Assembly: GCF_029910215.1 (NCBI RefSeq)
Contig: NZ_CP110396.1
Location: 2,480,001-2,544,000 of the forward strand
Direction of reading: 5' to 3'
DNA from: Paraburkholderia sp. D15
GTDB lineage: Bacteria > Pseudomonadota > Gammaproteobacteria > Burkholderiales > Burkholderiaceae
Length of the DNA: 64,000 nucleotides
The stretch's first letter is position 1; each line of letters begins with the position of its first letter. Positions 1-64,000 of this stretch are shown in pieces. The position numbers were made by a program, and so were the translations under genes. Under the pieces are notes generated by a model, which worked only from the letters and a program-made list of their open reading frames with translations, searched no databases and was not told the origin of the DNA.

Positions 1-848
1 GTGCCGATCGTTTCCGAACTCGCGACGGATGCCATGTGCGGCGTCACGACGAGATTCGGCGCGCGCCACAACGGATGATCGGCGGGCAGCGGCTCGGTCG
101 GGAAAACGTCGACGATGGCGCCGCCCAGTTGACCCGTGGCGAGCGCCGCGCTCAGATCCCCGGGCACCAGATGTTCGCCGCGACCGACGTGGATGAGCTT
201 CGAGCCGGGCCGCAGTCGCGCGAAGGTCTGTGCGTTGAGCAGGCCGCGCGTTTCGGCGGTGAGCGGCAGCAGGCAGACGAGGATGTCGGTGGCGTCGAGA
301 AACGCGTTCAGACTTTGAGCGCCCGCGAACGTCTGCACGCCGGGCAGATCGCGCGCATTGCGCGCCCAGCCGCGTACCGCGAAGCCGAGACGGTGCAGAT
401 CCAGCGCGACGCGGCTGCCGATTTCGCCGAGCCCCATGATGCCCACCGCGCACTGCGACGGATCGCGCTGTTCGTAGCGCAGCCAGCGCTGTTCGCGCTG
501 ATTGGCCAGTACGCGATCGAAGTGACGGTGATAGTGCAGCACGCCCCACGTGACGAATTCGCTCATTCCGCTTGCGTGCCTCGGATCGACGACGCGGCAA
601 ACCGGCACGGACGGCAAGGTGGGATCGGCCAGGATGTTATCGACGCCGGCCGCGATGCTGTGGACGAGGCGCAGGCGGGACAGCGCGGCGAGCGCCCCGG
701 CGGGCGGGTTCCAGCAGACGGCGATTTGCGCGTCGGCGGCGGCGGGCGTGCCGTGCATCACGACGTCGAGTTCGGGGGCGGCGCGAAGAATCGATGGCAT
801 GAGATGTGACATGTCGTAGTCACGGCTCATCAGAACGAGTTTGGTCAT
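1..848 (-). CDS. D-2-hydroxyacid dehydrogenase, GhrA-like (3' end beyond window)
   Basis: NAD(P)H-dependent 2-ketoacid reductase of the glyoxylate/hydroxypyruvate reductase A group, predicted cytoplasmic. Reading the minus strand from the ATG at 848 gives MTKLVLMSRDYDMSHLMPSI and about 282 residues without a stop. The dinucleotide-binding motif GIMGLGEIGSRVA follows the sequence DPSQCAV, and the family's catalytic arginine (HVGRGEHL) and histidine (VTPHMASV) are present. The family is usually about 310 residues, so only the C-terminal end is missing, cut by the window edge. It lies 67 bp downstream of the aldolase-like gene on the same strand and may be co-transcribed. The substrate cannot be told from sequence. 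Confidence 0.85.
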   Translation of the reverse strand, partial: MTKLVLMSRDYDMSHLMPSILRAAPELDVVMHGTPAAADAQIAVCWNPPAGALAALSRLRLVHSIAAGVDNILADPTLPSVPVCRVVDPRHASGMSEFVTWGVLHYHRHFDRVLANQREQRWLRYEQRDPSQCAVGIMGLGEIGSRVALDLHRLGFAVRGWARNARDLPGVQTFAGAQSLNAFLDATDILVCLLPLTAETRGLLNAQTFARLRPGSKLIHVGRGEHLVPGDLSAALATGQLGGAIVDVFPTEPLPADHPLWRAPNLVVTPHMASVASSETIG

Positions 849-915
849 GGCGCGAGGGTTCGCATGCGCGGGGCGCGCATGCGGGTCGTTGTCGAGGAAG
901 GACGAAGCGGAAGGG

Positions 916-1683
916 TTAGCGGCGATAGTCGTTCTGCGGGTCTTCGATCAACCTGAGGGCGGCGCGCCACGCGAGCTGCGCGATCTCGGCGGAGTCGTCG
1001 CGGTTGAACTGGCTCGACGTGAGTTCGCAGACCTCGCGCGACGGGAGGCGCAGCGCGCTGCCGCCCGCGAGGGCGTTGATCTGCGCCTGGCATGCGCGTT
1101 CGAGGAAATAGATTTCGTGGAAGGCTTCGGCGGCGGTGGCGCCGCCTGCCAGCAGGCCGTGATTGCGCAGGATCATCGCCTTGTGCGTGCCGAGGTCGCG
1201 CACCAGGCGCTCGCGTTCGCCGAGGTCGAGCGCGATGCCTTCGTAGTCGTGATAGGCGAGCCGGCCGTAGAACTTCAGTGCATGCTGGCTGATGGGCAGA
1301 AGGCCTTGTTCCTGTGCCGCGACGCCGATGCCGGCGGCGGTGTGGGTGTGAATCACGAAATGCAGATCGTCGCGCGCGGCGTGCACGGCGGAGTGGATCG
1401 TGAAACCGGCGGCGTTGACGCGAAAGCGCGCGGGGTCTTCGGCGGCGCGATCGTCGATGACCTTGCCGGTGTGGTCGATCTTGACGAGATCGGAGGCGCG
1501 CATTTCGTGGAACAGCACGCCGTAACGGTTGATCAGGAACGTGGGGGTGTCGCCGGGCAGACGCGCGGTGATGTGCGTGTCGATCATGTCCGTCATGCGG
1601 AAATGCGCGATCAGACGGTAGAGCGCGGCGAGGTCTTCGCGGGTTTGCTGTTCAATGGTGGTCGATGATGAAGCGGCGAGCAT
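916..1683 (-). CDS. Class II aldolase/adducin family protein
   Basis: 255-residue member of the zinc-dependent class II aldolase/adducin fold (fuculose-phosphate aldolase relatives). The metal site is visible: HTHT near residue 113 and the NHGLLAGG segment near residue 178 supply the usual histidines. The family includes aldolases, decarboxylases and proteins with no known activity, so the reaction is not assigned. It is transcribed towards the 2-hydroxyacid dehydrogenase 67 bp downstream; together they suggest catabolism of a small hydroxyacid or sugar-derived substrate (inference). Full length for the family. The ATG at 1683 starts MLAASSSTTIEQQ. Confidence 0.88.
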   Translation of the reverse strand: MLAASSSTTIEQQTREDLAALYRLIAHFRMTDMIDTHITARLPGDTPTFLINRYGVLFHEMRASDLVKIDHTGKVIDDRAAEDPARFRVNAAGFTIHSAVHAARDDLHFVIHTHTAAGIGVAAQEQGLLPISQHALKFYGRLAYHDYEGIALDLGERERLVRDLGTHKAMILRNHGLLAGGATAAEAFHEIYFLERACQAQINALAGGSALRLPSREVCELTSSQFNRDDSAEIAQLAWRAALRLIEDPQNDYRR

Positions 1684-2027
1684 GGTGGGGAGGGCTCCTC
1701 GTGTGGGCGCGTTGGGCGGGGCGATAGGGATAGTGGTGGGTGGAGTGTAGACGTGTCAAATTCGTTGTGTTTATTTGGGGCATTAGGGGGGTGAATGGGG
1801 GAGGGGGTGGTTTTGGGTGGTTTTGGGTGCTGCTGGGTGGGTTCCGCGGCCGCTTGCGAATCGAGCGTTCCGGTCGATTTTTCTGTCAGGCAATTAGAGC
1901 GCCGGCTTTTCCGGGCCTCGTCGTTGACTTGTTCAAGATGTGGCGTTTCGACGGACCACGTCCATGAGCCGTAACTGATCTGCTTTGGTTGGACACATTC
2001 ACGCAACTTCGTCAGAGCGGCATCATA
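1684..2027. other. Intergenic region, left edge of the low-GC island
   Basis: No convincing gene on either strand. The part next to the aldolase is strongly G-biased on the plus strand and holds the G-quadruplex candidate listed separately. From about 1860 the base composition falls towards the AT-rich immunity region, so the edge of the island probably lies here. No repeat or integrase site was recognised. Confidence 0.6.
1786..1841 (+). other. Candidate G-quadruplex-forming tract
   Basis: The plus strand holds seven runs of at least three G separated by loops of 1 to 7 bases: G6 at 1786, G5 at 1797 and 1803, then GGG at 1815, 1825, 1835 and 1839. This fits the usual G3+N1-7 pattern more than once over. 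It lies about 100 bp upstream of the aldolase start, where that gene's promoter is expected. Confidence 0.5.
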
Positions 2028-2291
2028 TTATTTAGTTGAGCCGCGAGATAGCGGAGCTGGTTCTTCAAAATCAAACTCTCTTGATTTATTGTTTTGCGCT
2101 GCTTCCTTGAGCTTCTCAGAAACAAATGTCGAGGAAGGTTTCTCCTTTATTCGGAAAGTGTCGGCATTCTGAACTCGCTTCTCAATCAGGATAATTTTAT
2201 TGAAGACTGCGGCTTGCGGATATGTCTTGAAGATCGATTCGTTCATATCAACGGCATCGTCTACGGTTCGAGTCACATGACAACTCTTCAT
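2028..2291 (-). pseudogene. Imm11/DUF1629-like immunity protein fragment
   Basis: 87-codon ORF with an ATG at 2291 preceded by GGAGG at a 7-base spacing, so it could be translated. The segment NADTFRIKEKPSSTFVSEKL followed by KEAAQNN and EFDFEEP resembles the C-terminal end of Imm11/DUF1629-type immunity proteins, which are usually about 180 to 200 residues. That points to a 5'-truncated gene rather than an intact one. It lies last in the tail of immunity-like genes behind the Rhs effector. AT-rich compared with the chromosome. The family link is pattern recognition only; a genuine small gene of other function is possible. Confidence 0.45.
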
Positions 2292-2360
2292 AGATTAACC
2301 TCCACCGTTTCGGATGATTCGCCAGAGGGTAGAGCCTTTTGTAGGCGGGTAGGAATGCTT

Positions 2361-2538
2361 TTAGTGAGGAAGCAACTTTTGTAATGCTACTTCCACGCGT
2401 AGTAAGCCTTGGCTTCGTTTCGCTTTCGTGATCCAAAAAACCAATTCGGAAGCCGATTCAATGTACGGTATGTCTCCATCGATGTTAATTTTTTGTGCGG
2501 CCGTGGGATGATTCAGTAAGCTCGATCAATTTTTCCAT
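2361..2538 (-). pseudogene. Frameshifted small ORF after the immunity-like gene
   Basis: An ATG at 2538, 13 bp after the stop of the preceding immunity-like gene, opens MEKLIELTESSHG and stops after a further four codons. If the frame is shifted by one base near 2510, reading continues as HPTAAQKINIDGDIPYIESA and on to LQKLLPH, ending at the TAA at 2361. The shifted part has protein-like composition and no start codon of its own, so this looks like a gene of about 59 codons broken by one indel. No family was recognised. A chance open frame cannot be excluded. Confidence 0.35.
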
Positions 2539-2551
2539 GGGCCCGAAGTTG

Positions 2552-3148
2552 TTAAATATTAACTAGCGGAGTTAGATTGGCAAATAGTGAGGCCGATTGT
2601 ATGGCTTCTGCGAGAGGTGATGCGATCACTGGATCAATCATGATTATGTTTTTGACAAAAAAGAAGGTTGCGTCACCAGCTTTCTGTTTGTCGATTGCGA
2701 GTGATTTAATATTTTTTATCGTAAAGCTGTCTGGATTTTCGCCGCGCTCTAGTCGACTTAGGGCGAGGGGTTTTCCAGCATATTCTGAATTTCGATAGTC
2801 AAAGCAATCTATTTTTTTGTTTGTGTGGATGAGAAAATACGTTTTTTCAGTTGACTTTCCATTGTGATAGTGCGTCTCGCATTTTTCGATCTGCGTGTCA
2901 TTCTGAAAATCGTGGATTAATGACGCCAATTGTTCAGATGCAAAAAAAGCTCCAGACGTTGTCAGGAAAAAATCTGCTTTCAATTTTCGAACGGCTTTGT
3001 CCATCTTTACATGGATTTTGACGTCGCGGATGTCCACTGGAAGCCCCATCTGGTAGTAGCCGGCTAAACGAGGTACAAACTCCACGTCGCCGTCGACAAA
3101 TCCCGTTTGGTACTCATGCCGCAAAATAAAATATTTCATATTAGACAT
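2552..3148 (-). CDS. Immunity-like protein (DUF1629/Imm11 or Imm43 type)
   Basis: 198 residues, no signal peptide and no membrane segment. It begins MSNMKYFILRHEYQTG and carries the central motif KIDCFDYRNSEYAG, features reminiscent of the MXAN_0049/Imm11 and Imm43 immunity families that neutralise contact-delivered toxins. It is AT-rich and stands second behind the Rhs effector on the same strand, so it is probably an immunity gene kept from an earlier toxin tip rather than the partner of the present one, which has a SUKH gene directly behind it (inference). The family assignment is tentative. The start at 3148 sits six bases after TTAGAGA, a weak ribosome binding site. Confidence 0.6.
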   Translation of the reverse strand: MSNMKYFILRHEYQTGFVDGDVEFVPRLAGYYQMGLPVDIRDVKIHVKMDKAVRKLKADFFLTTSGAFFASEQLASLIHDFQNDTQIEKCETHYHNGKSTEKTYFLIHTNKKIDCFDYRNSEYAGKPLALSRLERGENPDSFTIKNIKSLAIDKQKAGDATFFFVKNIIMIDPVIASPLAEAIQSASLFANLTPLVNI

Positions 3149-3566
3149 TCTCTAACAACAAGATCGTGTTCCGGCTGGCCGTGGGTCAGTGCTTTGCAAT
3201 CTAATGTTATCGGAACCCGAACTCATTTTCATGCTGCACTCGATCGATCCGATTTTTATTCGGCTTCGAAAAATCGCGTTCAGGCTGCATCACAATAAGA
3301 TTCCAAGCGTCTGCGCCATGCAAATATTTTCCCAAAACGAGAGCTTAGTTGCGCTCATTGGAACGGTCGAGCCACGATTTACTGCCGCCCTGAGGTGGTT
3401 TCGAACGGTTCGACACTTCGAAGGTATCAAGGTGTGCTGCGTAACCGTTCGATACTGTTTTATTAGTAAGCTCAATCGATGCAGGTAAATGCTGGTCTGG
3501 AAGTTGGGATAAATATATTAAATTCACCCATTCGCCCGTATTCGGCCTGCGACCAGGAATGACGCG
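3149..3566. other. AT-rich gap between two immunity genes
   Basis: No confident gene. A minus-strand open frame of about 60 codons (3345-3527) lacks a ribosome binding site and known motifs. The stretch holds copies of a CGAACGGTT-type sequence in both orientations around 3365-3455. Composition matches the neighbouring immunity genes. It may be the remains of a displaced Rhs toxin tip, but nothing in it identifies one. Confidence 0.4.
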
Positions 3567-4061
3567 TTAAATTTTGTCTTCGTACTCGTCTTCACTTATC
3601 ATTCCGTTAATAAAATCACTGAGAGAATTTGCTACAAATTCGATGGCTTCATTGTTATTGTCGTCGACTACGTCTCTGTTTAATAAATGAATTTTTTGGT
3701 CATCGAGGTCCATCAAAAAGGGGAATCCGCTAACATCAAATCCAAATGGGAGATATTTTTTGGGGTCAAACAGTCTTTGATGTTCGCCGAATTCAATGTA
3801 CTCCTCTTCCAATGTTTCTTGTTTTTCTCGAGTCTTATATTTGATCGGATAAAATCCGTTAAAAGTTATTTCGTCGGCCTCCGACGGACTGCTGTCTTCG
3901 GGTACGTAGTACATTTTAAAAACGTCTGGCACTCCGCCGTTTCCACGTAGATAATGATCCCTCAAAGTTGAGGGGAAGGTTATATTGAATCTGGATTCAA
4001 TATAACTAAAATCATCATTATTTAGCGGGGCGGCGAATTGAATTAGCTTAAGTCTAGACAT
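3567..4061 (-). CDS. SMI1/KNR4 (SUKH-1) family immunity protein
   Basis: 164 residues with the SUKH pattern: an N-terminal helix-rich part with DFSYIESRFNITFPSTLRDH, then LRGNGG, then LPFGFDVSGFPFLMDL in the middle. SUKH proteins are known immunity partners of nuclease toxins, including HNH/EndoVII-fold toxins such as the WHH type. The gene starts 12 bp behind the stop of the rhs gene on the same strand, the standard effector-immunity order, so it is the likely cognate immunity protein. Predicted cytoplasmic. AT-rich like the toxin tip, suggesting both were acquired together. The cognate pairing is inference from position and family. Confidence 0.85.
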   Translation of the reverse strand: MSRLKLIQFAAPLNNDDFSYIESRFNITFPSTLRDHYLRGNGGVPDVFKMYYVPEDSSPSEADEITFNGFYPIKYKTREKQETLEEEYIEFGEHQRLFDPKKYLPFGFDVSGFPFLMDLDDQKIHLLNRDVVDDNNNEAIEFVANSLSDFINGMISEDEYEDKI

Positions 4062-4073
4062 GATTTTCTCCTG

Positions 4074-7000
4074 TTAGCAGCCACTGCTCTTGGTATCTCG
4101 CCAGCCTTTCTTCTCCGCAAAGGCTCTGGCTTCGGTTTTTCCGTATTTGGTTCCACTATATTTCTGATATTGAGAGACCCCGCCATCGTGGGAAATTGAG
4201 CTATGTATTTTTTTGTCCACAAACTGCATGGTGACTTCGCCGGTTTCTGGATTGAAATCGCTCATGTGATGCCAGGTATAATCCTGCGCCTCTGATCTTG
4301 GAATTCCAGATTTCAAAAACGCCTGCGTATCATCTAAGCCTCTCGCACCTTGCATTTTGATAGTTACAATGCTTTTTTGACCTTCACCCGCCGGGAAAAG
4401 ACCATTTTCGGAAAAGTCGACGCTCGGTACTCGTGCAGCCCAACCAAGTGGATCAATCCACACCTTCGGATTCGGCGCATACCCATACAGATTCTCCCCA
4501 CCCAACACCCCAATCGGATCCTGGCTAACAAACCGCCCCACATCCGGATCGTAATACCTGAACGTGTTGTAATGCAGCCCGGTACTGTCATCCGCATATT
4601 GCCCGGCAAACCGCAACGGTTGATCGGTCCGCGCAAGCGGCAACACATCCTCGCCATGCTCGACCTTACCCCACGCCGAATAATGCCCCGCCCAGGCTAA
4701 TTCCCCGGCCTCATCCGTCACCTCCAGCGGCGCGCCGACGAGATCGGTGTGGAAATGATAGACACGCGCCTTGCGCTTCGCTCCCTCGATCACAACCGAA
4801 GCAAACGCTTCCGCAATGACCTCATCCACCCGCGCGACCGGCGAATACGCAGCCTCAGGGCTATACACATAGCTGCTCACACCAGTCTCGCGAATCTCCT
4901 GCACCATGCGCAGACCTTGCCATACGAAGCCGCGATGTTCAGGCGCGTGATGCAAACCGAACGTATCTCGCCGTGTCTCCGTTTTGGCGGTCCGTCGACC
5001 AAGCGGATCGTACTGAAAGCGCGCCTCCACGACACCGCGAATGTTTTCCGTGCGCACAGCGATCAGCCGATCCTGCGCGTCGTACTCGAAATGCTGAACC
5101 CGATTCGCGCCCTTGCGCTTCGTCGCGAGATTTCCCCACGCGTCATATTCAAAGCGCAGGTCTTGCCACATCCGCAGCCGGTTGCCTTCCACGTAACCCC
5201 GGCTGGCACGTTGCGCGTCATCGAGCAGATTGCCCGCTGCGTCCCATGCGAATGTCTCGACACTATTCCCTGACGCGCGGAACTGTCGCAACAACTGTCC
5301 CGCCGGATCGTATCGATACTGCGTGCTGCCGCGCAGACCGTCGTCCAGCTCAGCCAGTTCTCCATTCGCATCGTATCGATAGCTGCGCCAGAACTTGCCG
5401 GTCGATGCCTGGATCGCCTTCGTCGCGACATCAGCGGATTCCCACAGCCGGCGACCCAGCGGATCGTAACCCGTGCGATGCAAAAGGTGCCCTTGCGAGC
5501 GCGTCACTTCACGATGAAGATCGTCGCGCTCGAAATCGCTCACGACCTGATCGCCGCTTCGGATCTGGTGCACATGTCCCGAGCCGTAGCGCAGCGTGTC
5601 GATCGGTTGTCCGTGCGGGAGCGTGAGCGTCGTGACATGGTCCAGTTCGTCGAGCGCATAGCGCACCGCGCCGTGGACGCCATGCTCCGCGACCAATCGG
5701 CCTGCCTTGTCGTACTCGAACTTCAACGTGTCCGGTTCGATGCCCAGCTCAATGCCCGCGTCCGTCGGCACGCGTTCGACGGTAAGCAGCCGGTCGCCGA
5801 TATCGCGGCTGTAGCGTGTGACTTCAGTCCCGGTGGATTGCGCGATCAGATTGCCCATTCTGTCGCGTTCGAACTGAACGACTCGCACAGGTCGATCAAG
5901 CGTGCCGCCAGGCTTGTTATCCACCAAAGATGGATCGGCCACACCGGTAGTTTCGATCGACCGCAAGTCGCCAGTTTCGTCATAGGCAAACCGCCGCATC
6001 AACCCATCAGGCCGAGTCTCCGATTGCAATCGCGCGCCTCGATCGTAGCTGAATATAAAGCGTGCGCCGGTATCGCTTGCGAGTTCCGTGAGCTGCCCTT
6101 CGCTGTCGTACCGATAGTGCAACCTGCGACCGGACGGGTCGACGGCTTCGAGTACCTGACCACGCGCGTTGCGCAACCATTGCCGGATTTTTCCGCCGGT
6201 ACCAATATGCCGAACCGGCAAACCGGCCGGGTCATAGTCGAATGTTTCTTCGCTGCCGTCGGGCAGTAGTACGCGCAACGTTTCGCCAGTCGGCCGACGC
6301 GTGTAGTGCACGCGTTCGCCAATCGCATTCTCTGTCGCAATCAATCGGCCCAGCGCATCATACTCGTAGCGCGTGACCTTGCCGGAGCAGTCGGTGTATT
6401 CGACCAGTTCGCCGAGCCGGTTCCATTCGAGCGTCTTGCGTCCGCCGCGTGCATCGATATGTGCGTGGGGCAGGGCGGTCAGTGCTTCGGGATATTCGTA
6501 TCGATCGGTTCGTCCCAGCGGATCGCGCGTGTTGAGCAACCGTCCTTGACGATCATAAGTGGCTCGCCAGATGCTGCCGTCGGGCAGCGTCACTTGCGCG
6601 GGCCGGAGGCTGTTGGCGTCGTAGCGCGTGAGCGTGGTGCGTCCGAGCGGATCGGTTTCCGCGATGATGCGTCCGGCGTCATCGTATTCGAACGCGATTT
6701 GTCGATCGCCGGGTAGATGCACAAGACTGGGAAAGCCCGCTTGACCGTATTCGATCGCGTAGCGAGCGCCATCCAGATCCGTGCATTCGATCACCTGGAA
6801 CTGCGCGTCATATCGCCAGCGCGCTGTGCGGCCGTCCGCGTGGCGGACCCAGCTTTCGCGCGCGTCCACGTCGTAATCTAGCGTCCAGCGTTCGCCTTCG
6901 CTGGTATGCGTCGCGACGACGCGTGATTGACCGGCGACGTCTGCCCATTCATAGCCGCAAGTAAAGCCGAGTGCGTTGGTGTGGCTCGTCATCAAACCAT

Positions 7001-8327
7001 CGGCATACGTGAAGCGACGGACGACCGCACCGTTGGCGTCGGTGACCGAAACGAGTTGGCCGTCGTCGTCATAACCGTACGCGACCTGTACGATACGTTC
7101 GCGGTCGTGGAGCGTTGAAACCGTCGCCAGCCGGCCACTCGTTGCCTCGTAGTCCAGCGCGACCTGCATGCCACCACTGGTCAGAATTTCGCGCACGCGT
7201 CCGAGGCTGTCGCGCTCATAGTGCAACCATTGTCCGGCCTGATCTTCCACGCGGCGCACCCATGCAACGCGGTCTGTCGTCGTGTCCAGTCTGCCGAAAT
7301 CGTAGTAGGTCTCGCTCAGGTCGTAGAGCACGTAGCGGCCATCGGGCGTGCAGGTCAGATAGCGTTGTTCGCTTTCGCTGAACGCAGTATGGCCCGGCTG
7401 CACCAGCGGGAAACCGCTCTCGCGGCCTTGTGCATCGATGTACCAGAGCCGGTCGTCGCGTGCTTGCAGGCGCAGTTCCCACGGCAAAACCCAACCGCGG
7501 CCGAGTGTGCCGATCTGGCCGAGGTTGCTCGCGTAGAAGCGTCGCACGACGATCGGTAGCGGCCCTGGCACGGCAAAATCCGTTTCGTCTTCTGCGAGCA
7601 GTACTTTGCGGCCGGTGGTGATATCGACCGGATGTCCGAACAGGCCACCCATGACCCGACTGACGACTGGCGCGGCCACATAACGCCCAACGGCCTCGCC
7701 GATCACATAACCGCCGATGAATTTCGCGGCACACGGCAGGACGGCACGCGATAGTCCACCGGCCGCCTTGATGAGTCCTGCCAGGCCGCCGACGAGTCCA
7801 GCGAGTGCGAATGCCCAATCGACAGCGGTGCGCAGCCACGGCGGTACTTCGTCGTCGACGGGAAGATACGTCGCGGTGCCGCCGCCCATGAAGGTATTGT
7901 GCGAGCCGTCGCTGATCGATGCGCCGCACGTGATCTTGTCCTTCTTGCGCGCGGCGGGTTTGCCGTTGATGAATACGCCCGCCGAGCCCTGCGCGACCAG
8001 TGGCGTCGGACTGTGTTTGCTGCACGACACCGCGCTCGCCGTGGTGTAAGCGGCGGCTTGACCGTTGACGAACACATTGGACGAGCCTGTCGTTATCGAC
8101 CCGCTTGTCGAGGTGAACATCTTGCCGATGGCTTCCCCTAAGCCAAGGATCGCGCTGGCTCCGATACCGGCCGCCAACCCCGCGAGCAACGCCACACCGA
8201 AGCCACAGGTGAAGGTGGCGAACGCGACCGCCGCGATCAGCGCGACGCCCAGCACCGCGCCGACCAGAAAGCCAGTCAACGCGCTGGTGTGCTCGATCGG
8301 ATCGGTGACTCGTGCGGCTTCGAACAT
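4074..8327 (-). CDS. PAAR-Rhs effector with C-terminal WHH nuclease domain
   Basis: 1417-residue type VI secretion effector. Residues 4-13 ([10 protein letters not shown]) match the prePAAR motif of effectors that need an Eag chaperone. They are followed by two to three hydrophobic helices (about 17-66), a PAAR/DUF4150-like region (about 80-155), another hydrophobic stretch, and the YD-repeat Rhs cage (about 235-1295) ending in a DPIG / WIDPLGW segment. The last 120 residues are the toxin: YTWHH near 1352-1354 with histidines near 1375 and 1380 and SHDGG, the WHH group of HNH/EndoVII nucleases. The toxin part is AT-richer than the cage, showing tip exchange. Start: ATG at 8327 behind GGAG. 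Order: vgrG, chaperone, rhs, immunity. Expected action: DNA cleavage in rival cells. Confidence 0.93.
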
Positions 8328-8342
8328 GCTGGGTCGCTCCGC

Positions 8343-8816
8343 TTAGAGCTGGACGGATTCGTCGGTGCTATCGGACGGCTGTTGATAACCGTCGAGCCAA
8401 TCGCGCCACAACGTCTCGAAAGCCTCATCGAACGGGCGCGGACTCGACGCGGTGAGAATCAGCGCACGTCGCGGCGCCACGATAAATGCCGCTTGCCGTT
8501 GATGAACCGTGCGATCGCCGTTGCGGTAGCTCGCATCGATGCGCTCGCCCGTCAGAGCGGCTTCGCCGGCGCCAAGCTGTTCGGGCTCGCGGTTCAACAG
8601 CTTGTGACCCGGCATGCGCTTCCTGAGTTGGCTGAGCTGGCGATCGATATAAGCGGACAGCGTTTCGTCTTCATTCAGCCAGTCGCGCGCGACGCTGAGG
8701 TTCGGTTGCTTCGCCGTATCGGCCGGAACGAACAGATTGGTGGTCCGGTCTTCGAAGCCAGGCGGCAGCAGAAGGCTGCCTTCGTGAAACTGGATGCGGG
8801 TCGTGTCGTCGGTCAT
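8343..8816 (-). CDS. Eag-type effector chaperone (DcrB/DUF1795)
   Basis: 157-residue cytoplasmic protein of the DcrB/DUF1795 family; it opens MTDDTTRIQFHEGSLLLPPG and ends in the helix FETLWRDWLDGYQ. Members encoded next to prePAAR-type Rhs effectors (Eag proteins) bind the N-terminal transmembrane helices of the effector and hold them until loading on VgrG. Here the gene lies between vgrG and an rhs gene whose product has exactly that N-terminus, 15 bp upstream of the rhs start. That placement makes the role nearly certain, although it is inferred rather than shown. Confidence 0.9.
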   Translation of the reverse strand: MTDDTTRIQFHEGSLLLPPGFEDRTTNLFVPADTAKQPNLSVARDWLNEDETLSAYIDRQLSQLRKRMPGHKLLNREPEQLGAGEAALTGERIDASYRNGDRTVHQRQAAFIVAPRRALILTASSPRPFDEAFETLWRDWLDGYQQPSDSTDESVQL

Positions 8817-8872
8817 GTTGGTCGTGGTAGGGGCGTGCCTGGCGTGGAAATCGGGCGTCGAAACTTAACGGC

Positions 8873-10999
8873 TCAATCGTCGGGATTGATGTCGGTGCGG
8901 GTGGCTTGCACGACGATATGGTCCGCATCCAGGTGAATCACGGCCGATCCTTTGTGCAATTCAATCGCATCCGCTGTCATATGTATCGACGTTCCCCCCT
9001 CTCCCCCCACCTTGATCCAAAGCTCCTTCGCCTCGATCGTATGCACCCCCGCCGGCGTCTTATGCGTCGTATTTCCCTGCGTCACCGTGTCCTGCAGATT
9101 CCCCACCGACACCGTCGTCAGGTGATCGCCCTTCGCCACCGCGATCGACCGGTCGCCCTTCAACACCTGCGTGGTCTGCGCGTTTTCCACCACGGTATTC
9201 ATGTCCTTCTGCGCGTGCATGAAGAACTCCTGCGAACCGTTCACGTCGGAGAAGCGCATCTCGTTCGAGCCCGCGCCTTTGTGCGTCTGACTCTTGATGC
9301 CCATCGTCTGGCCGCCGGTGTCGTGATACGGATTGCCCGACTCGCCGTTGAACACGCGCCCGACGATTACCGGGTTATCCGGATCGCCCTCGTTGTACGC
9401 GACGATCACTTCCTGACCGATACGCGGAATCGCCGAGCCGCCCCAACCGTTGCCGGCCCACGGTTGCGATACGCGAATCCACATCGAATCCGAGCCGTCC
9501 ATCTTGCCGCGGCGGTCCCACATGAAATGCAGCTTCACGCGGCTGCCGTCGGTGAAAATCTCCTCGCCTTTCGGGCCGACGACGATCGCCGCCTGCGTGC
9601 CGTGCATATACGGCTTCGGCGTGCGACGCTCCGCGCGAAACGGCACGTCGACGGGCAGGCACGTGAACGTGTTTCGGTAAGGCATCTTCGCGTCGTGACG
9701 CGTGAAGTCGTTGACCGCTTCGTGACGCACATGCAGCAGCGCGAATTGCTGGTTGTCGTATTTCGACACCGGATGATTCACCAGCGTGAACCGGCCTGTC
9801 GTGGTCATCCGCCACGCGTAGCCGCTGCCGGTGAATTGGCGCGCCTCGGCTTCTTCCGCCTCCATCGCATAGCGCGCGTAGCGTTCGCCGTCGCTGCCGA
9901 GGTCGTATAGCGACTGATACTGGTAACGCTCCGTCTTGCCGATGCCGGGGTTCTTCAACGAACCGGTGGGCATTTCCACGTGCATCAACGGCGACGACGG
10001 CGCGTTGTAGTTGAAGTCGCGAAACGTCACCTTGCCGACGCGAAAGCTGAATGCTTCATCCCAGCGGTCGATGCCGTTCAACTCGCTGGCGGCGCTGTCC
10101 GCGTAGTAGGGAACGGTCTTCATGTTGTCGATCGGCGCGAAGAAATCGTTGCGGTCACCGATCAGCAGCACGTGTTTGTCTTTCTCGTGACGGAACGTCC
10201 AGAACATGCCTTCCTGTTCCATCAGCCGCGCGCAGAAGTTGTAATAAGACTCCTGGTACATCACCACGTATTCGAGTTTCGGACGCGTGCCGCGAATGCT
10301 GAAAGAGAAGTCGGAAAAGCCGAGTTCCTGAAAGATCCCGGTGAGGATGTCCTGTGCCGACTGGTTCTGGAAAATGCGGCAATCGGTGGAGCGCGTCAAA
10401 AACCAGAGCCATGGCACGACGGTCATTTCGTAACGCGTGACAGTGCCGGAATTGCCGACGCGGCCAAACGACGCGACGTAACCATGAAAATACCGTTCGC
10501 TATTTCCGGGCGATGTCGCGACGATCTTTGTCGGCGTGAAATTGGCGCTCTGCGATTCGAGCGTGATCTTGACGCGCTGTCCGACAATCTGTTCGATTTC
10601 GATGTCGCTGCGATGGGACAGCAGGTCGAGATGAATGTCCGGCAATTGGCACAGGTGTTCATCGGCCACCAATGCATTCACCAGCAGTACATCATTACCG
10701 AGTGGTGTATCGATTTTGACGAAGCGGTTTTCCTGCGTCAGGCGCGGTTGTGCGCCGCCGGCGCTATTGATGGCGTCCGCGATCGATGCGGGTGTTTTGC
10801 CGATCAGCGAGAGCCCGCTCTGCGCGAGTTGCATTGCGCCCGACGCCCCCGCCATCAGTCCCGCGCCCGGCATGCCGGTTAGCGAAGCGACCTGCGTGGC
10901 GAGGCCCGCGAGTGAACCGAGATTGCCGAGCGAGCTACCCGCGCCGTTCGAGCCCACAGGACTGCCGCCGAAAGCGCTGCCATTCGATGCAAAACTCAT
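8873..10999 (-). CDS. vgrG: Type VI secretion tip protein VgrG
   Basis: 708 residues counted from the ATG at 10999, chosen because GGAG lies 7 to 8 bases upstream; an in-frame ATG 42 bases earlier lacks such a site. The core starts near residue 90 with RLTQENRFVKIDTPLG (gp27-like), passes through the OB-fold and Gly-rich gp5 needle (VGRVFNGE, IVAYNEGDPDNPVIV), and ends in a short DUF2345-like tail. The first 80 or so residues are Gly/Ser/Ala-rich with apolar helices, an unusual extension. VgrG forms the puncturing tip and would carry the PAAR-Rhs protein encoded two genes on. No other T6SS structural gene is present, so this is an accessory vgrG island. Confidence 0.95.
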   Translation of the reverse strand: MSFASNGSAFGGSPVGSNGAGSSLGNLGSLAGLATQVASLTGMPGAGLMAGASGAMQLAQSGLSLIGKTPASIADAINSAGGAQPRLTQENRFVKIDTPLGNDVLLVNALVADEHLCQLPDIHLDLLSHRSDIEIEQIVGQRVKITLESQSANFTPTKIVATSPGNSERYFHGYVASFGRVGNSGTVTRYEMTVVPWLWFLTRSTDCRIFQNQSAQDILTGIFQELGFSDFSFSIRGTRPKLEYVVMYQESYYNFCARLMEQEGMFWTFRHEKDKHVLLIGDRNDFFAPIDNMKTVPYYADSAASELNGIDRWDEAFSFRVGKVTFRDFNYNAPSSPLMHVEMPTGSLKNPGIGKTERYQYQSLYDLGSDGERYARYAMEAEEAEARQFTGSGYAWRMTTTGRFTLVNHPVSKYDNQQFALLHVRHEAVNDFTRHDAKMPYRNTFTCLPVDVPFRAERRTPKPYMHGTQAAIVVGPKGEEIFTDGSRVKLHFMWDRRGKMDGSDSMWIRVSQPWAGNGWGGSAIPRIGQEVIVAYNEGDPDNPVIVGRVFNGESGNPYHDTGGQTMGIKSQTHKGAGSNEMRFSDVNGSQEFFMHAQKDMNTVVENAQTTQVLKGDRSIAVAKGDHLTTVSVGNLQDTVTQGNTTHKTPAGVHTIEAKELWIKVGGEGGTSIHMTADAIELHKGSAVIHLDADHIVVQATRTDINPDD

Positions 11000-11478
11000 A
11001 ATTAACTCCGCCAATCCATGAAACGGGCATATCGATAACACCGTGCGTTAATGCCGCATGCGTTATGCGTGCGCGGTGGCACGAGAAAGATACGTGATGG
11101 AAATGCGATGCGGTTCTTTTGAAAAGGCGCTCAGTTTAGCGGCGCTTGGCGAGCGGGTTTGTTACAAAGTGTGTTCGCCGCTGAGATTTAACGATTCGAA
11201 AAGAAAACGAGTGAACGATGGCTAAATTTCACGCGATGTAAATACAAGCCGCGTATGAAATATTCGTGACAGGTGTGCGATTTCGAGCATCGCGCTGTCG
11301 CAGTATGGTGGAGAGAAAAGAAGAATCCGATTGCAGAGACGTCGAGAGAACTTTCTTGCTGCAATAGAAAATGCACGCGCGTAGTGCGCGTGCATTTGCT
11401 GGCGGGCGTATGGTTCGCCGCCAGAAGTACTGCCTGAATCGATCAATTGCGCCGCGCGCTACTGCGCACTAACGAACA
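11000..11478. other. Intergenic region upstream of vgrG
   Basis: AT-richer than its surroundings and without a credible gene; two minus-strand frames of 62 and 74 codons (11188-11446) lack a ribosome binding site and protein-like composition. It should hold the vgrG promoter near 11000-11150 and contains the terminator of the LprI-like gene, listed separately. Confidence 0.55.
11369..11397 (-). terminator. Rho-independent terminator of the LprI-like gene
   Basis: A perfect 12-bp stem (AAATGCACGCGC and its complement) with a 5-base loop. Read on the minus strand it is followed by TTTTCTATT. It lies about 80 bp behind the stop of the LprI-like gene and before the vgrG promoter region. Confidence 0.75.
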
Positions 11479-11997
11479 CTACTGTGCGCTCGTGGTCGTT
11501 GCGTTCGCAACCGCTACACCCTTCATCTTTCTCACTGCGTCGGCCGCCGAAGGCGCGAGATTCTGTTTCGCCAGCGAAGCGTCGAACGCTTCTCGATGCG
11601 CCTGTTTCGCCTGTTCATAATCGGCATCCAGTTCGGCAATGCGGCGCTCGTACCAACCCTTCACGCAAGCTTCGTCGCTGCAATGATGTTGACGCCACAA
11701 CCATTGGTGCGTGCGCGCCGCTTCGAGCGCGGCAGCGTCGAGCGTGGTGTCCTTCGCGCGTTGCCACGAGACGGCGAGACGATCGTCGAGTGCCGACAGC
11801 GCGGGATCATGACAGACGATCTTTTCGGATGCGGACAACTTGCCGGTGCATTTGAAGCTTGCCGCCGAGGCTTCGACGCTCATCGTCGCGCCCGAAGCGA
11901 TCAAGCCGATCGCGAACAACGTGGACGGTTTCAGCAGGCGTCGAAAAGTAAGAACGATCGAAGCGGTGGAAGCGGAAACGGTATCGAAAGTGGACAT
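11479..11997 (-). CDS. LprI-like secreted protein (DUF1311 type)
   Basis: 172 residues from the ATG at 11997. A signal peptide is likely: a hydrophobic stretch around LFAIGLIASGATMSVEASA with cleavage after ASA. The mature part, ASFKCTGKLSASEKIVCHDP followed by LSALDDRLAVSW and paired cysteines (HHCSDEACVKGW), matches the LprI / lysozyme-inhibitor N-terminal family (DUF1311), which folds as a small disulfide-linked helical domain. Function in this organism is unknown; some relatives inhibit lysozyme. A longer in-frame start at 12063 exists, but AAAGG before 11997 favours the shorter form. It lies 151 bp behind tonB and may be read separately. Confidence 0.8.
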   Translation of the reverse strand: MSTFDTVSASTASIVLTFRRLLKPSTLFAIGLIASGATMSVEASAASFKCTGKLSASEKIVCHDPALSALDDRLAVSWQRAKDTTLDAAALEAARTHQWLWRQHHCSDEACVKGWYERRIAELDADYEQAKQAHREAFDASLAKQNLAPSAADAVRKMKGVAVANATTTSAQ

Positions 11998-12148
11998 GCC
12001 GAGCCTTTGTCGAGTGAAGTAATCGGGAAAGCGATTGCTGTCACGGCAGAATAGGGCGGTCACGATTTCGCGATCGGTGGAGCAGGCGCTGCGAATCCAG
12101 GGTGATTACAAGAACTTCCCGGTTCTTTACTGGCGTGGCGTACTGGTC

Positions 12149-12910
12149 TCAATCCACATTGAAGTGCACGCGAATGTCCTGCCTGCTTTCCATCGGATGA
12201 CCGGCTTGCATGGCGGGCGAGAAACGCCACTTGCGCAATACTTCCAGCAATAGTTGATTCAGGCGCGGGTTCGGCGTGGCTTTGACGAGATCCACGTCGA
12301 TCGATCCGTCGGCGTGAATCGTGAAGCGGGCGGTCGCGACGGTTCGATAAGCCTGGTCGCGCAGGTCGTCGGGAAGCTCGGGCAACGGTTGGGCGATCGC
12401 GCGCGCGGTGGTATCGCCAGGCGATGTCGTGGTGGACGCCGCGCGCTGTGTTTCGTTGTTCGTTGCGCTCGCACTCGGCGCCGGCGTTTCGGGCGCGGAA
12501 ATGGGCTTTTCCGTCGACGTCGACGTCGACGCGGTTGCCGCAGGCGTTGCGTTCTGGTCGACACGCCGATCATCCGGCACCGGCGATTTGACCGTGATGT
12601 GTGGCGACGGCGCGTGAACCGGACGAGCCACCTCCGGCTTCGATGGCCTCACTGGAACCGAGGGCACCGCCGCAGTTGCAGGCTGGGTCGACAAAGCGCG
12701 TGCCACAACCGGCCGGCCCGGTTCGACGGGTGGTTCCAGTTCCACCAGCCGCATCTCCACCGGTGGTTGTTCGCGCAACGTTGTCCGCGCTGGTGCCGCC
12801 AACCATTGGGCCGCCACGAACAACGCGCCAAGGCAGAGCAAGGTGGCGAAAAAAACCGCCAACGTCATTCGAACAGCCGGGGCATCGTCCGCGTAAGCGG
12901 TTAAACGCAT
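12149..12910 (-). CDS. tonB: TonB energy transducer
   Basis: 253 residues from the ATG at 12910, eight bp behind the exbD stop. One N-terminal membrane helix (MTLAVFFATLLCLGALFVAA) is followed by a Pro/Ala/Thr-rich periplasmic spacer (about 60-170) and a C-terminal TonB domain (DLRDQAYRTVATARF, then LLLEVLRKWRFSPA). TonB couples the proton gradient, via ExbB/ExbD, to outer-membrane receptors. It is the last gene of a receptor-exbB-exbD-tonB operon, so it probably serves that receptor specifically. A longer in-frame start at 13009 would overlap exbD by about 90 bp and is less likely. Confidence 0.9.
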   Translation of the reverse strand: MRLTAYADDAPAVRMTLAVFFATLLCLGALFVAAQWLAAPARTTLREQPPVEMRLVELEPPVEPGRPVVARALSTQPATAAVPSVPVRPSKPEVARPVHAPSPHITVKSPVPDDRRVDQNATPAATASTSTSTEKPISAPETPAPSASATNNETQRAASTTTSPGDTTARAIAQPLPELPDDLRDQAYRTVATARFTIHADGSIDVDLVKATPNPRLNQLLLEVLRKWRFSPAMQAGHPMESRQDIRVHFNVD

Positions 12911-12917
12911 CCGTTGC

Positions 12918-13316
12918 CTATTCACGATGAACCGCGACCAGAAAACGCTCCGCGCCAGCCCGTCGCGCCGCGAGCATCGCCTGGACGACGACGCCATGGC
13001 CGGCCGCATCGTCGGCGGCGATCACGACGTTGCCGTCCGGCTGCAATAGCCGTTTGACCGCCGGCTCGATCTGATCGGCCTGCACACGCAGATGATTGAC
13101 GAACACCACGTTGTGGCTATCCACGGAAATCGTCAGCGGCTCGTGCGCATTCAGCGCTTGCGCGCGGCCGGCGGGCAGCGTGATCCTGACCGCGTCGAGT
13201 CGCTGCATCGCGAGCGAAGCGAGCATGAAGGTCGCAAGCAGAAAGAACATCACATCGATCATCGGAATGATTTCGATGCGACCGCGCCGGGCCGCGCGCG
13301 AGCGTTTGAATTTCAC
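12918..13316 (-). CDS. exbD: ExbD biopolymer transport protein
   Basis: 132 residues: a basic cytoplasmic N-terminus (MKFKRSRAARRGRIEIIPMI), one membrane helix carrying the family's essential aspartate in PMIDVMFFLLATFML, and a periplasmic ExbD/TolR domain. ExbD uses the protonation of that aspartate to energise TonB. Its ATG overlaps the exbB stop by four bases, showing translational coupling. Confidence 0.95.
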   Translation of the reverse strand: MKFKRSRAARRGRIEIIPMIDVMFFLLATFMLASLAMQRLDAVRITLPAGRAQALNAHEPLTISVDSHNVVFVNHLRVQADQIEPAVKRLLQPDGNVVIAADDAAGHGVVVQAMLAARRAGAERFLVAVHRE

Positions 13317-14008
13317 GCCTGCACTCCCGCTTCGAGATGAGCCGAAGCGCCGGCTTCGACGACGGCCTCAGGAGAAATGCCATCCGCCGCGAGCCGTGCC
13401 TCCCCCAATCGCGCATTCGCGAACGCTTCGAGCTCGTCCATCAAACGTTCAAGCCGCCGCGAAAAATAGTTGAACGCAAATAGCGCGAACAACGCGACCA
13501 CCAAGCCGATCGCGGTCGCCACCAGCGACTGCGCGACGCCGCCAGTCACGCCGCCCGGATCGACGAGCCCCGCGCCGCCGAACAACTGGAACGAATGCAT
13601 CATGCCCACGATCGTCCCGAGCAAACCCAGCAGCGGCGCGGCCGTCACGATGGTTTCAAGCACCCAGAAGCCGCGGCTCATGTCGCGCTCGATACGCGAG
13701 GCCAAGGCTTGCGCATTCGCCTCGCGCAACCATAACGGCGTGTGCGGATCGGGCGCCCAGGGGGCGCTCATCCGCCGGAACGCGTTCTGCTCGCCCACCG
13801 CGCTCAGTCGCGCGGACCAATCCATCCGCGCAGCGGGCACGGCGATCTGATAAGCGTCGCGTATCGACGCGGGCAAACGCCCGGACCGCGCGAACACATA
13901 GCCGCGATCCAGAATGATCGCCACCGCCGCGACAGCCAGAATCGCGAGCGGATAAACGACCCATCCGCCCACGCGTACCGCTGTCAGTACATTCGTCCAC
14001 TCTTGCAT
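13313..14008 (-). CDS. exbB: ExbB/TolQ/MotA-family proton channel protein
   Basis: 231 residues with three membrane helices: an N-terminal one (VVYPLAILAVAAVAIILDRG) and two after the large cytoplasmic loop (ETIVTAAPLLGLLGTIVGMM and QSLVATAIGLVVALFALFAF), the standard ExbB arrangement. The GLLGTIVGM and LVATAIGLVVA segments are typical of the family. It lies 30 bp behind the receptor gene and overlaps exbD by four bases. It forms the pentameric part of the ExbBD motor. Confidence 0.95.
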   Translation of the reverse strand: MQEWTNVLTAVRVGGWVVYPLAILAVAAVAIILDRGYVFARSGRLPASIRDAYQIAVPAARMDWSARLSAVGEQNAFRRMSAPWAPDPHTPLWLREANAQALASRIERDMSRGFWVLETIVTAAPLLGLLGTIVGMMHSFQLFGGAGLVDPGGVTGGVAQSLVATAIGLVVALFALFAFNYFSRRLERLMDELEAFANARLGEARLAADGISPEAVVEAGASAHLEAGVQA

Positions 14009-14038
14009 GACCTACCTCTACGCAACGACCTGACCGAT

Positions 14039-16195
14039 TCAGAAATGCTTGGTGATGCCCGCATAAACGGCGAAATGCGGACCGTACTGCGGCGCGCCGA
14101 CACCGATGCCGGAGCCGTCGCGCAACTCGTACACACGGTTGAACGCGTTGATGACCATCAGGCGCGCATCGAACTTGCCGATCAACGGCTGATTGAAATG
14201 CTGGATCACGCCGAGGTTGATCTGCGCGTAGACAGGCAGACGGTCGGTATTCGCAAAGCCGCTACGCAAACCGGTGCCGACGAGACCATCGAACGTGAAG
14301 GTGGTACGGCCGAGATCGTAGGCGCCGCCGAACGACGCGGTAATGCGCTGATCGTGGTCGAGGTACACCCAGTGATTGTTGATGTAGGCCAGTTCCGCCG
14401 GATCGAAGTTGAACTGCGCGGAATCGATGTCCTTGCCCTGCGCGCGGCTATACGCGATGTTCAGATACGCGGACAGGTTGTCCTGTTTGTAGTTCGCGGT
14501 GAATTCGAGCCCGTACACGCGGCCGTATTGATAGTTGAACGGCGTGTAGATGAGCGCGGTTCCGAACTGGCCTTCGTCGAGCAGATTGGTCGATTTCTTG
14601 TAGTACGCGTCGAGGCCGACCGTCAGGTTCGAGCCGAGACGCTGCGTCACGCCGAGATCGAAATAGTGACTGCGTTCCGGTTGCACCTGGTCGTTCTGGC
14701 TCGACGGACTCTGATTGGTCGTGCCGTTGAAACGGTTGATGGTCGAGCCCGACACCAGCTCGAACGCGGGTGGCGTGAAATAGCGCGCATAGCCTGCGTG
14801 AAACGTAGTGGTCGGCGTCAACGCATAGACCAGCCCGATGCGCGGGCTCAACTGGCTCGCGCTGACGTACTCGTCCATTTTGTCGTAGCGCAGACCGTAG
14901 TTCAGCGTGAGCTTGCTGGTCAGTTTCCATTCGTCCTGCACGTAAGCGCTATACAGGTAGCCGGTTTTGCTGCTCGAATCCTGAATGTTGAACGGCTGGT
15001 CGGAGAGTTGGTTGCCCGCATCGTCGACGGCGAAGACGTTCACGCTGTCGTCGAATACCGCATGCTCCTGCTGGAAGAACACGCCGGCGCGAATCGTGTG
15101 CTTGTCGTTGAGCCGCCACGTGGTATCCACCTGCGCGCCGTTGGCCGAATTGCTGTGGAAGTCTTTCGATGCCACGCCGTTGAACAGCAGATCGCCGACC
15201 GGGTCCGGGTTGAACTGGGTGCGCGTGTAGCGCGTGAACAACGCGACCTGATAGTCGAGCGCGCCGCCGTTGGTGCCCTGCAGCGCGACCACCGCGAAGT
15301 TGTTCAGCTCGGACTGCGTTTCGTTCAGTTGACTCGAATCGAAGGTGTTGTTGCCGTTCAGCGTGAAGTTGGTCGCGAGACCCGGCGTGTTGGGAATCTG
15401 GAACTGGTTGCTGGTGGTGCCGAACATCAGGCTCACGCGAGTGAGCGGATTGATGATGTACGACATATAACCGAATGCATCGCCCTGACGCGTGTGATCG
15501 TGAATCGCGCTCGCGCTGGAGGTCGGGTTCTCGATGCCGAGATTGTTCACGCCAAGCGAGCCGCTGAAGTAATAGCTGAACGGCCCCTGACTGCCGAACA
15601 CATCCGCGCTGGTCTTCAGCGTTTGATGGCTGCCGCCGAACACGTCGATCGAGCCGCCGTTGCCCGTATCGCCGGTCTTGGTGCGGATGTCTACCACGCC
15701 GGCCGTGCGATAGCCGTATTGCGCGGGCAACGCCCCGGTCAGCAGATTCACCTGGTCGATGATGCGCGTGTCGAGTGCCTGCCCGAAACCGCTGATCGGC
15801 TCGGGAATGATGATGCCGTTGATCCGGTATTGCAGATTCGCGTGATCGCCGCGCACGTGCAGTTGCCCGTACGAGTCGCTGGCCACGCCGGGCGCCTGCA
15901 GCAGCACCTGGTTGAGCGGCGTGTCCTGCCCCGCGGGCAGCGCGTCGATATCGGCCTGGCTGAAGCGGTACACGCTGCTGCCGGTCTCGGGCAGCAAGCC
16001 GTTGCGCGCGCGGTCGAGCCGTTTGGCGTTCACCTGGACGTCGAGCGTATCGTTCTTCGTGGCGGTTGCGCCCGATGTATCGGGGGCGGTGCCGGTTGGC
16101 GCGCTTTCGTCCGTGGCGGCGTGGACGTGGGCGGAGAGGCCGGAGAGCGCGAAGAGCAGGAGTACGGCATGGGAGACACGCGTGCGGTTTTTCAT
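14039..16195 (-). CDS. TonB-dependent outer-membrane receptor, possibly for zinc
   Basis: 718 residues from the ATG at 16195, which opens a clear signal peptide (MKNRTRVSHAVLLLFALSGL, cleaved after VHA). A plug domain (about 60-190; ALPAGQDTPLNQVLLQAPGV, QLHVRGDHANLQYRINGI) precedes a 22-strand type barrel ending in GPHFAVYAGITKHF with C-terminal Phe. Substrate is not evident from sequence. Upstream lies a palindrome close to Zur boxes, so zinc (free or bound to a small carrier) is the best guess. First gene of an operon with its own exbB-exbD-tonB, a sign of a dedicated uptake system. The longer frame to 16300 lacks a signal peptide at its start and is not preferred. Confidence 0.88.
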   Translation of the reverse strand: MKNRTRVSHAVLLLFALSGLSAHVHAATDESAPTGTAPDTSGATATKNDTLDVQVNAKRLDRARNGLLPETGSSVYRFSQADIDALPAGQDTPLNQVLLQAPGVASDSYGQLHVRGDHANLQYRINGIIIPEPISGFGQALDTRIIDQVNLLTGALPAQYGYRTAGVVDIRTKTGDTGNGGSIDVFGGSHQTLKTSADVFGSQGPFSYYFSGSLGVNNLGIENPTSSASAIHDHTRQGDAFGYMSYIINPLTRVSLMFGTTSNQFQIPNTPGLATNFTLNGNNTFDSSQLNETQSELNNFAVVALQGTNGGALDYQVALFTRYTRTQFNPDPVGDLLFNGVASKDFHSNSANGAQVDTTWRLNDKHTIRAGVFFQQEHAVFDDSVNVFAVDDAGNQLSDQPFNIQDSSSKTGYLYSAYVQDEWKLTSKLTLNYGLRYDKMDEYVSASQLSPRIGLVYALTPTTTFHAGYARYFTPPAFELVSGSTINRFNGTTNQSPSSQNDQVQPERSHYFDLGVTQRLGSNLTVGLDAYYKKSTNLLDEGQFGTALIYTPFNYQYGRVYGLEFTANYKQDNLSAYLNIAYSRAQGKDIDSAQFNFDPAELAYINNHWVYLDHDQRITASFGGAYDLGRTTFTFDGLVGTGLRSGFANTDRLPVYAQINLGVIQHFNQPLIGKFDARLMVINAFNRVYELRDGSGIGVGAPQYGPHFAVYAGITKHF

Positions 16196-16331
16196 CGTTA
16201 TGGCGAGTGTGTTGGCGACGGGATGGAAGCGTTTTCGTCGAGTTGACGGTGTTGCTGTTTTCTGCGGACGAGCGAGGCCGGCGTGGCGGGTCCGCCCCAC
16301 GCGAGATTGTCGACTGCTGTCTTAGGCCTAA

Positions 16332-16348
16332 AATGTTATAACATTACA
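16332..16348 (-). promoter_or_regulatory. Zur-box-like operator upstream of the receptor operon
   Basis: 16332-16345 is a perfect 14-bp palindrome, AATGTTATAACATT. The 15-base stretch TGTTATAACATTACA (16334-16348) agrees with the general proteobacterial Zur consensus TGTTATAATATAACA at 13 positions. It lies about 140 bp upstream of the receptor start, in a place fit for repression. Zinc control is inference. Confidence 0.5.
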
Positions 16349-16738
16349 TAAAGTTTGGAAACTAAAAGTTGAGGAGCGTGTCAGGCGAGGCGCGTGGAGA
16401 AGGGAACTCTCCCGGTCGAAAGAGGGAGGCGCGCGAGTGTGCCCACGAAACGAGGCGAAGAACGATACGGCATCCTGACGATCAATCCCGGCTTGCAGTC
16501 CACCTCGACTTAAGCAGGTGGCGATCACGACAACCACATGCACCAGTTGTTGACGACATCCCGCAAACCCTTGCCCAGTAAGGCCGCCAAACGTTTGCGC
16601 GATTCCCTCCGACGAATCCATGCACTAAAGAAATGCATTGCGCATGTCGTTATCCCGTCAAATAAGTCAGGACCATCGGGCCTCCGCGCGTGCCTGAGCG
16701 CGGAAGCCCGAGGAATCAGCTCTTCGGGGGAATGAATC
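16349..16738. other. Divergent intergenic region with a hairpin before the FliG-like gene
   Basis: No gene seen. It separates the divergent receptor operon and the FliG/MotA/MotB-like operon and must hold the latter's promoter. At 16678-16709 an inverted repeat (GGGC-TCCGCGC against GCGCGGA-GCCC, one mismatch, 8-base loop) ends about 30 bp before the start codon, so it would fold in the mRNA leader; there is no U-run behind it. Confidence 0.5.
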
Positions 16739-17983
16739 TTGAATCACCAACGATCGCCATGGTCGCGCACAGCGGCACCGGGCGAGGTCATCTATTCGGA
16801 AGGCTTCGCAGGCGACGCCGTCATCTACGTCATCGCGGATGGCAAAGTCGAAATCTCCACGCAGTGCGATGAAAAGAAAGTGATTCTCGCGACCTTAGGC
16901 AAGGGCGAGTTCTTCGGCGAAGCGGCGTTGCTGCCGGCCGAACCGCGCGCGCATACCGCCAAGGCGCTCAGCTTCTGTCAGTTGACCGTGATCGCGGCCA
17001 ATATCGTGGAAGAGGAACTCGAGCGCGTGTCGCCGTTGCTGCGCCATATCGTGCGCACCATGATCCGCCGCGCGAAGAAGAAGGACGACGTGCTCGCCAC
17101 CAACACGCACGCGGATTTCCTGCCGGGCGTCGTGTCGTACGCGCATGTGCTGTCGCTGATGGCCGGTATCGAAAGCAACGATCGCGCGGATGGCCGCATG
17201 CGCCGCGCGAACGGCGACGAGTTCTCGGTGCCGCTGCCCGAAGTGATCAAGAAGTGTCACGCGATCGCCGGTCATTCGCGTCCGCATGTGATGGCCATGC
17301 TCAAGCGCATGGAAAAGCTCAATCTGGTCACGCTCGAACCGGGCCGCTCGGAACGCATGAGCAATCTGCCCGCACGCTATTCGGCGTACGACGGCGCCAC
17401 CGGCCGCCAGCTCGTCACGTTCGACCCGTTCCGGATCACCGAGCGCGCGCAGCAGGTTGCGGATCACGATCTGGATCTGTCGATCAGCAGCGAACTGGAG
17501 CTGATCGAACTGGACGATCTGGAAGCGCTGATCGGCGTCGAGAAGAAGGTGATTCTCAACAAGCTCTCGCATGCGGAAATCGCGGACGATCTGTTTGCGT
17601 TCCGCAAGACCAAGGTGCTGAACTACGTCGAGGAAAAGGGCATCAGTTATTTTTCGCGTCGCACGGTGCGCGGCGCGGGCGATCTGAAATCGCTCGACGA
17701 CCTGGAGTTCGTCGATCAACGCACGCTGTTCGAAGCCGTGAGCGCATTCGATACCTACGACCTCGCGAAGCTGCTCTCCGCGATCACCGGGCAACCGGTG
17801 GCCGAGCGCTTGATGTCGGTGATGACCGAGGCGAGGAAGAAGGAAGTGTCGTGGGTGATGCGTCGCGAGATCAAGATCGATCCGCTCGAAATCGCTGAAA
17901 TCGAAATGCGCTTCCTCGATACGGTCCGTGCACTGAAGGCGCCGGCGGGCAACGCGGCGCCGTTGTCCAGTGAAAACGTCTGA
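16739..17983 (+). CDS. Cyclic-nucleotide-binding protein with FliG-like C-terminal domains
   Basis: 414 residues, predicted cytoplasmic. Residues about 13-110 form a cNMP-binding domain with an intact phosphate-binding cassette (FFGEAALLPAEPRAHTA). Residues about 130-205 resemble a Crp-type winged helix-turn-helix (IAGHSRPHVMAMLKRMEKLN). The C-terminal 180 residues resemble FliG: LELIELDDLEALIGVEKKV, then DLEFVDQRTLFEAVSAF and MTEARKKEVSWVMRRE, the pattern of FliG middle/C-terminal repeats. FliG is the rotor protein that touches MotA, and MotA and MotB homologues follow directly. The role is unknown; a second-messenger-gated partner of a MotAB-type motor is my inference. Start uncertain: TTG at 16739 behind GGGGG; an ATG at 16732 is in another frame. 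Confidence 0.75.
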   Translation: MNHQRSPWSRTAAPGEVIYSEGFAGDAVIYVIADGKVEISTQCDEKKVILATLGKGEFFGEAALLPAEPRAHTAKALSFCQLTVIAANIVEEELERVSPLLRHIVRTMIRRAKKKDDVLATNTHADFLPGVVSYAHVLSLMAGIESNDRADGRMRRANGDEFSVPLPEVIKKCHAIAGHSRPHVMAMLKRMEKLNLVTLEPGRSERMSNLPARYSAYDGATGRQLVTFDPFRITERAQQVADHDLDLSISSELELIELDDLEALIGVEKKVILNKLSHAEIADDLFAFRKTKVLNYVEEKGISYFSRRTVRGAGDLKSLDDLEFVDQRTLFEAVSAFDTYDLAKLLSAITGQPVAERLMSVMTEARKKEVSWVMRREIKIDPLEIAEIEMRFLDTVRALKAPAGNAAPLSSENV

Positions 17984-18055
17984 CGCGGTCAGCACGATTG
18001 AGCCGATGATTTTCTCCGCGGAGCCGAAGGCCCGCGCAGCGCTTCGAGAGGACGT

Positions 18056-18820
18056 ATGGATCTGTTGACGCTATTTGGCGCCGTGTTCGGCGTGGCGGCG
18101 ATCGTCGCCGGGTTTTCGCTGGAAGGCGGGCATTTTTCGACGCTGTTCCAGCTGGAGGCATTCGTCATCGTGCTGGGCGGCACGTTCGGCGCGGTGATGA
18201 TCCAGAACACGTGGGCGCGTTTCTTCGACGGCATCAAGCAACTGCGTCTTGCATTCGTGACGGCGCGGCAGGTGGATCGGGAAAGCCTCTCGGTGCTGCT
18301 CGAATGGGGCGATCAGGCGAAGCTGAACGGCATGCTCGCGTTCGAATCGATCGACTCCGGCGGGATCAGTCCGTTCGCGCGGCGCGGCCTCGAATTGCTC
18401 GCGAACGGCGTGTCCACCGCCGTGCTCGAAGACGCGTTGCAACGCGAGCTGGATGCGTACGAACGCAATCACGTGGCCGCCGCGCGCATCTGGCAGCAGG
18501 CCGGTGGTTACGCGCCGACCTTCGGCATTCTCGGCGCGGTGCTCGGACTGATTCAGGTGACCGGTCACCTGCTCGACCCCGCGCAACTCGGGCAAGGCAT
18601 CGCCACCGCATTCATCGCGACGCTGTATGGGCTCGCGTTGGCCAATCTGGTGTTTCTGCCGCTGTACGGCAAGATTCGCTCGCAGGTGGATAGCGAGTTG
18701 CGCTTCAGGCGGCTCTATTTCGACGGCTTGCTGGCGATCTCGCGCAAGGAGTCGCCGCATACGATCGAGACGCGTCTCGCCGGCGACGTGCGGGCCAGGT
18801 CGGCGGAATTGCTGGGGTAG
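18056..18820 (+). CDS. MotA-family stator protein
   Basis: 254 residues with four membrane helices: two at the N-terminus (DLLTLFGAVFGVAAIVAGF; FQLEAFVIVLGGTFGAVMI) and two near the C-terminus (YAPTFGILGAVLGLIQVTGH; IATAFIATLYGLALANLVF). The helix-3 proline of MotA-type channels is present (YAPTFG). The cytoplasmic loop holds SPFARRGLELLANG, like the charged MotA/PomA segment that contacts FliG. Length fits MotA/PomA and is far too short for ZorA of Zorya defence. With the MotB-like product it should form a proton- or sodium-driven 5:2 motor. No flagellar genes lie nearby, so it may be a second stator or drive something else. Confidence 0.88.
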   Translation: MDLLTLFGAVFGVAAIVAGFSLEGGHFSTLFQLEAFVIVLGGTFGAVMIQNTWARFFDGIKQLRLAFVTARQVDRESLSVLLEWGDQAKLNGMLAFESIDSGGISPFARRGLELLANGVSTAVLEDALQRELDAYERNHVAAARIWQQAGGYAPTFGILGAVLGLIQVTGHLLDPAQLGQGIATAFIATLYGLALANLVFLPLYGKIRSQVDSELRFRRLYFDGLLAISRKESPHTIETRLAGDVRARSAELLG

Positions 18821-18827
18821 CGGGCGT

Positions 18828-19550
18828 ATGAACTCACTCTCGGGCAACTCCGGCAACGCGGGAAGCCGCCGCTTCAAGGCGGATAAAACCGGCTATCAGG
18901 AAACCGACGACGAGGGCGACGGACAGTCCGGCCGCTGGCTGATTTCCTACTCGGACCTGATCACGACGCTGATGGTGCTGTTCCTTGCGCTGTACGCGCT
19001 GCAACTGGCGAAGAACCGGGATCTGGAAATCAAGGCGCTGGCGCAGCGCACGGCGAATAAGGTGAACGTGCCGAATGCGCCGAGTGCGCCGGCCCCCGCA
19101 TCCAGCTCCCCGGATGCCGCCAGGAAACAACTCCTGTCGCTGCTGGCGCCGCTGCAAAACGACCGGCGCATCACGATCGCCAGCGCGACGCAGGGGATCG
19201 AGATCGCGATCAACGCGCGCATCCTGTTCAACTCCGGCGACGCACGCCTGCTGCCCGAATCGTTCGACGTGTTGAGCCGGATCGCCACGGTGCTGCGCGA
19301 GCGTTCGAAGAACAACATTCTCGTGGAAGGCCACACGGACAACGTGCCGATCGCCACGGCGAAATTCGAATCGAACTGGGAGTTGTCGTCGGCGCGCGCG
19401 GGCGCCGTGGTCCGTTTCTTCGCGGACAAAGGCATCGAGCCGCACAGAATGGCGGCGATCGGCCGCGCGGACAATTTCCCGCTGATCATCGGCGACGACG
19501 CGGCGGCGCGCGCCGCGAACCGGCGCGTGACCATTCTGGTCGAGTATTGA
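18828..19550 (+). CDS. MotB-family stator protein with OmpA domain
   Basis: 240 residues from the ATG at 18828, eight bp behind the MotA-like stop. A charged N-terminus of about 35 residues precedes one membrane helix, WLISYSDLITTLMVLFLALY, whose Asp43 is in the place of the ion-binding aspartate of MotB. A plug/linker region (70-120) leads to an OmpA-type peptidoglycan-binding domain (ILVEGHTDNVPI, then ELSSARAGAVVRFF and RAANRRVTILVEY). The helix composition is MotB-like rather than ExbD-like, and the OmpA domain implies anchoring to the cell wall. Last gene of the three-gene unit. Confidence 0.9.
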   Translation: MNSLSGNSGNAGSRRFKADKTGYQETDDEGDGQSGRWLISYSDLITTLMVLFLALYALQLAKNRDLEIKALAQRTANKVNVPNAPSAPAPASSSPDAARKQLLSLLAPLQNDRRITIASATQGIEIAINARILFNSGDARLLPESFDVLSRIATVLRERSKNNILVEGHTDNVPIATAKFESNWELSSARAGAVVRFFADKGIEPHRMAAIGRADNFPLIIGDDAAARAANRRVTILVEY

Positions 19551-19705
19551 ACGAAGTGCTGGCGAACAGGCAGTGAGCAAGCGATAAACAGGCAGGTAAA
19601 AACGCAAACCCGAGCGCGCCCGTAGCGCCCGCACTCCCCGAGCCGTTCCGCGCTAAAGTGTCGGCTGCACTACCGTCGAACGCTGTTCCGGGAGCTCTTC
19701 ACGTC

Positions 19706-20590
19706 ATGCCAGTCACCACCTTGCCGGACCCGGCCGTCGCCGTCGATGTCGATACGTCGCTCGGCCGTTTTCTGCGCGACCGCCGCACGCGTCTGCAACC
19801 CGGTCCCGACGCCCCAGGCCGTCGCCGCACGCCGGGCTTGCGGCGCGAGGAAGTCGCCACGCGCGCCAACGTGAGCGTCGCGTGGTACACGTGGCTCGAA
19901 CAGGGGCGCGGCGGTCCGCCCTCGAACGAAGTACTGGAACGGCTCGCCCGCGCGCTCGAACTCGACGCCGCCGGCCGCGAGATGTTGTTCCTGCTCGCGC
20001 AGCAGCGTCCGCCGCCACTGAGTCCGGTCGCCACGTCGAGCGTGACGCCGGCATTGCAACGCGTGCTGGACGGCATGCCGCTCCATCCCGCGATCATCAA
20101 GACACCGACATGGGACGTGGTCGCGTGGAATGCCGCCGCCGTTGCCGTGCTCGGCGATTACGCGGCGGTGCCGGCACGCGAGCGCAACGTGCTGCGGCGT
20201 CTGTTCGGCGATCCGGCCATGCGCGCCTGCCAGCCGCATTGGCAGGAGAGCGCGCGAGTCGCCGTCGCGGTGTTTCGTTTCGACATCGCGCGCGGGGGCG
20301 GTTCCGTCGAGGCGTTGGCGCTGGCCGCCGAACTGCAGGAGAGCAGCGAGGATTTCCGTCTGCTGTGGGCCGAGAACGAAGTGCTCAATCACTGGGGCGG
20401 CACGAAGCAGATGATGCATTCGGTGGCCGGACCGCTGACGCTCGAATACACCGGTTTCCCGGTGGCGGGCGCGGAGGGTTTGAGCATGGTGGTGTTCACG
20501 CCGGTGTCCGCCGGCGATGTCGCCGCGGTCGAGTCGCTGGTATCGCGCAAGGCACGCCAACCAGGCAGCACCACAAGCCGCGCCCCTTGA
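19706..20590 (+). CDS. XRE-type regulator with MmyB-like ligand domain
   Basis: 294 residues from the ATG at 19706, chosen for GGGAG upstream. N-terminal helix-turn-helix: LGRFLRDRRTRLQP, then TPGLRREEVATRANVSVAWY and the conserved WLEQGRGGPPS typical of this family. The C-terminal part (about 105-280) is the MmyB-like ligand-binding domain: WDVVAWNAAAVAVLGDY, LWAENEVLNHWGGTKQMMHS. Such proteins usually regulate a neighbouring gene in response to a small, often fatty-acid-like ligand. No clear partner stands next to it; the next gene is a separate LysR regulator on the same strand. Confidence 0.9.
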   Translation: MPVTTLPDPAVAVDVDTSLGRFLRDRRTRLQPGPDAPGRRRTPGLRREEVATRANVSVAWYTWLEQGRGGPPSNEVLERLARALELDAAGREMLFLLAQQRPPPLSPVATSSVTPALQRVLDGMPLHPAIIKTPTWDVVAWNAAAVAVLGDYAAVPARERNVLRRLFGDPAMRACQPHWQESARVAVAVFRFDIARGGGSVEALALAAELQESSEDFRLLWAENEVLNHWGGTKQMMHSVAGPLTLEYTGFPVAGAEGLSMVVFTPVSAGDVAAVESLVSRKARQPGSTTSRAP

Positions 20591-20634
20591 TGCGTTCGAC
20601 CCGAACCGCCTTGATCTGATCCAACCTTTTCCCG

Positions 20635-21585
20635 ATGCGCGTGTCCCGCCCCTTACCGCCGCTCCTATCCCTACGCGCATTCGAAGCCGCCGCGCGTCTG
20701 CTCAGTTTCAGTCACGCCGCGAATGAACTGTTCGTCACGCAGAGCGCGATCAGCCATCAGATCCAGAAACTGGAAGCCGACCTGGGCGTCGCGCTGTTCG
20801 AGCGACGCACGCGCGCGGTCGAGTTGACCGCTGCGGGCCACCGCTACTACGCGCGCGTGCATGAGGCATTCGACCTGCTGCGGCTCGGCACGCACGAGAT
20901 TCGCGCGCCATCGGACGAACGCGGCAGCTTGAGCGTCGGCATTCTCGCTTCGTTCGCGACGCGCTGGCTCGCGCCGCGCTTGCAGGCGTTTGCCGCCGCG
21001 TGTCCGCGCATCGATCTGCAACTGCGTCCCGAGATCGCGCTCGCCGACGTGTCCGGTGGCGAAGTCGACGTGGCGATTCGCTACGGCCTCGGCGGCTGGC
21101 GCGGTGTGCAGGCGCAACGCTTGATGTCCGAGCGTTTGTCGCTGGTGTGCGCGCCGTCGCTCGTCGCGGGCAGGAAACGCGCACGCAAGCCGCAGGATCT
21201 GTTGCGCTATCCGCTGCTGACTTCGTACTCGCGGCAGTCGTTCGAATGGGATGCGTGGAGCCGTCGCTTCGGTCTCGACCTCGCGCAGGCTCAGCAGGTG
21301 CAATTGCACGACTACAACATCGTCGTGGAAGCGGCGCTGGCGGGACAAGGCATCGCGATGGGCCGGCACCGGCTGATCGCGCGGCAACTGGAAAGCGGTG
21401 CGCTGATCGAGGCATTGCCCGGCGCGACGCTGGACGACGCGCGCATCGGCTGGTGGTTCGTCGCGCCGAAGGGGCAACTCGGCGCGGCCGCCACGGCGTT
21501 TCGCGACTGGCTCGCCGCGACCGCGAAAGAAGACACGCAGGATTCGACGCATGAGTTTCATTCATCCGTCGTCGCAAAGAATTGA
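20635..21585 (+). CDS. LysR-family regulator, GcvA-like
   Basis: 316 residues. N-terminal winged helix-turn-helix (LLSFSHAANELFVTQSAISH, then LGVALFERRTR) and a LysR substrate-binding domain from about residue 95. The opening RPLPPLLSLRAFEAAARLLS is typical of the GcvA/AmpR-like subgroup. It is followed 62 bp later on the same strand by ridA-like and class V aminotransferase genes, so it may control them, although GcvA-like regulators are more often divergent from their targets. Confidence 0.9.
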   Translation: MRVSRPLPPLLSLRAFEAAARLLSFSHAANELFVTQSAISHQIQKLEADLGVALFERRTRAVELTAAGHRYYARVHEAFDLLRLGTHEIRAPSDERGSLSVGILASFATRWLAPRLQAFAAACPRIDLQLRPEIALADVSGGEVDVAIRYGLGGWRGVQAQRLMSERLSLVCAPSLVAGRKRARKPQDLLRYPLLTSYSRQSFEWDAWSRRFGLDLAQAQQVQLHDYNIVVEAALAGQGIAMGRHRLIARQLESGALIEALPGATLDDARIGWWFVAPKGQLGAAATAFRDWLAATAKEDTQDSTHEFHSSVVAKN

Positions 21586-21647
21586 TTGGTCAGCGCGTGG
21601 CATGCGCCGCTAGCATGAGCCTTCACTCTTCGTCCGGACTCTTCGAT

Positions 21648-22163
21648 ATGACTTCTTCGACCGCCTCTGCTGCTACTTCTGCTACTTCCTCCACCTCGAT
21701 CTCGGCACGCGTCGCCAGCCTCGGCCTTGCGCTCGAAGCCGCCGCGTCGCCCGCCGCGAATTACGTGCCGTTCGTACTCGACGGCCATCTGCTGCATATC
21801 TCCGGGCAGGTTTCGCGCAAGGCGGGCAAGGCCGCCTTTCTCGGCCGTCTGGGCGACACCATCTCGGACGAATTGGGCACCGAGGCGGCGCGGGCGTCCG
21901 CGCTCGGCGTGCTGTCGCAGATTGCCGCCGCGACCGGGGACCGGCTGGACCGCGTTGCCCGCATCGTGCGGCTGCGCGTCTTCGTGGCGAGCACGCCCGA
22001 TTTCGATCGGCACAGCACGATCGCGAACGGCGCGTCGGATCTGATGGTCGCGGTGTTCGGCGAGGCCGGACGGCATTCGCGCAGCGCGGTCGGCGTCGCG
22101 TCGCTGCCTTCCGGCGTGGCGATCGAAATCGAAGCGGTGGTCGCGTTGACCGCTGGAGACTGA
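21648..22163 (+). CDS. RidA/YjgF/Rid family protein
   Basis: 171 residues from the ATG at 21648; an alternative ATG lies at 21615, and neither has a strong ribosome binding site. After a Ser/Thr/Ala-rich start, the Rid fold is seen from about residue 15: YVPFVLDGHLLHISGQVSRK, LGVLSQIAAATGDRLDRVAR and the C-terminal HSRSAVGVASLPSGVAIEIE. The conserved Rid arginine lies in this last segment. Rid proteins hydrolyse reactive enamine/imine intermediates made by PLP enzymes, and a PLP enzyme gene follows two bases later, so the pair probably works on one substrate. Confidence 0.88.
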   Translation: MTSSTASAATSATSSTSISARVASLGLALEAAASPAANYVPFVLDGHLLHISGQVSRKAGKAAFLGRLGDTISDELGTEAARASALGVLSQIAAATGDRLDRVARIVRLRVFVASTPDFDRHSTIANGASDLMVAVFGEAGRHSRSAVGVASLPSGVAIEIEAVVALTAGD

Positions 22164-22165
22164 CC

Positions 22166-23365
22166 ATGCCCGCTTCTCTTTCGAACGCTGCGGTGGCGGC
22201 ATTGCGGGCGCTGACGCCGGGCACGCGGCGCATCGTGCATTTCAATCATGCGGGCGCGTCGCTGCCCTCGTCGGCGACGGTGGACGCGATTCACGCGCAC
22301 CTGATACGCGAGGCCGACATGGGGCCGATGGAGGCGGGCGTCGCGGGACGCGAGCAGAGCGAACGGGCGCGCGCGCTCGCCGCGCGGCTGCTGAATGCGC
22401 AGCCGGCCGAGATCGCATTGACCACGGGCAATTCGACCGGCTGGGGCGCGGCCTTCGCCGCGTTGGGGGCGTGGCAAGCGGGCGATCGAATCCTCGTCGG
22501 GCGTCATGAGTGGGGCGGCAATCTGGGCGCGATGGGCGTCGCGGCGCAACGCGCGGGGGCATCGATCGACGTGATTCCGTGCGATGCAAACGGCGCGGTG
22601 GATCCCGACGCGCTCGAAGCGATGCTCGACGAACGCGTGCGTCTGATCGCGCTCACCTGGTTGCCGGCGAACGGCGGCCTGATCAATCCGGCGGCCGCGA
22701 TCGGACGCGTCGCGCGTCGCCATGGCATTCCGTATTTCATCGACGCGGCGCAAGCGGTCGGGCAAATCCCGGTCGATGTCGTCGAGCTCGGCTGCGACGT
22801 GCTGAGCGGCGCGGGCCGCAAGGCGCTGCGCGGTCCACGTGGCACGGGGCTGTTGTATGTACGACAGGCGTTCCTCGTGAACCTGACGCCGCCGTTTACC
22901 GATACGCAATCCGCGCCGCTGAACGCACGCGGCGAACCCGTGCTGCGCGACGACGCGGCGCGCTTCGAAGCATCGGAGGCGGCACTCGCGCTGCATTGCG
23001 GACTGGCGAATGCGCTCGACGAAGCGCTCGATATCGGCATTGACGCGATCCGTGCGCGGATCGACGGCCTTGCTCGAGGACTGCGCGCGCGGCTTGCCGA
23101 CTTGCCGAAGGTGACGGTGCTCGATCTGGGCATCGAACGCTCGGGCCTGGTGGCGTTCAATATCGACGGGCACGACGCCACATCGGTGCAGCGCGCGCTG
23201 GCGGCGCGGGGCGTGGTGATCGGTGGGAACGGGGCGAGCTACACGCCGTTCGACATGACCTCGCGCGGCCTGAAGGAGATCACGCGCGCGTCGCTGAGTT
23301 ATCTGACTACGGATGAAGAAATCGAACGCTTGCTTGTCGAGTTACGTGCCATAGCAGAGCGATAA
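22166..23365 (+). CDS. PLP-dependent class V aminotransferase-fold enzyme
   Basis: 399 residues. The fold-type I PLP site is visible: IPYFIDAAQAVGQIPVDV (Asp and Gln at the pyridine ring) and GAGRKALRGPRGTG with the Schiff-base lysine. The family (class V aminotransferases, isopenicillin N epimerase-like proteins and C-S lyases) has varied reactions; a substrate cannot be assigned. The start is two bases behind the ridA-like stop, so the two are one transcription unit, ending at the strong palindrome at 23397-23430. Confidence 0.88.
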   Translation: MPASLSNAAVAALRALTPGTRRIVHFNHAGASLPSSATVDAIHAHLIREADMGPMEAGVAGREQSERARALAARLLNAQPAEIALTTGNSTGWGAAFAALGAWQAGDRILVGRHEWGGNLGAMGVAAQRAGASIDVIPCDANGAVDPDALEAMLDERVRLIALTWLPANGGLINPAAAIGRVARRHGIPYFIDAAQAVGQIPVDVVELGCDVLSGAGRKALRGPRGTGLLYVRQAFLVNLTPPFTDTQSAPLNARGEPVLRDDAARFEASEAALALHCGLANALDEALDIGIDAIRARIDGLARGLRARLADLPKVTVLDLGIERSGLVAFNIDGHDATSVQRALAARGVVIGGNGASYTPFDMTSRGLKEITRASLSYLTTDEEIERLLVELRAIAER

Positions 23366-23396
23366 AAAACGGCGCGATAAAAAGCTAAACCATAAA

Positions 23397-23430
23397 AAAC
23401 GGGGCGGCTCCCGCGGGAGCCGCCCCGTTT
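23397..23430. terminator. Bidirectional rho-independent terminator
   Basis: A perfect 34-bp palindrome, with half-site AAACGGGGCGGCTCCCG. It is flanked by A6 upstream and ends in TTT, so it can act in both directions between the convergent PLP-enzyme and DUF1330 genes. Confidence 0.85.
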
Positions 23431-23448
23431 GCATCGACTTCGCTTCAG

Positions 23449-23742
23449 TTATTCCGTGCCGCGCACGATGCGCAGATCGCGCTCCACGCCATCGCCCAGC
23501 GCTTCGAGCGCCTTCTTGTAGGCGTCGCTTTCGTAAGCGGCGATGGCCTGCTCGTAGCTCGGGTACTCGATCACCACCGTGCGTTCGTTCAAGCCTTGCT
23601 CGCGTGCTTCCTCGGCGACACCCCGCACGATGAACTTGCCGCCCGCCGCCGCGACGGCCGGCGCCGCGAGTTGCGCATACGCGGCCAGTTTCGCCGGGTC
23701 TTTGGTCGCGCGATACGAAGTTACCCAATAGCCCTTGCTCAT
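23449..23742 (-). CDS. DUF1330 family protein
   Basis: 97 residues from the ATG at 23742, preceded by AGGAG at a good distance; the open frame runs further upstream but without protein-like sequence. MSKGYWVTSYRATKDPAKLA and FIVRGVAEEAREQGL, ERTVVIEYPSYEQAIAAYES are typical of DUF1330, a small ferredoxin-like (dimeric alpha-beta barrel) fold of unknown role. Divergent from the AraC-type gene. Confidence 0.88.
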   Translation of the reverse strand: MSKGYWVTSYRATKDPAKLAAYAQLAAPAVAAAGGKFIVRGVAEEAREQGLNERTVVIEYPSYEQAIAAYESDAYKKALEALGDGVERDLRIVRGTE

Positions 23743-24004
23743 ATGAATCTCCTGGTTCGGTGAAAAGTGGTCGCTGCGAGTGGTCGCCGCATGGCGGCGA
23801 CCGGTTGAATCCGCTTCGGCATTATGTCGCTTTCCGGCGTCGAGAGTGGCGCGGCGCGACGATGGCGGGGATAGCGGCGCCGTGCCGCCGAGCGAATGGC
23901 GGCGAAACGCGGCGAGGTGCAGCACGGTGCAGCGGTCCACGCGACGATTTGTCTTACAGAATGCTAGCATTGCGGGGCCCTTTCATCGATCAAGAGGATC
24001 GAGA

Positions 24005-25048
24005 TTGAATCCCTATTTCTATCGCTTCTGCACCGACGCTTATCCGCACGAGCAACGCTTCGAAGTATGGCGGGACGAGATCAACCCGATCTTCGACGTG
24101 GATATCGACAAGTCGGTCTCGCCGCGTTTCAACTACGACCTCTCGACCGGCTACGTCGGCTCGATACTGACCGGCTGCGGTTCATGGGCGGGACAGCGCG
24201 AGCCGGTGCCGTACCGGGTCAAGCGTTCGCCGCAACGTATCCGCTCCGACGGTCTCGACCATTTCTATCTGTGCCTCGGCATCACGCATTCGCTGGCCGG
24301 CTATGCCGCGCGCCAGCCGATCCATGCGCAGGCATCGACCATCTACGTGCTCGATCTCGCGCGCGAACTCGACTCCGAGATCGTCGCGGGCGACACGGTG
24401 ATCCTGACGATCGCGCGCGATCTGCTGATGCCGCGCATCAAGTCCACCAACCTGCATGGCGCGGTGCTGCAAGGACCGTTGAGCGCATTGCTCGGCGATC
24501 ATCTGATTTCGCTGCGGCGCCAGTTGCCGCATCTTGCGCCCGCCGACATGCCGCACGTCGAGCAGGCCACGCTCGCGATGGTGTCCGCCGCGCTCGCGCC
24601 GTCGACCCCGACGCTCGCCGACGCCGAAGGCGAAATCAATCGCGCGGTGCTGCAGCGCGTACGCCGCTATATCGACGCGCATCTGAAGTCGGCGGAACTG
24701 ACGCCCGCGCGAATCTGCCGCGACGTCGGCATTTCGCGCGCGCAGTTGTACCGATTGTTCGCGCGCGAATCGGGCGTCGCGTTCTATATCCAGCAACGCC
24801 GGCTGGAAAAGATCCGGCAGATACTCGAAAGCGCCAAGGGCCGCGATCAGCATCTGTCGACGCTTGCCTTCCAGTTCGGCTTCAAAAGCGACTCGCACTT
24901 CAGCCGGGTGTTCCGCCAGGCATTCGGCTGTTCGCCACGCGAGGCGCGCGATCGTGGCGCCGCGCGCGAAGCGCGTCCCGCGTTGCCGCGCGACGAAGCG
25001 AACCGCCTCGGGTCGCTGCGCGACGTGCTCGGTAAACTCGAACAGTAA
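24005..25048 (+). CDS. AraC-family transcriptional regulator
   Basis: 347 residues from the TTG at 24005, chosen for AGAGGA seven to eight bases upstream; the open frame extends 75 codons further without a better start. The N-terminal part (about 1-220) is the AraC_binding_2/AraC-like ligand region (QRFEVWRDEINPIFDVDI). The C-terminal 100 residues hold two helix-turn-helix motifs (RICRDVGISRAQLYRLFARE and LAFQFGFKSDSHFSRVFRQA). Target and ligand are unknown. The divergent DUF1330 gene is one candidate target. Confidence 0.9.
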   Translation: MNPYFYRFCTDAYPHEQRFEVWRDEINPIFDVDIDKSVSPRFNYDLSTGYVGSILTGCGSWAGQREPVPYRVKRSPQRIRSDGLDHFYLCLGITHSLAGYAARQPIHAQASTIYVLDLARELDSEIVAGDTVILTIARDLLMPRIKSTNLHGAVLQGPLSALLGDHLISLRRQLPHLAPADMPHVEQATLAMVSAALAPSTPTLADAEGEINRAVLQRVRRYIDAHLKSAELTPARICRDVGISRAQLYRLFARESGVAFYIQQRRLEKIRQILESAKGRDQHLSTLAFQFGFKSDSHFSRVFRQAFGCSPREARDRGAAREARPALPRDEANRLGSLRDVLGKLEQ

Positions 25049-25343
25049 AGCCGTCGGCCACAAACGCCAGCCACAAGCGTCAGCCCGAAACGGCAAGTGC
25101 TAAACGGCAAGCGCTAAACCCACGCCCTGAAAACCACCCCGAGACGCCCAGACCAGAACCGGAGACGCTGAGGCAAATTCCCCCGCCGCATCGCTGCTAC
25201 GATTTTCCGGCCTGATCGACGAGCGTTGCAAAGCGCGTTTCGATCGGCACGGAAACACGGAAAGCCGCGTCGATGCGCGCTCGACCCTGATCGCAGCCCG
25301 CCCTTCGACGCCCATTTGCAATCACCGGAACCGGGGATCGGGG

Positions 25344-25934
25344 ATGAAGTACCGACTGCTTGCAGCGTCGGCTGTTCTGGCCGTGGCCGCTTGCGCCAAC
25401 AATCCATCGTCAAGTTCCGTGGTGCGCATGTGCGACGACCACGGTTGCGCCGACCGCCCGAAAAATCAAATCCCGCCCGACGCTACCAGCAGCGCGCGCG
25501 ACACCGACACGGACGGGCGCATCGCCGCCCTGAAAGCAGCCGGGGAGACCAGCCCGCGCGCCGCCTACGATTTGGGCCTGCGCTATTTCCGCGGCGACGG
25601 CGTGCGCCAGGACAGCTACCAGGCGCTCGTCTGGATGCGCAAGGCCGCCGAGGGCGGCGATCTGCCCGCGCAGAAAGCGCTCGGCACCTTCTATCTGTTC
25701 GGCCTCGAAGAGATGGGCTCGGACCCGCGCGAAGCGGAGAAGTGGCTGCTGATCGCCGCGGGCCGCGGCGACAAGGAGTCGGCGAAGCTGCTCGAACAGG
25801 CGCGCGCCGCCAAAAAATCCGACGAGGAGTATTACCGCTGGCAGAACGACATGCGCGCGCTGTACTCGGGCTACTGGTATTCGACGTACCCATATCGGGG
25901 TTACTGGCGCGAACAGGTCTGGTACGGGTATTGA
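25344..25934 (+). CDS. Lipoprotein with Sel1-like repeats
   Basis: 196 residues. A lipoprotein signal (MKYRLLAASAVLAVAAC, lipid attached to Cys17) is followed by a low-complexity linker and two Sel1-type repeats: AAYDLGLRYFRGDGVRQDS and AQKALGTFYLFGLEEMGSD. The C-terminus is rich in Tyr and Trp (YWYSTYPYRGYW). Sel1 repeats serve protein contacts at the envelope. A second lipoprotein gene of the CsgG family follows after 87 bp, so the two may act together. Confidence 0.85.
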   Translation: MKYRLLAASAVLAVAACANNPSSSSVVRMCDDHGCADRPKNQIPPDATSSARDTDTDGRIAALKAAGETSPRAAYDLGLRYFRGDGVRQDSYQALVWMRKAAEGGDLPAQKALGTFYLFGLEEMGSDPREAEKWLLIAAGRGDKESAKLLEQARAAKKSDEEYYRWQNDMRALYSGYWYSTYPYRGYWREQVWYGY

Positions 25935-26021
25935 TCCGCGCGACGAAAAAGGCCGCGGCCGACGGGCGATACACGACGCTGCGAGCCGGCACTTGATCCA
26001 CTTCACTAAGCACATCGACAC

Positions 26022-26849
26022 ATGAACTCAGATTCCACATATCGGGGCATCAAGGGCGGACTCTCGATCGTTTTGATCGGCATCCTCAGCGCTTGCGGCG
26101 GCATGGTTTCCACCGGCGGACAAAGCGCGGGCGTCTCGGGCGCGGCCGGCGGCGCGGTGAGCGCCGGCGCCGATGAAACGCTCGAACGCTGCACGGCGCC
26201 GCTCGGCACGATCGCCGTCGACGACGGCCGCAACGCCGACTGGTTCGGCCCGTTCGGCAGCGCCACCCAGGTCACGACGATCGAGCCGCTGTTGCGTCTT
26301 GCCGTCCAGCAGTCGAACTGCTTCGTGATCACGTCGATCGGCAATCAGAAGACCGACGCGCGGCTGTCGCGCATCACGTCGCTGCAACGCAATTCGGACG
26401 AATACCGCGCGGGTTCGAAACAGCAGAAAGGCCAGCGGGTGGCCGCGGACTACTACATGGAGCCGCAGATCGTCATCAACGATTCGGCGATCGGCGGCGT
26501 GTCCGGCGTGATCGGCGGATTGATCGGCGGCAATGCGCTCGGCAAGCTCGCGGGCGGCATGCAGTCGAAGGCATCGGTCGTCACGTTGACGCTGTTCGAC
26601 GTGCGCTCGGCCGTGCAGATTTCGGCGGCCGAGGGCAATTCCACGGCCACCAATTACGGTGCCGCGCTGGCCGGTCTCGGCCCGGGCGTGGGCGGCGGCC
26701 TCGGCGGTTTTTCGAAGACGCCGGAAGGCAAGGCGACCGTGGCCGCATTCATCGACGCCTACAACAAGATGGTCGTGGCGTTGCGCAGCTACAAGGCGCA
26801 GGACGTCAAGGGCGGGTTGGGACGCGGCGGGCAGTTGCAGGTCAACTGA
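26022..26849 (+). CDS. CsgG/HfaB-family lipoprotein
   Basis: 275 residues with a lipoprotein signal (SIVLIGILSACGG, Cys near residue 25). The CsgG fold is suggested by a predicted N-terminal strand region, FVITSIGNQKTDARLSRI and AADYYMEPQIVINDSAIG, followed by a long glycine-rich membrane-like insertion (GGVSGVIGGLIGGNALGKLA) and VTLTLFDVRSAVQISAAEGN. CsgG in curli systems is an outer-membrane secretion pore; no curli subunit or other csg gene is present, so this is an orphan member of unknown cargo. Its end overlaps the convergent lysR stop by 8 bp. Confidence 0.85.
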   Translation: MNSDSTYRGIKGGLSIVLIGILSACGGMVSTGGQSAGVSGAAGGAVSAGADETLERCTAPLGTIAVDDGRNADWFGPFGSATQVTTIEPLLRLAVQQSNCFVITSIGNQKTDARLSRITSLQRNSDEYRAGSKQQKGQRVAADYYMEPQIVINDSAIGGVSGVIGGLIGGNALGKLAGGMQSKASVVTLTLFDVRSAVQISAAEGNSTATNYGAALAGLGPGVGGGLGGFSKTPEGKATVAAFIDAYNKMVVALRSYKAQDVKGGLGRGGQLQVN

Positions 26850-27753
26850 GCGGCGCGAGGGCGACCGCCGCCGGCAGATGCGCCGCGATCGTTTCGGCGA
26901 TGATGTCCTTCAGCCGCCGCACCGCCGGTTCCAGACCACGCGCGCCGTCGTGCATCGACACCTGCAGGACCGGTGCGCGCACCGTGGGCAGCGCGAGCGC
27001 GTCGCCCACCACCTGAAGCCGCTCGGGCAAACCCGTCGCGGTACGCAATGTCACGCCGAGGCCCGCTTCGACCGCGGCCCACAAACCCGGCAGGCTGGGA
27101 CTCGTGAACGCGATGCGCCACGGCCGTCCCGCTTTATCCAATGCTTCGAGCGCGCGCTGCCGGAAAAAGCACGGCGTATCGAACAGCACCAGCGGCAGCG
27201 GCTCGTTGCCGTCGCTGCGCCACGATCGTTCCGGCTCGGCCGGTCCAATCCACACCAGATCGACCGTGCCGACCGGCTCGGCATCGGCACGCGCTTCCTG
27301 ACCGAGCGACAGCACCAGATCGAGCTCGCCCTTGTCGAGCTTTTCCAGCAGCCGCCGGTTACCTTCGACCACTGCTTCGATCCGCACCGCCGGATGCGCG
27401 CGCTTGAAGCGGCCGAGCACGGTGGGCAGCCACGTCTCCGCGAAGTCGGCGGGAAAGCCGATCCGCACCAGACCGTCGATCGCGAAACCGCGCACCGCCG
27501 CGACCGCTTCGTCGTTGAGTTCCAGAATGCGCCGCGCGTAGGCGAGCATCACGTCGCCGGCGGCGGTCAGCGCGAGGCCGCGGCCCTGCTTCTGGAACAG
27601 CGCTTCGCCGACCAGCTCCTCGATCTTGCGCAACTGCTGGCTGACCGCCGACTGCGAGCGCCCCAGCCGACCGGCCGCGCGATTGAAGCTACCGAGCTGC
27701 TGCGCGGTGACGAGCGTGCGCAGCACGTCCATGTCGAGATTGATGCGGTTCAT
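26842..27753 (-). CDS. LysR-family regulator of the MFS transporter
   Basis: 303 residues from the ATG at 27753. N-terminal helix-turn-helix: LGSFNRAAGRLGRSQSAVSQ, QLRKIEELVGEALFQKQGRG; then a LysR effector domain. It is divergent from an MFS gene with 113 bp between the starts, the usual layout for a LysR regulator and its target, and a 9-bp inverted repeat lies in that gap. Confidence 0.9.
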   Translation of the reverse strand: MNRINLDMDVLRTLVTAQQLGSFNRAAGRLGRSQSAVSQQLRKIEELVGEALFQKQGRGLALTAAGDVMLAYARRILELNDEAVAAVRGFAIDGLVRIGFPADFAETWLPTVLGRFKRAHPAVRIEAVVEGNRRLLEKLDKGELDLVLSLGQEARADAEPVGTVDLVWIGPAEPERSWRSDGNEPLPLVLFDTPCFFRQRALEALDKAGRPWRIAFTSPSLPGLWAAVEAGLGVTLRTATGLPERLQVVGDALALPTVRAPVLQVSMHDGARGLEPAVRRLKDIIAETIAAHLPAAVALAPLS

Positions 27754-27788
27754 GGTTCGATTAACCGTTCTGTTTTGCGAAACTGTCG

Positions 27789-27814
27789 AATAAGAAATAT
27801 TCAATTTTCTTATT
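27789..27814. promoter_or_regulatory. Inverted repeat, likely LysR operator
   Basis: AATAAGAAA (27789-27797) and TTTCTTATT (27806-27814) form a perfect 9-bp inverted repeat with an 8-base spacer in the AT-rich gap between divergent lysR and MFS genes. Size and place suit a LysR-type binding site; binding is inference. Confidence 0.55.
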
Positions 27815-27866
27815 ATTCTAGGACGTTTAAGGTTCCCGAATCGAACAATTTCGGGACCTTGATCGC

Positions 27867-29165
27867 GTGACTCCACCTACCGTTCGGCTGTATGGCGCGA
27901 CCGTCGCCAGTTCCAGAATCGGCACGGGTTTCTTCTTTCTGATCAACACCTGGTTGATCGTCGACATCACCGGGCGGGCGTCGAGTGCGGCGCTCAGTCT
28001 GATCATGACGGTGCTGCCCGGCTTGCTGCTATCGCCCGCGATCGGCTTGACGATCGATCGCGGCGATGCGGCGCGTCTCGCGTATCGCGCCGATCTGTTT
28101 CGCTGGGTGATGCCGCTCGCCTACGCCGCGATCTACGCAAGCGGACACGCGAGCGCGCCGCTGGCCTACGCGATCAGCTTTCTCGTCGCGCTCGGCAATG
28201 AAGTTCAGGTGCTCTCGTGGCGTGCGGCGCTGGTGCGCCACGCGGGCGCCGACCAGGTGCTGCGGCTCAACGCGACCACCGTCGTCACCGGACAAACCGG
28301 GCAGATGCTGGGCGCGGCGGCATCGGGCGTCGTGCTGGCATCGATCGGCGCGGCGGCGACGGTAGCTGTCGCGAGCGTCACGTATCTGCTGGCAGCGCTG
28401 TTCGGCTGGCTCACGGCGCGTCGTCTGACGCACGCGGCCGGTCTTCCGGCTCATCTTCCGGCTCATCTTCCTGCACAGTCAGCGCGGCCAGCGGGCACTC
28501 ACGCGAAGCACTATTGGCGCGATCTGCGCGCGGGACTGTCGCACATTGCCGAGCGGCCCGAGATCGCATTTTTCTACGGCCTCTTCGTTGCCAACATGAG
28601 CGTGGTGTTCGGCATGAACGCGATGCTCGCGCCGTTCGTGCGCGAGGAACTGCATCTGGGCGCGGCGGCATTCGGCAAGATCGACGCGGGCTATGCGTTG
28701 GGCGCGATTGCCGGCGGCTTCTTCGTCGTGCGGCTCGCGAATCGTTTCGGCCGGCGCGCGGTGCTGTTGCTGGGTCTCGGCATGGCGGCCCTGTGTTTGC
28801 TGGCGCTGGCGGAATGTCGTGGACAGGTGGGCGCTTTCGCGGCATACGCCGGCCTCGGCGCCTGTTTTCAATCGAGCATCGTCGCGCTGAGCGCCGCGCA
28901 GTGCGCGACCGACGCCGCCTACCAGGGACGCGTCAGCGCCACCTTCAATGCGATGAACGGTCTCGCGGGGCTGATCGTGTACGCGATCGTCGCGGCGAGC
29001 GCCGGACATCACCTGTACCGGCAGATTTACGTGGGGCAGGCGAGCGCACTGGCGTTGCTGATTCCGCTCGTGCTGCTCCTGAGCCGTGCGAGCCGGATCG
29101 CGCGCGGGTTGACGCCCGCGCCGCCGCCAGCGCCTGCCGCATCGTTATCACCGTCTTCTGGTTGA
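27867..29165 (+). CDS. MFS transporter
   Basis: 432 residues starting with GTG at 27867, with about 12 membrane helices in two bundles: the first from GFFFLINTWLIVDITG, and the second after a cytoplasmic loop of about 40 residues at 190-230 that contains GLPAHLPAHLPAQ. The MFS loop-2 motif appears as LTIDRGDAARLAYRAD. Resembles the MFS_3/enterobactin exporter-like group; substrate unknown. Divergent LysR regulator upstream. Confidence 0.88.
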   Translation: MTPPTVRLYGATVASSRIGTGFFFLINTWLIVDITGRASSAALSLIMTVLPGLLLSPAIGLTIDRGDAARLAYRADLFRWVMPLAYAAIYASGHASAPLAYAISFLVALGNEVQVLSWRAALVRHAGADQVLRLNATTVVTGQTGQMLGAAASGVVLASIGAAATVAVASVTYLLAALFGWLTARRLTHAAGLPAHLPAHLPAQSARPAGTHAKHYWRDLRAGLSHIAERPEIAFFYGLFVANMSVVFGMNAMLAPFVREELHLGAAAFGKIDAGYALGAIAGGFFVVRLANRFGRRAVLLLGLGMAALCLLALAECRGQVGAFAAYAGLGACFQSSIVALSAAQCATDAAYQGRVSATFNAMNGLAGLIVYAIVAASAGHHLYRQIYVGQASALALLIPLVLLLSRASRIARGLTPAPPPAPAASLSPSSG

Positions 29166-29247
29166 TGTGCGTGTTGGGCGTTCCTCGCCTCGCAACGCTC
29201 ACGTCGACTTCCAGTTCCTTGACCCGTTCGTTAAATCCCGCTCGCCC

Positions 29248-29778
29248 ATGAAACCCTCCACGATGTTGAAGCTGCTTTTCCCTTTCATGCTGTCCGTGTC
29301 CGCGGCCTTCTTTCCGATCGACTCGCGCGCCGCGGGCGCCCCGGACGATGCCACGCCGGAGGCCATGCTTGCCGGCACGTGGTCGCTGGTCGCGGCGGAT
29401 GTCGTCAAACCCGACGGCACGCGCGCGCGCGACTACGGCGCCGCGCCGGCCGGCATGCTGCAGATCGATCGACAAGGCCGCTACACGCTGCAGATATTCA
29501 AGGCCGAGCGGCCGCGCTTTGCTTCCGGCGACAAGCTGAACGGCACGCCGGCGGAGTACGCGGCGGCATCGTTGGGATCGAGCACGCACTTCGGTACGCT
29601 GAAGGTCGATGCGGCCGCGCATACGCTGACGTTCCACATCGAACGCGCGTCGTTCCCGAATTGGGAAGGGCAAACGCAAGTGAGGCAGTACGAGTTGAAG
29701 GGCGATGAACTCAGCTATCGCGTGACGGCAAGGCCGAATGGCGATGTGCCGATTTCGATCTGGCGCCGGGTGCCGTGA
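29248..29778 (+). CDS. Exported lipocalin-like protein
   Basis: 176 residues from the ATG at 29248, which opens a signal peptide (MLKLLFPFMLSVSAAFFPID, cleaved near SRA or AAG). The mature protein shows the lipocalin-like domain pattern: MLAGTWSLVAADVVKPDGT, GMLQIDRQGRYTLQIFKAER and ELKGDELSYRVTARPNGDVP. Function not known; the family often binds small hydrophobic ligands. Lies 82 bp behind the MFS gene and may be read with it. Confidence 0.82.
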   Translation: MKPSTMLKLLFPFMLSVSAAFFPIDSRAAGAPDDATPEAMLAGTWSLVAADVVKPDGTRARDYGAAPAGMLQIDRQGRYTLQIFKAERPRFASGDKLNGTPAEYAAASLGSSTHFGTLKVDAAAHTLTFHIERASFPNWEGQTQVRQYELKGDELSYRVTARPNGDVPISIWRRVP

Positions 29779-29865
29779 ACGATGCGAGCCTGTGCGCTGG
29801 CAGGTTCGCTTGAGCCTTCAACGATGTTTTGTTACCCGCGTGAAGCGCCCGCGCCGCCAACGCGC

Positions 29866-29941
29866 GGGCGCCGATGAATCGGGTAACCACCCCGGCTCAT
29901 CGGCGCCCAACAGGCATCCACGTCACCCACATCGGTGACGT
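29866..29941. terminator. Two hairpins between convergent genes
   Basis: GGGCGCCGATGA (29866-29877) pairs perfectly with TCATCGGCGCCC (29897-29908), loop 19 bases. A second 8-bp stem, ACGTCACC/GGTGACGT (29920-29941), follows with a 6-base loop. They lie between the convergent lipocalin and S53 peptidase genes and probably end transcription, though no clear U-run follows either stem. Confidence 0.5.
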
Positions 29942-29972
29942 TACGGGTTAACTCGCGCATCCACGCGAGCGC

Positions 29973-31742
29973 TTATTTCGCGAATCCCTTGCTCTTGATG
30001 TACGAGCCCAGCTTCGCGATATCCACGCTGCCCCATCCCGTCGGATAGTCCCAGCCGGCCGCGGCCTTGTAGCCGTAGCCGCCGTAACCGTTGTTGCCCG
30101 ACTTCACGTCGTGCACCAGCGAAGGCGTTGAGCTGATCGCGCTGTACAGACTCGCCGCCGGGAAGCCGAGGTTGTTCGAATTGGCGCTCTGCAGACGAGC
30201 CCACAAGCCGACGAAAATCGGCGATGCGAGACTGGTCCCGCCGATCTGCTGCAACTGGCCGTAGTTGTAGATCATCGCGCCGGTGCTTTGCGCCGCGTCG
30301 AACGAGATGTCCGGCAACAGACGCCGGCTCGGCGTGCCGCTCACCACCGACTGCCACGACGGCTTGCTTTCGTACACGCTATAGCCACCGCCGGTCGCCC
30401 ACAGCTTGCCGTTCTGATCGAGGCCTTCGTTCCACACGGTCTCGCTCGAATACGCGCCGCCCGACCCGGTGTAGAGCGTCGTGCCGCCCACCGCGATCAC
30501 GTTCGGCGACGATGCCGGCCACGACACCGAATAGGTGCTGCCGTCCGGATAGCCGCGGTTGTTGCACTCGTACACGCCTTCGTCGCCCGACGAGACCGAG
30601 AACGTCTGACCTTGCGCGGCGCCGGCCGCGAAGATGCGGTCTTCGGCCTGCAGCGTGCCGTCCGCGTTGGCGTCGGCTTCGCACCAGCCGAGCGACACGT
30701 TGATCACCTTGGCGGTGTCGTCCGATACGGCCTGGTTGAACGCCTGCGTAAGGCCGGTGTTACCCGACGCGCTCTGGTCCGCCATGTAGAACAGCAACTG
30801 CTGCACCGCGCCGCCCGCCGAGCCGACGATCGACTGGCTGTCCAGATCCCATTCGCCCTGGCCGTCCTGGTCGTCGCTGTAGTCGCCGCTCGACGAACCG
30901 GTCTGGATCGTCTGCGTGTTCACCGACGCGAGGTTGTTCGCGCTGGTGAACTGCTGCAGATCCTGCAGCGTTTGCGACACGCCGCCGATCGTGATGATGC
31001 CGACCGTCGTGTTCGCCGCGGTGGGCAGACTGGTCGCGTCATAGATGGTCGGGAACTCGGTCGGATAGTGGGCCTTGGCCGTGCCCGCGGCGAGCGTCTT
31101 CGCGGCCGTGCGGTCGCCGACTTTCAGCAGCGTGTGCGCGCGCGCGACGTTCTGCAGACCGAGCACCGAACCGACGATATCGCCGAGGTTCTGCGGCACC
31201 TGCGCCGCCGCGGTATTCGCGTAGCCGGCCTTGCCGTTCAGTTCGTAGCGCACCAGCGGCGTATTGAATGCCGACTTGACCGCGCCCGCGCTACCGTCGG
31301 CGGAGATCAGCAGACGGTTCGGCGCGACGCGGATGTTGACGAAGCCGTTCTTGCGCAGATGCGCGACGACTTCCTGCACCTGTGCTTCGGTCGGTGCATA
31401 TTGCGCGACGAACTGCCCGCGCTTGAGGAACTTGCCGTATTGCGCGTTGCCCGGCTGATTCACGGCCTGGGCGAACGCCTTCAGCTTCGCTTCGTCGCGC
31501 AGCTTGAGCGTCACCACGATATGCGCGGGTTCGCCGGCTGCGAGTTCAAGCAACGGCGTGGCGCTGAGCGTGCGCGATTGCACCTGCGACGGCGTGATGA
31601 AGGCCTTCGTGTCGGTCGGCGCCCACAGCGTCGACGACGTGGATGCCGCGAACGCGGCGCATGAGGCGAGAGCGAGAGGCAAGGCAACGGCCGCGCGACG
31701 TTTCAGACCGAAAACCCTTCGATTGACGATTGACGCTTTCAA
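29973..31742 (-). CDS. Secreted S53 (sedolisin/kumamolisin-type) peptidase
   Basis: 589 residues. The start is TTG at 31742, supported by AGGAGG six bases upstream. A signal peptide (RRAAVALPLALASCAAFAAS) precedes a pro-kumamolisin activation domain (about 45-190) and the catalytic domain. The catalytic Glu and Asp sit in GEWDLDSQSI (ExxxD), the oxyanion Asp in SVSSGDEGVYEC, and the serine in GGTSLASPIFVGL, so all key residues are present. S53 enzymes are acid-active serine-carboxyl endopeptidases made as zymogens and self-cleaved outside the cell. Monocistronic; divergent from a secreted propeller protein. Confidence 0.93.
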   Translation of the reverse strand: MKASIVNRRVFGLKRRAAVALPLALASCAAFAASTSSTLWAPTDTKAFITPSQVQSRTLSATPLLELAAGEPAHIVVTLKLRDEAKLKAFAQAVNQPGNAQYGKFLKRGQFVAQYAPTEAQVQEVVAHLRKNGFVNIRVAPNRLLISADGSAGAVKSAFNTPLVRYELNGKAGYANTAAAQVPQNLGDIVGSVLGLQNVARAHTLLKVGDRTAAKTLAAGTAKAHYPTEFPTIYDATSLPTAANTTVGIITIGGVSQTLQDLQQFTSANNLASVNTQTIQTGSSSGDYSDDQDGQGEWDLDSQSIVGSAGGAVQQLLFYMADQSASGNTGLTQAFNQAVSDDTAKVINVSLGWCEADANADGTLQAEDRIFAAGAAQGQTFSVSSGDEGVYECNNRGYPDGSTYSVSWPASSPNVIAVGGTTLYTGSGGAYSSETVWNEGLDQNGKLWATGGGYSVYESKPSWQSVVSGTPSRRLLPDISFDAAQSTGAMIYNYGQLQQIGGTSLASPIFVGLWARLQSANSNNLGFPAASLYSAISSTPSLVHDVKSGNNGYGGYGYKAAAGWDYPTGWGSVDIAKLGSYIKSKGFAK

Positions 31743-32348
31743 GTGACCTCCTGAGGTAACCGCGCAAGGAGACGCCCGAATCTACCTTGTGGGTAATTCA
31801 GGTCGAATTGGATAAAGATGAAATGCCGTCTCGCGGCGCAGCTTATGGGTGGTAATTAAGGGGTGCCCGTTTAACTATCGTGGGCGACGCAAAATTACCG
31901 TTCATTACATGAGATCGGCACCTATCCGAATAGATAGGTGATGCGCGGGCGCGTTATTCGTCTTTAAAGGCCGGTTTCGCTTGAAGCGCCTGTTTTATTT
32001 GAGATTTTCGGCGAGATAGGGCTTGCGGGGCCGATGCGAGGCGGCTCCGGGAAGGCAATCGAGGTGAAACTCTAATTAATAATTTTGATCAGTATCATTC
32101 CATTTTAATTACAGAATAATTTCATTTGTATTCTGATAGGGGAATGACCGGATTGGTATTTATATTTGAATGTGAAAAGCAATGCGTAAAAGAGGATATC
32201 GATTTTTTACCGATTTTCGAAAAGATGAATTGCAATTTTTTCCATCATTTCGAGTCTCTGGCGGCGAGTCGCCATGCATAATTATGCGAAATACACCATG
32301 GCAATTTCTTCTCGCCAATCATCAACTTTTCATATGTGGAGAGGTACA
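31743..32348. other. AT-rich divergent promoter region with two inverted repeats
   Basis: No credible gene; the plus-strand frame at 32182-32385 lacks a ribosome binding site and family signs. Inverted repeats: CACCTATC/GATAGGTG at 31919-31940 (6-base spacer) and CAGAATA/TATTCTG at 32112-32135 (10-base spacer). Both are fit to be operators for the peptidase or propeller gene. AT-rich at 32060-32250. Confidence 0.55.
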
Positions 32349-34307
32349 TTGTCAAAGAGGAATGTCCGGAGAGCGTTGGTCGTGATCAAGCGTCGTTTGC
32401 ACACAGCATTCCTTCTCGCGGCGTTCGCCGCGTTCGCGCTATTCGCGCAGAACAGTCGCGCGCAGTACAGCACCGACTGGCTCGCCAACACCTTCGGCAC
32501 ACTCGCCACGCATGTCGGCAACACCGCGCGCTCGCTCTGGGTCGCGCCGGAAGGCGTCGTCTACACGGCGTCGCTGTGGGACGAGAACGAAGGCGGCGTC
32601 GCGATCTACCAGAACGGCAAAAGCGCCGGCTCGATCGGCGCGCACGCCGATTTCCAGGGCAGCGCGATTACCGGCAACGCCACCTCGATCTTCGCGGCCC
32701 TGCAGTACAACCGCTCGTTCGGCAGCGGCTCGGTGGGGCGCTACAACCGCGCGACGCAGACGCGCGATCTGGTGATTCCGGTCAGCACGTGGACCGCCGT
32801 GCAGCACGCCGACGTGATCACCGGTCTCGCGACCGCGGGCTCGCTGCTCTATGCGAGCGACGTGCTCGGCAATCGCGTTCGCGTGTACACCACCGACGGC
32901 GTCTGGCAACGCGACATCGCGGTGGCGAGTCCCGGCGCGCTCGCGCTCGACGGCGCGGGCAACCTGTGGGTCGCGCAACAGAACGCGGCGGCGATCGTGG
33001 AATTCAGTCCGGCCGGCGCAACCTTGAACACGATCCAGATGCCCGCCGCGTCGCGTCCGTCGGCGTTGTATTTCGACGCGGCGTCGGGCCAACTGCTGGT
33101 CGGCGACCAGGGTCCGGACATGAACATCAAGCTGTACAGCATCGTGGGCGCGCCGGCGCTCGTCGGCACATTCGGCGTTCAGGGCGGTTATCTCGACACC
33201 ACCAGCGGCATCAAAGGGCAGGTCGGCGACAAGCGCTTCACCCGCGTGGTGGGCATCGGCAAGGACGCGAGCGGCAACCTGTACGTGCTCAACAATCCGT
33301 GGGGCGGCAGTTGGGACATGGGGCGCAACGGCGCGACCGACCTGCATATGTACGACGTCAACGGCAATCTGCAATGGAAGCTGCAGGCGCTGAACTTCGA
33401 GGCCGTCGGCGCGCCGGACCCGCTCACGGACGCCGCTTACTTCTACAGCGGCGCGCATGTCTACACCGGCACGGCGGGCGGCAGCTTCGTCGCGAATACG
33501 GTGGACCCGTTCACGTATCCGTCCGACCCGCGGCTGAACATGAACGACACGCAACGCGACGAACACTTCGGCCAGCTCGTCGCGGTGGGCGGCAACCGGA
33601 TCCTCGTCGCGTCCGGGCAGAACCCGGCCGTTTTCTACTTCTATCACTTCAACGCCGCGAGCGGCTACATCGCGATTCCCGACGGCGCGTTGCCGGGCAC
33701 GCTGTTCAATACCGATCGGCCGGTGACGGGCGGTTTCTGCATCGACAGCCGGGGCGATGTGTGGGCCGGGCTCGACCGCACCAATCACATCTACCACTAT
33801 CCGTTGACGGGTTTCGACGGCACCGGCAAACCGCTGTGGGGACCGGCCGTCACGATCTCCATTCCGCAGACTATCCGGCCGCTCACGCGCATCGTCTATC
33901 TGCCCGAGAGCGACACGATGATTCTCGTGCAGGGCATTGCCGGCAGTTGGGACTGGACGGCGATGCAATCGCGCATCGAGGTCTATCACGGCTGGAGCGC
34001 GGGCAATACGACGAAACCTTCGCCGGTGATCAACCTCACCAGCGCGAATCCGAAGTCGATCACGGCTGCCGGCAATTATCTGTTCGTCGGCTACGTGCAC
34101 ACCGTGCCGAATATCGACGCGTTCAATCTGACCACCGGGCAGCTCGACACCACGCTGATCAATTCGAGCCCCGGCACCGTGGATGTGGGCAACGACGTCG
34201 ATTCCATGTACGGCCTGCGCGCGTATCTGCGCGCGGCGGGCGAGTACGTGATCACCAAGGACAACTACAACGGGTCGAGCATGGTGGTGTATCGCTGGAC
34301 GCCTTGA
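32349..34307 (+). CDS. Secreted NHL/beta-propeller-type protein
   Basis: 652 residues from the TTG at 32349, chosen for GGAGAGG five bases upstream; a GTG at 32382 is possible. A basic start with RR and a hydrophobic stretch (LLAAFAAFALFAQNSRA) forms a signal peptide. The mature part has repeated propeller-type strands such as GALALDGAGNLWVAQQNAAA, IGKDASGNLYVLNNPWG and FCIDSRGDVWAGLDRTNH, typical of NHL/SMP-30-like propellers. No catalytic motif seen. Role unknown; perhaps binding or an extracellular enzyme. Ends inside an 8-bp tandem repeat. Confidence 0.8.
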   Translation: MSKRNVRRALVVIKRRLHTAFLLAAFAAFALFAQNSRAQYSTDWLANTFGTLATHVGNTARSLWVAPEGVVYTASLWDENEGGVAIYQNGKSAGSIGAHADFQGSAITGNATSIFAALQYNRSFGSGSVGRYNRATQTRDLVIPVSTWTAVQHADVITGLATAGSLLYASDVLGNRVRVYTTDGVWQRDIAVASPGALALDGAGNLWVAQQNAAAIVEFSPAGATLNTIQMPAASRPSALYFDAASGQLLVGDQGPDMNIKLYSIVGAPALVGTFGVQGGYLDTTSGIKGQVGDKRFTRVVGIGKDASGNLYVLNNPWGGSWDMGRNGATDLHMYDVNGNLQWKLQALNFEAVGAPDPLTDAAYFYSGAHVYTGTAGGSFVANTVDPFTYPSDPRLNMNDTQRDEHFGQLVAVGGNRILVASGQNPAVFYFYHFNAASGYIAIPDGALPGTLFNTDRPVTGGFCIDSRGDVWAGLDRTNHIYHYPLTGFDGTGKPLWGPAVTISIPQTIRPLTRIVYLPESDTMILVQGIAGSWDWTAMQSRIEVYHGWSAGNTTKPSPVINLTSANPKSITAAGNYLFVGYVHTVPNIDAFNLTTGQLDTTLINSSPGTVDVGNDVDSMYGLRAYLRAAGEYVITKDNYNGSSMVVYRWTP

Positions 34308-34329
34308 TGCCTTGACGCCTTGACGCCTT
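34298..34329 (+). repeat. 8-bp tandem repeat across a stop codon
   Basis: Four head-to-tail copies of GACGCCTT (the second reads GATGCCTT). The first copy ends the propeller gene, whose TGA stop spans the junction of copies one and two. Confidence 0.8.
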
Positions 34330-34418
34330 GAGGCGGGCGTCCGGACGGGAACGCGCGTCGGCCGGTCGGATAAAATGCGGGCCGCGATGTATTTTTCCGA
34401 ACCCAAGGAGTGGTGTCA

Positions 34419-34751
34419 GTGATTCAACCGAGCAACGTATTCAAGGACAACCTCGCGCAGATGCCGGCTATCGACGGTATCGCGCGTATCGATCTGGTCG
34501 GCGGCAACGGCGCCGTGCTGGCGAGCATCGAAAACAAACCGGGCAAGCAGGGCTCGCTCGCGCTGTACAACTACCTGCACCAGACGTTCGGCATGCTCGA
34601 CGCGAAGGCCGCCGAACACGGCCTCGCGCTGTTCGCCGAACACACGGCCGATGCGCGTAACCGTCCGGGCGCGCATCCGAACGTGGATCTGCTGCTTGCG
34701 ATCGTCGCGGGTGGCGAACCGCTGCGCATCGACGTGGTGGCGGCGAGCTGA
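34419..34751 (+). CDS. DUF2322 family protein
   Basis: 110 residues from the GTG at 34419, eight bases behind AAGGAG; two earlier in-frame GTGs sit too close to that site. MIQPSNVFKDNLAQMPAIDG and SIENKPGKQGSLALYNYLHQ are typical of DUF2322, a small protein found in beta- and gammaproteobacteria with unknown function. No signal peptide. Monocistronic with its own terminator. Confidence 0.88.
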   Translation: MIQPSNVFKDNLAQMPAIDGIARIDLVGGNGAVLASIENKPGKQGSLALYNYLHQTFGMLDAKAAEHGLALFAEHTADARNRPGAHPNVDLLLAIVAGGEPLRIDVVAAS

Positions 34752-34772
34752 TATACGCCGTCTGGCATTAAG

Positions 34773-34810
34773 CGGCGCGCTTCGTCGGAAGACGGGGCGC
34801 GCCGTTTTTT
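34773..34810 (+). terminator. Rho-independent terminator of the DUF2322 gene
   Basis: Stem CGGCGCGC/GCGCGCCG with an inner CGTC-GGAA-GACG hairpin, followed by six T. It begins 21 bp behind the stop. Confidence 0.9.
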
Positions 34811-35184
34811 ATTCCGGCACGAATGCGACGCCGTAATTGTCGATAATCGCCGCGTTATTTTCTTTTCTACACAACGACTTTTCTTATTTCCCCCCGGAAC
34901 CGCCGCCTGACGGCGCTTCCAGCGATTCCGCCGATTACCCGGTTTATGAAAGCCGCATAAGCTGAAAAGAAAGCGTACACAGCCGCGAGCAATCCTCTTA
35001 TCATCTGCGACAGCCGAAAAAATCCCGCGCTTGAAACGGTCGTGACACCCGCCATTGACTGGTATTTTCAATACCTGTTTATGGACGAAACCGCGACGAA
35101 ACCGCGACGAAACCGCGACGAAACCGCGACCAAAACCACCGCGAACTACGGCGAAAACGGAAAACGATAACAGGAGCGTTTGCA
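34811..35184. other. Intergenic region upstream of the glycolipid-like operon
   Basis: No gene seen. It should contain the promoter of the six-gene operon starting at 35185. AT-rich around 34840-34890 and holding the 11-bp tandem repeat listed separately. Confidence 0.5.
35085..35128 (+). repeat. 11-bp tandem repeat, four perfect copies
   Basis: Four uninterrupted copies of ACGAAACCGCG followed by a degenerate fifth (ACCAAAACC). The array ends 56 bp before the GTG of the glycosyltransferase gene, so it lies in its promoter or leader. The 11-bp period is close to one helical turn. Confidence 0.9.
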
Positions 35185-36243
35185 GTGCATCAAAGTGAAC
35201 GATTAATCGGCCACGCGCGCAGCGTCGCCGCTAAAACCGCTTTGGTATTGGAAACCAACAATCTGCGCGGCGGCGATTCGGCCACCCATGCGCTGGCCAG
35301 CCTGAAACGACTGATCGCGCGACTGGCGCGGCAAACGTTGGCGCCGCAAGCGTTCGCGCAATGGATCGTCACGCATGACGGGCTCGACGCCCGCGCGCGC
35401 GAGGAGATCGTCGAACTGGCGGGCCGCTCCGTCGACTTCGTCGAGATCGGCGCGCACACCGGCTACTACGACGCGAAGAACATTGGCTTCGATCACGTGG
35501 ATGCATCGCGTTGCGATTACGTCGCGTTCGGCGATGCCGACTGCCAGCCGGCCGGGAACTGGCTGGAGCGCCTGCTCGCGCCGTTCGGCGAAAGCGGCGC
35601 GCCGCCGCTCGCCGCCGTGGCCGGGCGCACTACATACAGCGCGAGCATGACGGGCGCGGCGCTGACCACCATCGACTTCATGTATTTCCCGAGTCCGCTG
35701 CGAGAGGGCGCGACGCGCAACTTCTACGCGAACAACGTCGCGTTTCGCCGCGAGGTGTTCGAGCAATACCGCTACGGCAAACTCGACGGCGTGTATCGCG
35801 CGCATTGTCAGGTGATGGGCCTGCGGCTGCAGGACGCGGGCGTGGTCGTGCAGTATGCGCACGACGCGCACACGGAACACCGGCTGCCCGACACCTGGCG
35901 CGAAACGGTGAAGCTGCGCTGGATGCGCGGCGAGGACAGCGTGGCGCTCACGCCGTACATCGTGCGTGCGTATCTGCCGCGCGCGCTGCAATGGTTCGCG
36001 CATAGCGGGCCGATCGCGCCGTGGTGCGTGATGGCGGGGCGCCTCGGCTTCAGCCTGCGCGCGTTGAACCATCAGGGCTTGCCGCCGGTGCGCGGCTGGC
36101 GGCGCGCGGTGACCGTCGCGTTGCTGGTCGGCATCTCGTCGGTGGACACGCTCGGCGCGGTGGCGCGCGGCATCGGGTTCGGCTTCGGTGCGCGGCGTGC
36201 GCTCAGGCGCGAGACGCAGGCGCTGTCGTATCACCGGCATTGA
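35185..36243 (+). CDS. GT2-family glycosyltransferase
   Basis: 352 residues starting with GTG at 35185 behind GGAG. A GT-A fold is indicated: the N-terminal ALVLETNNLRGGDSATHALA, the metal/nucleotide-sugar motif YVAFGDADCQPAGNW (DxD) near residue 117, and the acceptor-side ANNVAFRREVFEQYR. One hydrophobic stretch near the C-terminus (VTVALLVGISSVDTLGAVA) may touch the membrane. First gene of an apparent six-gene unit with a second glycosyltransferase, a diiron protein, a PAP2 enzyme and a desaturase, suggesting glycosylation of a lipid. Sugar and acceptor unknown. Confidence 0.85.
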   Translation: MHQSERLIGHARSVAAKTALVLETNNLRGGDSATHALASLKRLIARLARQTLAPQAFAQWIVTHDGLDARAREEIVELAGRSVDFVEIGAHTGYYDAKNIGFDHVDASRCDYVAFGDADCQPAGNWLERLLAPFGESGAPPLAAVAGRTTYSASMTGAALTTIDFMYFPSPLREGATRNFYANNVAFRREVFEQYRYGKLDGVYRAHCQVMGLRLQDAGVVVQYAHDAHTEHRLPDTWRETVKLRWMRGEDSVALTPYIVRAYLPRALQWFAHSGPIAPWCVMAGRLGFSLRALNHQGLPPVRGWRRAVTVALLVGISSVDTLGAVARGIGFGFGARRALRRETQALSYHRH

Positions 36244-36437
36244 GATCGCGGGCGCGGGAGATGCGCGGGTAGCGCCCGCTTCTCAGGCCTGGCCGGATAC
36301 GTGGGCTCGGGCTTTCGTTCGCGTTCCGGCGTCATCGGTTTCTCCTGCCGCTGTCGCGCGTTCGCGCCGATCTCGCCGCCGCTTTGCTTCTTCGGTTTTT
36401 CGTTGCTTCGCTCACCACGGATTCTTCCTTCGAAACC

Positions 36438-37517
36438 ATGAACGATATCTTTCTGCGCGCGTTCGGCTTCCGCGCGACCGGCATTGCGCTTCTGCTGTTG
36501 AGCACGACCGTCCATGCCGCACCTGTCGATTTCAACGGACGTGGCGTGTTCAACTTCGCATCGGCGAGCGGCTGTCCGTTCGACCTCACGGGCGGTAAGG
36601 GCGGCACCGATGCCGGCGCTCAGGCCAGCGCGGACTGCAATCGCGTTGCGCTCGATGCGCAGGACGCGCACGCCGTCGTCGATCCGGCCGCGCACACGAT
36701 CCTGCTGTCCACCGACGCCGCGCCCGCGAGCAGGACGCTGATCGGCGACGTGCTGCTGCAAGGCAGCGGCGTGGCGGCGAACGGCCGGCGCGTGCCCGTG
36801 AGCGTGCAGGTGCTGCTGCGCCGTTCGGGCGACAGATGGAGCCCGGACATTTATGTGCACGCGCCCGTGCGCGGCAAGTTCTCCGATGTGAGGATGGACC
36901 CGTACCGCGTCGTCGTGCGTGAGGGCGCGGCGACGCGCGTCGTGTTCACGCCGGAACAGGCGCGCGATCTGCTCGCGCATCCGTCGCTCGTCTCGCGCGT
37001 GGCGCGCGAACTGGTGGAGGTGCGTGCGGCCGGTGCGAACGGCGCTCATGCCAATGCTGATACCAACGAAATCACGATCGCGCTCGGCGTCGGCCAGGTG
37101 GCGAAATCGGTGGCGCGCGCCCACTTCAGTTCCGATCAAGCCGGCGACGCCGATCTGAACCAGGTGCTCGATCGCGGCAACTGGAGCGTGGAGGTCGAGG
37201 CGTTGAGCAGCCAGATTCCCGCATGGGCGGTCAAGCGCGAGCTGTTCCTGTTCGGGCTGGAGGCGAGCCCGGTGTTGCAGGACGTGCGCCGGCGCGGCTT
37301 CGACAAACACGACACGCTCGCTTTCGGCGTCGCGAACGGCAAGGGCTTCGTGCGCCTGAATGGCCGCGAGGAAGCCTTCGACGGCGCGGTCGCGTCGGGG
37401 CGTGCGTTCATGCAGGACAGTTTCATCGGGTTGATTCTCGCGTGGCGGCGCGATGCCGAGGAGCGCACCGCGTCGGCCGCGCGCGTGAACAAGCGCGCCG
37501 CAGGAGCGCCGGCTTGA
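36438..37517 (+). CDS. Exported protein of unknown function
   Basis: 359 residues from the ATG at 36438, with a signal peptide (MNDIFLRAFGFRATGIALLL, cleaved after VHA). The mature part has two cysteines (SGCPFD, SADCNR) that may form a disulfide and strand-rich sequence. I recognise no family; the segment GKGFVRLNGREEAFDGAVAS is faintly like chalcone-isomerase-like bacterial proteins, too weak to assign. It sits between a GT2 gene and a ferritin-like gene, overlapping the latter by four bases (TTGA), so it is part of the same pathway, probably acting in the periplasm. Confidence 0.75.
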   Translation: MNDIFLRAFGFRATGIALLLLSTTVHAAPVDFNGRGVFNFASASGCPFDLTGGKGGTDAGAQASADCNRVALDAQDAHAVVDPAAHTILLSTDAAPASRTLIGDVLLQGSGVAANGRRVPVSVQVLLRRSGDRWSPDIYVHAPVRGKFSDVRMDPYRVVVREGAATRVVFTPEQARDLLAHPSLVSRVARELVEVRAAGANGAHANADTNEITIALGVGQVAKSVARAHFSSDQAGDADLNQVLDRGNWSVEVEALSSQIPAWAVKRELFLFGLEASPVLQDVRRRGFDKHDTLAFGVANGKGFVRLNGREEAFDGAVASGRAFMQDSFIGLILAWRRDAEERTASAARVNKRAAGAPA

Positions 37518-38272
37518 GTGCGGTCGATCGCGGTGGGATGTTTGCGTGCCTCGCGCCGCCCGCGCCGCGCGGCATCGCCGCGTGCCGCGCATGGATGGTC
37601 GATCGCATCAAACGCCGGGCGTTGCGCCGGTTGCATGCGAGCCCGCGCGGTGAACGGCTGGTGCTGCGCATGTACCTCGCCGCCGAGGACGCCACCGAAC
37701 GCGCGCTTCAGGAAGAGTTGCTGCCGCAGTCGCCGGCATGGTTGAGCCGTCAGTTGCACCAGCACCTCGCGGACGAACAGCGTCACGTGGCGCTCTTCGT
37801 CGACGCGCTGCGTGAAGCCGGCGATAACGTCGACGACGCCGGCAACCGTCTCGCACCGGACTGGCTGAGCCGCCACAAGATCGCCGCGTGGGAACGGCTC
37901 GCGCGCCGCTACGCGTCGCGCTTCGCGCAGGGCGTGCTGGTGCCGGTCTACGCGACGGGTCTGTGCGCCGAGCAGATGGCGACGCGCGTGCTGACGCGTC
38001 ACTGCGACGTGCTCGGCGGCGGTCATCCGTTGCAGCCGATGTTCGCCTCGGTGCTCGCCGACGAGCGCCGTCACGTGCGACTGTGCGAGGCCACGCTGCG
38101 GCGCATGGTGTCGGCCGGCGAAGCCGCGGCGCTTGCCGCGATGATGCGCGAGATCCGCGCGATCGAAGCCCGTTTCGCGCTGACCGGCGCGCTCGCGATC
38201 TACCTCGCGAGCCGTCTGTACCGGCCGGTCGCGCGTCGGCACGACAACGCGATGGGACACGCGACGTCATGA
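37514..38272 (+). CDS. Ferritin-like diiron protein
   Basis: 252 residues from the TTG at 37514, seven bases behind AGGAG and overlapping the previous stop. A four-helix diiron pattern is present: Glu58 (AAEDATE), Glu88-xx-His91 in LADEQRHVALF, a third Glu in GLCAEQMATRV, and a second ExxH in LADERRHVRLCE. Two ExxH motifs plus two single Glu are the ligand set of ferritin-like oxidases and oxygenases (AurF, ribonucleotide reductase R2 type). The reaction is not known; with a desaturase and lipid enzymes in the operon, lipid oxidation is plausible (inference). Confidence 0.8.
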   Translation: MSAVDRGGMFACLAPPAPRGIAACRAWMVDRIKRRALRRLHASPRGERLVLRMYLAAEDATERALQEELLPQSPAWLSRQLHQHLADEQRHVALFVDALREAGDNVDDAGNRLAPDWLSRHKIAAWERLARRYASRFAQGVLVPVYATGLCAEQMATRVLTRHCDVLGGGHPLQPMFASVLADERRHVRLCEATLRRMVSAGEAAALAAMMREIRAIEARFALTGALAIYLASRLYRPVARRHDNAMGHATS

Positions 38273-39414
38273 CGCCTCACATCATTTACGTCGCGACCGC
38301 CGACGCGCGCGGCCATCTGATGCGCGCGCAACTTCTCGTGCACGCGCTGCGCAAGGCCGGCGCGCAGGTCGAGGTGCTGACCACGTCGGACGCGGGGCGG
38401 CGCTTTCTGGCGAGCTTCGGCATCGACGCGCCGATCCTGTCGCAACACTACGCGGTGCAGTTCGACGAGCGGCAGAACATGCTGCGCGGCGCGACCAATC
38501 GCAACGTCGCGCATTACGTGTTCCGGCCCACGCGGATGCTGCGCGACATCGGCCGTCTGCAACTCGTCGCGCGCAATGCCGATCTGCTGGTCAACGATTC
38601 GTTTCATCCGGCACTGCTGTTCATGGGCATGCTGCCCGGCTGGCGGCGCAAGATCCTGCACGTGTACGGCGCGAGCCTGAAGACCGCGCTGCTCGGCAAT
38701 TTCGACGGCGTGTTGCCGCGCGTGCTGGGCCGCGCGTTCGCGCGCATCGTCGCGTGGCAGATCGATGCGGCGCGCTCGTGCATCGAACACGATTTCGCCT
38801 ATGAGGCCCGCGACGCGGCGGACACGTTGCGCTTTCAACTGCCGACGCCGGTCGCGCTCGCCGCGCCGCCATCCGCCGAGCGCACCTACGATGCCGCCGT
38901 GTATCTGAACCCGCACTTCCGCGACGCCAGTCTCGCCGACGCGCTGCGCGCCGGTCTCGACGATGCGGGTCTGTCGTCGCACTGCGTGGGCGAAGGCTAT
39001 ACCGATCGTGCAGGATGGCAGGGCGTCGATCCGGACTGGGCGAGTTGCGCCGCGCAGGCACGGCTGATCGTGTCGGCGCCGGGGATGGCCGCGCTCGCCA
39101 TCGCCCAGGTGTACCGGCGGCCGATCATGCTGGTGCTGACCGATCAGCCGGAGCAGGCGAGCAACGCGGAGCGCGCACGGCATCTGGGCTTGCTGCATCG
39201 GGTCGTGACCTGGCGCGGCGATGCCGGCGATTTCCGCCGGCAGGTCGCCGACGCTTCGTATGAACTGGCGCATGCCGATGCCCACGCCGATGCCGCGCAC
39301 GCGTGCGGCGCCGTGTGCCGGCAACGCGCGCAGGCGCGCGTCGACGCCTGGATCGAGCGGCTGCTCGCGCTCTGCGCGACGGGCGCGCGAACCAACCGCA
39401 CAGGTCCGGCATGA
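38269..39414 (+). CDS. GT-B-fold glycosyltransferase-like protein
   Basis: 381 residues, ATG overlapping the previous stop by four bases. The opening HIIYVATADARGHLMRAQLL resembles GT-B enzymes (MurG/UGT-like), with a Gly/Ala-rich C-terminal half: RLIVSAPGMAALAIAQVYRR is in the place of the nucleotide-sugar-binding GxG/SxG loop, followed by PIMLVLTDQPEQASNAERAR. No signal peptide. Likely attaches a second sugar to the operon's lipid product; donor and acceptor unknown. Confidence 0.75.
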   Translation: MTPHIIYVATADARGHLMRAQLLVHALRKAGAQVEVLTTSDAGRRFLASFGIDAPILSQHYAVQFDERQNMLRGATNRNVAHYVFRPTRMLRDIGRLQLVARNADLLVNDSFHPALLFMGMLPGWRRKILHVYGASLKTALLGNFDGVLPRVLGRAFARIVAWQIDAARSCIEHDFAYEARDAADTLRFQLPTPVALAAPPSAERTYDAAVYLNPHFRDASLADALRAGLDDAGLSSHCVGEGYTDRAGWQGVDPDWASCAAQARLIVSAPGMAALAIAQVYRRPIMLVLTDQPEQASNAERARHLGLLHRVVTWRGDAGDFRRQVADASYELAHADAHADAAHACGAVCRQRAQARVDAWIERLLALCATGARTNRTGPA

Positions 39415-40073
39415 CAGGAACAAAACCAGACCGCGGGTTCGACGGACTCGACAGACTCGATCAGGCGCTCGGCCGGCCGGATTATCGGCAGGCGCTGCTG
39501 ACCTTGCTCGGCATGGGGCTGGGTCTGGTCCTCTTCGTCGCGGCCGAACGGATCGTCACGCCGCGTTATCACTTCGCCACCTTCGCCGACGACGCGATTC
39601 CATTCCTCCCCTGGTCGTGGTGCGTGTACGTGCTGTTCTTTCCGTTCGTGGTGGTCGCGGCCGCGTATGCATCGGCGGAAGATTTCCGTTTGTTCAAGGC
39701 GGCGGCGTCGCTGGCGTTCGTCGCGGCGCTCGTGTGTTTCGCGCTGTTCACCGAGACCGTGCCGCGGCCCGATCCGGCGCTGATCCACAACCTGTTTCTG
39801 CGGCAACGCATTGGCCGGTTGTGGGGACTCGATCTGCCGACCAACGGCTTTCCGAGTCTGCATGTCGCGCTGACGTGTCTCGGCTGCTGGATGCTGTGGC
39901 GCTCGCGCTTCAAATGGATTGCCGCGTGTGTCGGCACGCTGATCTGTCTGTCGACGTTGACGATCAAGCAGCACACGCTCGTCGACGTGACCGGCGGCGC
40001 GCTGCTGTCGCTGATGTGCGGCGTCGTGGTGACGAAGTGGCGCGGCGCGCCGGCGGTGCGTGGCAATGCGTAG
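39411..40073 (+). CDS. PAP2-family membrane phosphatase/phosphotransferase
   Basis: 220 residues with six or so membrane helices; ATG overlaps the previous stop by four bases. The PAP2 active site is present in the form seen in inositolphosphoryl-ceramide-synthase-like members: FTETVPRPDP, then NGFPSLHVALTCL (first catalytic His) and IKQHTLVDVTGGAL (second His with Asp). Such enzymes cleave or transfer a phospho-head group on a lipid. In this operon it may remove a phosphate or move a head group before or after glycosylation (inference). Confidence 0.85.
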   Translation: MTGTKPDRGFDGLDRLDQALGRPDYRQALLTLLGMGLGLVLFVAAERIVTPRYHFATFADDAIPFLPWSWCVYVLFFPFVVVAAAYASAEDFRLFKAAASLAFVAALVCFALFTETVPRPDPALIHNLFLRQRIGRLWGLDLPTNGFPSLHVALTCLGCWMLWRSRFKWIAACVGTLICLSTLTIKQHTLVDVTGGALLSLMCGVVVTKWRGAPAVRGNA

Positions 40074-41028
40074 CGATAGCGACGCCTCCCGTGCCGGCGG
40101 CAACGCCGCATTGAACCGCTTCGCGCCCGACGCCGCGTTGTTCGTGCTCAAACCCTGGCGCGCGCTGCTGCCGCTCGCCGCCGACTGGGCGTTGATCGGC
40201 GCGTGCCTGGCGCTCGCCGCGACATGGCCGCATCCGCTGGTGTATTCGCTTGCCGCGATCGTGATCGCGCGCACTCAACTGGCGCTCGCGGTGATGATGC
40301 ACGAAAGCGCGCACGGCACGCTGCTGCGCAACCGGCTCCTGAACGACGCGCTCGGCCAGGCGCTGGCGGCCGGCCCGCTGTTCCTGTCGCTCGCCACTTA
40401 CCGCGCGGGTCACATCAAACATCATCGCGCGCCGATGGAGGACGATGACCCCGTCGCGGCCGTGTTCGGTATCGCCGACTATCCGGTGTCGCGTGCCTGC
40501 CTCGTGCGGCGCCTGCTCGCGGATGTCTGCGGCGTGTCGTACTTCGTCGGCGCATGGCGTGTCGCGCGCGGCGAGTTTCGCGGGATGTTGCCGAAGGCCG
40601 CAAAAACGCCCGCCTATATCGCGTGGGAAGCGATCTCGATGCTCGCGAGCAATGGACTGCTGTTCGCCGCGCTCGCGCTAGGTGGACATCCGCTGCTCTA
40701 TGTGGGGCTGTGGCTGCTGCCGGCGATCACGCTGCTGCCGCTGATGGGACGCATCCGCGCGATTCTCGAACATGCCGGGCTGCCCGCGGGCGCCGATCAG
40801 AGCCTGAACGCGAGAACCATCGTGCGGCCGTCGTGGCAGACGTTTATGTTCGGGCCGCATGGCATTCACTATCACATCGAACATCATCTTTACGTGCGGA
40901 TGCCGTTCTATAACCTCGGTGTCGTGCATGCGCGGTTGTCGGCGCAGAGGCTGTTGCCGACGGGTAATCTGTACACCAGCTATTTCAGCGTGTTGAAGGC
41001 GGTGAGCGGCGGACGCAGAGCGGAATGA
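40066..41028 (+). CDS. Membrane fatty acid desaturase
   Basis: 320 residues from the ATG at 40066, overlapping the PAP2 stop by 8 bp (GTG at 40060 also possible). All three histidine boxes of the diiron desaturases are present: MMHESAHGTLL, AGHIKHHRAPME and HYHIEHHLYVRMP, separated by membrane helices. The layout fits front-end or sphingolipid-type desaturases and hydroxylases. Last gene of the six-gene unit. Its electron donor is not encoded here. Confidence 0.9.
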   Translation: MRSDSDASRAGGNAALNRFAPDAALFVLKPWRALLPLAADWALIGACLALAATWPHPLVYSLAAIVIARTQLALAVMMHESAHGTLLRNRLLNDALGQALAAGPLFLSLATYRAGHIKHHRAPMEDDDPVAAVFGIADYPVSRACLVRRLLADVCGVSYFVGAWRVARGEFRGMLPKAAKTPAYIAWEAISMLASNGLLFAALALGGHPLLYVGLWLLPAITLLPLMGRIRAILEHAGLPAGADQSLNARTIVRPSWQTFMFGPHGIHYHIEHHLYVRMPFYNLGVVHARLSAQRLLPTGNLYTSYFSVLKAVSGGRRAE

Positions 41029-41177
41029 GCGTGATTGACCTCGCGGGCGTGTCGGCCTGACACGCGGCCGACGTGACGACCAAAAGCGTCTCGACGCGCC
41101 GTCATGTAACGTGTCGAGATGCGCCGTCCGCGCGACACACCGACCCGGCGCGCGTCCAACTCAGGGAGTCGAGAAGC

Positions 41178-42173
41178 ATGGCCTTGCTTGCTGCTGTCGC
41201 CTTGGCCGCCGTCATTCAAACGGCTGCATCCGCGCCGTTCGTTCAAAGGGAAATCGACGCGCCGGGGCCGCATGGCCCATTGCGTGGCACGCTGCTTGTA
41301 CCCGCCGCGCAAGATGCGCAAAGTGTGCAAGGCGTACACGGCGAGCAAGGTGTCCAGGCGCCCGTGGTCCTGATCGTGCCCGGCTCGGGTCCGACCGACC
41401 GCAACGGCGACGGTCCACTCGTGCATACGTCGATGTATCGACTGCTTGCACAGGGGCTGGCGAGTCACGGCATCGCCAGCGTGCGGATCGACAAGCGCGG
41501 CATGTTCGGCAGCGCAGCGGCGATTCCGGATGCGAACGACGTCGGCATCGACGACTACGCGAACGACGTGCACACGTGGGTCGCCCGCATTCGCGAGACA
41601 ACGGGTGCGTCGTGCGTGTGGGTGCTGGGGCATAGCGAGGGTGGGCTGGTCGCGCTCGCGGCGGCATCGCGCGATACGTCGGCGATCTGCGGGCTGATTC
41701 TGGTCGCGACGGCGGGCCGTCCGCTCGCGCAGGTGCTGCGCGATCAATTGAAGGCGAACCCTGCCAACGCGCCGATTCTGGACAACGCGATGTCGGTACT
41801 GGCCACGCTCGAATCCGGCCAGACCGTGCCGGCCGCGCGGATCGACCCGGCGTTGCTGCCGTTGTTCGGCCCGCCAGTGCAGCGGTTTCTGATCAGTGAG
41901 CTCTCGCTCGATCCGGCTGCGTTGCTGGCGAACTACGCGAAGCCCGTGTTGATCGTGCAGGGTTTGCGCGACCTTCAGGTCGGGCGCGCCGACGCCGAGC
42001 GTCTGAAGCAGGCCGATCCACGTGCGCAACTGGCGCTGCTGGAAAACGTCAATCACGTATTGAAGACCGTCGATACGGCCGATCGGAACGAGAACATCGC
42101 GACGTACGGCAATCCGGATTTACCGTTGGCGGAGCCGGTCGTCGATGTGATCGCGCGCTTCGTGCGGCGGTAG
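41178..42173 (+). CDS. Alpha/beta hydrolase
   Basis: 331 residues from the ATG at 41178 behind AGGGAG. A likely signal peptide (ALLAAVALAAVIQTAASA) directs it to the periplasm. The nucleophile elbow GHSEGG and the oxyanion region VPGSGPTDRNGDGP are typical of the serine aminopeptidase S33/DLH-like group (peptidase S9/YhfR-like hydrolases); the acid and histidine are in VQGLRDLQVG and LENVNHVLK. Substrate unknown. 149 bp behind the desaturase, with its own promoter likely. Confidence 0.88.
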   Translation: MALLAAVALAAVIQTAASAPFVQREIDAPGPHGPLRGTLLVPAAQDAQSVQGVHGEQGVQAPVVLIVPGSGPTDRNGDGPLVHTSMYRLLAQGLASHGIASVRIDKRGMFGSAAAIPDANDVGIDDYANDVHTWVARIRETTGASCVWVLGHSEGGLVALAAASRDTSAICGLILVATAGRPLAQVLRDQLKANPANAPILDNAMSVLATLESGQTVPAARIDPALLPLFGPPVQRFLISELSLDPAALLANYAKPVLIVQGLRDLQVGRADAERLKQADPRAQLALLENVNHVLKTVDTADRNENIATYGNPDLPLAEPVVDVIARFVRR

Positions 42174-42292
42174 ATTCGAGCAGCGGTCGAAACCTTGCGC
42201 ACGCAGCCGGTTGGTTAGCGCGCAACGGACACACCAACCCGCCGCGAGACGCGCGAGCGCAGCGCGCAAGTCGACGCGCAGGCCAACCCGCC

Positions 42293-43420
42293 TCAATGCG
42301 CCTTGTTCTGCGCCCAGCGCAACTGCCGCTCCCGGATGCGCAGATTGATCCGGTCCGATACGAGGTCGCCGAGCGTGGCGAGCGCGCTTTTCTGCGCGGC
42401 GTCGAACTGTCGCGGCGTGCGGTCGATCACGCACAACGAGCCAAGCGGATAACCCTGCACGTCACGGACCGGAATGCCCGCATAGAAACGCATATGCGGC
42501 TCGCCGGTCACGAGTGGATTGCGCGCGAAGCGCGAGTCCGCGCTCGCGTCCTCGACCACGAACACTTCGTTATCCAGAATCGTGAAATTGCAGAACGCCC
42601 ATGAACGCGGCGTCTCTTCGCGCGCCAGTCCGAAGTGCGATTTGAACCATTGCCGCTCCGGCGTCAGGAGCGTGAGCAAGGAGATCGGCGTGTGGAAGAG
42701 TTGCGCGGCGAGTTTCGTGATTTCGTCGAACGCGTCTTCTTCGAGCGTATCGACAAGACCTGTCGCCGCTACCGCCTGCAGGCGCAACGCTTCGTTCGCC
42801 GGAGCGGGAAACCCGGCTGTGCCGTCAGTCGAGCCCGGCTGCGCCGGTGTGATGTCCACCGCGCCGTCCACCTCGCCGAGCAGCGCCCGCACGCGTTCCT
42901 GCAACTGCGTGCCGGACTCGTCCGCCTCCAGCACATGCAGGCGCTCGCCGAGACCGGCTTCTTCCGCGAGACGGCCAGCGCCTGCCTGACCGAGCACGAG
43001 CAGGCGCGTATGACCGAGCGCCGGATGCTGACCGATGCGCCGGATCATCGTCAGACGGTCGCGGTCCATCCGGTTGAGTTCGACGATCACGATCGACGGC
43101 ATCAGCACGCCGATCGACAACAGCGCGGCATAGGCGTCGCTGTCGGCCACCACCGCGCATTCCGGCGTGGCCGCGAGCACGTCGCAATAGTGGCCGAGCC
43201 GGTGTTCGGACGCATGGATCACGACGAAGGTGGACGGCTGCGCGGTGTGCCGCTTGAGGCGGCCCATCAGTTCGGTCACGGCGCTGCGCCGCACGCGCCG
43301 ATGGCCGCCGGGTGTTTTCCACGACTCGATCGCGTTCTGTTCGATCCACACCTGCGCGGTTCGGATCGACACGCCGAGCATCCTGGCGGCCGCGCGGGTG
43401 GTGATGATGGGATCGTCCAT
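42293..43420 (-). CDS. HTH / pseudo-receiver / GAF regulator
   Basis: 375 residues. Residues 1-55 form an excisionase/MerR-type helix-turn-helix (TTRAAARMLGVSIRTAQVWI, then TPGGHRRVRRSAV). Residues about 63-185 resemble a response-regulator receiver, but the phospho-acceptor place in IVIVELNRMDRDRL holds Glu instead of Asp, so it may not be phosphorylated. Residues about 215-370 form a GAF domain (DEITKLAAQLFHTPISLLTL, then RFYAGIPVRDVQGYPLGSLC). Probable DNA-binding sensor of an unknown small ligand. Divergent from the candidate sRNA and chemoreceptor. Confidence 0.85.
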   Translation of the reverse strand: MDDPIITTRAAARMLGVSIRTAQVWIEQNAIESWKTPGGHRRVRRSAVTELMGRLKRHTAQPSTFVVIHASEHRLGHYCDVLAATPECAVVADSDAYAALLSIGVLMPSIVIVELNRMDRDRLTMIRRIGQHPALGHTRLLVLGQAGAGRLAEEAGLGERLHVLEADESGTQLQERVRALLGEVDGAVDITPAQPGSTDGTAGFPAPANEALRLQAVAATGLVDTLEEDAFDEITKLAAQLFHTPISLLTLLTPERQWFKSHFGLAREETPRSWAFCNFTILDNEVFVVEDASADSRFARNPLVTGEPHMRFYAGIPVRDVQGYPLGSLCVIDRTPRQFDAAQKSALATLGDLVSDRINLRIRERQLRWAQNKAH

Positions 43421-43517
43421 ATTGGTATGAATTTTAAGTGCTTGCCACGATAGGCGATTCTCTGGCTATCGACAAGAACGCACCAAACCTGAGCAATATG
43501 GCAAAAATGGAAATTGG

Positions 43518-43526
43518 TGATACACT
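43518..43526 (+). promoter_or_regulatory. Extended -10 promoter of the candidate small RNA
   Basis: TGATACACT reads as an extended -10 element (TGn + TACACT). It would place the transcript start near 43533, right at the first hairpin. The -35 region is weak. Confidence 0.4.
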
Positions 43527-43532
43527 CTAAAC

Positions 43533-43611
43533 CGGTTCTTTTTGAACAAGCTCTTTCGTGGTACCCCGACTGCGAAAGAATTACATGCCGGCGCCAAGCC
43601 GGCATTTTTTT
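43533..43611 (+). ncRNA. Candidate small RNA with three stem-loops
   Basis: About 79 nt with three successive hairpins: GTTC/GAAC (43535-43547), a perfect 7-bp stem TCTTTCG/CGAAAGA (43552-43579, 14-base loop), and a perfect 8-bp stem ATGCCGGC/GCCGGCAT (43585-43605) followed by seven T, a classic rho-independent terminator. No plus-strand gene ends before it, so the terminator needs another transcript to stop. It may be a free sRNA or an attenuating leader of the chemoreceptor gene 230 bp on. No sRNA family recognised. Confidence 0.45.
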
Positions 43612-43843
43612 GCCCAAAGCACGCTAAAGCCCGGTAGACAGACCTTTCTACCAGTCAACGCGCATCTTCGCACGTTTCCTTCGATTCCCCTACGATCCCT
43701 TTTTAATCCCTTGCAAAGTGGAAAATATGGAAATCCTCCACTTAAGATGCGCCGTATAACGCCGTTAAGCAGGTCACCAGGCGGATGAATAGCGGGTGAA
43801 TGAGCAGTTCGATGCGGCGGCTAAAGGGACAAAGGGGATTTAC

Positions 43844-45466
43844 ATGCAGGATTTTTTCCAGACTATCCGGTTCAAGATTTTGCTGGCGATGGGGGGCTGT
43901 CTGGTCCTCATGGCCGCGATCAGCATTTTTAGCGTTTCCGCGATTTCGCAACTGAAGTCGAACGTGAGCGATTCGTACAACGGCGTGACGGTGCCGATTC
44001 TCGACCTGACGAAGTTCCAGGCCGCCCAGTTGCGCATCCGGCTGAAGCTGCGGCGCATCCAGGTGTTCCGTGACGCCGCGACCACGCAGCAAGCGGTCGA
44101 CGGCATTCGCGCCGACGTGGAAACGATGACCGCTGCGTGGTCCGATTACTATCCGGCCCGCATCAGCGCCGCCGACGAGCGCGCGGTGGCCGACAGGATC
44201 AACGGTGGCCTGCCGCAACTGAAGGATCTGACCGACCAGGCCGTCGGTCTGCTGTCCGCTGGTAATTACGATGGCGCGGTCAAACCGGTCAACGATCAGG
44301 CGGCGCTGTCGGACACCTTGCTCGCGTCGGTTGGCGAGGACATCAAGATCAACAACACCCAGGCGCAGCAGTTCAATACCGATAGCGAGTCGACCGCGAA
44401 GAGCGCGTTGATGATCGCGATCGCGCTGGTGGTGGCCGGCGTCGCGGTAGTGGCGGGCACCTCGCTTTATCTGCTGCGCGCGATCGGCGGCCCGCTGAAT
44501 CGTGCGATCGGCGTGGCCAACGAAATCGCGGCCGGCAATCTGGACAACCGCATCGTGCTGGACGTGAAGGGCGAGTTCGGGCAACTGCTGCAAGCGCTCG
44601 GCACGATGGACCGGCAGATCACGCAGACGGTGCGCGGCATTCAGGCATCGACGGAATCGGTGACGGTGGCGTCGCGCGAGATCGCCGCGGGCAATCTGGA
44701 TCTGTCGGCGCGTACCGAGGAGCAGGCCGCCTCGCTGGAGGAAACCGCCGCGAGCATGACGGAGCTGACCGAGACCGTGCGGCAGAACGCCGACAACGCG
44801 CGTCAGGCGAGCGGCCTCGCGACCAGCGCGACCGGTCTTGCCGATACCGGCGACGACGCGGTGCGCGCGATGGTCGGCACCATCGAACAGATCAGCGGCA
44901 GTTCGAGCAAGATTTCGGAGATCACCGGCGTGATCGAGGGGATCGCGTTCCAGACCAACATCCTCGCGCTGAACGCGGCGGTGGAAGCGGCGCGCGCGGG
45001 CGAGCAGGGACGCGGTTTCGCGGTGGTGGCGAGCGAAGTGCGCAGCCTCGCGCAGCGCTCGGCGTCGGCGGCGAAGGAGATCAAGGAGTTGATCACGTCG
45101 TCGGTGGCGATCATCGACGGCGGCTCGCGGCAGGCGGCCGGCGTCGGCGAGACGATGGGGCAGGTGAAGCAGGCGATCAAGCGCGTGTCGGATATCGTCA
45201 ACGAGATCGCGGCGGCGTCCGAGGAACAGAGCCGCGGCATCGAACAGGTCAATCAGGCCGTCTCGCAGATGGACGAAGTCACGCAGCAGAACGCCGCGCT
45301 CGTCGAGCAGGCGGCGGCCGCCGCGCAGTCGCTGGAAGAACAGGCGGGCAATCTGAAGCAGGCGACCTCGGTGTTCAGGCTGCGCAACGGCGGGGCGCAC
45401 GCGTCGTCGGCGGGATGGGCGGCGGACCACCGGCATGCGCCGGGCACGCTGGAAATGGCGGGTTGA
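43844..45466 (+). CDS. Methyl-accepting chemotaxis protein
   Basis: 540 residues from the ATG at 43844 behind AAAGGGG. Membrane helix 1 ([20 protein letters not shown]), a four-helix-bundle periplasmic sensor (about 35-190), helix 2 ([20 protein letters not shown]), a HAMP domain and the signalling helices with the conserved tip [20 protein letters not shown]. Tsr/Tar-like layout; ends without the CheR-docking pentapeptide. Ligand unknown. No other chemotaxis gene in the window. Confidence 0.95.
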
Positions 45467-45513
45467 AGCAGTGGACTAGAGCAGTAGGTTGACGAAGTGA
45501 CTTGAGGCGGCGG

Positions 45514-45544
45514 GTCGAAGCAGTAGTCGGGCCGCCGCTTCGAC
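45514..45544. terminator. Hairpin between convergent chemoreceptor and GFA genes
   Basis: GTCGAAGC pairs perfectly with GCTTCGAC around a 15-base loop; an overlapping GGCGGC/GCCGCC stem is an alternative. No U-run, so terminator function is uncertain. Confidence 0.35.
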
Positions 45545-45579
45545 TTGATGCGTGAAGCCTCGGGCGCGTTCAACGCGAG

Positions 45580-46008
45580 TCAGAGCGCCGCGGTGGGTCC
45601 GTCCCATCCATCGAGATACTTGGGCAACGCGTCCTGCACGTCGAGTAGCCGGTGCCGATAGAACAGATGCATGGTCGGCTTCAAGGCGTCGGGCAACTCA
45701 CCGCCGCAAGCTCGCGCGACCAGACTGTTCGGAAGTACCCGCATGCCGAGCCGGTTCGTGCCGAACATCGTTTCGCCGCAGACGGTGCAGAAGTGGCGCG
45801 TCAACCGTTTGGCCGGATGCTTGAAAGCCGATACGCTGCCGCGCGAGATCGTCACCTGATCGGCTGCCCACGCGGTAGCGGACCACACCGACGTGCCATA
45901 GAAATCGCGGCACGAACGGCAGTGGCAGTTCGCTCTCGCGGCGGGCGCGCCGCGCATGCTCAATTCGACCGTGCCGCACAGGCATTGCAACGTGTTGGGT
46001 ACGCTCAT
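45580..46008 (-). CDS. GFA-family zinc protein (glutathione-dependent formaldehyde-activating type)
   Basis: 142 residues from the ATG at 46008. The GFA/CENP-V zinc ligands are present: CLCGTVEL, NCHCRSCRDFYG and HFCTVCGETMFGTN. The family binds zinc and includes the glutathione-formaldehyde spontaneous-reaction enzyme Gfa, but most members have no shown activity. Monocistronic. No formaldehyde-oxidation genes nearby, so a role in formaldehyde is not supported by context. Confidence 0.88.
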   Translation of the reverse strand: MSVPNTLQCLCGTVELSMRGAPAARANCHCRSCRDFYGTSVWSATAWAADQVTISRGSVSAFKHPAKRLTRHFCTVCGETMFGTNRLGMRVLPNSLVARACGGELPDALKPTMHLFYRHRLLDVQDALPKYLDGWDGPTAAL

Positions 46009-47052
46009 CGTGTCTCCGGGTTGTGCGTCGGCAGTATAGCGGCGCGTGCTTGCCGCGTTCACGCGTGCAGCATTGAATGAAACCGGACACGCCGCGGTCT
46101 TGCTCGGGTTTTCACTATCCCGCCTCACGTAGAAATCGCTGTTTTCTCCGGGCCATGTGCGCATCACGAATGCGTTCGCGATAGGCGCTCACTCTCCGAA
46201 GACGCGCGGCCTGCCTCGCGATTCGCGCGACGGCCCCGATCGCAATCGTCCCGCCTTCATCGCGAAAAATTTTTTTGCGCCACGCGCCACGCTCGCGAAC
46301 CCACCCGGCACCCACGCCGATTCATTCAGCCCCCGTCAATCGCGCAGTGCGGGCCACCGCACACAACCGCGCAACGCGTAACCGTTTGCGTCACGGCCTT
46401 CAGGCAACCCCCGCATCCCGCGTCGTCTCAACTTTGCGACAAACCGGTCCGCACCGGGTAAAAGCTGCTCTGCCGGGTCCAGAGCACGCAGATTTGACCG
46501 GAACATTCGTCAAACCATTGCCAGTCAATGCGCACGCTAATTCTTGCTGGCTTCGGCCATGCACCGCGCATCATTCAAACGCACGTCCCGCCCCGCCAAA
46601 CGATGTCTCATTTTCGAGGCATCGCTCGTTTCGCCGCTGCTCCCACCCTCGCCAAAAAATCCCCGGGCCTTACCCGGCAAGGCTTTGCGCCCACATGGCA
46701 CAGCCGTTGCAATAAGTCGATCACACAGCAGAACAGCGCTGCGGCCGGCGGGATTCAAACAGGCACAGAGAGTCGACCCACCGGCAGCAGCAAAGTCTTC
46801 GTAAGTCGCGTTCGGGGAATTCAACGCGTTTTACGAGGTGCGGCGGGGCCAACGAACAACGGATGTCAATGAACAACGAAGCGAGCGTTCGATACGCGTT
46901 ATCGGCCACTCGCGATCGTGACGACGTAAAGCGCTGACCCCGCCACTTTTTTCCGTTCGATGAACGGACCTGAACGCCGCTTCGGCGAGCCTGATTTCAG
47001 GCCGCCGCGGGGGCACCAACCGCAGTCAACTTTCACTCTTACGGGGGTTAGC
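46009..47052. other. 1-kb intergenic region upstream of the tad operon
   Basis: No convincing gene: several open frames of 60 to 146 codons (for example 46275-46715 plus and 46537-46824 minus) overlap one another and lack protein-like sequence. It holds the sigma-54 promoter at 46696, room for an upstream activator site, and a leader of about 330 nt before flp with small hairpins such as TCCGTTC-gat-GAACGGA. Confidence 0.6.
46696..46711 (+). promoter_or_regulatory. Sigma-54 (RpoN) promoter of the tad operon
   Basis: TGGCACAGCCGTTGCA matches the -24/-12 consensus TGGCAC-N5-TTGCA at every fixed position, with the required 10-base gap between GG and GC. Transcription would start near 46723, giving about 330 nt of leader before flp. 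An enhancer-binding activator is needed; none is encoded in the window. Confidence 0.8.
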
Positions 47053-47238
47053 ATGAAGAGCACGATCCAGCAATTTCTGCGCGACGAAGACGGTGTGGCA
47101 GCGATCGAATACGGCCTGCTGGCCGGCTTGATTGCCGTGGCGATCATCGCCGCCACCAAACTGATCGGCACCAATCTGAAAACGGTGTTCGGTTACGTGT
47201 CGACCTCGCTCGCCGGCGTGGCCAACCCGGCCGCGTAA
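47053..47238 (+). CDS. flp: Flp-type IVb pilin
   Basis: 61 residues. A short basic leader (MKSTIQQFLRDEDG) ends in the glycine at which prepilin peptidase cuts; the mature protein starts VAAIEYGLLAGLIAVAIIAA with Glu at +5 and Tyr at +6, the Flp signature. Major subunit of the tad pilus, used in adhesion and biofilm formation. First gene behind the sigma-54 promoter, ATG behind GGGGG. Confidence 0.95.
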   Translation: MKSTIQQFLRDEDGVAAIEYGLLAGLIAVAIIAATKLIGTNLKTVFGYVSTSLAGVANPAA

Positions 47239-47423
47239 GTCAAGCCTCGGCGTCGAGCCACCGCGCGCGGCGCCCGGCCGATCGCCCACCCTGTCCCGAT
47301 GGTCCTTCGTGACAGGGTAGCGACGGCCCCGCGCCGGGCCCGGCAGGACTCACGCGAAACACGCGAAACTCGGACACGACTCCACCAGAGAAGGGCAACT
47401 CGATCCTTGCGACGGAGCTGGCG

Positions 47424-47969
47424 ATGAATGGCGTTCCTTTTCCAGTTGGACCCTGCGTGATCGCGCTGGCGCTGCTGGCGGCAGTGTGGGATCTGCAAAC
47501 CCGCCGGATTCCTAACTGGCTGGTGGCAACAGGATTACTCGTGGCGATTCCGGTGCAGTGGTACACGCACGCCCCGCACGGCGGAATCGACGCGTTGACG
47601 ATGTGGCTCGGCGGCCTGCTGACGGGCGGTGCGATCTTCCTGCCCGGCTACGTCATGCGCCTGATGGGCGCGGGCGACGTCAAGCTGATGGCGGCGATCG
47701 GCGCCTTCTGCGGCGCTTACGGCGCGTTCGAAATCGGTCTGGCGACCTGTGTGCTCGGCGCGCTCGCGTCGATCGTGATTTTGCTGAAACGGCGTCGGAT
47801 GCGCGCCGGCCTGAACCAGATGGCGGCCCTGCTGGCCGACTGCGCGGCGTCCGGAGACGGCGCTACGCCGCGCACCGGCAACGCCGCGAGCAACAGCGCG
47901 GTCGGGACCATGCCGTACGGCGTGGCCATTGCAGTAGGCAGCGCGCTCGTGTTGTTCGCCAGCGTGTGA
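47424..47969 (+). CDS. cpaA: Prepilin peptidase TadV/CpaA
   Basis: 181 residues, several membrane helices. The aspartyl-protease pair of A24 peptidases is present: AVWDLQTRRIPNWL and MGAGDVKLMAAIGAF. This is the short CpaA/TadV form without the methyltransferase domain of PilD. It processes Flp and the TadE/TadF pseudopilins. Second gene of the operon, 185 bp behind flp. Confidence 0.92.
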   Translation: MNGVPFPVGPCVIALALLAAVWDLQTRRIPNWLVATGLLVAIPVQWYTHAPHGGIDALTMWLGGLLTGGAIFLPGYVMRLMGAGDVKLMAAIGAFCGAYGAFEIGLATCVLGALASIVILLKRRRMRAGLNQMAALLADCAASGDGATPRTGNAASNSAVGTMPYGVAIAVGSALVLFASV

Positions 47970-48005
47970 CGCGTGCCGGGTGGGTCAATCAATCGGGGGT
48001 TGAAA

Positions 48006-48845
48006 ATGAAAAACGCGCGCGCTGTAACGATGCTGCTGATCGCGACGCTGGCCGGCCTCGCCGCCGTGGTGTTCGCGTCGCGCTGGATGGTCACGCAGTC
48101 GTCGAACGCCACCATCAAGGTCGTGGTGGCCGCCACCGACATCAGTCTCGGCCAGCGGGTCGGCCCGGACTATCTGAAGCTCGCCGACTGGCCGTCGGAC
48201 AGCGTGCCGCCCGGCGCGTACACCGACATCCAGAAGCTCGACGGCCGCGTGCTGAAGGAAAGTCTGCTGCACGGCGAGCCGGTGCTCGACACGAAGCTCA
48301 CGCCGATCGGGACGCTCGGCGGCCTCTCGGCCGTGATCGGCGAAGGCAAGCGCGCGATCACGGTACGCGTGAACGACGTGATCGGCGTGGCGGGTTTCGC
48401 GTTGCCCGGCAACTACGTCGACATCATCGTGAATACGCAGAAGGATGGCAGCGCGCCGGGCACGCAGCACGACCAGAACATCTCGAAGATCGTGCTCGAA
48501 AAAATTCTCGTCCTCGCGGTCGCGCAGCAGGTGGGCCGCGATGAAACCACGCCGAAGGTGGTCGACGCCGTGACGCTCGAAGTGTCGCCGGAACAGGCCG
48601 AGAAGATCGACCTTGCGCGCAGCATCGGCACGCTCTCGCTGGTGTTGCGCAACCAGATCGATCCGCAGGCGATCGACACCGCCGGCGCGACCAAATCCTC
48701 GCTGCTGAAGACGCCGGTCGTGCCGGTCGCGCTGCCGGCGTCCGAGGCGAAGCCGGTGCGCATCGTGCGCAAGGTGGCGGTGCGCGCGCCGGGCAACTGC
48801 GTGCGGGTGCTCGACGGCGCCGACGCGAGACAGGAATGTTTTTGA
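48006..48845 (+). CDS. cpaB: Flp pilus assembly protein CpaB/RcpC
   Basis: 279 residues from the ATG at 48006 behind GGGGG. One N-terminal membrane helix (MLLIATLAGLAAVVFASRWM), then an SAF/antifreeze-like domain (VVAATDISLGQRVGPDYLKL) and the RcpC region (RAITVRVNDVIGVAGFALPG). Periplasmic protein that works with the secretin RcpA at the outer membrane. Confidence 0.92.
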   Translation: MKNARAVTMLLIATLAGLAAVVFASRWMVTQSSNATIKVVVAATDISLGQRVGPDYLKLADWPSDSVPPGAYTDIQKLDGRVLKESLLHGEPVLDTKLTPIGTLGGLSAVIGEGKRAITVRVNDVIGVAGFALPGNYVDIIVNTQKDGSAPGTQHDQNISKIVLEKILVLAVAQQVGRDETTPKVVDAVTLEVSPEQAEKIDLARSIGTLSLVLRNQIDPQAIDTAGATKSSLLKTPVVPVALPASEAKPVRIVRKVAVRAPGNCVRVLDGADARQECF

Positions 48846-49013
48846 GGGGTAGTCGTAGCTCGCGGCCGCGAGCGTGGAGACGACCCGACGCGCAACCAGG
48901 CGTATCCGGTCTCACGCGAAACACGCGGCTGAACGCGACCGGTTCTGACCAGCCGGCACGAAGAATAAGCAGCAGTAAGCGGCAATAAAGCGGCACCAAT
49001 ACGGGGGTAGGAC

Positions 49014-50867
49014 ATGAACGCCAGAACGACACCGCGCGCTTGCGCGCAGCAGGATCCGCTCGGCCCGCGCTCGCCGCGCGGCCGGACCCGGATCGCCGAA
49101 GCCTGCACCAGCGTGCTGCTCGGTCTCTCTCTCGCGATGCTGCCGGCGGTTCAGGCCGCCGCGCAAACCGCTTCCGCCGATGTGCCCGGTCTGCCCGCCA
49201 CGCCGGTCACGGTGGCCTCGAACGGCACCGTGCATCTGACCATCGCCGCGAGCGGCATGGGCGGCATGTCCGGTGGCGGGGCGGGCGGCGCGCAGTCCGC
49301 GAGCCGCGGCCCGAACTGCAGCGGCCCGATCGCCGAACACACGTCGGTGACGGTGCCGGTCGGCAAATCGACGATGGTCGACGTGCGCGAACCGGTGCGC
49401 TCGCGCACCGTCGGCAATCCGTCGATCGTGCAGGCCATGCTGGTGTCGCCGCAAACGCTCTATCTGCTCGGCTCCGATGTCGGCACCACCAACATGATCG
49501 TGCAGGGCCGCAGCGGCTCGTGCACGATCATCGACGTGAGCGTCGGCGCGGACCCGGCCGGTCTGCAACACATGCTCGCCACGCTGATGCCCGACGAAAC
49601 CGGCATTCAGGTGAAAGCCGCCGCCGACACGCTGGTGCTGACCGGCACCGTCACCGACGCGGTGAAGGCCGAACGCGTGCTCGAACTGGCGCGTGCGTTC
49701 GTGGCGCGTCCGGCCAGCGCCTTGCAGGGCGGCGCGCCGCTCGGCAGCAGCGGCCCGTTGCCGCTGGGCGCCGCGCCGCGCGCGCTCGCGGCGCCGGCCC
49801 CCGCGCCGTCGCTGGGCGGCGCGAGCGGCGAGCGCATCATCAACATGATGCAGGTGGCCGCGCCGCAGCAGGTCATGCTCGAAGTGAAGGTCGCCGAAGT
49901 ATCGAAGACGCTGATCGATCAGCTCGGCGTGCAGGCCAATCTGAACGGCGGCATCGGCAGCTGGAGCTTCGGTCTGCTGGCGAATTTCCTGTCCGGCGGG
50001 CTCGGCGCGCTGACGGCGTCGAAGGCGAACAACTCGCCGCTCGGCCTGTCCGTCGATGCGCAGAAAACCGATCAGCTCGTGAAGATTCTCGCCGAACCGA
50101 ACCTGATGGCGATCAGCGGCCAGGAAGCGAGTTTCCTCGCGGGCGGCAAGGTCTACATTCCGGTGCCGCAAAGCAACGGCGCGGGCGGCACGACAATCGT
50201 GCTGCAGGAAGAACAGTACGGCGTGGGCCTGACCTTCACGCCGACCGTGCTCGAAGGCGGCCGCATCAACCTGAAGGTCGCGCCGGAAGTGTCGGAGCTG
50301 TCGTCGACCGGCGTGGTCGTGAGCGCCGGCAATTCGAATACGACGTCGATCCTGCCGCTGATCACCACGCGGCGCGCGTCGACCACGTTGCAGGTGTACG
50401 ACGGCCAGAGCTTCGCGATCGGCGGTCTGATGAAGAGCAACGTGACCGGCACGTTGAAGGGCTTGCCCGGCGTCGGCGAATTGCCGGTGCTCGGCGCGCT
50501 GTTCCGCAGCACCAACTACGAACAGGACAAGACGGAACTGGTGTTCGTGGTGACGCCGCGTCTCGCCAAGCCGCTGCCGCAGCACTATCCGCTGCCGACC
50601 GATCACTTCGGCGATGCGGGCGAGGCGAACGTGTACCTGACCGGCCATATGGAAGGCACGAAGCGCGGCGCATCGGCAGCGGACGGCGCGAGCCCGGCCG
50701 CACCGATGACGCCCGCCACGCCGGCGGACCCGGCAGCACCCGCAGCCCCGCTCACGGCGCCCGCGCAAACGCCCACCCCGTCGCCAACGCCTGCGCGCGC
50801 CGCGGCCGCCGACGTCGCGGTGCTGCCGCCCTCGCCGGACACCCACGACGCCCCTGCCGTCCATTGA
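49014..50867 (+). CDS. rcpA: Flp pilus secretin RcpA/CpaC
   Basis: 617 residues. Signal peptide near residue 45 (LGLSLAMLPAVQAAAQ), BON/N0-like periplasmic domains (TVPVGKSTMVDVREPVRSRT, then VKAAADTLVLTGTVTDAVKA) and the type II/III secretin domain (VMLEVKVAEVSKTLIDQLGV, then VYDGQSFAIGGLMKSNVTG). The last 70 residues are a Pro/Ala-rich tail beyond the secretin domain, longer than usual. Forms the outer-membrane pore for the pilus. Confidence 0.94.
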   Translation: MNARTTPRACAQQDPLGPRSPRGRTRIAEACTSVLLGLSLAMLPAVQAAAQTASADVPGLPATPVTVASNGTVHLTIAASGMGGMSGGGAGGAQSASRGPNCSGPIAEHTSVTVPVGKSTMVDVREPVRSRTVGNPSIVQAMLVSPQTLYLLGSDVGTTNMIVQGRSGSCTIIDVSVGADPAGLQHMLATLMPDETGIQVKAAADTLVLTGTVTDAVKAERVLELARAFVARPASALQGGAPLGSSGPLPLGAAPRALAAPAPAPSLGGASGERIINMMQVAAPQQVMLEVKVAEVSKTLIDQLGVQANLNGGIGSWSFGLLANFLSGGLGALTASKANNSPLGLSVDAQKTDQLVKILAEPNLMAISGQEASFLAGGKVYIPVPQSNGAGGTTIVLQEEQYGVGLTFTPTVLEGGRINLKVAPEVSELSSTGVVVSAGNSNTTSILPLITTRRASTTLQVYDGQSFAIGGLMKSNVTGTLKGLPGVGELPVLGALFRSTNYEQDKTELVFVVTPRLAKPLPQHYPLPTDHFGDAGEANVYLTGHMEGTKRGASAADGASPAAPMTPATPADPAAPAAPLTAPAQTPTPSPTPARAAAADVAVLPPSPDTHDAPAVH

Positions 50868-50890
50868 TGCGCGATCCACAGGAGACCGAC

Positions 50891-51184
50891 ATGACATCCC
50901 TACACACCCTGATCCGCATCGCGCTCGCCGCCGGCTTGTGCGGCGCGCTCGCCGGCTGCCTGAGCTCGACGCCGCACTGGGACGAAACCTTCGGCGACTC
51001 GGTCCGGCAACTCCGGGCGATGCAAACCCTCAACCCGCAAGGCTCGGCGAACACCGATCCGGTGGCGGGCATCGACGGCACGGCGGCTACGGCGGCGCAG
51101 AAGAGCTACGCCAAATCGTTCACGGCGCCGGTGCCGCCGGTCAACGGCTTCACGATCGGCATCGGCTCGTCGAGCAGCTACTGA
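50891..51184 (+). CDS. Small tad-locus lipoprotein
   Basis: 97 residues with a lipobox (ALAAGLCGALAGC, Cys near 23). The sequence after it (WDETFGDSVRQLRAMQTLNP) lacks a clear family. Its place between the secretin and tadZ genes is where CpaD/pilotin-type lipoproteins lie in tad loci, so it may help place or stabilise the secretin (inference). ATG behind GGAG. Confidence 0.8.
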   Translation: MTSLHTLIRIALAAGLCGALAGCLSSTPHWDETFGDSVRQLRAMQTLNPQGSANTDPVAGIDGTAATAAQKSYAKSFTAPVPPVNGFTIGIGSSSSY

Positions 51185-51263
51185 GCAGCGACTTAGCGGC
51201 GACATAGCAGCAGCTGAAGCATCAGCGCGAGACGGCCCGGCTTTACTACGGCGGAGATACACC

Positions 51264-52469
51264 ATGATCGACACCCTTCTGATTTCGTCCAGCGCCGAGC
51301 GCGCGCCGCGTATTGCCGCGCGTCTCGAAGCGCACGGCATGGCGTTCCGTTTGCGCACGCTGCATGGCACCGCGAAACAGTTGCGGGTGCACGCCGCCGC
51401 GATCCGCAGCGCCGATCTGCTGATCGTCGACGATGCGGACCTGAGCCCGCGCGATCTGAGCGGCGTCGAGGAAGCGCTATCGCATACGCCGAATCTGCAC
51501 TGCATGCTGGTGACGCCCGCGCCGTCCACCACGCTGCTGATGGCGGCGATGCGGGTCGGCGTGCGCCATGTGCTGTCCTGGCCGCTCGACGACGCCGAGT
51601 TCGCCGATGCGCTCGCCCACGTGTCGGCGAAGAAGCACGCGAACCAGCGCCGCGAAGGCCGGGTGGTGTCGTTCACGTCCTGCAAGGGCGGCAGCGGCAC
51701 CACGCTGATCGCCGTGAATCTCGCGTATGCGCTCGCCGCGCAGCGCGACAAACGCGTGCTGCTGATCGACCTGAACCAGCAGTTCGCCGATGCGAGCCTG
51801 CTGGTCGCCGACAAGACGCCGGCCGCGACGCTCGCGGATCTGTGCGCGAAGATCGAACGGCTCGACGCCGCGCTTTTCGAGGCCTGCGTGATGCATGTGC
51901 ATGCGAATCTCGACGTGCTGGCCGGCGCCGGCGATCCGGTGAAATCGGGCGAACTGCGTGCCGCGCATCTGGAGCGGATTCTCACGCTGGTGCGCGAGCA
52001 GTACGACGCGGTGTTGATCGACGTCGGCCAGAACATCAATCCGCTCGCGATTCACGCGCTCGATCACAGCGACGCGATCGGCATGGTGGTGCGTCAGAAC
52101 GTGCTGTATCTGCACGCCGGGCGCCGCATGCTCGATATTTTCCGCGAGCTGGGTTATCCGGCGAGCAAGCTGAAGCTGATCGTCAACCAGTACGACAAGC
52201 GTGCGCGCATCGATCTGCCGACGCTCGAGGAGAGCTTCGGCATGAAGGTCGCGCACCATCTGCCGCGCGACGATAAACAGGCCACCGAGGCGCTCAACCA
52301 CGGCGTGCCGCTCGTCACCGCCGCGAAGGGCGGCGCGCTCGCGCAAGGCATCGCGCAACTGGCGGATCAGCTGTGGCCGCCGTTGCCGGCCGGGCCGCGC
52401 AGGAGCGTGCTGGGCCGTCTGTTGCAAGGGCGGCCGAACGCGGCACCGCGCCTGAAGACCGGACACTGA
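51264..52469 (+). CDS. cpaE: TadZ/CpaE pilus localisation ATPase
   Basis: 401 residues: an N-terminal atypical receiver-like domain (about 1-125; [19 protein letters not shown]) and a MinD/ParA-type ATPase domain with a deviant Walker [21 protein letters not shown], and [20 protein letters not shown]. TadZ/CpaE sets the pole or site where the pilus machine is built. Confidence 0.92.
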
Positions 52470-52543
52470 GCGGCACACGGAGTACGAAATACGACTGCGC
52501 CGGCGCGATCGCACCGGCCTCGTCAAGGCAAGCGGAGAGCACC

Positions 52544-53935
52544 ATGTCACTACGCGAACAGTTGATGATGCAGCACGGCGGCATCCCGTTCGACGCCACC
52601 GGCAGCGCGGCGGCGGCCGGCGCCGCTGCTGGGCCCAGCAGCGAAAGTCTCGCGGCGCGGCGCGCGTATCAGGAACTGAAGATGAACATTCACCAGGCGA
52701 TCATCGACCGGGTGGAGCTGGACAAGTTGCAACGCCTGTCGCCGGAACAGATCAAGCGCGAACTCGCGCAACTGGTCGAGAAGATCGTCGACGAAGACAA
52801 GATCGCGCTGAACGAACTCGAACGCCGCCGGCTCGCGCAGGATGTGCACGACGAAATGGTCGGCCTCGGTCCGCTCGAACCGCTGCTCAACGATCCGACC
52901 ATCTCCGACATTCTGGTCAACACGTCGCAGCACGTGTACGTGGAACGGCGCGGGCGTCTCGAACACACCGACGTGACCTTCTACGACGACGCGCATCTGA
53001 TGAAGATCATCGAGCGCATCGTGTCGCGCGTTGGCCGCCGCATCGACGAAGCGACGCCGATGGTCGACGCGCGTCTGCCCGACGGCTCGCGCGTCAACGC
53101 GATCATTCCGCCCTCGGCGATCGACGGCCCGCTGGTGTCGATCCGCCGCTTTGCGGTGAATCCGCTCACGGTCGCCGACATGGTGAACAACCAGAGCTTC
53201 ACGCCCGCGATGGCGCAACTGCTGGAAGCGCTGATCAAGGCGAAGCTCAACGTGCTGATTTCGGGTGGCACGGGCAGCGGCAAGACCACCTTGCTCAATC
53301 TGCTGTCCGGCTTCATTCCCGGCGACGAACGCGTGGTGACGATCGAGGATGCCGCCGAACTGCAGATGCGTCAGCAACACGTGCTGCGGCTTGAAACGCG
53401 GCCGCCGAATATCGAAGGCAAGGGCGAGATTTCGCAGCGCTCGCTGGTGCGCAACGCGCTGCGGATGCGCCCCGACCGCATCGTGCTGGGCGAAGTGCGC
53501 GGCGCCGAAGCGCTCGACATGCTGCACGCGATGAACACCGGCCACGAAGGCTCGATGGCGACGCTGCACGCGAACACGCCGCGCGACGCGCTGACGCGAC
53601 TGGAGAACATGGTCGGCATGGCCGGCCTGACGATGCCGATCAAGGCGATCCGCCAGCAGATCGCCTCGGCGATCACGGTGGTGGTGCAGGCCTCGCGCCT
53701 GACCGACGGACGCCGCAAGCTGATGAGCATCCAGGAAGTGACCGGCATGGAAGGCGACATCATCAACATGCAGGAGATCTTCACCTTCAAACGGACCGGC
53801 GTGGACGAAAACGGCATGATCAAGGGCTATTTCGGCGCGACCGGCGTGCGGCCGATCTTCAGCGAACGGCTGGCGAGCTTCGGCATCGCGTTGCCCGATC
53901 AGATTTTCGATCCGGCTCGGCGCTACGAAGTCTGA
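52544..53935 (+). CDS. cpaF: Secretion/assembly ATPase TadA/CpaF
   Basis: 463 residues from the ATG at 52544. Type II/IV secretion ATPase: Walker [20 protein letters not shown], the Asp box region [18 protein letters not shown], Walker B/His box [20 protein letters not shown]. Drives Flp pilus extension (and probably retraction) with TadB/TadC. An in-frame upstream extension overlaps tadZ and is not the start. Confidence 0.96.
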
Positions 53936-53965
53936 GCGACAGAAAACGGGCAAGGGGAACCTGAT

Positions 53966-54955
53966 ATGCACACCTCGATGAACACCTCGTTTATCGCCTT
54001 CGCGGTGCTGGCGTTTCTCGCCGTCGTGCTGTCGATCGAAGGCATCTATCTGTTCTGGAACAGCCGCCACGGTCCGGGCGTCAAGCGCATGGACGAACGT
54101 CTGCGCGCGCTCTCGGCGGCCGGCAATGCGAGCAACGAACCGCTGTCGATCCTGAAGAAGCGCCTGTTGAGCGAATCGCCGTTCGTCACGCAACTGCTGC
54201 TGCGCGTGCCGCGCATTCATGTGCTCGACCGGCAGTTGCAGCAATCCGGGCTGACGTGGTCGGTCGCGCGTTTCGTCGCTTACACGCTGCTGTGCGCGCT
54301 GGGCGGCGGCGTCGCGGCGATGCTGTTCGGCCTGCCCGCGCCGGCGCTCGTCGTGCTGGCCGTGCTGTGCGCTCTGCTGCCCACGTTCGTGCTGCGCCGC
54401 CGGCGCAACAAGCGCGTGCTGCAACTCGAACGCCAGTTGCCCGACGCCGCCGATCTGATCTCCCGCGCGCTGCGCGCCGGCCACTCGTTTCCCGCCGCGC
54501 TCGGCATGGTCGGCGAGGAGTTGCCGAAACCGCTCGGCGGCGAATTCGCGCTGGTGTTCGACGAGATCAACTACGGCGTGTCGTTGAACGACGCGTTGCT
54601 GAACATGGTGAACCGCGTGCCCGTCGAAGATCTGCGCTATTTCGTGATCGCCGTGCTGATCCAGCGCGAGGCAGGCGGCAATCTGGCGGAGATTCTCGGC
54701 TGCATCAGCGGCATCATCCGCGAACGGATGAAGCTGCTCGGCAAGATCCGCGTGCTGTCGGCGGAAGGGCGTCTGTCGGCCTGGGTGCTCGCCGCGTTGC
54801 CGTTCGTGATCATCGCCGTGCTGACGGTGCTCAGCCCGGACTACGTGCGGGTGTTCTGGACCGATCCGGCCGGCATGCAACTCGCGGGCGCGTCGCTGAC
54901 GCTCATGCTGTTCGGCATTCTGTGGATGCGCAAGATCGTGCGGATTCACATCTAG
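53966..54955 (+). CDS. tadB: Inner-membrane platform protein TadB
   Basis: 329 residues with a T2SSF/GspF-like domain (LPDAADLISRALRAGHSFPA, then YFVIAVLIQREAGGNLAEIL) and about four membrane helices, one at the N-terminus and the rest flanking the domain. Platform for the TadA ATPase, paired with TadC. Confidence 0.93.
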   Translation: MHTSMNTSFIAFAVLAFLAVVLSIEGIYLFWNSRHGPGVKRMDERLRALSAAGNASNEPLSILKKRLLSESPFVTQLLLRVPRIHVLDRQLQQSGLTWSVARFVAYTLLCALGGGVAAMLFGLPAPALVVLAVLCALLPTFVLRRRRNKRVLQLERQLPDAADLISRALRAGHSFPAALGMVGEELPKPLGGEFALVFDEINYGVSLNDALLNMVNRVPVEDLRYFVIAVLIQREAGGNLAEILGCISGIIRERMKLLGKIRVLSAEGRLSAWVLAALPFVIIAVLTVLSPDYVRVFWTDPAGMQLAGASLTLMLFGILWMRKIVRIHI

Positions 54956-55008
54956 CCCACCCTGAACCGCTGATTCGACACGAGGAGCGCGGGCCCGGCC
55001 CGCAGACC

Positions 55009-56007
55009 ATGAAAACAGAACAGATCGTCATGCTCGCCGCGATGTTCCTGATCGTGTTCGGCGCCGCGCTGAAGGCGATGTCGCTGCTGCGGCCCGATCC
55101 GGTGCAGCGGCGCATCGAGGGGCTGACGCAGCCGGGCGCCATGGGTGGCGCGGGTGGCTTGGGTGGCATCGGTGAAGGGGGCGCTGACGACGCCGATGCC
55201 GGCACCCAGAAGACCTGGGTCGAAACCGTCACCAAGGTGTCCGAACGCGTCGCGCGGCTGTCCCTGCCGAAGGAAGACTGGGACAAGTCGGCCCTGCGCC
55301 TGCGCTTCGCCAACGCCGGGATTCGCGCGCCGTCCGCGCCGGCGCTGTATTTCGCGGCCAAGACGCTGAGCGCGCTGGTGTTGCCCGCCATCGCGCTGAT
55401 CCTGCTGGGCGGCGCGTTCGACGCCGATCAACGCATCTATCTGCTGCTGACGGTGCTGGCCGTGTCGGCGCTTGGCTTCTATCTGCCGAACCTGGTGCTG
55501 ACGCAACTGATCGAACGCCGTCAGCGCAAGCTGTTCGAAGACCTGCCCGATGCGCTCGATCTGATGACCGTCTGCGTGGAAGCCGGCCTCGGACTCGACG
55601 CGGCGATGATGCGCGTCACCCAGGAGATCGGCGTGAAAAGCCTCGCGCTGAAGGACGAATTCGACCTGGTGCTGCTCGAACTGCGCGCCGGTTCGGGCCG
55701 CGACAAGGCGCTGCGCAACCTGTCGCTGCGTACCGGCGTCGACGATATCGACACGCTTGCCGCGATGCTGATCCAGGCGGAACGCTTCGGCACCAGCGTG
55801 GGCGATTCGCTCCGTGTTTTCACCGACAACCTGCGCACCAAACGGCGCTTGCGCGCCGAGGAACAGGCTGCGAAGATCGCACTAAAGCTGTTGTTTCCTC
55901 TGATGTTTTTTATCTTTCCGACACTGATGGCCGTGCTGGTCGGGCCGTCGGCCATCCAGCTGGTCCGGCAGCTGTTCCCGGTCATGAGCGGGATGTCGGG
56001 CGGTTGA
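55009..56007 (+). CDS. tadC: Inner-membrane platform protein TadC
   Basis: 332 residues from the ATG at 55009. GspF-like domain (LPDALDLMTVCVEAGLGLDA, then DIDTLAAMLIQAERFGTSVG) and membrane helices at the N-terminus, middle and C-terminus (FPLMFFIFPTLMAVLVGPSA). A Gly-rich linker lies at about 45-60. Second platform protein of the tad machine. Confidence 0.93.
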   Translation: MKTEQIVMLAAMFLIVFGAALKAMSLLRPDPVQRRIEGLTQPGAMGGAGGLGGIGEGGADDADAGTQKTWVETVTKVSERVARLSLPKEDWDKSALRLRFANAGIRAPSAPALYFAAKTLSALVLPAIALILLGGAFDADQRIYLLLTVLAVSALGFYLPNLVLTQLIERRQRKLFEDLPDALDLMTVCVEAGLGLDAAMMRVTQEIGVKSLALKDEFDLVLLELRAGSGRDKALRNLSLRTGVDDIDTLAAMLIQAERFGTSVGDSLRVFTDNLRTKRRLRAEEQAAKIALKLLFPLMFFIFPTLMAVLVGPSAIQLVRQLFPVMSGMSGG

Positions 56008-56055
56008 GCGTGCCATCGGGTGCCTTTGGGGCACGAGTCGTCACCGGGGATTCAC

Positions 56056-57009
56056 ATGTTTGCGTCGAGCGCGTTTCCTGATTTGCTGCACCACGCCGGC
56101 CTGTGGCTGAAAGCCTATCTGCTCGTGCTGACGATCATGATCGCCGGCGCGGCGCTGGAGCGGCGCTGGCCGGCCGACCTGCTGCAATCGCGCGCCGGGC
56201 AGCGCTTCAACATGATGTACGCGGGTCTGTATCTGATGCTCGCCGAAGCCGTGAAGCCGCTCACGGCGGTCGCCAGCGTGGCGATCGTCAACGCGCTCGG
56301 CGGCGGCATGGTCGTGCTGGTGTCGCGCGGCTGGGGCGCGCTGGCCTCGTTCGTGATCGTGCTGCTGACCATCGACTTCCTCGAATATGCGTTTCATCGG
56401 CTGCAACACGCCTGGCCGCCGCTGTGGAAGCTGCATTCGCTGCACCACAGCGCGAGCGAATTCAACGTGACCGTCACGCTGCGTCATCACTGGCTCGAAA
56501 CGCTGATCAAGGGTTGCCTGCTGTATCCGCTGGTCGGCGTGATGTTCAAGGTCGACCCGGCGATCGTCGGCGCGACCGCGCTGGTGTTCATGGTCGGCAA
56601 TTATTTCGCGCATCTGAATCTGCGCGTCGATCTCGGCCGCTACGGCACGTGGGTCAACAACCCGCAGTATCACCGCCTGCATCATTCGAACCGCGTCGAG
56701 CACTTCGATCACAACTTCACGCAACTGCTGCCGCTGTGGGATCACCTGTTCGGCACGCGCTGGGTGCCGGCCAAACACGAATGGCCCGCCACCGGTCTCG
56801 ACGACGGCGCCGAACCGCATTCGCTGCTCGGCGCGTTGAGCTGGCCGCTGCGGTCGTCTGGCGCGCGTGATGGGCGTAAAGCGCGTGATGTGCTTGACGT
56901 GCCGAAGGTGGCGAAGGCGCCGGCCGCGGCGAAAGCGGCAAAAGCGCCCGACGTGCCCCGCGTGCGCTTGGCCGGCAAGCCGGTGGCGATCGATCAGGAG
57001 CCGAAATGA
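56056..57009 (+). CDS. Fatty acid hydroxylase/sterol desaturase family protein
   Basis: 317 residues from the ATG at 56056, with about four membrane helices. The histidine clusters of the diiron hydroxylase family are present: EYAFHRLQHAWPPL, LHSLHHSASEFN and NPQYHRLHHSNRVEHFDHNF. The last 60 residues are a Lys/Ala-rich cytoplasmic tail (KVAKAPAAAKAAKAPDV). Known members hydroxylate or desaturate lipids or sterols. It lies between tadC and tadE, where many tad loci carry tadD, and its stop overlaps the tadE start by four bases, so it is truly part of the operon. Confidence 0.88.
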   Translation: MFASSAFPDLLHHAGLWLKAYLLVLTIMIAGAALERRWPADLLQSRAGQRFNMMYAGLYLMLAEAVKPLTAVASVAIVNALGGGMVVLVSRGWGALASFVIVLLTIDFLEYAFHRLQHAWPPLWKLHSLHHSASEFNVTVTLRHHWLETLIKGCLLYPLVGVMFKVDPAIVGATALVFMVGNYFAHLNLRVDLGRYGTWVNNPQYHRLHHSNRVEHFDHNFTQLLPLWDHLFGTRWVPAKHEWPATGLDDGAEPHSLLGALSWPLRSSGARDGRKARDVLDVPKVAKAPAAAKAAKAPDVPRVRLAGKPVAIDQEPK

Positions 57010-57521
57010 AAACCGCCCGCCGCCAGCCCCTCGGACAACGCCAGCAGCGCCAGCAGCGCCAGCAACGCGGCATCGCCACGATCGAGTTCGCGCTGATCGC
57101 GCCGCTGCTGTTGCTGCTGCTGTGCATCGCGATGGATCTCGGCATCGCGCTGTGGGTCAACCTGACCATGCAGTACGCGGTGCGGGAAGGCGCGCGCTAC
57201 GCGGTGACCGGCCAGACCAATCTCGACCCGAACGCCACCAACCAGCAGCGCTATCTCGCGGTGCTGCAGGAGATCCGCAACAGCTCGATGGGCCTGTACA
57301 ACTACGTATCGCCGAGCTACGTGATCACCATCAACGGAGCGAGTCAAACCTACAGCACGCAGGCAAGTTACAGCGCCGGCATGTTCGGCAATCCCGGCGA
57401 CATCGTGGTGCTGCAGATCAACTGCATCTGGCCGATGCTGACGCCGCTGGTCAAGCCGTTCTTCGCCAACGGCAAGCTCAGCTTCAGCGTCGCGGCGACG
57501 ATGCGTAACGAGGGGTTCTGA
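57006..57521 (+). CDS. tadE: Pseudopilin-like TadE
   Basis: 171 residues. A basic, Gln/Arg-rich start ends in the prepilin motif QRGIATIEFALIAPLLLLLL, with Glu at the expected +5 place. The C-terminal part is periplasmic. Processed by the TadV peptidase. ATG overlaps the hydroxylase gene stop by four bases. Confidence 0.92.
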   Translation: MKTARRQPLGQRQQRQQRQQRGIATIEFALIAPLLLLLLCIAMDLGIALWVNLTMQYAVREGARYAVTGQTNLDPNATNQQRYLAVLQEIRNSSMGLYNYVSPSYVITINGASQTYSTQASYSAGMFGNPGDIVVLQINCIWPMLTPLVKPFFANGKLSFSVAATMRNEGF

Positions 57522-57522
57522 G

Positions 57523-58251
57523 ATGCCCGCACGGACAGGGAATCGCTTCGGCCCGGATCAGCGCGAAGGTGGCGACACGGGCAATCGGGCAGGGAATCGG
57601 CCAGACAATCGGCCTGCCAATCGCATGCGCGCGCCGCGCCGCGGCCGTCGCGCGCAACGCGGCATCGTCAGCGTGGAAATGGCGCTGCTGCTGCCGATGC
57701 TGGTGGCGCTCGCGCTGCCGGTGTACGACATCGCCCGCAACATCCAGGCGCAGATGATCCTGATCAACGTGAGCCGCGAAGGCGCGAGCCTGTCGTCGCG
57801 CGCGTCGCTCACGTACCCGATGCAGACCATCATGTCGTCGCTGACGGCGACCACGCCGCCGCTGAACATGACCGCGCACGGAATGATCTACATCACCGAG
57901 ATCATGGGCAACAACAATTGCGACAGCAACGGCAACGGCTGTACCGGCATCGTGGTCGCGCAGTACCGCTGGAACGGCGGCAACTATTACCCGTCGAGCC
58001 AGTTGTGGAATTGCGGCAGCAGCGGCACGAGCTGGGCCACCGACGGCTCCGGCAGTTGCAGCAACATTCCGGCGGCGGGCAATGCCTCACCGGTGGTGAA
58101 CCTGCTGCAAGGCCAGCTTGCCGACGGACAGATCGCTTACGTGGTCGAAGCGTTCTATTTTCAGAAACCGGTGGTCGGTTCGCTGAACCTCGGCGGCGGC
58201 ATCACGACGCCGGCGTTGTCGCCGAATCTGTATGCGATGACGGTGTTCTGA
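57523..58251 (+). CDS. TadE/TadF-like pseudopilin
   Basis: 242 residues, starting one base behind the tadE stop. A long basic N-terminus (about 45 residues, Arg-rich) leads to QRGIVSVEMALLLPMLVALA, a TadE/TadF-type prepilin segment. The periplasmic part has cysteine pairs (NNCDSNGNGC, WNCGSSG, GSCSN), which suggests disulfides. Counts as TadF by position. Confidence 0.85.
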   Translation: MPARTGNRFGPDQREGGDTGNRAGNRPDNRPANRMRAPRRGRRAQRGIVSVEMALLLPMLVALALPVYDIARNIQAQMILINVSREGASLSSRASLTYPMQTIMSSLTATTPPLNMTAHGMIYITEIMGNNNCDSNGNGCTGIVVAQYRWNGGNYYPSSQLWNCGSSGTSWATDGSGSCSNIPAAGNASPVVNLLQGQLADGQIAYVVEAFYFQKPVVGSLNLGGGITTPALSPNLYAMTVF

Positions 58252-58336
58252 ACGGGGCTGAACACGCTGGATACATCAAGACACGCACACATCAACACAC
58301 AAGCACAGTCGAAAAAATAGCAGGTCGGGGGAAGCG

Positions 58337-59689
58337 ATGAAGAACAGCACGGCGCACGGCGTCAAAGCGAAAAGACGGCAGCGAGGTTCGGTCAGCGTGA
58401 TGATGGCCGTGTCGCTGATCGCGCTGATCGGCATTCTCGGACTCGCGGTGGATTCCGGCCTCGGCTACATGATCAAGGCGCGTCTGGACGCCGCCGTCGA
58501 CGGCGCCGTGATCGCGGCCGGCGAAGCGGTCACGCGCGGCAACAACCAGGCCCAGCAGACCACCAACGCGCAGCAGGCGGCCTCGGCGTTCTTCTCGGCC
58601 AACTATCCGGCCGGCTTTCTCGGTTCGAGCGTGACGGCGGGCACGCCCTCGGTGGTATTCAACGCGGGCACCGTGACGATCGGCATGACGGCGCAGGCCA
58701 GCGTGCCGGTTACCTTCACGCATACGCTTGGCTTCAAGGTGCTGAACGTCGCCGCCTCCTCGCAGGCGATCCGCAAGACGCTCGACATGGCGTTCGTGAT
58801 CGACACCACGGGTTCGCTGAACGTCAGCGGCGTGCCCGCCGCGGTGCGCGCGAACGCGATCGCCTTCCTGAACAATTTCGATGTGACCAACGACCGCGTC
58901 GCGCTGATGCACTTCGCGTTCGGCACGCTGGTCGACGTGCCGTTCAACGGCAACACGCGCGGCTTCAACCGCACGCTGATGACCACCGACATCAACAAGT
59001 ACACGTTCAGCGGCAGCACGAATTCGGCGGAAGCGATCTGGAACGCGCGCAACCAGTTGAATACGGTGATCACGCAACCGTCGAGTCTGCGCGTGATCGT
59101 GTTCTTCTCGGACGGCGCGCCGAACAGTTTCGCGTCGTATTTCACGACCAATCAGAGCAGCTGCAACAACACGCCGGGCACGCTCGCGAGTCCCGACACG
59201 GCGGGCACGATGACGGGCCTGTACAACCTCGACGCGCTGAGCCAGACGATGAGCTCGCCGTGCTATCAAAGCAACGCGACGCGGCTCGTGACGGCCATGC
59301 CGAAGTGGTACAACGCGCACAACGTCAACGAACAGATTTTCCCGATCTGGCCGGTGACCGCGCCGCGCGCGGTGCCGAACGGCAACATCACGTACGTGAA
59401 CGTCAACCGCGCGTCGCGCAATCTGCTCGAAGCGATGGCGGCGCAGGCGCGGATCGAAGGCACGTATGTGTTCACGCTCGGCTATGGGCCGGAACTGGTC
59501 CAGCCGGAAGGACCGGACAACGAACTCGGTTCGGACGTGCTCAAATGCATGGCCAACACGCCGGATTCGCTGGCCCGCTGCTATAACCCGAGTCAGCCCG
59601 TCGGCGTGTATTGCTACGCCGCCACACCCGCCGATCTGAAGCCGTGCTTCACGCAACTGGCTTCGCAAATCCTGCGTATTTCCAAGTGA
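58337..59689 (+). CDS. tadG: TadG-like protein with von Willebrand factor A domain
   Basis: 450 residues. The N-terminal segment RQRGSVSVMMAVSLIALIGI followed by DSGLGYMIKARLDAAVDGAV is the TadG/Flp-assembly (Tad_N) domain with one membrane helix; a von Willebrand A domain follows (LDMAFVIDTTGSLNVSG, where the metal site DxTGS is kept, and VIVFFSDGAPNSFASY). Periplasmic pilus-assembly or anchoring protein. Confidence 0.88.
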   Translation: MKNSTAHGVKAKRRQRGSVSVMMAVSLIALIGILGLAVDSGLGYMIKARLDAAVDGAVIAAGEAVTRGNNQAQQTTNAQQAASAFFSANYPAGFLGSSVTAGTPSVVFNAGTVTIGMTAQASVPVTFTHTLGFKVLNVAASSQAIRKTLDMAFVIDTTGSLNVSGVPAAVRANAIAFLNNFDVTNDRVALMHFAFGTLVDVPFNGNTRGFNRTLMTTDINKYTFSGSTNSAEAIWNARNQLNTVITQPSSLRVIVFFSDGAPNSFASYFTTNQSSCNNTPGTLASPDTAGTMTGLYNLDALSQTMSSPCYQSNATRLVTAMPKWYNAHNVNEQIFPIWPVTAPRAVPNGNITYVNVNRASRNLLEAMAAQARIEGTYVFTLGYGPELVQPEGPDNELGSDVLKCMANTPDSLARCYNPSQPVGVYCYAATPADLKPCFTQLASQILRISK

Positions 59690-59696
59690 GCGCGCC

Positions 59697-60491
59697 ATGA
59701 CGTCACCGACACCTTTGCGAGATCTCTCCGCTTCCGCCGATGCGAAACGTAAGGCCGGCGTCGCGGCGGCGGACTGCGCCGACTGCGGCGAACACGCCGA
59801 TCATGGGGCGGCCGGTCGCGATACGGCATCGCCGCGGGGAGCGGGCGGAGCGGCGACCGGCCAACCCGATGCGGGCGGCTTGCATAACGTGTTGATCGAA
59901 GTCGCCGCGCGAGTCGGCGCGGCCGGGATGCTGAGCCTGTTCGCGTACGCGGCGATCACCCAATGGCGCGCGGCGCCTTCGCGGATCACGCTGCTGTTGC
60001 TGGTCGTGTCGGCCTTCGTGACGGTGGGCCTGTCGCTGTTCTCGCGCGTGCCGGTCAAACGCGACTGGCGGCCGCTCGCGTTCATCTGCTCGATGGGCGG
60101 CACCTACTATTTTCTGGCGGTGCGTCTCGCGCCCGGTTCGCACCTCGTGCCGGAAGATGTCGGTGCGGGCCTGCAACTGCTGGGGATTTTCTGGCAACTG
60201 TTCGCCAAGGCTTCGCTGCGGCGCTCGTTCGGCATTCTGCCGGCCAATCGCGGCGTCGTCTCGCGCGGCGCGTACCGCTTCGTGCGCCATCCGATGTACC
60301 TCGGCTACTTCATCACCGACATGGGTTTTCTGCTGGTGAATTTCGGCTTGCAGAATCTGCTGGTGTATAGCTGCCAGTTCGCGTTGCAGGTGGTGCGGAT
60401 CGTGCGCGAGGAACAACTGCTGTCCGCCGACGCGGGCTACCGGCGTTACCGGACGCAAACGCGTTATCGCGTGATTCCGGGCGTGTTCTGA
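59697..60491 (+). CDS. Isoprenylcysteine methyltransferase-like membrane protein
   Basis: 264 residues. After a low-complexity, Cys/Ala-rich start (about 1-65) come about five membrane helices. The C-terminal AdoMet-binding region of ICMT/PEMT-type methyltransferases is present: GAYRFVRHPMYLGYFITDMG, then RIVREEQLLSADAGYRRYRT. Such enzymes methylate lipid or prenyl-type substrates at the membrane. It starts seven bases behind tadG and appears to close the operon. Substrate unknown. Confidence 0.82.
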   Translation: MTSPTPLRDLSASADAKRKAGVAAADCADCGEHADHGAAGRDTASPRGAGGAATGQPDAGGLHNVLIEVAARVGAAGMLSLFAYAAITQWRAAPSRITLLLLVVSAFVTVGLSLFSRVPVKRDWRPLAFICSMGGTYYFLAVRLAPGSHLVPEDVGAGLQLLGIFWQLFAKASLRRSFGILPANRGVVSRGAYRFVRHPMYLGYFITDMGFLLVNFGLQNLLVYSCQFALQVVRIVREEQLLSADAGYRRYRTQTRYRVIPGVF

Positions 60492-60514
60492 ACGCGGCGG
60501 GCACGCGACGACGG

Positions 60515-61570
60515 TTAGCGGCTGATTTCCAGATCGTCGAATTTGCGCGCGCGGTAGATCAGCACGGAGACGAGCCAGCTCAGCACGAAGATACCGATGA
60601 TCACGTAGCCGAGCGTGCCGAAATTATCGTTCAGCGCGCCGATCGCATCCCACACCGGGCCCTGCAGTTTCAGCTTGTCCGAGAGCAGGCCCAGCGCCTC
60701 GATGCTGCCGATCACGATCGCCACGACCACTGAAACCAGCGTGATCGTCATGTTGTAGTAGATCTTGCGGATCGGCTTCATGTACGCCCAGCCGTACGCG
60801 CCGAGCATCAGGTGGCCGTCGAGCGTATCGATCAGCGACATGCCCGCGCTGAACAGCACCGGAAACACCATGATCGCCCACGGCGACAGGCCTTGCGACG
60901 CCTGCGCGGCGGCAATGCCGAGCAGCGCGATCTCGGTGGCGGTGTCGAAGCCGAGGCCGAACAGAAAGCCGAGCGGGTACATGTGCCAGCTACGGCCGAT
61001 CATCCGGAACAGCGGCTTGAACAGACGCGAGAAGAAGCCGCGGTTCGCGAGCAGCAGATCGAAATCGTCGTCGACGTAGCGGCCGCCTTGCTTCACGTTG
61101 CGCCACGCCTGGTAGATCGATTTGAGGATCAGCAGATTCATCAGCGCGATCGCGAACAGGAACAGCGAGGACACGAGGGTGCCGACCACGCCGCCGATTT
61201 CCTTGTAGTGATCGAAGCGGCCCTGCATCGCGGAGGTGGTGGCCGCGACCGCGAGCGACGCGAGCACCACCACCGTCGAATGGCCGAGCGAAAAGAAGAA
61301 GCCGACGGTGACCGGGCGCTTCTTCTCCTGCATCAGTTTGCGCGTGACGTTGTCGATCGCGGCGATATGGTCCGCGTCCACCGCATGGCGCAGGCCGAAG
61401 CCGTACGCGAGCAGCGCGGTGCCGAGCAGCACCGGGTGATGACGGAACGCGACGAATGCCCAGAGCCAGGCTATCACGTTGGTGGCGATCAGCACGCCAT
61501 AGATACCGGACAGGCGCGCCCGGACGTGCGTGTTCGAATCGCCGAAGATCTGTTTGAGTTGCGAAATCAT
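60515..61570 (-). CDS. Nickel/cobalt permease, HoxN/NixA family
   Basis: 351 residues, about eight membrane helices. Signature motifs of NiCoT permeases: RHAVDADHIAAIDNVTRK in helix 2, FFFSLGHSTVVVLAS and LGFDTATEIALLG. Takes up Ni2+ or Co2+; which of the two cannot be told. Convergent with the tad operon (23 bp gap) and on the same strand as the bufferin operon, 165 bp further upstream. No urease or hydrogenase gene in the window. Confidence 0.92.
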   Translation of the reverse strand: MISQLKQIFGDSNTHVRARLSGIYGVLIATNVIAWLWAFVAFRHHPVLLGTALLAYGFGLRHAVDADHIAAIDNVTRKLMQEKKRPVTVGFFFSLGHSTVVVLASLAVAATTSAMQGRFDHYKEIGGVVGTLVSSLFLFAIALMNLLILKSIYQAWRNVKQGGRYVDDDFDLLLANRGFFSRLFKPLFRMIGRSWHMYPLGFLFGLGFDTATEIALLGIAAAQASQGLSPWAIMVFPVLFSAGMSLIDTLDGHLMLGAYGWAYMKPIRKIYYNMTITLVSVVVAIVIGSIEALGLLSDKLKLQGPVWDAIGALNDNFGTLGYVIIGIFVLSWLVSVLIYRARKFDDLEISR

Positions 61571-61735
61571 CGAAGTTTTCCTGGGCGCGGGCGTCCCGAA
61601 CGAATTTTGACCGATGGTGAAGCGAGCCGGACATTGCCTCTAAGGCTTATACACGGGGCCGCCGGGGTTGTCGAACTGCTCAAAAGTCGGCTGGGCCACG
61701 CGGGAAAGGGCGTGGTGGTGGCCGCACCGTATGGG

Positions 61736-62647
61736 CTAACGGAGACGGGTTTGCTGGACCGCGTCCCGCGCGGGGCCGGTAATCGCGGCGCCGGCAATCC
61801 AGACGCGCCACTGCGAGGGGAAGTCGAAGCCGGCGTCGATCGCGAAGGCCGCGTCGAGCGCTACGTCGAGCGTCGCGCCGCGTTGCAGTGCGCCGAACGC
61901 CGCGTGGGCCGCCGCCGATTGCATGAGGATTTCCGGGCGCCATTGCGGACGCACGACTAATACATGGGCCGGTGAATCGATCGTGAGGTCTTGCGGGAAT
62001 GCGCCGTCCGGTTGGTGGGCCGTCCAGATCGCGGCAATCGCGAAAGGCGAGGCGATCGGCGTGCAGGCCGGGTGCGTGGCGAACGGCGTGTGGAGCAGAT
62101 CGCCGGGGTTCAGCGCGGCCCACCGTTCAGCGCTCAGCGTGGCGGCGTCGGCGGCGAAATAGGCCGTGTGCAGCGCCCATTCGAGACGCGCGAGGTCCGC
62201 GAAATAACGGTAACGCGGGTCCGTTTCATAAGCGTCGACGAAATCCGGCAGCATCGCGCCGAAACGGTTCAGGTCGCCGCTTTGCGACGGATGTTCGCGG
62301 GCGTAGCCGCGCGAGAGCGCATCGAAGTAGCCTTCGCCGACCAGCGCCAGCAGCACGGGGTAGGCATTGGCGAGTGCCGCGCGGCGGTTCGCGTCGATGT
62401 TGTGGCGGTAGAGGTCGAGGCGGTGGCGTTGCAGGGCGTCGCTGTCGTTGTTGCTGTCGTTATCGTTATCGTTGTCGTTTTGGCCGGCGCTGGGGCGTCG
62501 CATCGGTGCCGATGTTTGCGCGGACGCCGACGCTTGCGCGGGAATGGTCGCTCGCGTGGGCGCTCGCAGTTCCGCAAGCACGGGCTGCGACTCGCCTTCC
62601 AGCGATTGCACGAACAGCCGTTGCAGCGATTCAGGAGAGGCGGCCAC
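61736..62647 (-). CDS. bufC: DUF2063 protein, bufferin maturation partner (BufC-like)
   Basis: 303 residues from a GTG at 62647, chosen because GGGAGG lies just upstream; the open frame runs to an ATG at 62686. The DUF2063 domain pattern is present ([52 protein letters not shown]). Between residues about 50 and 70 an Asn/Asp low-complexity insert ([14 protein letters not shown]) comes from short tandem repeats in the DNA. DUF2063 proteins bind the MNIO enzyme and the precursor peptide during RiPP maturation. Overlaps the MNIO gene by 17 bp. Confidence 0.85.
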
Positions 62648-63527
62648 GATCTGCCTCCCGATGTACGGCGCAACCCGGTGTTTCATCCATGCCCACCGCC
62701 GTCGCCTGACGTTCGCGCGCGCGACGCGCTTCGTCGAGCAGCACGTCCAGCGCGGGCAGCCGGGTATCCCATTCGATCAAGACCGGCAATGCGCCGAAGC
62801 GTTGCAGCGCGTAGTCGTACAGCGCCCACACCGGGTCGGCGACGCGCGAGCCGTGATCGTCGATCACCGCGACGTCCGTCACCCGGTGACCCGCCAGATG
62901 AATCTCGCCGATCGTGCCGGGCTTCAACGCATCCATGGCGGCGCGCGCGTCCTCGCCGTGGTTGCATTGATTCACATACAGATTGTTGAGGTCGAGCAGG
63001 ATGCCGCAACCCGACCGTTTGGCGAGTTCGGCGAGGAACGCGGTTTCGCCGTACTGGTCGTCGTTGAATCGCACGTACGTGGAGACGTTTTCCAGCAGAA
63101 CGGTGCGGCCGAGCGCATCCTGCAACTCGCCGACGCGGGCGCACAGCAGCGCGAGCGCGGCGTCGGTCAGCGGCATCGGCAGCAGGTCGTTCAGATGACC
63201 GTCGACGGTGGCGCCCCAGCATAGATGCTCAGAGACGAGCGCCGGCTCGATCCGTTCGACCAGACGGTCGAGTTTCGCGACATGCGTTCGGTCGAGCGGC
63301 GAGGCCGAGCCGAGGCCGAGACCGACGCCGTGCAGACTGACGGGCAACTCGCGGCGCACGCTTTCCAGCACGTGCAGATCGAAGCCGCCGTCGCCGAAAT
63401 AGTTTTCGCTATGCACCTCGACCCAGTCCACCGGCGGCGTGGCCGCGAGGAAGTCGCGGTAGTGCGCGTGCCGCAGGCCGATGCCGGCGCCGCGCGGCGC
63501 GCCTGGGAGGAGGGCGGCGTGGTTCAT
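62631..63527 (-). CDS. bufB: MNIO (DUF692) multinuclear iron oxygenase, BufB-like
   Basis: 298 residues, TIM-barrel enzyme of the DUF692/MNIO family. Iron-ligand and active-site segments: [52 protein letters not shown] and IGEIHLAGH. MNIOs use two or three irons to modify cysteines of a precursor peptide, giving thiooxazole (bufferins) or oxazolone groups. The DUF2282 precursor gene lies 46 bp upstream and DUF2063 overlaps downstream, the bufferin layout. Confidence 0.93.
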
Positions 63528-63573
63528 CGCGGCATGGTTCGCAAGGCGTTGGCCCGTGCGGCGAACGAGGATA

Positions 63574-63837
63574 TCAAGCCGGCTTGGCGTCGAACTTGCC
63601 GCCGAGCTTCTGGCAGGTGCCCTTCGGCACGGTCTTGAAGTCGCCCTTGTCGTTGTCGACTTTCGCTTCGCCCGCGCAGTCGTGCACGCCGGTCTTGCTC
63701 GCGCAGTCGTTCTGACCGGCCTTGGCGATGCCGTAGCACTGCACCTTGTCTTCCGCGTGCGCGGCGGTGAGGGGGGCGACGGCGAGGCCGGCGAGAGCGG
63801 CCGCGAGCAACGCGGGCCGGCCGAGTTTCGGGTTCAT
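63574..63837 (-). CDS. bufA: Bufferin precursor, DUF2282 (BufA1-like)
   Basis: 87 residues from the ATG at 63837 behind AGGAG. A signal peptide ([20 protein letters not shown], cleaved after AHA) and a mature part with four cysteines: [24 protein letters not shown] and [10 protein letters not shown], the DUF2282 pattern. In bufferins the inner cysteines are changed to thiooxazoles by the MNIO enzyme, and the exported peptide sequesters copper. The metal here is inference from the family. Confidence 0.92.
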
Positions 63838-64000
63838 GGTGCTTCTCCTGGTGAGTGGCGCCTGGCGGCGGCGCGCGAGTGTAAGCCCGTGATCGGGTGG
63901 CAGCGGCACGAGGGCCGCCATTGCGCGGCCTGGTGGCCATGCGTGGCATGCCGCGCATCGATAGACGGATTTTAAGCGCGCGGCGCGGCCTGTCCAGTCC

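Follow-up and report, generated by a model that had tools for sequence, protein, structure and literature searches.

What is a FliG-like domain doing on a cyclic-nucleotide sensor that is encoded directly ahead of its own stator pair? The genes that raise this question lie in a 64-kb window (the whole stretch of DNA analysed), part of the second contig in a genome of 8.3 Mb whose closest named protein matches are Paraburkholderia and whose canonical FliG is encoded on another contig. The preliminary description of this DNA had reported three consecutive plus-strand genes for a cyclic-nucleotide-binding (cNMP) protein, a MotA and a MotB, and all three stand as reported, with support from Pfam (Table 1). 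By eye, the gene upstream of the trio looks like a minus-strand TonB-dependent receptor and the one downstream like a helix-turn-helix regulator. No ring gene was seen adjoining it, and no RNA family reached its gathering score between positions 16200 and 19800.

Table 1. Features of the three-gene locus, in positions of the window.
Feature	Position	Strand	Remarks
Perfect palindrome CAAACGTTTG	16588..16597	.	upstream of the promoter-like site
Sigma-28 (FliA)-like site TAAAG-N15-GTCGTTA	16626..16652	+	predicted; 113 bp before start codon
cNMP-binding/FliG_C gene (gene 1)	16739..17983	+	TTG start; 414 aa
Cyclic-nucleotide-binding domain	16769..17023	+	residues 11-95
CRP-like winged helix	17117..17341	+	residues about 127-201; limits from model
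FliG_C-type domain	17681..17947	+	residues about 315-403
MotA-type stator subunit gene (gene 2)	18056..18820	+	254 aa; MotC/PomA class
MotB-type stator subunit gene (gene 3)	18828..19550	+	240 aa; OmpA peptidoglycan-binding domain

Domains of the three proteins

The gene 1 product matches Pfam cNMP_binding at 65.2 bits (cut-off 27.5), as do all 37 members of the protein family at E <= 1, and in a 30-row alignment the pocket residues G60 and E61 never vary and R70 hardly does. Judged by its sequence, the protein is probably a binder of a cyclic mononucleotide. A CRP-type winged helix follows, which was absent from the preliminary description. Pfam winged-helix matches of individual family members are weak, and the protein of locus L119 matches a CRP model over residues 13-196 at 42.5 bits, under the model's cut-off of 266. 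The protein-family profile aligns with GlxR and Mtb CRP up to profile position 195, through the winged helix, with Escherichia coli CAP to position 197 and with Bdellovibrio Bd2879 to position 213 (E 1.6e-17). The matches listed by plain Foldseek searches are CRP-type structures, which carry little information on the remaining protein; the structure matches that reach past the cNMP domain include Bd2879, whose rmsd over two domains is high. Burkholderiaceae strongly conserve the recognition-helix stretch, GHSRPHVMAMLKRM, which the distant trios described below do not retain. Since the winged helix is kept, the gene 1 protein may have a role at DNA. The predicted model shows residues 220-310 as helical, and they give scattered weak helix-turn-helix matches (HTH_17 in 2 of 37 family members, best E 0.016; MarR_2 in 3 of 37, best E 0.0082).

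The FliG-like part had been described as FliG-like domains, in the plural, over residues 225-400. This was overstated: one FliG_C domain is present, covering only about residues 315-403, and no further FliG domain was found, FliG_N and FliG_M being absent among the Pfam families matched by the 37 family members. As a control, the canonical FliG of the same genome matches all three FliG domains. Taken alone, the window protein scores below threshold for FliG_C (17.4 bits at residues 319-400, cut-off 23.3), and none of three divergent Burkholderiaceae proteins exceeds the cut-off (no match, no match, and 16.4 bits). All six distant homologues scanned do exceed it, 34 of 37 family members match at a lax E <= 1, and both predicted models match the FliG structure 3ajc; for these reasons the similarity to FliG exceeds chance, and the models show a FliG_C-type fold. 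A FliG profile match for the C-terminal part, on which the earlier reading had been staked, was therefore obtained at the level of the protein family. The strength of the match varies with the profile. A C-terminal profile built from Burkholderiaceae only compares with FliG at P 0.017 (probability 2.7%), and in the PDB its best FliG chain (E 0.43) ranks behind glycogen phosphorylase (0.35); with distant members included, the comparison gives P 5e-5 (probability 67%). Canonical FliG was not recovered when the genome itself was searched with the C-terminal profile. The C-terminal part is well conserved, with a mean column identity of 72%.

The torque helix of FliG carries the charges K264, R281, D288, D289 and R297, which we followed through an alignment of 33 Burkholderiaceae rows (32 genomes) and 13 distant rows. 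The D289 column holds V or I in 33/33 Burkholderiaceae rows and T in 11/13 distant rows, 12 of the 13 having no acid there. At D288 all 33 Burkholderiaceae rows have W, and D is found in 3/13 distant rows. K264 and R281 are both retained in 11 of the 13 distant rows and not in Burkholderiaceae, in which the R281 column is A, T or G with an Arg one residue further; the R297 column is D in 45 of 46 rows. No aligned row retains both torque-helix acids, so docking cannot simply copy the flagellar contact, and a plain copy of the torque contact is ruled out.

Gene 2 matches MotA_ExbB (90.9 bits) and MotA_N (36.4 bits), together spanning its whole length, and exceeds the cut-off of the NCBIfam flagellar motor protein model PRK09109 (250.5 bits versus 237). 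Gene 3 matches OmpA (62.1 bits) and MotB_plug (40.1 bits), and is nearest to the MotD model, yet under its cut-off (183 versus 283). The Asp43 in the membrane helix of MotB and its OmpA domain had been described correctly, and the membrane Asp is present in every row of the alignment listed, the broken copy of genome G485 being left out. By homology, a MotA5:MotB2 stoichiometry is expected. The window MotA has K89 at the E. coli R90 position, E97 at the E98 position, and prolines P154 and P202. Across the alignment, the R90 position is R in 10/10 reference stators, K in 33/33 Burkholderiaceae trio MotAs and hydrophobic in all three distant ones; E98 is kept as E in 35/36 trio MotAs, and the two conserved prolines in 36/36. 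Passages of PMC12505986 place the stator-rotor contacts at R90/D288-D289 and E98/R281. The distant trios retain both partners of the E98/R281 pair and have lost both partners of the R90/D289 pair, a pattern that would fit a re-tuned contact, seen in few lineages and dependent on the alignment.

Distribution and conservation of the trio

Among 299 Burkholderiaceae genomes, 76 match the gene 1 protein and 71 carry a full-length or nearly full-length gene. In four of the 71 a stop interrupts the matched stretch: G485 is truly broken, G357 and G503 (open reading frames of 408 and 404 aa) are affected at the C-terminal end only, and the fourth is G491. The other five matches are pieces at contig ends (G513, G533), cNMP-only proteins (G356, G538) and a divergent copy without motAB (G291, 37% identical). 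Gene order was counted in 33 of the 71 genomes with the gene (30 loci plus G462, G493 and G472). In all 33, motA and then motB follow the cNMP gene, motB mostly running off the edge of the sequence retrieved; in G258, motB comes after an inserted peptidase-like gene. The earlier reading would have suffered had the three genes rarely occurred together, and they adjoin in every genome inspected. Plasmid and chromid records give the same picture, with the C-terminal part next to motA in 8/8 (Burkholderia 4, Paraburkholderia 2, Caballeronia 2), not all of which are independent because the SBC1 record coincides with G493.

Outside the family, the order cNMP-FliG, motA, motB is found in G710, G823 and G699, at 26-30% identity. 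In G823 one more small cNMP-binding reading frame sits within the trio. In G710, a same-strand upstream gene encodes a Guanylate_cyc domain (31.8 bits, cut-off 21.9). Orphan genes without motAB were seen at 4/4 loci in Ideonella oryzae, Rubrivivax rivuli and strains AAP51 and AAP65, with flanks examined over as much as 8 kb and a shorter downstream flank in AAP51, and G824 has a cNMP/FliG_C-type gene without motAB in the flank examined. A phylum sample searched with the full-length profile gave matches in 80/398 genomes, of which two, both Burkholderiaceae, extend over the whole length, the remainder stopping by profile position 230. An order survey at E <= 1e-15 found 1/250 genomes, the window's own, and a class survey with the C-terminal profile found 6/369, including the own genome and a weak match in G811 (E 0.0024, not counted).

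The trio is deeply conserved as a unit, and its genes are under purifying selection: compared with three of the other loci retrieved, dN/dS is 0.06-0.10 for genes 1 and 2, and 0.12-0.21 for motB, some copies of which are cut short. Bacteria with the trio have been recovered from soil, an insect and people. In strain PGU19 and in B. cenocepacia, a chemoreceptor gene adjoins the trio; elsewhere the neighbours, identified in part, vary.

Two stator lineages accompany the regulator, as placed by a MotA tree of 26 rows in which 7 of 23 inner branches are starred and the TolQ row is very long. Burkholderiaceae trio MotAs form one clade (95/100), and distant trio MotAs group with PomA (97/94) and not with the Burkholderiaceae ones, so that a single MotA lineage throughout is rejected. 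The distant trios combine a MotA of another lineage with the same FliG_C-bearing partner.

Pointers to the flagellar regulon

A predicted sigma-28-like site precedes gene 1. The strict pattern, TAAAG...G(T/C)CG(T/A)(T/A)A, which was composed after viewing the alignment, occurs in 22/32 upstream regions at 78-148 bp before the start and in 0.1% of shuffles; a looser form occurs in 29/32 regions and in 0.4% of shuffled ones. Across both strands of the window the strict pattern matches once, at the trio. In B. cenocepacia and PGU19, which lie outside the pattern set, the best-scoring sites are at -111 and -110 (10/13 positions). Both flagellin genes of the window's genome have TCAAGTTT-N11-GCCGTCAA upstream (10/13), sites that were found by a looser score, fall outside the pattern and resemble the TCAAG...GCCGTAAA form seen at some trio loci; scores of 10 or 11 are met elsewhere in 3.4 kb stretches as well. 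The pattern is absent from the genome's own fli stretch (L040) and from the two own MotA loci, and no convincing site precedes the distant trios or the orphans. The palindrome CAAACGTTTG is exact in 11/32 upstream regions, and in 12 if one end base is relaxed.

FliG_C exceeds its cut-off in 229 of the 299 Burkholderiaceae genomes, and canonical FliG (E at most 1e-37) is present in 70 of the 71 with the gene. The exception is G485, in which the trio copy is the sole FliG_C match. There the cNMP gene lies in two frames and motB in three pieces and three frames, with motA whole; sequencing errors are possible. Fisher's test for co-occurrence of the gene and FliG over the 299 genomes gives P 1e-8, to which we attach little weight because genome size and ancestry confound the comparison. 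These observations point to the trio belonging to the flagellar regulon. The remark that no other flagellar gene lies nearby is true locally, and misleading given the sigma-28-like site, the co-occurrence with FliG and the decay in G485.

A possible clutch on an accessory stator, and its rivals

We propose that the trio is an accessory flagellar stator with a dedicated, cyclic-nucleotide-responsive clutch regulator, and give this about an even chance of being right. The FliG_C domain of the CRP-family regulator would dock on its own MotA, at the cytoplasmic face that meets the rotor, and a cyclic nucleotide at the N-terminal domain would alter how tightly it docks. The regulator might then act as a clutch that holds the accessory stator idle, or that releases it to the C-ring. 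The contact with MotA, the clutch action and its sign, and engagement of the flagellar C-ring are what we infer from several lines of evidence: FliG_C homology and fold; a conserved gene order with intact motor residues; two MotA lineages with the same partner; and an E98 position that is kept, with K at the Burkholderiaceae R90 position, in light of the cited R90 and E98 contacts. To these we add the sigma-28-like site, the presence of FliG in 70/71 genomes, the breakage in G485, the chemoreceptor genes adjoining in two records, the Guanylate_cyc gene upstream of one distant trio, and the precedents of YcgR, EpsE and FlgZ. We counted the following against the clutch: the lost torque-helix acids, the hydrophobic R90 position of distant trios, the A, T or G of the Burkholderiaceae R281 column, the orphans without motAB, the confounded co-occurrence with FliG, the possible sequencing errors in G485, the kept winged helix, the lack of a promoter site before distant trios and orphans, and the failure of the strict pattern to catch the genome's own flagellin sites. 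The earlier idea of a MotAB partner set by a ligand survives in that sensor, FliG-type domain and stator share one conserved operon; a free-standing, non-flagellar motor is not supported.

YcgR, FlgZ and EpsE are like the proposed clutch in being regulators at the MotA/FliG interface. YcgR has the PilZ fold, and a literature listing gives EpsE as glycosyltransferase-like. According to passages of PMC13432727, YcgR acts on MotA/FliG under c-di-GMP and EpsE is a clutch on FliG; passages of PMC6855561 have the c-di-GMP regulator FlgZ acting on MotCD. Unlike the trio protein, these regulators have other folds, and those passages (PMC13432727, PMC6855561) do not mention a FliG-type domain for them. 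The closest stator is Pseudomonas MotCD: the trio MotA, which passes PRK09109, shares 40% identity with the P. aeruginosa protein whose gene precedes motD, the trio MotB comes nearest to the MotD model (below cut-off), and the trio likewise adds a stator to a genome that has other MotA genes. In contrast to the trio, the P. aeruginosa pair is surrounded by che genes, where the annotation shows no cNMP/FliG_C partner, and the trio MotA has K for R90. For Burkholderia terrae BS001, passages of PMC5462819 report three motA/motB pairs and no MotCD. Against FliG itself, the trio protein shares the C-terminal domain, by relatives' sequence and by fold, but lacks FliG_N, FliG_M and the torque-helix acid pair and is fused to a CRP-type sensor. 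With CRP/FNR regulators it shares the cNMP domain and winged helix, as it does with Bd2879; Bd1971 shares the cNMP domain. In passages of PMC12750041, Bd2879 is a cNMP-binding putative transcription factor with two winged helices and Bd1971 has an EAL domain, and those passages mention no FliG for either. Our search of open-access published papers found no description of this cNMP/FliG_C protein or operon.

The main rival to the clutch is a transcription factor tethered to the stator, which we consider possible but on balance unlikely. Here a CRP-type DNA-binding regulator would be parked on free MotA via FliG_C; rotor FliG, engaging under load, would displace it to DNA, and motor load or surface contact would change gene expression. 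The extent of the CRP homology, the Bd2879 match beyond the cNMP domain (at high rmsd) and the conserved GHSRPHVMAMLKRM stretch speak for it, but that stretch is lost in distant trios and no operator was identified. Both this reading and the clutch rest on the same inferred contact between FliG_C and MotA. The gene 1 protein may be put more broadly as a FliG-mimic sensor, whose detached FliG_C would read or gate a flagellar stator, whether as a nucleotide-set clutch or through load-sensing release of a transcription factor; we hold this tentatively, at slightly short of an even chance.

Two further readings dispense with that contact or with flagella. That the locus encodes an ordinary alternative stator beside a plain CRP-type regulator, the FliG_C fold being a relic or generic helical domain that does not touch MotA, seems distinctly unlikely given that distant relatives pass the FliG_C cut-off, three of them likewise lying before motAB, and given the conservation of the C-terminal part. 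The other reading is a free-standing, non-flagellar motor, in which FliG-like proteins would form a small rotor of their own driven by MotA and MotB. Intact motor residues and the separate contigs of operon and FliG would suit such a motor, but FliG_N and FliG_M are unmatched, no ring gene was seen beside the trio, a flagellar-type promoter-like site lies upstream, and only 1/71 genomes with the gene lack canonical FliG, the copies there being broken; we think such a motor very unlikely. A defence-like complex, also raised earlier, is likewise the less likely role. The trio MotB does match ZorB models, as MotB/OmpA proteins would be expected to; unlike Zorya ZorAB, the trio has a MotA with no PADLOC match, ZorA included, and no Zorya partner gene was recognised adjoining. 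The PADLOC results reject a defence system and leave unexplained the weak matches of the gene 1 product to AbiEi (residues 278-362, 18.4 bits, E 3e-4) and to an effector model (15 bits).

The three-gene set suggests a small-molecule clutch or sensor for the flagellar motor. Brakes on stators that work through c-di-GMP are known, and a cyclic-mononucleotide sensor mounted on a copy of the rotor-contact domain would differ in logic. If the proposal is true, a cyclic mononucleotide would be tied directly to a stator via rotor mimicry, by a regulator that resembles what the motor pushes. The trio would then offer a genetically simple handle on the idling of accessory stators, and on how gene expression comes to respond to motor load or surface contact.

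Surroundings of the trio

Ahead of the predicted sigma-28 (FliA)-like site that precedes the cNMP-FliG, motA and motB genes lies a perfect palindrome, which recurs exactly in 11 of the 32 regions upstream of trio cNMP-FliG genes and resembles a LacI/GalR-type operator. The trio is adjoined by Ton-type genes, recognised by eye, of which the ExbB-like gene gives a MotA_ExbB match. A second motor of the MotA/ExbB superfamily is encoded less than 5 kb from the trio, and the two are probably unrelated.

Features in the window and in other loci
Feature	Location	Strand	Remark
Palindrome CAAACGTTTG	window 16588-16597
TonB-, ExbD-, ExbB-like and TonB-dependent receptor-like genes	window 12149-16300	minus
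MotA gene, own genome	L051, C1:4315151
MotA gene, own genome	L052, C2:744696
Additional cNMP-binding ORF, G823	L118:7852-8322		157 aa; cNMP-binding match, 34.5 bits
cNMP-FliG copy, G291	L035:9432-10583		divergent, shortened; without motAB
FliG_C ORF, G824	L167:3146-4747		534 aa; Pfam FliG_C, 57.9 bits
FliG_C ORF, G824	L168:3-2864		954 aa; Pfam FliG_C, 75.7 bits, two stretches

Further MotA genes and variant cNMP-FliG loci

Together with the trio MotA, the two others, one on each large contig and both with a longer cytoplasmic insert, bring the genome to at least 3 MotA genes. In the window protein, residues 278-362 match AbiEi weakly (PADLOC, 18.4 bits, E 3e-4), a stretch that overlaps the beginning of FliG_C as well as the middle region to which no domain is assigned. 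Part of the middle region is missing from the G291 copy, and the small ORF of G823 sits between the cNMP-FliG gene and motA.

FliG_C in other proteins

Both large FliG_C ORFs of G824 score well above the Pfam cut-off, and beyond FliG_C Pfam gave no match in either (E <= 0.01). Several unusual proteins of this genome seem to employ FliG_C, and canonical FliG is encoded there too.
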